Virus record (IMG/VR): IMGVR_UViG_3300037993_000184
Location: 1 to 24,472 of that record
From: a virus
Length of the DNA: 24,472 nucleotides
Strand: one strand, 5' to 3'
Below the pieces are notes generated by a model that had not been told where the DNA came from, searched no databases, and saw nothing but the letters and a program-made list of their open reading frames with translations. Shown in pieces: positions 1 to 24,472 of this stretch (position 1 is its first letter; each line of letters opens with the position of its first letter). The position numbers and the translations under genes were made by a program.

Positions 1-893
1 ATACGTTGCGCATAGGTGACAATGCGCCCAAAATTTGTTTCATTCGCGCGGGATGCGAGTCCAACGATCGTAGCATAAAGCTGTGATGGTTCGCGGGGGA
101 TGGATGCCTTTACGGGGTCCAATAGGATAGCGTCCAAGTTGCCTAGACTCTTCGCCATTTGACGGAAAGCTATGTATTCAATGGCCGCGCCGTTCCCTAC
201 AGCGCCGCTCATGGCTTCGCTTTCCAGTTCCGGGGATAATCCAAGGGACTCCACATCCGCGAGATGTTTCCATGTGCGGGGTACTGGGGAGTTAGTGAGG
301 TCCGCTGTAGCTTCAAACTTGCAAAGCAGTTCTGGCCTATAGCGGAGGAAAGCTATAAGAGTGTACGGGATACCGTGATTGATAGCCCATGAGCACCAAT
401 CGTCGACGTTTGGCTCTAATTCGACAATGGAAACGAAACGGGATTTTACGGGCTCAAGGATACCGGACACACCGGCCCGGTCAATTCGTCTGTTAGTGGC
501 CGCAAGGAAAGTAATGCAGTCCGGCAGAATGTGACCGTTGACGCGCCGCGCAAGGAATAACTGCATAGCGGCGGCTTGGACGCTGGGGTTGCTTTGCCCA
601 AGATCATCAAAGAGCCATGCGAGCGGGCGAGTTGCGGTCAATGCCGTGTGAAAGTCGCCAAACGGAACGAAACGGGCGAAGTCATCCCCCGTTTGCATCC
701 ATGGCAACCCCTTAAAGTCAGTGGGGTCACATACAGCGGGATGACTGATAAGCAAGTCAACCCCAGCCGTTTGAGCGGCTTGAGTCATAATATCCGACTT
801 GCCGATACCGGGCGCGCCCGTAATCAATAGCGGCATACGCGCCGCGATCATCTTTGCTAACAGTTCCGAAAGTTGTTTCGGTGTAACACTCAT
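1..893 (-). CDS. MoxR-like AAA+ ATPase (3' end outside window)
   Basis: Reading the complement from the ATG at 893 gives 297 residues without a stop to the window edge. Visible are a Walker A GAPGIGKS (residues 26-33), a DPTDFKGLP segment, Walker B LAWLFDDLGQS (about 91-101), sensor-1 FLAATNR, and an arginine-finger-like EPVKSRF. This order fits the MoxR/CbbQ branch of AAA+ ATPases, which remodel or activate partner proteins and are usually encoded next to a von Willebrand A domain protein. A strong SD (AGGAGG on the minus strand, 902-907) lies 8 bases before the start. It is divergent from all the genes to its right except the HNH gene. The exact role in the phage is unknown; the partner would lie left of the window. 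Confidence 0.9.
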   Translation of the reverse strand, partial: MSVTPKQLSELLAKMIAARMPLLITGAPGIGKSDIMTQAAQTAGVDLLISHPAVCDPTDFKGLPWMQTGDDFARFVPFGDFHTALTATRPLAWLFDDLGQSNPSVQAAAMQLFLARRVNGHILPDCITFLAATNRRIDRAGVSGILEPVKSRFVSIVELEPNVDDWCSWAINHGIPYTLIAFLRYRPELLCKFEATADLTNSPVPRTWKHLADVESLGLSPELESEAMSGAVGNGAAIEYIAFRQMAKSLGNLDAILLDPVKASIPREPSQLYATIVGLASRANETNFGRIVTYAQR

Positions 894-1089
894 TCTTAAT
901 TCCTCCTATCGGGTTGATTTCACACATAGAACACTATTACCTTGCCTGAAATCACATTACACTGTCAATAGGGTATGGAATAATCTTTTATGTAAGTGTC
1001 CCATAATGGGAACATTGCGAGTATCAATATATGTATGGCTCACACGTGGAACTGTACCGGGGAGGATACAAAACACCGTCACAGACACA

Positions 1090-1116
1090 CCGGGGGACTT
1101 CCCCCGGATGCCGGGG
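1090..1116. repeat. Overlapping GC hairpins
   Basis: CCGGGGGA (1090-1097) and TCCCCCGG (1100-1107) are perfect inverted arms. CCCCGG (1102-1107) can instead pair with CCGGGG (1111-1116) around ATG, so the two stems exclude each other. The 12-mer CGGATGCCGGGG at 1105-1116 recurs at 1572-1583, where CCGGGGG/CCCCCGG (1578-1584 and 1589-1595) forms another hairpin. Confidence 0.6.
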
Positions 1117-1866
1117 ACCGGCCCGGTATTTTCGCTCAAGTTTCGCTCAAAGTAAAATACCCCGATTTTATCTACAATCGACACTTACATGCGAGTTGAT
1201 ACCATCCCCCCATAATTCGCCGTCGACGCGTTACAAGTCAATTACGTTTGATTGCGGCCCATATATACTTTAGTCAATACTGCGCCGTGCATCTCTCATA
1301 ATACCTTACACTTACAAGCAAATACTACACTTTCCAATCCGTTACTATCTATGCAACACTTTTACTGATAAGAAGGCACTTATTCGCAGTGTACCCCATA
1401 GGGGTATCGCTCTATACCCTACCCCGGTATATCACAGCGCACTGTTAGACTTCCCCCGGTCGACGCGCGCAACACTCCCCCGTCACTTTCCACGTGTTAC
1501 CCTTTGCGGCGAAGAATCAAACCGGCAACCCTACGCGGGAAGGAATAAACACACTCTCACCCTCACACCCTCGGATGCCGGGGGGTGTCCCCCGGCCCGC
1601 TCTACTCCCCGCATCCCCCGCGCGGTCACGCACTGCCCTATTACGCGTCCCCCGCTCTCACTCCCCCGCGATACGTCCCCAGTGTCACTCTGTCGCACTT
1701 ATCCCACCGTCACGCATCGATGTAACGGGCCGTCTTTACTTCCGCCGCGAACACCCCAGCGCTATCAGTGAATCAAGGCGCAATATCAGCGGTCGACGCG
1801 CGTCTATTTGTCCCCCGTGACGGCCCGTAAAGGTCCGGAGTTGTCACGGTATAACCTGCAAATATC

Positions 1867-1903
1867 TAATCCTGTAGGATTAACGCGGCCCTGCCCTGTA
1901 GGG
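1867..1903. promoter_or_regulatory. Pair of operator-like palindromes
   Basis: TAATCCT-GT-AGGATTA (1867-1882) is a perfect 7-bp inverted repeat. CCCTGTAGGG (1894-1903) shares the CCTGTAGG core, with centres 24 bp apart. Two related dyads in the divergent region suggest a dimeric repressor site. The regulator is unknown; the HTH protein encoded at 8114-8350 is one candidate. Confidence 0.35.
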
Positions 1904-2128
1904 TGCTCTCATGGGCCGGGGGATGGGCACAGTTGACCGTTGCGGGGGTGTGCGGGGGTGCGGGAGTTGTCCGGCCCACGACCATCCGCCGCAGCCATCG
2001 ACGCCTTTTGCCGTTGCGTTTGGGTTTCTGGCAGGGGTGGAGGCGCAGGATAATTCGTCAAAAATAAAAAATTTGGGAACAGATAAAAAACAGAGAGCGC
2101 AGGAATATTAAGCACAGAAATATTTTTC

Positions 2129-2158
2129 TTGACAGGTTGGAGAGGTTATGAGTACAGT
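2129..2158 (+). promoter_or_regulatory. Possible promoter of the first plus-strand gene
   Basis: TTGACA (2129-2134) is followed after 18 bases by TACAGT (2153-2158), a 4-of-6 match to TATAAT. Transcription would begin about 1-2 bases before the ATG at 2167, giving a nearly leaderless mRNA. The alternative is that an SD (GGAGAGG, 2139-2145) serves the upstream ATG at 2148. The hexamer spacing is not ideal. Confidence 0.35.
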
Positions 2159-2179
2159 TGCACACTATGAGTACAGTTG
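2148..2179 (+). repeat. Direct repeat duplicating a start codon
   Basis: The 13-mer ATGAGTACAGTTG occurs at 2148-2160 and again at 2167-2179, a 19-base period. The first copy is well spaced from the SD GGAGAGG but opens a 10-codon frame that stops at 2178-2180. The second copy starts the real zinc-ribbon gene in another frame. Confidence 0.8.
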
Positions 2180-2466
2180 AACGGAAAGCATGGCATTGCG
2201 ACGAATGCGGGTTTGAGTGGTTGCAGACGGAAGGGGTGGTGCCGGTGCAATGTCCGTCGAGAGGGTGCCGCACGCGGAAGTGGAACCTGCTTAGAACGGC
2301 GGAGGAGGAGGCACGGGTAAGGGTTATGGCTGGGAAAGAGGCAGAGAAGGCAGGAAGGGGTAAGAGAGAGCCAGCAATGCATAGTGTAGAGCGTTCTACG
2401 GGAAGTGGTTGCGTAGAGTGTGGAGCGCTGATTGGACATCAAAAATGGTGCAAGGCGAGAGAATAG
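2167..2466 (+). CDS. Small zinc-ribbon protein
   Basis: A 99-residue protein, MSTVERKAWHCDECGFEW at its start. It has two cysteine groups: CDEC followed by CPSRGC near the N terminus (a four-Cys zinc ribbon), and CVEC...HQKWC near the C terminus. The middle is a charged helix rich in Glu, Lys and Arg. Such ribbons usually bind nucleic acid or RNA polymerase, but no specific family is recognised. The start is set at ATG 2167; a TTG at 2158 is in frame but has no ribosome site. The SD upstream fits the duplicated ATG at 2148, which is out of frame, so translation may be leaderless or coupled to the 10-codon leader. It is the first gene of the rightward early operon. Confidence 0.75.
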   Translation: MSTVERKAWHCDECGFEWLQTEGVVPVQCPSRGCRTRKWNLLRTAEEEARVRVMAGKEAEKAGRGKREPAMHSVERSTGSGCVECGALIGHQKWCKARE

Positions 2467-2497
2467 GCGCGTCTAAGTAAAAAAGCGCAGAATTATA

Positions 2498-2526
2498 TTG
2501 ACAAAGGGAAGGTAGTGGGATATAAG
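2498..2526 (+). promoter_or_regulatory. Sigma70-type promoter
   Basis: TTGACA (2498-2503), a 17-base spacer, then TATAAG (2521-2526) give a near-consensus housekeeping promoter, placing the transcript start near 2533, about 24 bases before the ATG at 2557. GCGCAG boxes at 2485 and 2545 flank it and may be operator sites. Confidence 0.7.
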
Positions 2527-2556
2527 GGAATACGGTGCTAGAGGGCGCAGAATAAT

Positions 2557-3615
2557 ATGGCAGATGAGGATAAGGATCGGCTGGTTAACATAAATCTACG
2601 GAAGACGCCGCTATGGCTGAGGCAAAAGTTGAAGATAATGGCGGCGGGATATGGAATGGGATTGGAGGAATTTTGCGTACAAACGCTTAAGATGGAGGCA
2701 AGTAAGTGGAAACCGGGTGGCGCGGGCGGGGAAGCGTTGGGTGGTGGAAATTCCATACCTGCTATGTTGAAGGCCGTGGGAGCGCCGGAGGCGGTGAAGC
2801 AAACGCTTGTGGCTCACTGCATCCACTCGACGCCTGTCGGAGAGATTTGCACAAAATGCGAGGAGCATTGGCGGCAAAGCCGGGAATACATGAGCGAGGT
2901 TTGCGCTAAATGCCACAAAATAAGGGCAGAACACACATGGCACAACGGTAAATATCAGTGCGTGGGGAATGTGAACGAGGCATTTGAGCCGGACCCGGCC
3001 AAGGTTGTGGATTTCTTCGAGGTAGCGCCGGACTTGGCCGCGCATCTGGCGGCAGGGCACCATAAACGGCATCACGGGAGGCGCGATCATGGAAACATCG
3101 GAGTTGACGCAGCGCGGGCAGGAAATGCTGAAACGATTGATGGCGTCGGATGTAGCAGCGCTGGTGGAAGTTCAGGCGGAGATTCAGCGGGTGGGGTGGA
3201 ACCAGGCGATCAAAGCGGCGGCGAAAGCAGCACAAGCAAGTTGGATGGAGGGACAGTCGCCAAGGCAGACAGCGCATATAGCCAAGGTGATTCTGGAACT
3301 TCTCAGACCCCCATCAAAGAAATCGTCTTGAAGGCGCGGTCGGTCGGCATTTCTGTAGCCACTGGCAAAAATTGGCCGGTCGGCGAATCTCGAAGCGCAT
3401 TTTACGTTGAAACTCCCAAAGGTCCCGGCGCACACGATGACCGCACTCTGGCAGCAGCCGTCGCCGCCCATTCCCACGTCCTCAGTTCCGCCGATCCCAC
3501 CCCGCGTGTGGTCGACACGGCACCAGTCCTATGCCAGCACTGCAAGAAGCCGCTCGAAAGGCGCAGCCCGGTCAGTCTGCACTGCAAGCATTGCGGGAGG
3601 AGTTTTCCGGGATGA
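2557..3615 (+). CDS. Zinc-ribbon protein with low-complexity linker
   Basis: A 352-residue frame of unknown function. Residues 1-50 resemble a short helical DNA-binding module (VNINLRKTPLWLRQKLKIMA). Residues about 88-135 hold Cys/His pairs (CTKC, CAKCHKIRAEH). Residues about 177-250 are a Gly/Ser-rich stretch. The C terminus is a four-Cys zinc ribbon (CQHC...CKHC). The Gly/Ser stretch coincides with a well-formed ORF in the +1 frame (3089-3331) that has its own SD, so the linker may be shaped by, or be an artefact of, that ORF. The start follows a strong promoter, with only a weak GAGG ribosome site. A nucleic-acid-binding role is inferred from the Cys motifs. Confidence 0.65.
   Translation: MADEDKDRLVNINLRKTPLWLRQKLKIMAAGYGMGLEEFCVQTLKMEASKWKPGGAGGEALGGGNSIPAMLKAVGAPEAVKQTLVAHCIHSTPVGEICTKCEEHWRQSREYMSEVCAKCHKIRAEHTWHNGKYQCVGNVNEAFEPDPAKVVDFFEVAPDLAAHLAAGHHKRHHGRRDHGNIGVDAARAGNAETIDGVGCSSAGGSSGGDSAGGVEPGDQSGGESSTSKLDGGTVAKADSAYSQGDSGTSQTPIKEIVLKARSVGISVATGKNWPVGESRSAFYVETPKGPGAHDDRTLAAAVAAHSHVLSSADPTPRVVDTAPVLCQHCKKPLERRSPVSLHCKHCGRSFPG
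3089..3331 (+). CDS. Nested 80-aa helical protein
   Basis: The ATG at 3089 sits 7 bases after a perfect SD, GGGAGG (3076-3081). The 80-residue product begins METSELTQRGQEMLKRLMAS, is almost entirely amphipathic helix, and ends in a basic tail. It lies wholly inside the 352-aa frame, one base out of phase. Its third codon positions are rich in G and A, like the first part of the surrounding gene, whereas the host frame here translates as low-complexity Gly/Ser. That favours this frame as the one under protein constraint in this stretch. No family is recognised. A frameshift product joining the two frames is an alternative, since this frame is open from 3026. Confidence 0.6.
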   Translation: METSELTQRGQEMLKRLMASDVAALVEVQAEIQRVGWNQAIKAAAKAAQASWMEGQSPRQTAHIAKVILELLRPPSKKSS

Positions 3616-3902
3616 GTATCGAAGAGAATCGCGCACGATACGAGGGCACCGGACTACAGCGGCTTATGGAAGCGTCCGAGCACACCATCTGCCCGCGCTG
3701 CTACTGCTGCGACGAAGTGACCGAGAGCGCACCATGTCCCTACTGTGGAGGATTCGTCGATTACGACGACGAGTGGGACGATAGCGATTGCTCGGAGTGC
3801 CACGGCGAAGGCACGATCTACTTCAGGATGTGCATAGGTCGCTGCGATCAGGATGGGAACCATAAGAGCGCGAGCGACGAGTGCGTTAAGGTGAGGACTT
3901 AA
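3612..3902 (+). CDS. Zinc-finger protein, DnaJ-like cysteine repeats
   Basis: Starting at ATG 3612, which overlaps the previous stop as ATGA, the protein has 96 residues. The cysteine pattern is CPRCYCC, CPYCGG, CSECHGEG and CIGRC. CxxCxGxG repeats resemble the zinc-binding module of DnaJ, but no J domain is present. An acidic stretch (DYDDEWDDSD) separates the pairs. The N terminus MSIEENRARYEGTG closely matches the start of the sigma4 protein encoded at 5017. An upstream in-frame start at 3531 exists but lies inside the previous gene and lacks an SD; GGGAGG at 3595-3600 supports 3612. Probably a protein- or nucleic-acid-binding accessory factor; function unknown. Confidence 0.7.
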   Translation: MSIEENRARYEGTGLQRLMEASEHTICPRCYCCDEVTESAPCPYCGGFVDYDDEWDDSDCSECHGEGTIYFRMCIGRCDQDGNHKSASDECVKVRT

Positions 3903-4135
3903 TGAGCGAAGCGGTTGACCACCCTGAACATTACGGCGGTGCCGATAATCCCTATGAGGCGATCAAGGTAATCGAGGCGTGGGGACTTGGGTTCTGCCTT
4001 GGCAACACCGTTAAGTACATCAGTCGCGCCGGGAAGAAAGACGACACAGACACGCTCACCGATCTCAAGAAAGCCCGTTGGTATCTGGACCGGGAAATCC
4101 AAAACAAGGAGGGAAAACAAAATGGAGTTCGTTAA
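3902..4135 (+). CDS. DUF3310 protein
   Basis: The 77-residue product has the hallmarks of DUF3310: VDHPEHYGG near the start, then YEAIKVIEAWGLGFCLGN, TVKYISRAGKKDDTDTL and DLKKARWYLDREI. DUF3310 is widespread in phages, often beside nucleotide-metabolism genes and sometimes annotated as a nucleotide-kinase-like protein, but its biochemical role is not established. It starts on the base that ends the previous stop (TAATG) and overlaps the ThyX start by 14 bases, so the three genes are translationally linked. Confidence 0.9.
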   Translation: MSEAVDHPEHYGGADNPYEAIKVIEAWGLGFCLGNTVKYISRAGKKDDTDTLTDLKKARWYLDREIQNKEGKQNGVR

Positions 4136-4913
4136 ACCGAAAGTTTTTCACGTTGCACAGACACGAATTATCGAGAGCGGGATGCAGGGCTACTTTGATG
4201 CCTTGGGAATCCCAGACTGGGTAACCGACGCGCCAACTGATGCAGAGCGATTAGTAGAAGTCATGGGCCGGGGATGCTATCGCTCATTCCAAGCAGGGAT
4301 GAATAAGAACGTGACGAAGATTCGTGAAGGTAACGCCGTTTACATAGGCAATATCCTGAACACAAAGCATGGTTCTGTGATTGAATGTGCAACTGACAGT
4401 TACATCTTCCTAGACGCCTCTCGTGTGCTGACCCATGAACTTGTTCGCAATCGCGTCGGCAATTCCTTTTCGCAGGAGAGTCTCCGCTATGTGCGCCTAG
4501 ACGCTTTGAAGGGATATTTCCCGCGAGTGTTCGAAGAGCATCCGAAGAAAGATCAACTGATGGCTTTCTTTAAGGCTACGTTTGAGTTGCTAGAGGGCGC
4601 GCAGGTTCAACTGGCGCAGATTCTCGAACTGGACGCGATTAAGGAATTCGACACTAAGAAGAGACTCACCTCTGCGATGCGACGGCTGGCTCCGATTGGT
4701 CTTGCTACGATGATCGGCTACACTGGCAACCACCGCTCGATTCGTTGGGCAATCGAACAACGCACCGACAAGGTGGCCGAAGAAGAGATTCGGTTGGTAT
4801 TTGGAGAAGTAGCTGAGGAGCAGCGACGCTGCTATCCAAATCTTTATCAGGATATGACCGGAGAGATGGTGGACGGATTTATGAAGTATTCGTTCGTCAA
4901 CTCTAAAATTTAG
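4122..4913 (+). CDS. thyX: Flavin-dependent thymidylate synthase ThyX
   Basis: The 263-residue product carries a ThyX signature in the form RNRVGNSFSQESLRYV (family pattern RHRxxSxNExSxRY), preceded by SRVLTHELV and followed by a late TGNHRSIRWAIEQR segment that fits the C-terminal dUMP/FAD-binding region. ThyX makes dTMP from dUMP using FAD and methylenetetrahydrofolate, and phages carry it to supply thymidylate for replication. The start at ATG 4122 follows GGAGGG by 8 bases; the longer in-frame extension back to 3987 lies inside the DUF3310 gene and is rejected. In this signature the second His of the canonical RHR is replaced by Asn (RNR). Confidence 0.92.
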   Translation: MEFVKPKVFHVAQTRIIESGMQGYFDALGIPDWVTDAPTDAERLVEVMGRGCYRSFQAGMNKNVTKIREGNAVYIGNILNTKHGSVIECATDSYIFLDASRVLTHELVRNRVGNSFSQESLRYVRLDALKGYFPRVFEEHPKKDQLMAFFKATFELLEGAQVQLAQILELDAIKEFDTKKRLTSAMRRLAPIGLATMIGYTGNHRSIRWAIEQRTDKVAEEEIRLVFGEVAEEQRRCYPNLYQDMTGEMVDGFMKYSFVNSKI

Positions 4914-4924
4914 ATAGGAGAGGC

Positions 4925-5020
4925 ATGACGTACTTATTGGCCGTTGGTTTGATGGCTAGCGGAGTACTCCTGTGGCTGCTTGATTTGGCTTATACGGCAG
5001 GCAAGGATAGGGCGCAATGA
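4925..5020 (+). CDS. 31-aa single-pass membrane peptide
   Basis: ATG 4925 follows GGAGAGGC after a short gap and encodes 31 residues beginning MTYLLAVGLMASGVLLWLLD and ending in a charged tail (TAGKDRAQ). About residues 3-23 form one hydrophobic segment. The stop overlaps the next start as ATGA (5017-5020). Very small membrane proteins are common in phages as lysis or host-takeover factors, but nothing here fixes the role. Confidence 0.7.
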   Translation: MTYLLAVGLMASGVLLWLLDLAYTAGKDRAQ

Positions 5021-5823
5021 GCATAGACTCGAATCACGCGCAGTACGAAGGTACGGCACGCCGTGATCTTCTGGTGCAATCCCGTTTTCGCAACCTGATT
5101 TTATGGGAAGCGATGGCTGGACGTAACAGCGCCGAGGTCTGCCGCGAGATTAAGATAAACCAAGCGGTATTTGGTAAATTGCTTAATTTAAGAATAAGCC
5201 CATTTAAGAAATACTGCACAACAGAGGAAAGAACCTACACGCGAGCCGCGCTGGCCATAGCGAAGCATTTTAAAATTTTGCCGGAAGATATGTTTCCAGA
5301 AAGTCTCTACTCGCTTGAACTTCCTGACAAAGTAGAACGCAGCTACGCTAGTGTAGAACTTCTTCCCCTTCTGGCAGCAGCACGGATGCCAACCCTGCTT
5401 AGTTCCCCGGAAGAGGAGACTGAGAAAATTGAACTAAAGTCCGTACTGGAAGAACTTCTTCATACCGTAACACCAAGAGAGGAGCGTATTATACGAATGC
5501 GTTTTGGTTTGGAGGATGGCGAAGAACATACGCTTAATGATGTCGCTAGCGTTTTTAATCTTACAACAGAGAGAATTCGCCAGATCGAAACTAGGGCGCT
5601 GCGCAAGCTGCGCCACCCAAGCCGCTCGGAGAAACTGACGCATCACTATTACGGAGCTGAAGAATTTTGCCCGTTCTGTAAAGAACGCCTTATGGATGGA
5701 CAATGTAAAAACATTTTATGTCCCTCAAGGATGGCAAAACAACTAGCAGAGGAGGCTAAGAAAAAGCACGAGGCCGAGATTCAGAAACTGAAACTCGCGC
5801 ACCAGCACGGGGAGGCGGCATGA
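5017..5823 (+). CDS. XRE-type HTH fused to sigma70 region 4 and zinc ribbon
   Basis: This 268-residue protein has three parts. Residues about 24-95 resemble an XRE helix-turn-helix, ending in IAKHFKILPEDMFPE. Residues about 137-207 are a principal-sigma region 4: TPREERIIRMRFGLEDG, HTLNDVASVFNLTTERIRQI and ALRKLRHPSRSEKL, nearly identical in style to RpoD. Residues 218-235 form a four-Cys ribbon (CPFC, C230, C235), followed by a charged coiled coil. Regions 1-3 of sigma are absent, so it cannot melt promoters alone. It may occupy the beta flap or -35 element and redirect host polymerase, as sigma-appropriating phage proteins do. This is inference; a similar XRE-sigma4 layout is, from memory, recurrent in phages. 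Confidence 0.85.
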   Translation: MSIDSNHAQYEGTARRDLLVQSRFRNLILWEAMAGRNSAEVCREIKINQAVFGKLLNLRISPFKKYCTTEERTYTRAALAIAKHFKILPEDMFPESLYSLELPDKVERSYASVELLPLLAAARMPTLLSSPEEETEKIELKSVLEELLHTVTPREERIIRMRFGLEDGEEHTLNDVASVFNLTTERIRQIETRALRKLRHPSRSEKLTHHYYGAEEFCPFCKERLMDGQCKNILCPSRMAKQLAEEAKKKHEAEIQKLKLAHQHGEAA

Positions 5824-6023
5824 AACTACAATTGACAATCTTTTACCTTATACTCCTAAGCACCCCTGTTCTCTTGGTTATCGGCTGGTGGAGCAGGATG
5901 GAGCTAGAGAAGTATCTTAGCCGCCCGACCAATGTTGAGGATCACCGCGAATATTTAGAGCGATGCATCAGGGCCTTCATCGCTCTTTGCAGGGCGATTG
6001 AGAAAGCGAAGGAGAAACGGTGA
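5820..6023 (+). CDS. 67-aa membrane-anchored protein
   Basis: The start overlaps the previous stop (ATGA). Residues 3-24 (LQLTIFYLILLSTPVLLVIG) form one transmembrane helix, followed by WWSR and a charged helical tail of about 40 residues. The product is likely an inner-membrane protein with a soluble helical domain. A holin or spanin role is possible but not supported by any motif, and it lies far from a recognised lysis gene. It is immediately followed by a GTG-start gene. Confidence 0.7.
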   Translation: MKLQLTIFYLILLSTPVLLVIGWWSRMELEKYLSRPTNVEDHREYLERCIRAFIALCRAIEKAKEKR

Positions 6024-6175
6024 AGGTAAAAGGCATAACACATAAAGAGTCTCGTCTCCGCCGCAAACTAAAAAGGCTCGACGCTAAATTAGACCGTCTC
6101 GAATTGAAGGCGATGCGAATATGGGAGAAACTGGGGTGCAGGGGCCACCGGAAGCCGGTGCGGCGGGAACACTGA
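6020..6175 (+). CDS. 51-aa basic coiled-coil protein
   Basis: A GTG start at 6020 overlaps the preceding TGA and follows the SD AAGGAG. The 51 residues begin VKVKGITHKESRLRRKLKRL and are rich in Lys, Arg and Leu in a heptad-like pattern, ending in a His/Arg-rich tail. A nucleic-acid or partner-binding helix is likely. No family is recognised. The overlap and ribosome site make it likely to be real despite its size. Confidence 0.55.
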   Translation: MKVKGITHKESRLRRKLKRLDAKLDRLELKAMRIWEKLGCRGHRKPVRREH

Positions 6176-6186
6176 GGAGAAATAAT

Positions 6187-6390
6187 ATGGCGATGCGTGC
6201 AACTGGTTTTGCTTTCTGTGAGGAATGCGGGGTCGTCTTTTCTAGGACGGAAAACGATCCACTAGGAACCGTTCGGCACCCAACAGCAGACCAATGGCCG
6301 GGTATGAACAGCCAATTGAATGAGTTGTACAGAAAATGCCCAAACGCGGGCAAGTTATTCAAACATCCCTTAATGGAGGAAGTCAAATGA
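6187..6390 (+). CDS. 67-aa Cys-motif protein
   Basis: ATG 6187 follows GAGGAG by a suitable gap. The protein begins MAMRATGFAFCEECGVVFSR and holds CEEC plus a later His and Cys (RKCPNAGK), so a small zinc-binding knuckle is plausible. A longer frame from 6121 is open but overlaps the basic coiled-coil gene and lacks an SD. No family is recognised. Confidence 0.65.
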   Translation: MAMRATGFAFCEECGVVFSRTENDPLGTVRHPTADQWPGMNSQLNELYRKCPNAGKLFKHPLMEEVK

Positions 6391-6428
6391 ACGAATATCT
6401 GGATGCGGCGAGCAGAACGCCGCCATAA
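6387..6428 (+). CDS. 13-codon minicistron
   Basis: ATG 6387 overlaps the previous stop (ATGA) and has the SD GGAGGAA. It encodes MNEYLDAASRTPP and stops 12 bases before the next ATG at 6441. It could be a translational bridge to the next gene or chance; the peptide has no recognisable motif. Confidence 0.35.
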   Translation: MNEYLDAASRTPP

Positions 6429-6440
6429 AGGAGAATAATA

Positions 6441-6677
6441 ATGATCTCAGATGGTCAAGAAAAAGCGCTGAAACAAATTCTCTTGAATTACGCCAACGAC
6501 GATAACGCTTCCACCTTCGAGGCAATTAAGGCTATTACGGCTGTTCTTGGTTGCGATGGCGGAGAAACCCTCCGCGACCGGTTTGCGATGGCGGCGCTGT
6601 TGGTCGAAAAATGGGCAGACGAAATCGAGGCGGCATTGAAACGTAAGGATTCACAAATTACAAAGGGGAAGCAATGA
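6441..6677 (+). CDS. 78-aa helical protein of unknown function
   Basis: The product begins MISDGQEKALKQILLNYAND and is predicted to be mainly helical with a Lys-rich tail. An SD (AGGAGA) lies 7 bases before ATG 6441. The stop overlaps the next start (ATGA at 6674-6677). No family is recognised; its place between two small conserved phage genes suggests an early accessory role. Confidence 0.65.
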   Translation: MISDGQEKALKQILLNYANDDNASTFEAIKAITAVLGCDGGETLRDRFAMAALLVEKWADEIEAALKRKDSQITKGKQ

Positions 6678-6892
6678 AGATTGAACACGGCATACCGATA
6701 CCACCCGAAAAAGCAGTCCCACTGGAGGTTACGTTTCCTGAACTGCTCGTACTTGAAGTTGGGGATTCGTTTGTGATTCCAAATCGAAAATTTCCTACCT
6801 ATACAGAGTTTGCATTGTGGGGTGCGAAGCACGGGCAGCACCATGAAATCCGCCAGATCGAAGGGGATTTCAGAGTTTGGAGGACGCTATGA
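6674..6892 (+). CDS. Small KIExGIPIPP / GDSFxIP phage protein
   Basis: The 72 residues begin MKIEHGIPIPPEKAVPLEV and contain VGDSFVIP and a C-terminal EGDFRVWRTL. Small phage and bacterial proteins with a KIExGIPIPP start, a VGDSFxxP motif and a final VRVWR recur widely (DUF7303-like); their function is not known. It overlaps genes on both sides, ATGA in each case. Confidence 0.7.
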   Translation: MKIEHGIPIPPEKAVPLEVTFPELLVLEVGDSFVIPNRKFPTYTEFALWGAKHGQHHEIRQIEGDFRVWRTL

Positions 6893-7608
6893 AAGGATCA
6901 GGAACCATGAACGATGAACTTAGAATCAGGGACCGCAAGCCGATCCGTTGTTGTGAACGTGATGACGACGGCGACGGCAATTGCCCGATCCATTCAGCGC
7001 CGGGAGTATTCAGGAACCCGGCATTTAATCGTGGCAAGGCGGATGTGCTGGTGCCAGTGGAGATGATGACCGCTTTTGCAAACGCGATGCAATCGCGGTT
7101 CGGAAGTGTTCCCGGTGGATGCGCTGTTGGCGTCGCCGCCGTTCTGTGCTGGCAGCGGGATAACAGCCGTGCGCCAAATGACCGGGAGTTTGGCGAAATG
7201 ATTAAGATTTGCCATGATGCTGATCCTCATAAATGGGAGGCTATGCGCGAGTGGGACCGCGCCATTATTCTGTGCAGTGAATGGATGCGTCATGCTTACG
7301 AAGCGCCACCAAAGCCGGAGCCTCACGCCTACGCCGCACCACCGTTCATTAGGGATGCTGGTCTGCTGGCCGGTGAAGGGCTGTTCTCATCGAGAGGTAA
7401 ACCTGTCGCTATCTGGAACGGCGATGGCCTGATTCCATGGCCGCGAGGCAAAGCGGAGCCAGAAGTGCCAGCGGAAATCAAGGACCTGCTCTACACAAAC
7501 GCCTACCCCTGCGAAATTTCAGCCGAACAAGCTGATGTTAATATGGAAGCCGCTAACCAAAGAATACTCGAAGCCTACCGTCGCGGCCTAAAAGAAGGTG
7601 AGAAATGA
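6889..7608 (+). CDS. Uncharacterised protein A of a related pair
   Basis: ATG 6889 overlaps the previous stop and follows GGAGG by 5 bases, giving 239 residues; ATG 6907 is an alternative. The N terminus has RCCERDDDGDGNCPIH, a possible metal site. A mid-segment with LCWQRDN and the C-terminal segment EVPAEIKDLLY...NQRILEAYRRGLKEG match the next gene, suggesting that the two share an ancestor. No function is recognised. Confidence 0.65.
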   Translation: MKGSGTMNDELRIRDRKPIRCCERDDDGDGNCPIHSAPGVFRNPAFNRGKADVLVPVEMMTAFANAMQSRFGSVPGGCAVGVAAVLCWQRDNSRAPNDREFGEMIKICHDADPHKWEAMREWDRAIILCSEWMRHAYEAPPKPEPHAYAAPPFIRDAGLLAGEGLFSSRGKPVAIWNGDGLIPWPRGKAEPEVPAEIKDLLYTNAYPCEISAEQADVNMEAANQRILEAYRRGLKEGEK

Positions 7609-8042
7609 GTGAGATCAAGGTTCCAGAAGGGATGCTGGAAGCGGCACAACATATTAGCGTGCATCCACTTCATACTTTAAAAATTATCCAAGCCGCCCTG
7701 CGCTGGCAGCGGACTGATTGGCTAACGGCACCAAATGCAGAGAGAATGCCTGAGCCATGGTATTCAAACAGTCGAAAGAAGTGGGAGAAATTTCACTCGC
7801 AGTGGAAGCGTGTTGACGACATTGATTTTGTTGATCTCTTGATTTTCTTTGTTACGCGCTACTTGGAGCGGTACGACGCCCTGCCGGAGCCGGAAGTGCC
7901 GGAGGCGATCAAGGATTTACAATTTGCCGACATTCCCAGTCAGCGCCTCTATACGATTTCGCAGGAATTAGCCAACGAACGCATCCTCGAAGCCTACCGC
8001 CGTGGCTTTGGAAGCAACCGTCAAGCACAGAAAGAAACGTGA
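7605..8042 (+). CDS. Uncharacterised protein B of a related pair
   Basis: The start overlaps the previous stop (ATGA at 7605-7608). The 145 residues share with the preceding protein a VPEGMLEAA..ALRWQRTDW segment and the C-terminal EVPEAIKDLQF...NERILEAYRRG segment. It probably arose by duplication and divergence. No catalytic motif is visible. It is the last gene of the operon, followed by a separate promoter at 8062. Confidence 0.7.
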   Translation: MSEIKVPEGMLEAAQHISVHPLHTLKIIQAALRWQRTDWLTAPNAERMPEPWYSNSRKKWEKFHSQWKRVDDIDFVDLLIFFVTRYLERYDALPEPEVPEAIKDLQFADIPSQRLYTISQELANERILEAYRRGFGSNRQAQKET

Positions 8043-8061
8043 GCATCCAAAAGGAAATCCC

Positions 8062-8090
8062 TTGACAAAGCGCAGTTTTCCGCTATTGTT
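8062..8090 (+). promoter_or_regulatory. Promoter of the small HTH gene
   Basis: TTGACA (8062-8067) with AAA following, as at the other TTGACAAA promoters, then TATTGT (8084-8089, 16-base spacer) as the best -10 (4 of 6). The spacer contains a GCGCAG element at 8070-8075. The transcript would begin about 17 bases before ATG 8114. Confidence 0.55.
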
Positions 8091-8113
8091 GGTTTGAGTG
8101 GAGACGTGGACCC

Positions 8114-8350
8114 ATGGCACGGACAGCCGTAAAACTCACCGAGGAAGACCTTCTCGAACGCAACGATCTAGCGCAAAAAGTGAAAAACTTTATGCGCGAT
8201 AACTTATTTACAGAAAAGAAGTTAGGAGATATTGTTGGCGTGTCTCGCAGAACCATCCAGATGATAAAAGCCGCCAACGTCACTCCGCATCCGGGAACGC
8301 TCCACAAGCTCGAAACATTATTTTTGCGGTACAAGCGAGAAGGTAAGTGA
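8114..8350 (+). CDS. Small XRE-like HTH regulator
   Basis: A 78-residue protein with a helix-turn-helix region (KLGDIVGVSRRTIQMIKAAN) followed by HPGTLHKLETLFLRYKREG, typical of Cro/C1 or XRE regulators. The N terminus is MARTAVKLTEEDLLERNDL. It has its own promoter, so it may be a transcription switch, possibly acting on the palindromes at 1867-1903, though no binding evidence is present. A weak GTGGAG ribosome site precedes ATG 8114. Confidence 0.8.
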   Translation: MARTAVKLTEEDLLERNDLAQKVKNFMRDNLFTEKKLGDIVGVSRRTIQMIKAANVTPHPGTLHKLETLFLRYKREGK

Positions 8351-8381
8351 ATTATGCGCTAGGATTTAAGCAGCCGGGAGA

Positions 8382-8876
8382 GTGAACGACGTGTTCGAAG
8401 ATAAAAAGATTCTCGAAGTTCTGAAAGAGATTCTCGATGTGGTGCGCGCGATTCAGCGCGAACTAAAACCTAGACCTCTCACCGCTGCTGTCGCAGTTCT
8501 TTTCTCAGGAGATTTCCAAATGGCAAACAACGTTCTGGTCTTCAATGTAGGCCAAACTTCGCAGGCGTCCATCGTGCCTTTGCTGGCCGATGGCGTCACC
8601 CCTAGCGGCGGCGCGCTTTCAAACGTCGCTTACAACTTCTCCGATCCCTCGGCGACTGTGGTTTTGAATTCTGACGGCGTTACGGCCACCTGTACCGGCG
8701 TTGCAGCATCTTCTGGAGCGGTCGGCGGCACAGCCACCTGCACCGTAACAGATACGGACGGCGCAGTTTCCACGTGGTCGCAGGGATTCACGATCACCAC
8801 GAACGCTCCTCCGCCTCCTCCGCCTTCGCAATTAACGCAGAGCGTGGCCGTGCAATTCAGCGCGCCTACGCCTTAA
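8382..8876 (+). CDS. Ig-like virion protein with possible internal start
   Basis: From GTG 8382 (SD GGGAG) the protein has 164 residues: a short charged helix (about 1-33) and then a beta-rich region with VTPSGGALSNVAYNF and GGTATCTVTDTDGAVST, typical of bacterial Ig-like phage decoration or tail domains. It ends with a Pro-rich stretch. An in-frame ATG at 8520 has a better SD (AGGAG) and would give a 118-residue form without the helix, so two products are possible. A virion surface role is inferred from the fold only. Confidence 0.65.
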   Translation: MNDVFEDKKILEVLKEILDVVRAIQRELKPRPLTAAVAVLFSGDFQMANNVLVFNVGQTSQASIVPLLADGVTPSGGALSNVAYNFSDPSATVVLNSDGVTATCTGVAASSGAVGGTATCTVTDTDGAVSTWSQGFTITTNAPPPPPPSQLTQSVAVQFSAPTP

Positions 8877-8917
8877 TTGGCGTTCGCTACCCGTAGTGCT
8901 CTTGCAACCGGGAGTCG

Positions 8918-8954
8918 CAGACCGCGAAGCCGTGGAAGGTGGAGTCGCGGTCTG
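8918..8954 (+). terminator. Terminator-like hairpin
   Basis: CAGACCGCGA (8918-8927) and TCGCGGTCTG (8945-8954) are a perfect 10-bp inverted repeat with a 17-base loop, followed only by TTTCC. The short T run makes it a weak terminator; it could instead be an RNA processing or stability element. Confidence 0.45.
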
Positions 8955-8974
8955 TTTCCTGCTTGGAGATTGAC

Positions 8975-9304
8975 ATGAAGGCACACACATTACCGTTTAT
9001 TTTTCTGCTCTTGGCCGTTCACATCCCACTGGTGCGCTGCCAGCAACCATCCGCCCCGCCTCCATCGGCACAACCACCGCAGTTGAGCGAGCTTGAGCAA
9101 GCAAACCTTAAAATTCTCCAATTGGAGATCAACGACATCAACCGGGATATTAGAGACTACACGGCGCTATTTGATGCTGCGCACCCCGGCTGGTCAATCA
9201 ATGTGATGAACGGGCAGATATTTCCAAAGCCCGCAACGGCTGTAGTTAAACCAAAAGCGTCTACGCCCGTCCCAGCTAAACCAGACGAGACGCCAAAGAA
9301 GTGA
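8975..9304 (+). CDS. Exported coiled-coil protein
   Basis: The 109 residues begin with a signal-peptide-like MKAHTLPFIFLLLAVHIPL, then VRCQQ. The preceding LVRC is not a good lipobox, so simple secretion is as likely as lipidation. A Pro-rich linker, a coiled coil (QLSELEQANLKILQLEIND) and a Pro/Lys tail follow. ATG 8975 is preferred to the frame extension at 8939 because TTGGAGA precedes it. A spanin-like or envelope-associated role is possible but unproven. The stop overlaps the next GTG start. Confidence 0.65.
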   Translation: MKAHTLPFIFLLLAVHIPLVRCQQPSAPPPSAQPPQLSELEQANLKILQLEINDINRDIRDYTALFDAAHPGWSINVMNGQIFPKPATAVVKPKASTPVPAKPDETPKK

Positions 9305-9966
9305 AGAGTAAAACGCCAAATCCGATGCCGGTCCCTCGACCCATTGTGGACAGAAAGACAGATGCCCTGCTACGATTGAAAATCAAACCTGAACAACTAG
9401 AAACAGCGCCCTCTGTAACAAAATTGTTCAAAAGTGCCTACGGCGGTAAGCGACTGGTCATGGAAGGGATGCGCTTCGCCGCCAATGACGAAGTTATAGC
9501 GGCGTTCCTTAAAAAGTACGATTCGATGCCCTCAAGTGACAGGAAAAATGTTTCATGGGAAGCCATTGCTATTGCTGCCGGAGTGAACTTGAATCACTTC
9601 GCAGGCTCTGCAATGCTTGCTACGGCATCGTACTGCGCAAACAAAAGCAGACTCATTGTGGCTACAAACCATCCTGAGATCACAAAAAAGAGAGTCGAAT
9701 ACGCCCTGCTTCCGGGCGGAGAAAAGGATCGCTACGCGCTCGACGTGATGGCTGGAGCGATACCCTCAGCTAAAGGACCAACATTTATTGGCAAGGCAAT
9801 ATTCGGCTCCAGTGATGGAGGGGCACGGAAGAAAGAGGACGAAGACGAACCCATCGACCAGACAGCCATTTTTGGAGTGGAGGGCGATCTCGATGAACTT
9901 TTCCCTTCTACGAGCGCGACACAGGATAAGCTAGTCCCGATAAGGCAAAGGCTGTTGGAAAAATAG
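9301..9966 (+). CDS. Candidate small terminase subunit
   Basis: A GTG start at 9301 overlaps the preceding TGA; the 221 residues sit directly upstream of the large terminase with a 10-base gap. A helical segment (SWEAIAIAAGVNLNHFAG) could be a DNA-binding module, and the C terminus is acidic (KKEDEDEP). Small terminases recognise packaging sites and load the large subunit. No family motif is certain, so the assignment rests mainly on position and on the absence of another candidate. Confidence 0.5.
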   Translation: MKSKTPNPMPVPRPIVDRKTDALLRLKIKPEQLETAPSVTKLFKSAYGGKRLVMEGMRFAANDEVIAAFLKKYDSMPSSDRKNVSWEAIAIAAGVNLNHFAGSAMLATASYCANKSRLIVATNHPEITKKRVEYALLPGGEKDRYALDVMAGAIPSAKGPTFIGKAIFGSSDGGARKKEDEDEPIDQTAIFGVEGDLDELFPSTSATQDKLVPIRQRLLEK

Positions 9967-9976
9967 GCATCATACC

Positions 9977-12142
9977 TTGTACTCCGAGAGAATCGTACTC
10001 GCTAATTTAGATGAATTCGCTTCCCGTAACGCTTGGATGCCCACGCGGCATACCTTTGGCGAGGTACAGGATTTTACTGAGTACATCAATAAGATCGTCA
10101 AGCCAGTAGAAGCGAACTCCAAAAATACCTATTACAGCCTCGTACATCCCATAACTGAAAAACGGAAGCAGGAAATCTTTCGCTGGATTGAGAACGAGCA
10201 GGTTTTGTCCGGCCTCGATTATCGATACTGGCGCGATAATTACGCCTACATCATTAACGAAGGCGGGGTGGAAGTTAAGTTCAAGAACAGGCGTTCGCAG
10301 GACGTGTTTGATTCGGTCGTGGCTGACCTAGAAGAGCAACAGGCAGGTATACAGGTCCTAACGTTGAAGGCCCGGCAGGTCGGAATCACAACTTTAGTAT
10401 CGTTGATGTTCATCCATAGGATGATGTTTATCCCCAACACACTCGCAGACATGGCCTCGGTCCAGAAAACGAAATCAGATGAGATCGAAGTTAAATTCAA
10501 CACAGCCTACGAGAAGTGCCCGTTCTGGTTGCGACCGGGAAGGATGCCGAAAAGAAGTTTCACAAACGGCTCACGGTTGATGATCGAATCAGGTATGCAG
10601 CCAAAAGGAATCGCACAAGGCCAGACTCCCACGTGTATCTTAATAAGCGAAATCGGCTTGATTCCAAATCCTCACAACGTGATCGAAGAGGGCCTTCTTC
10701 CCGCTACGCACTCAACCAAAAATATGTTCATGGTCTTTGAGGGGACAGGATCGGGAAATGTAGGCTGGTTCCCTGATTTCTGGCGCGACTCAAAGAAGAA
10801 CTGGCCTCTAGGTCTTGCCAGAATGTGTCCCATATTTATATCGTGGCCACTGGCAACCGATCTTTATCCGCAGGCCGACTGGCTTCGTCAGCACCCCGTT
10901 CCAGTCAATTTCTATGAGAAGCGACTAGATGCGACGCGAGTTCACATCACACGATGCGAATCGTACATCCGCAATACCCCATATTTAGCAAAGGTCGTTG
11001 GATCGAACTACAGAGTTCCCATCGAGCAACAGTGGTTTTGGGAGTTCGAATTTCGTCAAGCGAAGGAGCGTCACGCTCTGCATCAGCACGCTGCGCGCCT
11101 TCCAGCAGACGACTTCGAAGCGCTCACCGGAGAACATGATAGCGTCTTCGATCAAGAGACGATCATGGAGCTTGAAGACGATATTTATGAAATCAGGACA
11201 GATGGAATAAGGGAACGCAGGAATCCGGTGGAAGTATTTGCGATCAAAGGTCACTCGATTGAGGAACATCTTTACCCGCAGGATGACGACCCGCGAATCG
11301 ACAACAGCAAGCCGAGGATTCACATTACACAGGTCAACCACCGTGACGAGCGGTATGATTGGACTTTGATTCCGATGCTCCCAATCGATGAGGACATCGA
11401 AACAGAAACACTCGATCTATTGCTGGTCTACGAGCGGCCACGAAAGGGCAATATTTATAGCTGCGGGGTAGATACAGCGCACGGACTGGGAAAAGAAGAT
11501 GAAGATCGATTCTGCGCGTCAATGGCGAAGGTGGCCACTGGATCGGGCTGCGATTCCCAAGTTTGTGAATATACTTCAAATCGCTTGTCCCCCGCTGCCT
11601 CTGTGCCAATTCTCGCTGCGATGGGAACATGGTACGGGCAAGTATCCAAGCACTATCGCGGCGTAAAATATTCCATCGAGCAGGTTGAAGGACCGGGTGA
11701 TACCTGCCAGAACCAATTAAAGATCATGGGTTTCAACTGGCATCACATTCCCGGCAGACTCGACGGCAAGAAAATTAAAGACGAGAACAAGCACCGGGAA
11801 GGCTGGTACTCGAATAGGACTACGGTGCCGATTCTCATGGACCGTTTTGTGGAAGCTGTGAACGGAGGATGGTATGTCCCGGCGTCAAAGTGGCTGATCG
11901 AAGAATTAAAGACTCTGGAGCGGCGTGTTGTAGAGGGGGGACGCGACAAGATGGTACATCAGCAAAACAAGCATGACGATAGAGTAAGGGCAGCGGCGCA
12001 AAGTTTTTTGAATATGCACACTTACGACGATTTAGCCCAAAGATCACAGCGCAGGTATGCGGCTCCGGCTTCAAAAAAAATCGACCCAAATGAGGGAAGA
12101 TGTATGCTTAACGCGATCTCGGTTGGTATGGACGACGATTGA
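9977..12142 (+). CDS. terL: Terminase large subunit
   Basis: A 721-residue packaging motor. Residues 131-139 (KARQVGITT) match the Walker A of phage terminases, residues 220-225 (CILISE) fit Walker B with catalytic Glu, and 253-259 (VFEGTGS) resembles the coupling motif. The nuclease part follows: SCGVDTAHGLGKEDEDR (about 495-511), then IEQVEGPGD and a late HDDRVRAAA, all placing acidic residues for metal binding. The enzyme translocates DNA into the prohead and cuts it. The TTG start at 9977 is the first in the frame after a stop at 9941-9943 and has no clear SD; a later ATG at 10037 is an alternative. The protein is longer than many terminases. Confidence 0.9.
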   Translation: MYSERIVLANLDEFASRNAWMPTRHTFGEVQDFTEYINKIVKPVEANSKNTYYSLVHPITEKRKQEIFRWIENEQVLSGLDYRYWRDNYAYIINEGGVEVKFKNRRSQDVFDSVVADLEEQQAGIQVLTLKARQVGITTLVSLMFIHRMMFIPNTLADMASVQKTKSDEIEVKFNTAYEKCPFWLRPGRMPKRSFTNGSRLMIESGMQPKGIAQGQTPTCILISEIGLIPNPHNVIEEGLLPATHSTKNMFMVFEGTGSGNVGWFPDFWRDSKKNWPLGLARMCPIFISWPLATDLYPQADWLRQHPVPVNFYEKRLDATRVHITRCESYIRNTPYLAKVVGSNYRVPIEQQWFWEFEFRQAKERHALHQHAARLPADDFEALTGEHDSVFDQETIMELEDDIYEIRTDGIRERRNPVEVFAIKGHSIEEHLYPQDDDPRIDNSKPRIHITQVNHRDERYDWTLIPMLPIDEDIETETLDLLLVYERPRKGNIYSCGVDTAHGLGKEDEDRFCASMAKVATGSGCDSQVCEYTSNRLSPAASVPILAAMGTWYGQVSKHYRGVKYSIEQVEGPGDTCQNQLKIMGFNWHHIPGRLDGKKIKDENKHREGWYSNRTTVPILMDRFVEAVNGGWYVPASKWLIEELKTLERRVVEGGRDKMVHQQNKHDDRVRAAAQSFLNMHTYDDLAQRSQRRYAAPASKKIDPNEGRCMLNAISVGMDDD

Positions 12143-12151
12143 AAATAGCTC

Positions 12152-12180
12152 TTGCATTGTAGTGCTCTGTGCTGTATAAA
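12152..12180 (+). promoter_or_regulatory. Promoter giving a near-leaderless mRNA
   Basis: TTGCAT (12152-12157), a 17-base spacer and TATAAA (12175-12180). Only 6 bases separate the -10 from ATG 12187 and no SD is present, so the transcript should start at or next to the start codon. Confidence 0.65.
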
Positions 12181-12186
12181 CGCATT

Positions 12187-12354
12187 ATGGATCGTAAGCC
12201 AACATCATTCCGTCTGACTACGACAGCGATAAGGCTACTCGGCCTTTTAGCAGAATCTCTCGGCCTTTCGCAGGCGGGCGTTATCGAGACGGCCATTCGT
12301 GAGTTGGCAAAACAGAACCTACCTTCAGTGATTCCAACGGAGAGGCCGGAATGA
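12187..12354 (+). CDS. Ribbon-helix-helix regulator
   Basis: The 55 residues beginning MDRKPTSFRLTTTAIRLLGL have the RHH pattern: a short beta strand (TSFRL) then two helices (LAESLGLSQAGVIETAIREL). RHH proteins bind operators as dimers and often autoregulate a two-gene unit. The next gene starts within its stop (ATGA, 12351-12354), so the two are an operon. ATG 12187 is chosen over GTG 12169, which lies inside the promoter. Likely controls this operon, by inference. Confidence 0.8.
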   Translation: MDRKPTSFRLTTTAIRLLGLLAESLGLSQAGVIETAIRELAKQNLPSVIPTERPE

Positions 12355-12989
12355 AATCTAGTAATGCGATGGCAATTAGTGAACCAACTAACGGGGCAAA
12401 AGAGACAATCGAAATCGGGTTGCCGTACATCGTCCAAGTGACGATTGAGGGATCGTCCGATTTACTACTTCACGCCTGGAACGTAGAGGCTGTCGAAGCC
12501 AAAGGCGCAGCCAAGAAAGGCTCTGAAGCTAAAAAGACGGACAATTTAGAATCTTATGTTCTCCGCAACGAAGATGGTGTAATCTGTCTCCCGAGCGAGT
12601 ATCTTCGCATGAGCACCGTCAACGCCGCCAAATTTCGGCAGGACCCGCGCAGCCCACGGAAAAGCGCGATGGATTTGTACAAAGCGGCTCTGATTAGCCT
12701 CAAGCCCCTTGTTCCCATTACGACCGTTACGGGAGAAATACCAAAAATTTGGGATTACGAACATCGCTGCCGTGTACAGGTCCAGCGTAGCGGTATCACA
12801 CGGACGCGGCCTGCGTTTCGTGAAGGATGGAAGTGTACAGTCCCCCTGTTAGTGAGTCTCCCTGAATATATTTCGCCGCGCGAATTGAACGATTGTATAG
12901 CGGCGGCAGGAAGATTAACAGGAGTTGGCGATTTCAGACCGACGTATGGACGTTTTCAGGTTATCGGTTTTGAAATCCAAAAAGATTGA
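12351..12989 (+). CDS. Uncharacterised phage protein with RAMP-like glycine loop
   Basis: The 212 residues contain VQVTIEGSSDLLLHAWN (29-45), SEYLRMSTVNAAKF (82-95), an invariant-looking RTRPAFREGW (151-160) and a C-terminal AAGRLTGVGDFRPTYGRFQV (185-204). I know similar sequences as a recurrent, unnamed phage family but cannot give a database name. The last motif, GxGx6GRF, resembles the glycine-rich loop of RAMP-fold RNA-binding proteins (Cas5/6/7 type); this is a hypothesis, not a homology call. The gene is cotranscribed with the RHH regulator, and its stop codon lies in a hairpin leading into a pentanucleotide array. Confidence 0.65.
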   Translation: MKSSNAMAISEPTNGAKETIEIGLPYIVQVTIEGSSDLLLHAWNVEAVEAKGAAKKGSEAKKTDNLESYVLRNEDGVICLPSEYLRMSTVNAAKFRQDPRSPRKSAMDLYKAALISLKPLVPITTVTGEIPKIWDYEHRCRVQVQRSGITRTRPAFREGWKCTVPLLVSLPEYISPRELNDCIAAAGRLTGVGDFRPTYGRFQVIGFEIQKD

Positions 12990-13012
12990 CCCGTGCAGTA
13001 TGATGGGTCAAT
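12985..13012 (+). repeat. Hairpin spanning the stop codon before the array
   Basis: ATTGACCC (12985-12992) and GGGTCAAT (13005-13012) form a perfect 8-bp inverted repeat with a 12-base loop. The left arm includes the TGA of the preceding gene and the right arm ends 2 bases before the first array unit. No T tract follows, so it is not an ordinary terminator. Confidence 0.7.
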
Positions 13013-13014
13013 AT

Positions 13015-13114
13015 ATGGTCTGGCAAGGTCTGGTCCGATGTGGTTAGCTCCGGTTCGGCGTGGTGCGGTCGGGTATGCCTTGGTCAGGTAAGGTGAGATG
13101 CGGTATGGCGAGGT
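13015..13114 (+). repeat. NNGGY pentanucleotide array, 20 units
   Basis: Exactly 100 bases fall into 20 consecutive in-phase pentamers. Position 3 is G in all 20 and position 5 is T or C in all 20 (16 T, 4 C). Position 4 is G in 16 of 20. Positions 1 and 2 vary almost freely. Thirteen units read NNGGT and three NNGGC; the four deviants (units 5, 7, 13 and 17) change position 4 only, two to A and two to C. The period is not a multiple of 3 and no gene is read through it. Hairpins bound it: 12985-13012 before, and a 5-bp GATTC/GAATC stem (13123-13137) after. Confidence 0.9.
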
Positions 13115-13164
13115 CCCAAAAGGATTCTCAGTGAATCATAAACAAATTGAAAAGGAGAAACACA

Positions 13165-13626
13165 TTGACCAATCCCACAAATTTCACAAATCCTTTGAGC
13201 GGTTTTGAGGTTGTTGAGGATGTTCTATCCCAAATTCGTAAACGGCTTCACACTGATTGCTCCTTAAGGAAAGAAGACGGATATACAGGAGGTTACTCTG
13301 GCACTGTCAAGATCAAATTGAATCTGCACGCCGTCCGCATCGCTGAAGTCGAGATGGAGATTCCGATCACAACGGGCGTCAAAGCCCCCGGACCCGAAGC
13401 CTTTGCGCCAGAGGATGTGGTCGCGGTAGAGGTAGAGGATGAAATTGTGATTTCGCTGGAGCCAAACCTGAAAGCAGTTCGCGAGAGAACCGCCGAGAAT
13501 AACGCGGAACCTCTACAAGAAACCGAACCAACTCCAGAACCTGAACAGCCCGAAACAAGCATCAGTCAGAAGCGCCGCTACGAGCGCCAACAGGCGATGG
13601 CTGGCGCTGTGACCGATCAGGGATAA
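13165..13626 (+). CDS. Uncharacterised protein with acidic C terminus
   Basis: The TTG at 13165 lies 9 bases after AGGAG, whereas the upstream in-frame TTG 13147 contains that SD within its own codons, so 13165 is preferred. The 153 residues have a beta-rich middle (GTVKIKLNLHAVRIAEVEME) and an acidic Pro/Glu tail. No family is recognised. It follows the pentanucleotide array and may be expressed from the same transcript. Confidence 0.65.
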   Translation: MTNPTNFTNPLSGFEVVEDVLSQIRKRLHTDCSLRKEDGYTGGYSGTVKIKLNLHAVRIAEVEMEIPITTGVKAPGPEAFAPEDVVAVEVEDEIVISLEPNLKAVRERTAENNAEPLQETEPTPEPEQPETSISQKRRYERQQAMAGAVTDQG

Positions 13627-13630
13627 GCCA

Positions 13631-14368
13631 ATGGCTGAGGCAGCTAAAAGAGGTTCGCACGGCGGCAATGCGCGTAAGGAAAAATTGTCTCCCGAGCGGC
13701 GTTCGGAGATCGCCAAAGAGGCTTCCAAGAAGCGGTGGGATGAAGCGCGCAGGAAACAAGCTGAGGCGGCGGCGGCTCCTCAAGCTCCTCCTGTCGACTT
13801 GCCAACTCCAGAACTCACTCCAATTGCGGACGCTCCGCAGGAGAAACATTGTCCAGCATGTGCTGCCGGTCAGAGTTTGGAAGAAGGCGAAGGGACGCAC
13901 ATCCTTGCGACCGTGGAGCACCCCATAACGCTACATTCGGTTTTCCAAGATGCTGACGCCAACCTAGTCGCAGCAGCGCCTCCTACGGCCCAACAGAAGC
14001 CAAGCAGGCGTCAATCTAAGCCGATGCCCAAGGAACTCAGAACGGCCAGTTCTTATGCTGAAAAAAGGCTTCCCCAAGCCATCAAGGAAAAAGCCGATCT
14101 ACTCGTGGAAGTGGCAAGGAGAGAGGCTGAGATTCAGGAATTGACGAGGGTGATCCAAGCTCTCGGAGGGCAAGCGCCAGTCGGGATACCTAGCGCATCA
14201 ATGCCTATCAATCCAAACGGAGCCTACCAGACTCCGCAATTATCACCGCTCTACCCTGAATACCAACAACCGGCTCCGGTGTTACCAATCGTGACGCCGC
14301 CGAAACCGATGCGAATGGGGGGAGCCGGAGTAGCGCCGGGTATTCCCGACGCGTGGCTTGAGGGATAG
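13631..14368 (+). CDS. Protein with GGNAR-type basic N-terminal motif
   Basis: The 245 residues start with a basic motif (GSHGGNARKEKLSPERRSEI, then AKEASKKRW) found in many bacterial and phage proteins and thought to contact nucleic acid. A Pro/Ala linker, a CPAC pair, a Lys/Arg stretch, a coiled coil (DLLVEVARREAEIQELTRVI) and a Pro-rich C terminus with a final Gly cluster follow. Function unknown; a virion- or DNA-associated scaffold is possible. ATG 13631 has a weak site (CAGGGATAAG). Confidence 0.6.
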   Translation: MAEAAKRGSHGGNARKEKLSPERRSEIAKEASKKRWDEARRKQAEAAAAPQAPPVDLPTPELTPIADAPQEKHCPACAAGQSLEEGEGTHILATVEHPITLHSVFQDADANLVAAAPPTAQQKPSRRQSKPMPKELRTASSYAEKRLPQAIKEKADLLVEVARREAEIQELTRVIQALGGQAPVGIPSASMPINPNGAYQTPQLSPLYPEYQQPAPVLPIVTPPKPMRMGGAGVAPGIPDAWLEG

Positions 14369-14382
14369 TATAGGAAATCGTG

Positions 14383-14724
14383 ATGAACGAAGATCAAGAA
14401 GAACGTCTCGTAACCGCTTTCGAGCAAATCGGAAAAGCCCTGTCCGGGATTCACGAGGAAGCGAAGCACGCAGGAGTACGATATTGGCCGCAACCGCGCG
14501 AGTTTCGCGAAACGATTGTCACACGAGTCGAAACGGACGAAGAAAGAGAAAAACGGCAACAAGGCGGATGGCGAAGGACTGCGGACCAAGCCATAAATCC
14601 AGAAATCGAGGACGAGGAAGCAGAAACCATCGGGCCAAGAAGCCGCCAGTGGATCAGAGAGCATCCCCCGGAAAGAAATAAAAAGCCAGCGCCGCCGAAT
14701 GAAAGCGCGAAGGAGGGCGAATGA
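14383..14724 (+). CDS. Charged helical protein of unknown function
   Basis: ATG 14383 (a GTG at 14380 is adjacent) opens 113 residues with a helical start (NEDQEERLVTAFEQIGKALS) and a highly charged remainder rich in Glu and Arg, ending EGE. No family is recognised. The stop overlaps the next start (ATGA). Confidence 0.6.
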   Translation: MNEDQEERLVTAFEQIGKALSGIHEEAKHAGVRYWPQPREFRETIVTRVETDEEREKRQQGGWRRTADQAINPEIEDEEAETIGPRSRQWIREHPPERNKKPAPPNESAKEGE

Positions 14725-14990
14725 ACAGACGATCATTTTTCAAATTTCTTGGTATCGGAGCCGCGACGGCTGCAGTTGCTCCGACTATACTTGCCAAATC
14801 TGACGCATCACCGCAAACGACTGGCTGGGTTACTCTACCGCCGCGTAAGACGTACCAAGCAATTTTTCCTGAGAGCGTAAGAATCTCAGATAAGGAATGG
14901 CGGTACCTAGAGTTCCTAAAGAATCGTCAACTGGAGCAACTCGGCCTGAGTGATCTTCAGAATCTTAAGAAGGTAAAGAGAAATGTCTAG
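14721..14990 (+). CDS. Small protein with Tat-type signal peptide
   Basis: The N terminus MNRRSFFKFLGIGAATAAVA is a textbook twin-arginine leader: RRSFFKFLG, a moderately hydrophobic Ala/Gly core, then PTILAKS with a likely AK-S cleavage region. The mature part of about 60 residues has no recognised domain. A Tat signal would send a folded protein across the host inner membrane, which is unusual for a phage gene among cytoplasmic and virion proteins. It overlaps the previous gene (ATGA) and the next by 8 bases. Confidence 0.75.
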   Translation: MNRRSFFKFLGIGAATAAVAPTILAKSDASPQTTGWVTLPPRKTYQAIFPESVRISDKEWRYLEFLKNRQLEQLGLSDLQNLKKVKRNV

Positions 14991-15642
14991 GTGGATCAAA
15001 GTTGGCAAGCGCCTTCCCGACACAGACCGCCATGTATTTGCGCTGTCCGGGCATGGCACCTTCCTTGCCTACGTGCAGGAGGGAGACTGGTACATAAGCA
15101 AGAATATAAAACTTGGCGACGTGACTCGCTGGATGGAGGTTCCCGGCGAACCGAAGGATTTGGCGTACTGGTGGAATCGCCTCAAAGAATGGTGGGGAAA
15201 GCGGGTACAGAATGTAGAGGACGCAAGTGAATTCTTGACCGGATGGACCAGCAGGAACGCCCAATTAAGCAAGAAGATCATCTACTTCGAGAACCAGCGC
15301 ACAGGCGAAATCAGGATGGGATTGCCAGAACAATTTCCCGCATCTAGGGGTTTTCAAAAAGTCGTCTGCGGCTCTGCGCATGAGGCTGAGGTATGGTCGG
15401 AGCGGCTTCGCCGTTACAACATGGTTAAGGAAGCAAAAGTTGACGAGGAGAGAGGACGAATCGAGGGCGAAATGGCTGCGGAGCATCGTAGCAAGATCAA
15501 TCATCTGATCGCCAACAGCCGGAGCAAATATGGCAAGGAATTTTTGAGAGCGCATCTAGAAAGGATGGAGAGAGCCGAGAGTCAGAGAAAGACAACGCGA
15601 GAAGAATACCTTCACAGTGAAGCATACGAAAAGGGACACTGA
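14983..15642 (+). CDS. DUF551-type protein with charged C-terminal extension
   Basis: The N-terminal 45 residues fit DUF551: MSRWIKVGKRLPDTDRHVFA, a GDW motif and GDVTRWMEVP. DUF551 is frequent in phages but its role is unknown. Residues about 85-135 contain FENQRTGEIRMGLPEQFP, and the rest is a long Arg/Glu-rich helix. It begins within the Tat-signal gene, with AAGAGAA upstream. Confidence 0.65.
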   Translation: MSRWIKVGKRLPDTDRHVFALSGHGTFLAYVQEGDWYISKNIKLGDVTRWMEVPGEPKDLAYWWNRLKEWWGKRVQNVEDASEFLTGWTSRNAQLSKKIIYFENQRTGEIRMGLPEQFPASRGFQKVVCGSAHEAEVWSERLRRYNMVKEAKVDEERGRIEGEMAAEHRSKINHLIANSRSKYGKEFLRAHLERMERAESQRKTTREEYLHSEAYEKGH

Positions 15643-15644
15643 AC

Positions 15645-15941
15645 ATGTGGCCGTTCAAAAAGAAGGAACCGATTCCTACGGACGACAGAATGATGTGTCT
15701 ATGCGGCGCTGAAATGGTTGTTACCGACTTTGATGTTTGGAGTATTGATAACGAGGCAGAACATCTGTATGGCGTTTTTTCTTGTCCAGTAGCGGGATGC
15801 CAAGGAAACTTTAAGGAGCGGCATGAGAAGCACCTTGCCGCTATGAAGAAATTGACAGACGAAGAAAAGAAGTTGCTTGGGTTGTGGAATTGGTATGCAG
15901 AAGCAAATATACCTGTAGACGAGTCAGAGACTTTGCCGTAA
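15645..15941 (+). CDS. 98-aa zinc-finger protein
   Basis: The protein begins MWPFKKKEPIPTDDRMM and has CLC plus CPVAGC with nearby His residues, forming a probable zinc knuckle, then a helical tail (HEKHLAAMKKLTDEEKKLLG). It sits just upstream of the portal gene. No family is recognised. Confidence 0.6.
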   Translation: MWPFKKKEPIPTDDRMMCLCGAEMVVTDFDVWSIDNEAEHLYGVFSCPVAGCQGNFKERHEKHLAAMKKLTDEEKKLLGLWNWYAEANIPVDESETLP

Positions 15942-16012
15942 GATTCACATTGAAAGTGTTTTGCACGACCGCTTGGGAGGCGGATGAACCGGGAGGAGAA
16001 CGGCTATGGTTC

Positions 16013-18124
16013 ATGTACAACGATCCGAACACCCAGATCGTACAGTGGCAAGTGCCAGATTTTTCGGCATCACCTAGTCGCAAAATCGGCTGGGTTGAAT
16101 CTCAAATCCAAGAAGCGGAAGGCTACCTTCAAGGCCAGAAAAGCTACAAGAATCTCAACGCCAATATGCGCATCTTCGATGCGCTCTTCAAAGATAAAAC
16201 GCGCTCTCTCCTGATCACCAACGAATTAAAATACTCCATCAATAAATTCTGTACGACTCTGGCTGAAGTCAGAGAAATTGCGAGCTACGGTTCTGACGTT
16301 CCTGCCTACAAGAAAATGGCAGAGATGTTGACCAAGATCGCAAAATGCATTTATCTGGAATCTGATTTTCCAATTCAAATTCTGAAAGTTCTGCAATACG
16401 CCGCTGTCATGGGCATAGGTTACCTGTGGCCGAAGATAAGGCCGACCGAATATGGGTACGGTCCACGGGAGATGACATTCGATGCTCTTGGCGTCCTCGA
16501 TGTAATGCCCACGCAAATTCCCGCGCGAACCAACGACGTGCAGGATGCCTACGCGGTCACGATCTACGACTACATGCCAATCGCCGAAGCGCATGGCCGC
16601 TTTCCTCTATTTCAAGGGCAACTCCAGACCGTAGGAATGAACAACTACAAATCCTTGATTCAGGCAGAGAGGCAGGATTTTGCGGCGAGTTGGAGATACG
16701 GAGAACTTCAGGATCACGGGAAGTCTTTTGGAAATCTCTACAGCGAAATACGCTGGACGTTTATTCGGGACATGAGAATCAATACCACAGGCTACGAATT
16801 GCCCATGGGCGATCCGGGCACGTCGTGGTTCTATAAGGTTCCGAGTATCGGTCAAGATATTTTTGGGGGAATGAGGAATGGAGAACCAAAGATGCGTCCC
16901 GCAATGGCCGAGGATTGCAGGGTGTACCCTAACCTACGGCTCATCATTTCATCTCACGGGCTGGACGTGCCAATGTATGACGGGCCAGCTTTTGACTGGG
17001 ACCCGAAAATTCCGGTAATCCAATACACAGTGGACGATGTTCCATGGGAGCCGGGAGGGAGTTCTTTAGTCGGAAATGTTGGTTCAATCCAAACCACCAT
17101 CAGAAAATTCCAGCGGCAGATCGATCAAGTGGCGACCGCTGAAAAAGACCCTCCTGTCGGATATAGCGCGGAAGATAATGGCGGTCCAAAACTTGAGCAC
17201 TGGAACCTTTTCGATTCAAGTGTAAGGTTAGGATTGTTTGGAGCGACCGAACCAAGGAAAACCGTGCAGTCCCTTCTTCCCGAAGGCGTGACTGTTGCGG
17301 CCATAGATTTCGAGTGGTTAAAGCATCTCCGCGAAGCCATGCTGGCCCAACTCGGACTAAACGACATTGGCAATCTCGCGAATCTGAAGCTCAACATGAA
17401 TATGAATAGCGATGACGCAAGCAAACAAATCGAGGCCATCGGCCCGATAGGTAAGGGCATCGCTATGCGTATCGAGAAATCAAACAAGCGGGTAGGCGAC
17501 AGAATCAAATATCTAATTCCCCAATGGTTCACTACGCGTAGGCTGATCGAGTATGTAGGACCGGACAACATCGCGAGAGAAATGTTCGATTATAACCCAG
17601 ACGACATGGTGCCAAGTCATCTACCCGACGAGATGGAGAATGAGCTTTATCCTACGGCTCCTTCCCGATACGACAGACTGACCAGAGGGAAGTGGCTGGC
17701 AAAGCAGATGCGGTTGATTTCCGTTCCAAGTATGCTTCTGAAAATTACAGCGATTCAGGAGCAACTGAAATACCTGCAACTGAAAAGGACGCCAGACTGC
17801 CCGATCAGTTGGGAAACGGTTCTTGAAAAACTCGGTTTACAAAATGTCCGACAGGAAATGGAAAAGTACCAGAAGGAAAATATAGAACTAATGAAGTGGA
17901 AACTGATCGCTGCCGCGTTAGCCGCTGAGGAGATGAAAAAACTTGGTATTCATCCTCCACAAGAAGGAGGCACAGCGGGCGGCGGTAAAGGTAAGGGAGG
18001 AGGAGGCGGAGGCGGTGGTTTGCATCCGGGAGGAAGACCGCCATCTGGACAAAAAGGTCCTCGGCTTGCCCAGAAGGGGGCTGCGGGCGGCGCTCCAAGA
18101 ACTGTTGTGAAGGAATCGAGCTAG
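16013..18124 (+). CDS. Portal protein (probable)
   Basis: A 703-residue protein lying between the terminase block and the head genes. ATG 16013 is preceded by GGGAGGAG about 13 bases upstream; the frame is open farther back (TTG 15950) but has no ribosome site there. Features consistent with portals include helical segments, a central beta region, and LAKQMRLISVPSMLLKITAI before a C-terminal coiled coil. The C terminus is a Gly-rich tail (KGKGGGGGGGGLHPGG). The portal forms the dodecameric DNA channel and docks the terminase. The call rests on size, position and composition; no motif is decisive. Confidence 0.65.
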   Translation: MYNDPNTQIVQWQVPDFSASPSRKIGWVESQIQEAEGYLQGQKSYKNLNANMRIFDALFKDKTRSLLITNELKYSINKFCTTLAEVREIASYGSDVPAYKKMAEMLTKIAKCIYLESDFPIQILKVLQYAAVMGIGYLWPKIRPTEYGYGPREMTFDALGVLDVMPTQIPARTNDVQDAYAVTIYDYMPIAEAHGRFPLFQGQLQTVGMNNYKSLIQAERQDFAASWRYGELQDHGKSFGNLYSEIRWTFIRDMRINTTGYELPMGDPGTSWFYKVPSIGQDIFGGMRNGEPKMRPAMAEDCRVYPNLRLIISSHGLDVPMYDGPAFDWDPKIPVIQYTVDDVPWEPGGSSLVGNVGSIQTTIRKFQRQIDQVATAEKDPPVGYSAEDNGGPKLEHWNLFDSSVRLGLFGATEPRKTVQSLLPEGVTVAAIDFEWLKHLREAMLAQLGLNDIGNLANLKLNMNMNSDDASKQIEAIGPIGKGIAMRIEKSNKRVGDRIKYLIPQWFTTRRLIEYVGPDNIAREMFDYNPDDMVPSHLPDEMENELYPTAPSRYDRLTRGKWLAKQMRLISVPSMLLKITAIQEQLKYLQLKRTPDCPISWETVLEKLGLQNVRQEMEKYQKENIELMKWKLIAAALAAEEMKKLGIHPPQEGGTAGGGKGKGGGGGGGGLHPGGRPPSGQKGPRLAQKGAAGGAPRTVVKESS

Positions 18125-18133
18125 GGAGACTAA

Positions 18134-18373
18134 ATGGCTGTCAAAGTTACGGTTCAGAAAGATTATCTGCGCACGGAGGCGAGTATTTCTCCGCAAACTC
18201 CCGTGTCTGAGGTTGATGAATTACTGAAGTTAACCAAGACGAACGGTAAACTCGTGGTCTTGTATAACGAAGGTCATATTCAGGGCATCAACATTGAGCA
18301 AAATACTAAGATCACGGATGCCAAATCCGCAGAGGTTAGGGCTATTGTTAAAGTGTCTGATAAAAACCTCTAA
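18134..18373 (+). CDS. 79-aa protein of unknown function
   Basis: The 79 residues begin MAVKVTVQKDYLRTEASISP and look like a small alpha/beta fold (SEVDELLKLTKTNGKLVVLY). The SD GGGAG precedes ATG 18134. It lies between the portal gene and the convergent HNH gene; the two stop codons are 3 bases apart. No family is recognised. Confidence 0.6.
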   Translation: MAVKVTVQKDYLRTEASISPQTPVSEVDELLKLTKTNGKLVVLYNEGHIQGINIEQNTKITDAKSAEVRAIVKVSDKNL

Positions 18374-18376
18374 GGC

Positions 18377-19195
18377 TCACACTTCGTCGAATAAAGATAG
18401 CTGATCAGAAACAGGCTCCTTCCTCTTTGTGCGGCCTTGCATGAGGGCGACGATTCTCTTTCGCTCGTTCTCGTTACTCCCATTGCTCTTCCATAAGTTC
18501 GCCGCCATCGAAATTACCCACACATTGCCGCTCACATACCCAAGTTCGGGCACGATTTTATCGACACTAGGCCAACAACGTCGGTCAGGACCAGCGTTGT
18601 AATCCAAGCGAATGTTAGGGAAGATCGGGCATGATTCTGGCAACGCACCAGTATTTTTATCGAGGAGGTCTAAAGGATTCATGTTAAACGGAATTCCGCT
18701 TTTCAGAGCACGGTCCTTGATCCTATATATTTTCTGTTTTGCCCAGTTCTTTATTTTCCATGCCCTTCTCAGTTCCGCGCGCCGCTTTGGATGTTTTTCG
18801 TCGTAAGTTTTTGTATTTTTTTTATTTAGTTCGCTAATACGTTCAGGATGTCTCGCTCTGGATTCGCGGGATCGCCGATTGGCCTCTTTCCTATCCTCTG
18901 CTTCCGCAACGCACTTTTTGCAGCGTGCTCGGCGTCCGCTTGGCGTATTTGCGTCTTTACTGAAACTATCGAGAGGCAGGTCCTGTCTGCATTTAGTGCA
19001 AACTTTATGGCGCAATTGAAGATCATTCTCTTCAAGCAGTTCTCGTAGTGTTTTTTGTGGTTCTTGCTTGTCGTCGCTCTCCTCACATGCGGTTTCATCT
19101 TCGGTTGGAAGGTCTGGCTCAAATGCAAATTTAACCACGGACCAATCTGAAGGAAGTCCTTTTTCGGGGTAGAATGATTTAAGTGGGAGTGTCAT
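18377..19195 (-). CDS. HNH-type homing endonuclease
   Basis: The 272-residue minus-strand product has an N-terminal CTKC/CKKC zinc motif (about residues 66-95), a long Arg/Lys-rich helix, and a C-terminal HNH-like core: SCPIF, SVDKIVPELGYVSGNVWVIS, then NLWKS. This pattern matches phage HNH endonucleases. The start at 19195 has the SD GGAGAAA just upstream; the longer frame to 19297 has none. It is the only minus-strand gene in the head module and looks inserted between portal and capsid genes. Confidence 0.82.
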   Translation of the reverse strand: MTLPLKSFYPEKGLPSDWSVVKFAFEPDLPTEDETACEESDDKQEPQKTLRELLEENDLQLRHKVCTKCRQDLPLDSFSKDANTPSGRRARCKKCVAEAEDRKEANRRSRESRARHPERISELNKKNTKTYDEKHPKRRAELRRAWKIKNWAKQKIYRIKDRALKSGIPFNMNPLDLLDKNTGALPESCPIFPNIRLDYNAGPDRRCWPSVDKIVPELGYVSGNVWVISMAANLWKSNGSNENERKRIVALMQGRTKRKEPVSDQLSLFDEV

Positions 19196-19355
19196 GTCGT
19201 TTCTCCGAACGATGAGGCTCTGGCCGGACGTTTCCGCGTCCGACACTCCCATTCTACAACACAAGCGATGAGATAGCGAAACACTTTTTGCGGCCATGGA
19301 AGGCGCAGGATAAAGAAAAAAGGAACCTTACAATACAACATTTATAAAAAAGTTC

Positions 19356-19384
19356 TTGACAAAAACGTCGATTGGCTCTAAACC
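19356..19384 (+). promoter_or_regulatory. Probable head-module promoter
   Basis: TTGACA (19356-19361), a 17-base spacer and TAAACC (19379-19384). The -35 is exact, the -10 is poor (3 of 6). Transcription would begin near 19391 and give a 155-base leader before ATG 19546. Confidence 0.45.
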
Positions 19385-19422
19385 TTGGAGTTGATGTAAT
19401 GATTTAGAGCGCGTACCCCTCA

Positions 19423-19540
19423 TTCTCCTTCGGTTTGAATGGAACGGTTCATGAGAACAAGTGGCGGCTCAAGCCTGAGATGCTCGGCTTGGAGCCGCCA
19501 TTTCATTTTTGAACCGAAAATCCAAACCGCAAAAGGAGAA
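19423..19540 (+). ncRNA. Structured leader occluding the ribosome site
   Basis: Three nested helices are visible. Outer: TTCTCCTT (19423-19430) with AAGGAGAA (19533-19540), continuing as CGGTTTG (19431-19437) with CAAACCG (19523-19529) across a 3-base bulge, 15 pairs in all. Middle: CGGTTCA (19445-19451) with TGAACCG (19510-19516). Inner: GGCGGCTCAAGCC (19463-19475) with GGCTTGGAGCCGCC (19486-19499), one bulged G, followed by a U-rich ATTTCATTTTT. The outer helix buries the SD of the 35-aa basic gene, and the inner hairpin is terminator-like. Confidence 0.7.
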
Positions 19541-19545
19541 ACATC

Positions 19546-19653
19546 ATGGCAAAGCGCCACAGAGTAGCAAAAGCGTCGCATGTTAAAAAGGGTGGCAGGA
19601 AAGTCAGCCGCCGCAAGAGCCACAGCAAGAAAGCCCTCAAGATGAAGGCGTAA
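19546..19653 (+). CDS. 35-aa very basic protein
   Basis: The 35 residues begin MAKRHRVAKASHVKKGGRKV; 15 of 35 are Lys or Arg, 3 are His, and none is acidic. Such peptides usually bind nucleic acid; an internal head or DNA-condensing role is inferred from position only. Its SD AAGGAG lies in the outer helix of the structured leader. The second small basic gene (24370) starts with the same MAK and has a closely similar ribosome region. Confidence 0.7.
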   Translation: MAKRHRVAKASHVKKGGRKVSRRKSHSKKALKMKA

Positions 19654-19682
19654 AAAAGTAGCCACCCCCAAGGGAGAAACAA

Positions 19683-19979
19683 ATGGCTACGAGTACGCCA
19701 TCCATGCCCGATCCGAACGCCAGCGCCCAACCTCAAGCGGGTGCTGGCGGTTCTGCTACCCCTCCTCAAGGTGGAGCGACTCCTCCATCACAAGGTCCAG
19801 CGAATCAAATCCAACAACTTTTAGGCAACTGGTCGACGGTCGCTCAGCAGATCGCTCAAGCATACCCCCAGATTGCTTCCCAAATGAACAAAATTGTGCA
19901 GGCGATAGGTGAGGCGCAGACGGCTATGGTTACGCCGCCTCAGCCGACACCTACATCGCAGCAACCTGCGGTTCCATAA
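19683..19979 (+). CDS. Pro/Gln/Ala-rich head-module protein
   Basis: The 98 residues begin MATSTPSMPDPNASAQPQAG. A Pro/Gly/Gln-rich N terminus and a Pro-rich C terminus flank a helix (IQQLLGNWSTVAQQIAQAYP). The SD GGGAGA lies upstream of ATG 19683. Low-complexity regions around a helix fit an assembly or virion linker protein, but no family is recognised. Confidence 0.6.
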   Translation: MATSTPSMPDPNASAQPQAGAGGSATPPQGGATPPSQGPANQIQQLLGNWSTVAQQIAQAYPQIASQMNKIVQAIGEAQTAMVTPPQPTPTSQQPAVP

Positions 19980-20006
19980 CAGAAAAATCCGGGAGGATAG
20001 AGAGTC

Positions 20007-21023
20007 ATGGCAATACCTACTTTAGGAGAAGTGCTCAAGCAGAGCGGATGGAGCCAAGAGCAGATCGATGCTCTTGACGCCAAAGCTACCAGCGGTCTCA
20101 ACGCTGTTCTGACCACTGCGTCGCAGGTTGAGGCGGATGCGGCAAGAGTCGCGGCCAAGGCCGAAGCAGACCGCGTGGCGGCGGAGAAAGCAGTGGCAGA
20201 CGCGCAAACCGCAAAGGAAGCGGCGGAACTCTCAAAACGCAGCGTCGATGAATTCTGGAAAGACACCTACAATCCCGGCATGGCTTCATGGGATAAAGAA
20301 AAAAAAGAGCGTGATCGGAAGGAAGCGGATTTGGCGGCGGAGGTGGCTTTCTATAAGACACAGCGAGAGAGCCTAAAAACGGCAGGAATTATCCCCGCCG
20401 ATGCGCCAGTATTCACTCCTCCAGCGCCCGATCCAAACGCTGGCAACGGCAACGGAACGCGCGATGCGCAAGGCCGATTTATTCCCGGCCCCACGGGGAG
20501 TCCAGTGTTTGATACGAATACCGTCATCAGCAAGGTCGGCGACGGAATGAACATGATCCAAAACATCATGTGGAAGTACCAGACGCTCTACAACGGTCAG
20601 CCAATGCCGATTTCTCCGACCGAACTCATCGCGAAGGCCGATCAACTGAAGCTGAATCCGATGGAGTATGCAGCGCGCACCTTCAGGTTTGCCGAGAAGG
20701 AAGAGGAGCAGCGCGTAGCAGCGGCCAAGGCGCATGATGATGCAATCCGTGCCGCACGAGATGCCGAAAAGGACGCGGAGTGGAAGGCAAAGCTCGACGA
20801 ACGCGAAAAGGAATTTGCGGCCAAGGAAAAACTTCTCGCCGAGCGCAGCGCCAACAATCCTGATCAGCGCGTCGTCATATCCTCGAAAATTCCTGATTTG
20901 CAGCGTAAGGTGGAGTCGAAAGAAATCGCCGATCCACTTATGATGAACGAGAACCAGCGCCGCGCGAACACGGCTAAGATGATTCGCGATTCGATAGCGG
21001 CGGGGAAAGAGCAAGCAGCGTAA
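20007..21023 (+). CDS. Capsid scaffolding-like protein
   Basis: A 338-residue protein beginning MAIPTLGEVLKQSGWSQEQI. Residues about 40-125 and 225-280 are Ala/Lys/Glu-rich coiled coils separated by a Pro/Gly linker (TPPAPDPNAGNGNG). High helix content, acidic/basic repeats and a position just before the capsid gene fit a scaffold, which organises prohead assembly and is removed before DNA entry. No separate maturation protease is recognised in the window. SD GGGAGG precedes ATG 20007. Confidence 0.65.
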   Translation: MAIPTLGEVLKQSGWSQEQIDALDAKATSGLNAVLTTASQVEADAARVAAKAEADRVAAEKAVADAQTAKEAAELSKRSVDEFWKDTYNPGMASWDKEKKERDRKEADLAAEVAFYKTQRESLKTAGIIPADAPVFTPPAPDPNAGNGNGTRDAQGRFIPGPTGSPVFDTNTVISKVGDGMNMIQNIMWKYQTLYNGQPMPISPTELIAKADQLKLNPMEYAARTFRFAEKEEEQRVAAAKAHDDAIRAARDAEKDAEWKAKLDEREKEFAAKEKLLAERSANNPDQRVVISSKIPDLQRKVESKEIADPLMMNENQRRANTAKMIRDSIAAGKEQAA

Positions 21024-21067
21024 GACCTATGTTTCTGGTAAGATAGAGGCATGGGAGGAAACAAAAC

Positions 21068-21691
21068 ATGTGGGTAAGAGAAAATAAGCCGGGTCTTGAA
21101 CCAATCAAGGTGCCAACCGCCATTGATGTTGCATGGGCTGCAGGAATTTATGAAGGCGAGGGTACTTGCTCAATCAAGGGAGGCAGCAGCGGTAAGGGAT
21201 CGTACAGCACTACCGTTTCGCAGAAGGACCCTGAATTGTTGTACAGGCTGCGCGATTTATTCGGCGGATCGGTCAACCTTTATAAAGTTGGAACGAAGAG
21301 AAAATTTGAAGTTCATCACTGGCTAGTAAGTGGCGACAAAGCAAGAGGATTTCTTGCGGCAATTTACCCTTTTCTCACTTGTAGAAGGAAAGCGCAGATT
21401 GATGCAACGAACGCCAGATTTTTTCTGGAGTATGCGAGTGACCTCCTTCGTATTAACTATTCTGATCCTTGTTCACGTTTCCAGATGATTCTCGCAAAAG
21501 TTCAGGAGTTTCGGTCTTTTGTTAAGTACGAGAACAAGAGTAAGCGCGCAGAGTACACGCGAAACTGGCAGAACAAGAAATATCGCGAAGACCCTGTGTA
21601 CCGCTCACGAAGATTAGCAGCGAAGAGAGAAGCAAAGCGATTGAAGCGAGAACAAAAACTGCACGTAGTCGAGATGCAAAAAACAGCATAG
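21068..21691 (+). CDS. LAGLIDADG-family homing endonuclease
   Basis: Residues about 23-36 (WAAGIYEGEGTCSI) match a LAGLIDADG motif, with the acidic residue in GEG used for metal binding. The 207-residue single-motif protein would act as a homodimer. LFGGSVNLYK and a basic C terminus (KRLKREQKL) follow. It has its own SD (GGGAGG) and sits between the scaffold and capsid genes. Such genes cut homologous DNA lacking the insertion and spread by repair. Confidence 0.85.
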   Translation: MWVRENKPGLEPIKVPTAIDVAWAAGIYEGEGTCSIKGGSSGKGSYSTTVSQKDPELLYRLRDLFGGSVNLYKVGTKRKFEVHHWLVSGDKARGFLAAIYPFLTCRRKAQIDATNARFFLEYASDLLRINYSDPCSRFQMILAKVQEFRSFVKYENKSKRAEYTRNWQNKKYREDPVYRSRRLAAKREAKRLKREQKLHVVEMQKTA

Positions 21692-21711
21692 GTAGTTAGG
21701 AGAAAATAGCC

Positions 21712-22962
21712 ATGCCCCAAGACCCATTGTATGGACTTATTGACGCAGCGGAACTCGAAGCGGTGCGCGTAGGTGTCTTGTTCAACTGTTTATTCGTCGG
21801 GACTCCCTTCCAAGCGAAGTTACGTCGTGCAGGCGTATGGGACCCATTCCTTGGCGGCGCTGGAATGAGAGAGAACATCCTCTACGGTCGCACGCAGTAT
21901 GCTGCCGTTGACTCTGGCCAAACCGTGACGGTGACTGCGCAGCAGATCAACACCGGCATCAAGTTCCTGCCCAAGTTCTACGCGGCATGGTGGCCGATGG
22001 ACGATGCGCTGTACGATGATGGCTCGGGAACGGGCGGTGTCATCAATTCTGGACCTCCAACGATCATCGACGAGTACCAAGCCTACATGGAAAATATGGT
22101 GCTTGGCTTGAATACGGCGTTGGAAATGGACTCATTCCGTCACGGCCAGCCATCGAGCGGCGCGTACATTTCCGACAACCGCATCAAGGCAATCAACGGA
22201 TTGGACGAAGCGCTGAATAACGGCATCGACCCGTCCATTTACGGCAACCGCTATACCACCTACGGCGGTCAACAGCGCAACGGCTCCATTGGAATAGCGC
22301 TGAATTCGACGCCACTCTATCTTGGCAACGGCGGAACTCCGGGCCAGATCGACTTCGCGGCCATGACGCAGTTGAAGGCGCAATGCACGGTTACGGGCGG
22401 AAACCCGGACTTGGGCATTACCAACACCTTCGGCTATGCGGCGATCTCGATTGCGCTCGATGCCCAGCGCCGGGATGTAAGCAACAAAAACCACGACATA
22501 GCGTGGCGTGGATTCAACTTCGACGGCATCGACATTTACGCCGATCCTCTGGCACCATCCGCACAGGCGCAAAACTATATCCCGCTTGCTCCCGCAGACG
22601 CGGGGCAAGGCAACGCCAACTTGCAGGACGGCGTGGGTTCAAGCACGCAGACAATATCGTTTACCACCCCGCAGTTCTACAACGGAAACGTGGCGGTATC
22701 GTTCTCGCCAACCAATTCGAACCTTCCGTCAAACACAACGATTCAGCCATCGGAATATCTGGCTTTCTTGGAGACGAGTTCATTCAAGGTTCGTCCCACC
22801 AACAAGAGTGGATGGAACTACGGAATCCGCAGAGCGCCGATGCCGAACAACGTGTCCATCGATGCCATCTTCATGCGCGTGAGCACGAACCTATACAATT
22901 GCCAACCCAAACATTCCGCCTACGCGTTTGGGTTTAACAGCGGCATCTTCAACAACGGGTAA
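21712..22962 (+). CDS. Major capsid protein (probable)
   Basis: A 416-residue protein beginning MPQDPLYGLIDAAELEAVRV, with a beta-rich composition high in Asn, Gly and Thr and segments such as NTGIKFLPKFYAAWW and DIAWRGFNFDGIDIYADP that fit an HK97-type capsid. It follows the scaffold gene and has a good SD (AGGAGA). No signal for cleavage at a defined N-terminal site is evident. The call rests on position, size and composition rather than a diagnostic motif. Confidence 0.75.
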   Translation: MPQDPLYGLIDAAELEAVRVGVLFNCLFVGTPFQAKLRRAGVWDPFLGGAGMRENILYGRTQYAAVDSGQTVTVTAQQINTGIKFLPKFYAAWWPMDDALYDDGSGTGGVINSGPPTIIDEYQAYMENMVLGLNTALEMDSFRHGQPSSGAYISDNRIKAINGLDEALNNGIDPSIYGNRYTTYGGQQRNGSIGIALNSTPLYLGNGGTPGQIDFAAMTQLKAQCTVTGGNPDLGITNTFGYAAISIALDAQRRDVSNKNHDIAWRGFNFDGIDIYADPLAPSAQAQNYIPLAPADAGQGNANLQDGVGSSTQTISFTTPQFYNGNVAVSFSPTNSNLPSNTTIQPSEYLAFLETSSFKVRPTNKSGWNYGIRRAPMPNNVSIDAIFMRVSTNLYNCQPKHSAYAFGFNSGIFNNG

Positions 22963-22980
22963 GCAACGGGTAGCAAGGAA

Positions 22981-23031
22981 ATGATCGACAGCGTGAGCGA
23001 CGAAATTCAGCCAGCGCGGAAGGAGAACTAA
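22981..23031 (+). CDS. 16-codon minicistron
   Basis: ATG 22981 follows AAGGA closely and encodes MIDSVSDEIQPARKEN; the stop TAA ends 1 base before the TTG at 23033. Its C-terminal codons contain the SD of the next gene, so it could couple translation, or it may be chance. Confidence 0.3.
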   Translation: MIDSVSDEIQPARKEN

Positions 23032-23032
23032 A

Positions 23033-23893
23033 TTGCCTTTTCAACCAATAATCCCTATTTGGGGCGGATTGAACAACGCAAACTCTGCATCAGCAACCGG
23101 TCTGCTTGACTCCGTTACTGGCCAGCAATACAACACAGGCGGCTTGGATCGTGGCGACTACTTCGATCTCACGGAGCAACAGGCTAATTCCCTGTCCGTA
23201 ACGACCACGGGATTGTGCCACGCGGGACGCTATCGCTACGTTCAAGTCGATTCTGGCGCAAATACCGCGAACGTGAAGACGGGAACGGTCGGTTACCTGC
23301 GCTCAGGAACATTTGTGCAGGCCGTGCAGACGATCACGGTGGGTTCCGGTCAGACCGCAGGCACCTACACCATCAATGCGACGGTCGGAAGCGGCGGTGG
23401 GGCTGGTGCTTCCATCCAAGTTGTCGTCGGCTCTGCAGGAACCATCACTGGAAATCCTGCGGTGCTCAATGGCGGTTCTGGCTACGTTTCCGCGCCAACT
23501 TTCAGCCTGACAGCTTTGGGCGGATCAGCAGGAACGCTTTCCGTTCAGTTGAACACCACGCCGAACACCGTCACAAGCGCAGACCAGATTGGGGCCTCGA
23601 TTCCAACAGCAATTCCTGTGCGTCCGGTGGTCTTTCTGAACTCGATCACTCCGGGCAACTACGGATTCATTCAGGAGTTGGGAGTGGCGACAGTTCTTGC
23701 CAAGAACAGTGTCGGCACCGCAGCCATCGGAGCGTATGTGAACGCTGTCACAACCGACAATGGCGTAGTCACCACGACGGCGCAATCCGGCTCGCCCATC
23801 GGATCGACAATCGGCGTGGCAATCGATACTCCGGCCAACTCGATTCTGTTCAAGGTTCAACTCGGCTACGCTTGCATGGTTGTGCAGGACTAA
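23033..23893 (+). CDS. Beta-rich virion protein
   Basis: A TTG start at 23033 has GGAAGGAG 7 bases upstream. The 286 residues begin MPFQPIIPIWGG and contain a central repeat-like GGSGYVSAPTFSLTALGG of the G-x-GY-x-SAPT type seen in surface-exposed beta domains of phage structural proteins. The C terminus has a second beta region ending QLGYACMVVQD. A decoration, head-fibre or stabilising protein is likely from position after the capsid gene. Confidence 0.65.
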   Translation: MPFQPIIPIWGGLNNANSASATGLLDSVTGQQYNTGGLDRGDYFDLTEQQANSLSVTTTGLCHAGRYRYVQVDSGANTANVKTGTVGYLRSGTFVQAVQTITVGSGQTAGTYTINATVGSGGGAGASIQVVVGSAGTITGNPAVLNGGSGYVSAPTFSLTALGGSAGTLSVQLNTTPNTVTSADQIGASIPTAIPVRPVVFLNSITPGNYGFIQELGVATVLAKNSVGTAAIGAYVNAVTTDNGVVTTTAQSGSPIGSTIGVAIDTPANSILFKVQLGYACMVVQD

Positions 23894-23904
23894 GGAGACG
23901 CTCG

Positions 23905-24237
23905 ATGATTCTCACAATGGTCAACGGGTACCCGGACTATATAGGCTATCGCCAAGCGTTTGCCGGATACGGAACGGGACCCACGTCTTACGATGCTACG
24001 ACGGGTGATGTGGTTACGCTCTCCAATAACCGAAGGTTTATCGATGTACTCTTCGGCGGTGTACAGTCGTTGAGCGGAACTTACACCGTATTTGCGAGAC
24101 CGTCCGGATCGGGCGAACGACAAACGTGGGCGCTGCACTGGTTCACAACGGCTAACATGACGGAGGTTACAACAGTAAGCGCGACAAACCTCTCAGCAGA
24201 GACGGTGCAGATCGGCGGGTTCTGCGGACAGTTCTAA
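23905..24237 (+). CDS. 110-aa beta-rich virion protein
   Basis: ATG 23905 follows TAAGGAG. The 110 residues begin MILTMVNGYPDYIGYRQAFA and are Gly/Thr/Ser-rich with aromatic residues (RQTWALHWFTTANMTE), ending GGFCGQF. The same frame is open back to 23215, but that part overlaps the previous gene in another phase and has no SD. Probably a small structural protein; no family is recognised. Confidence 0.6.
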   Translation: MILTMVNGYPDYIGYRQAFAGYGTGPTSYDATTGDVVTLSNNRRFIDVLFGGVQSLSGTYTVFARPSGSGERQTWALHWFTTANMTEVTTVSATNLSAETVQIGGFCGQF

Positions 24238-24255
24238 ACAAGAATTTTTAACGGA

Positions 24256-24333
24256 GTCTGTATTCCCCTCCCGGTTGCAGACAAATTGACGCCCTCTGTG
24301 GGTTCCGTCTCGCGGCGGCTTACAGGGGGCGTC
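24256..24333 (+). ncRNA. Second structured leader
   Basis: GTCTG (24256-24260) pairs with CAGAC (24278-24282). GACGCCCTCTGT (24288-24299) pairs with ACAGGGGGCGTC (24322-24333), 12 pairs with one U-G, and its loop holds CCG/CGG. Twelve bases on, the sequence TCCAAACGCAAAGGAG resembles the region before the first basic gene, with its SD at 24355-24360. Occlusion of the SD is less clear here. Confidence 0.55.
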
Positions 24334-24369
24334 GCAATAAGAAGTCCAAACGCAAAGGAGAAAAAGCTC

Positions 24370-24472
24370 ATGGCAAAGAAAAAGTCAACGAAAGCGCATC
24401 TTGCAGTAGCTTCCATGCCGAAGGGCAGACAGTGGGCGCACAAGAAGACTGGCAAGGCAAAGCCCAAGAATC
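24370..24472 (+). CDS. Second small basic protein (3' end outside window)
   Basis: ATG 24370 starts MAKKKSTKAHLAVASMPKGR and remains Lys/Arg-rich for 34 residues to the window edge, with no acidic residue. The start and ribosome region are close to those of the 35-aa basic gene. A DNA- or RNA-binding role is inferred from charge. Confidence 0.65.
   Translation, partial: MAKKKSTKAHLAVASMPKGRQWAHKKTGKAKPKN

What the first reader, a model, noticed from the sequence alone, without database searches (positions are those of the whole stretch)
13015..13114. In-phase NNGGY pentanucleotide array of 20 units in a non-coding gap
Twenty consecutive 5-base units have G at position 3 and a pyrimidine at position 5 without exception, G at position 4 in 16 of 20, and nearly free positions 1-2. 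Free positions beside fixed ones look like selection on spacing and contacts, not slippage of a simple repeat. The 5-base period rules out a protein repeat. Possible roles: a platform for a protein that contacts every fifth base of single-stranded DNA or RNA, a two-tetrad G-quadruplex (GG every 5 bases), or a packaging or recombination site. I have seen GG-spaced pentamer tracts in other phages but cannot verify that here.
Basis: partly seen in the sequence, partly recalled or inferred. Interest (0 to 1): 0.9.

Follow-up and report, generated by a model that had tools for sequence, protein, structure and literature searches.

The report
Phage VIPR guide-RNA array beside Vipr
The odd five-base repeat is almost certainly the guide RNA of a recently described phage-borne, CRISPR-like silencing system (VIPR): its fixed GGY bases are the scaffold held by the neighbouring Vipr protein and its variable base pairs spell out a DNA target, probably in a competing phage.

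Summary
The array is real: 20 in-phase NNGNY units at 13015-13114, 16 of them NNGGY; the longest run in 200 shuffled windows was 8. It is not a DNA platform or a G-quadruplex. It matches the vrRNA of VIPR, a system described in a 2026 preprint (PMC13142463): tandem YNNGG guide RNAs bound by Vipr, a small RAMP protein, whose NN dinucleotides pair with DNA using a 1-nt skip. The ORF just upstream (12351-12989) is Vipr: its family profile hits only 'SUSP1 Vipr protein' in the PDB (E 1.3e-11), and its predicted fold matches CRISPR RAMPs. Of 28 non-redundant homologues, 27 carry such an array within 60 nt of the vipr stop, on the same strand. All 75 strong arrays lie within 1.5 kb of vipr, none in the other 173 kb. 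Phase, G3 and Y5 are kept while NN changes completely, even at 77-79% Vipr identity. An independent test on 490 arrays favours the 1-nt skip: 39 guide-target pairs, versus 0, 1 and 2 for other skips. All 16 pairs inside rival vipr genes put the skip at the wobble position. No target was found for this guide. Verdict: a new member of a known kind.

The parts
13015..13114 (+). vrRNA repeat region: 20 in-phase NNGGY units (16 perfect). The NN dinucleotides, read in order AT CT AA CT CC GT TA CC TC GT GC CG AT TT CA AA GA GC AT GA, are the predicted guide.
   Evidence: composition, shuffles; same element after vipr in 27 of 28 homologous loci; PMC13142463 (vrRNA definition)
12351..12989 (+). vipr: 212-aa RAMP-family protein (phrog_4652), the predicted vrRNA-binding effector. 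Its C-terminal motif GVGDFRPTYGRF is a candidate glycine-rich loop.
   Evidence: PDB 36pp 'SUSP1 Vipr protein', E 8.8e-6 and 1.3e-11; Foldseek: CRISPR RAMPs; tblastn to the SUSP1 and SUSP2 phages
12187..12354 (+). candidate vap: about 55-aa ribbon-helix-helix-like DNA-binding protein (the listed ORF starts at GTG 12169), overlapping the vipr start codon (ATGA)
   Evidence: phrog_3887 transcriptional regulator, E 2.9e-6; Pfam RHH_1, below cut-off; homologues beside vipr in L126, 68%, and L123, 47.5%
12985..13012 (+). perfect 10-bp stem with an 8-nt loop spanning the vipr stop and lying just 5' of the array. Stem and loop motif (TGCARTATGAT) are kept in relative L126 but absent from the other relatives.
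13115..13145 (+). possible short 3' tail of the vrRNA (CCCAAAA plus a 5-bp hairpin, 13123-13137); weak
   Evidence: sequence not conserved in relatives, so uncertain

Best explanation
The array is the repeat region of a single vrRNA, the guide RNA of a phage-encoded VIPR system made of vap (about 12187-12354), vipr (12351-12989) and vrRNA (13015-13114). Inferred mechanism, shown for the SUSP1 system in PMC13142463 and carried over here by homology: the transcript is bound by several Vipr subunits, probably one per five-nt unit. Each subunit holds the conserved GGY, so those bases do not pair. The exposed NN dinucleotides pair with double-stranded DNA, two bases read and one skipped, so 20 units would read about 60 bp. 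Binding blocks transcription of a gene in a competing phage, satellite or prophage. Shown here: the array, the adjacent Vipr homologue with a RAMP fold, their co-occurrence in relatives, hypervariable NN in a fixed frame, and statistical support for the 1-nt skip rule in this wider family. Not shown here: expression of this RNA, binding, and its target.
For: Literature match: YNNGG tandem guide RNAs next to a RAMP gene in phages (PMC13142463). Vipr identity: PDB 36pp_D 'SUSP1 Vipr protein', E 8.8e-6 with the single sequence and 1.3e-11 over positions 26-196 with the family profile, the only PDB hit; tblastn to phages SUSP1 and SUSP2 at E 2e-4. Fold: AlphaFold2 model pLDDT 80.6; the 48 PDB matches with E <= 1e-3 are type III and type VII CRISPR effector (RAMP) chains such as Csm, Cmr and gRAMP. 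Linkage: array within 60 nt of the vipr stop, same strand, in 27/28 homologues; 75 strong arrays within 1.5 kb of vipr (100 kb searched), 0 in the other 172.6 kb; array near vipr in 34/36 bacterial-genome loci. Pattern over 802 units: G3 97%, G4 79%, Y5 93%, positions 1-2 near random. Skip rule: 39 guide-target pairs for skip 1, against 0, 1 and 2 for skips 0, 2 and 3, and 4 for unit-shuffled guides (excluding three pairs of the window's own guide that were fetched by pattern). 16/16 hits inside rival vipr genes place the skip at codon position 3.
Against: No target found for this guide: five 8-unit seed scans of IMG/VR gave only chance-level hits, an 11-unit scan of GTDB genomes gave none, and tblastn with codon readings gave nothing convincing. 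20 units exceeds the 9-16 in the paper, and 4 of 20 units lack G4. The paper's conserved structured 3' tail is not clearly present. TM-scores to RAMPs are moderate (about 0.5). The source paper is a preprint, and most guide-target pairs come from a small, partly redundant set of loci around vipr.
Confidence: 0.95

Rival explanations
1. A cis-acting RNA or DNA protein-binding tract with TRAP-like spacing, or a packaging or recombination platform, where positions 1-2 are mere spacers and do not encode a target.
For: Fixed contacts every five bases, as for a multimeric RNA-binding protein such as TRAP (from memory); the array lies in the late gene cluster after the terminase.
Against: It travels with vipr rather than with packaging genes, also in bacterial genome records. 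NN of such arrays match DNA in other phages far more often at a 1-nt skip than at other skips or with shuffled guides, with the skip at the wobble position in 16/16 vipr hits; spacers would not do this.
Confidence: 0.03
2. A decayed, non-functional vrRNA remnant.
For: 4 of 20 units lack G4; a single array; no target found.
Against: G3 and Y5 are perfect in 20/20, and G4 at 80% equals the family average of 79%. Vipr is intact, with its invariant residues kept.
Confidence: 0.06
3. A two-tetrad G-quadruplex tract.
For: GG every five bases.
Against: G4 is lost in about a fifth of units across 802 units while Y5 is kept at 93%. A quadruplex needs GG but not Y5, fixed phase or a linked RAMP gene.
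Confidence: 0.01

Closest known systems
VIPR type II (Escherichia phage SUSP1; PMC13142463; PDB 36pp)
   Same: Phage-encoded; small RAMP protein of about 200 aa; adjacent non-coding YNNGG arrays; small DNA-binding accessory gene; skip rule supported in this clade.
   Different: Vipr matches SUSP1 Vipr only distantly (E 1.3e-11 by profile). There is one array of 20 units instead of four vrRNAs of 9-16, G4 is looser (79% in this clade), the Vap is RHH-like, no clear conserved structured 3' tail was seen, and a 5' hairpin is shared with L126 only.
CRISPR-Cas class 1 RAMP effectors (Csm3/Cas7, type VII Cas7, Cmr)
   Same: RAMP fold by Foldseek; inferred oligomerisation on a guide RNA with periodic unpaired positions.
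   Different: No CRISPR repeats or cas genes were noted beside the array, and the guide is a gapped pentamer code with no contiguous spacer.
phrog_4652 (unknown function)
   Same: All 27 aligned members of the clade match this family.
   Different: The family carries no functional annotation; this analysis suggests it is Vipr.

Membership tests
VIPR | Vipr protein homologous to known Vipr | tested here: met
   PDB 36pp 'SUSP1 Vipr protein', E 1.3e-11 over profile positions 26-196, the only hit; 8.8e-6 with the single sequence
VIPR | RAMP fold (RRM core, G-loop, thumb) | tested here: met
   Foldseek to CRISPR RAMPs, best E 8.8e-6, TM about 0.5; conserved G(V)GDFRPTYGRF near the C-terminus. The thumb was not inspected separately.
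VIPR | vrRNA of tandem YNNGG units next to vipr, NN hypervariable | tested here: met
   20 units, 26 nt after the vipr stop; 27/28 homologues alike; NN unrelated between close relatives
VIPR | 9-16 units per vrRNA | tested here: not met
   20 units here. The paper gives 9-16 for its analysed vrRNAs and describes varied array architectures in other types, so this is taken as descriptive, not defining. Relatives show 5-84 units in a run.
VIPR | conserved, structured 3' tail | tested here: inconclusive
   only a 5-bp hairpin follows; one vrRNA in this phage, and flanks differ between relatives
VIPR | vap accessory gene | tested here: met
   RHH-like ORF overlapping the vipr start; homologues beside vipr in L126 and L123. 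Which of vap1-6 it is could not be tested.
VIPR | 1-nt skip target rule | tested here: inconclusive
   supported for the wider family: 39 pairs versus 0, 1 and 2, and 4 for shuffled guides; no target found for the window's own guide
VIPR | RNA expressed and bound by Vipr; transcriptional repression | not testable with these tools
   needs wet-lab work
VIPR types I-VII | type assignment by Vipr phylogeny | not tested

The most novel reading that the evidence does not exclude
This clade (RHH-type Vap, one long 20-unit guide reading about 60 bp, looser G4, and a 5' hairpin with a kept loop at the vipr/vrRNA junction in place of a clear 3' tail) is a distinct VIPR variant in which the 5' hairpin defines the RNA end or acts as the Vap operator.
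Probability: 0.15. Interest if true: 0.5.

Novelty: new member of a known kind. Interest (0 to 1): 0.45.

Why it matters
It places an unexplained repeat in an uncultivated phage inside a newly described RNA-guided system, names phrog_4652 as probable Vipr, and gives independent support from public viral contigs for the 1-nt skip code. It also adds examples of phages aiming guides at rivals' vipr genes, with the skipped base at the wobble position. The system itself is already described, so the gain is confirmation and extension.

Tried and rejected
Rfam and RNA folding of the array: nothing. Tandem Repeats Finder does not see the array. The guide read as antisense codons resembled the downstream 159-aa protein (C..R..DGYTG), which suggested a homologous gene as target; at DNA level the best match anywhere in the window is only 22/40, and that protein has no relatives beyond a near-identical record, so this was dropped. 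IMG/VR 8-unit seed hits, including two 9-unit matches (L159; L174 = L176), do not extend and fit chance, given about six hits per 8-unit seed. tblastn of 20-aa codon readings in phages: only Listeria hits at E 6-8. Position-4 deviations show no clear preference for array position or neighbouring NN. Low-complexity guides such as L036 inflated the first skip test and were removed.

Full report
Observation. The array is as described. Window 13015-13114 holds 20 in-phase units with G3 20/20, Y5 20/20, G4 16/20 and near-free positions 1-2; the longest comparable run in 200 shuffled windows was 8. It is non-coding, has no Rfam match and no unusual RNA fold. It lies between a 212-aa ORF (12351-12989) and a 159-aa ORF (13147-13626).

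How common. Such arrays are therefore a widespread class.

Literature. A full-text search found a 2026 preprint, PMC13142463 (no other paper in the library). It describes VIPR: a small RAMP protein (Vipr), accessory genes (vap), and vrRNAs of alternating GGY/NN whose NN dinucleotides pair with double-stranded DNA, skipping one target base per unit. It reports programmable repression and natural targets in satellites, prophages and other VIPR systems.

The neighbour is Vipr. The 212-aa ORF matches PDB chain 36pp_D 'SUSP1 Vipr protein' at E 8.8e-6. A profile of 27 homologues finds only that chain, E 1.3e-11, over positions 26-196. The SUSP1 and SUSP2 phages are hit by tblastn. The AlphaFold2 model (pLDDT 80.6, pTM 0.73) matches CRISPR type III and type VII effector RAMPs, best E 8.8e-6, TM about 0.5. 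All 27 homologues belong to phrog_4652, of unknown function. The ORF upstream is a short RHH-like protein with homologues beside vipr in L126 and L123; it is the likely Vap.

Relatives. In 27 of 28 non-redundant homologues an array starts within 60 nt of the vipr stop on the same strand; the exception, phage DSL-LC04, has arrays upstream only. All 75 strong arrays lie within 1.5 kb of vipr and none in the remaining 172.6 kb. Of 36 bacterial-genome loci, many from Phycisphaerales, 34 also have an array near vipr. Over 802 units G3 is kept at 97%, Y5 at 93% and G4 at 79%, while positions 1-2 are near random. L123 and L124, with Vipr 79% and 77% identical, keep the frame but share no NN order with the window.

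Skip rule tested independently. 490 guides from 222 loci (1.94 Mb) were compared with the same loci outside arrays, asking for at least 9 of 10 consecutive NN matches. A skip of 1 gave 42 pairs from 17 guides; skips 0, 2 and 3 gave 0, 1 and 2; unit-shuffled guides at skip 1 gave 4. Three of the 42 involve the window's guide and loci fetched by that very pattern, so 39 pairs from 16 guides count. They are not all independent, since some loci are near copies. Sixteen pairs fall inside vipr genes of other phages, all antisense and all with the skipped base at codon position 3. The locus set is enriched in vipr genes, so this does not show that vipr is the main target.

This guide's target is unknown. 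Five seed scans of IMG/VR and one scan of GTDB genomes gave nothing above chance. Targets may lie in phages that have not been sequenced.

Differences from the described systems. There are 20 units rather than 9-16, a single array, no clear conserved 3' tail, and a 10-bp hairpin between vipr and the array that is shared with L126 (stem and loop motif kept) but not with the other relatives. The type within VIPR could not be assigned because supplements were out of reach.

Conclusion. The finding is a genuine vrRNA array of a VIPR system, a new member of a known kind. What is shown is anatomy, homology, linkage and code statistics. What is inferred is expression, Vipr binding and repression of a competitor.

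Noticed in passing
12985-13012; L126 4576-4600: Hairpin at the vipr/array junction with a kept loop motif TGCARTATGAT in L126 but in none of the other vipr loci; possibly an RNA end or an RHH operator.
   Followed up: partly
L154, L142 and L130 guides to L146, L155, L143, L139, L127, L135, L144: Predicted guides of several phages match vipr genes of other phages, antisense with the skip at the wobble position.
   Followed up: partly
L185 from 3803 to L179, L180, L181, L182, L183, L198: A Phycisphaerae guide matches 15 of its first 17 units in the same flanking region, a few hundred bases upstream of vipr, of six other loci.
   Followed up: no
5017-5823: Phage-encoded sigma-70 region 4 protein (Pfam E 1.2e-16), possibly a late-gene sigma factor.
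   Followed up: no
3987-4913: ThyX-type thymidylate synthase gene (PF02511, E 1.9e-27).
   Followed up: no
21068-21691 and 18377-19297: Two ORFs inside the structural gene cluster that look like homing endonuclease genes by eye (LAGLIDADG-like; HNH-like); no Pfam endonuclease match.
   Followed up: no
phage DSL-LC04, OR003939.1 22429-23046 (L157 4001-4618): A gene annotated as a helix-turn-helix transcriptional regulator is a full-length Vipr homologue (52.6% identity), so probably misannotated.
   Followed up: partly
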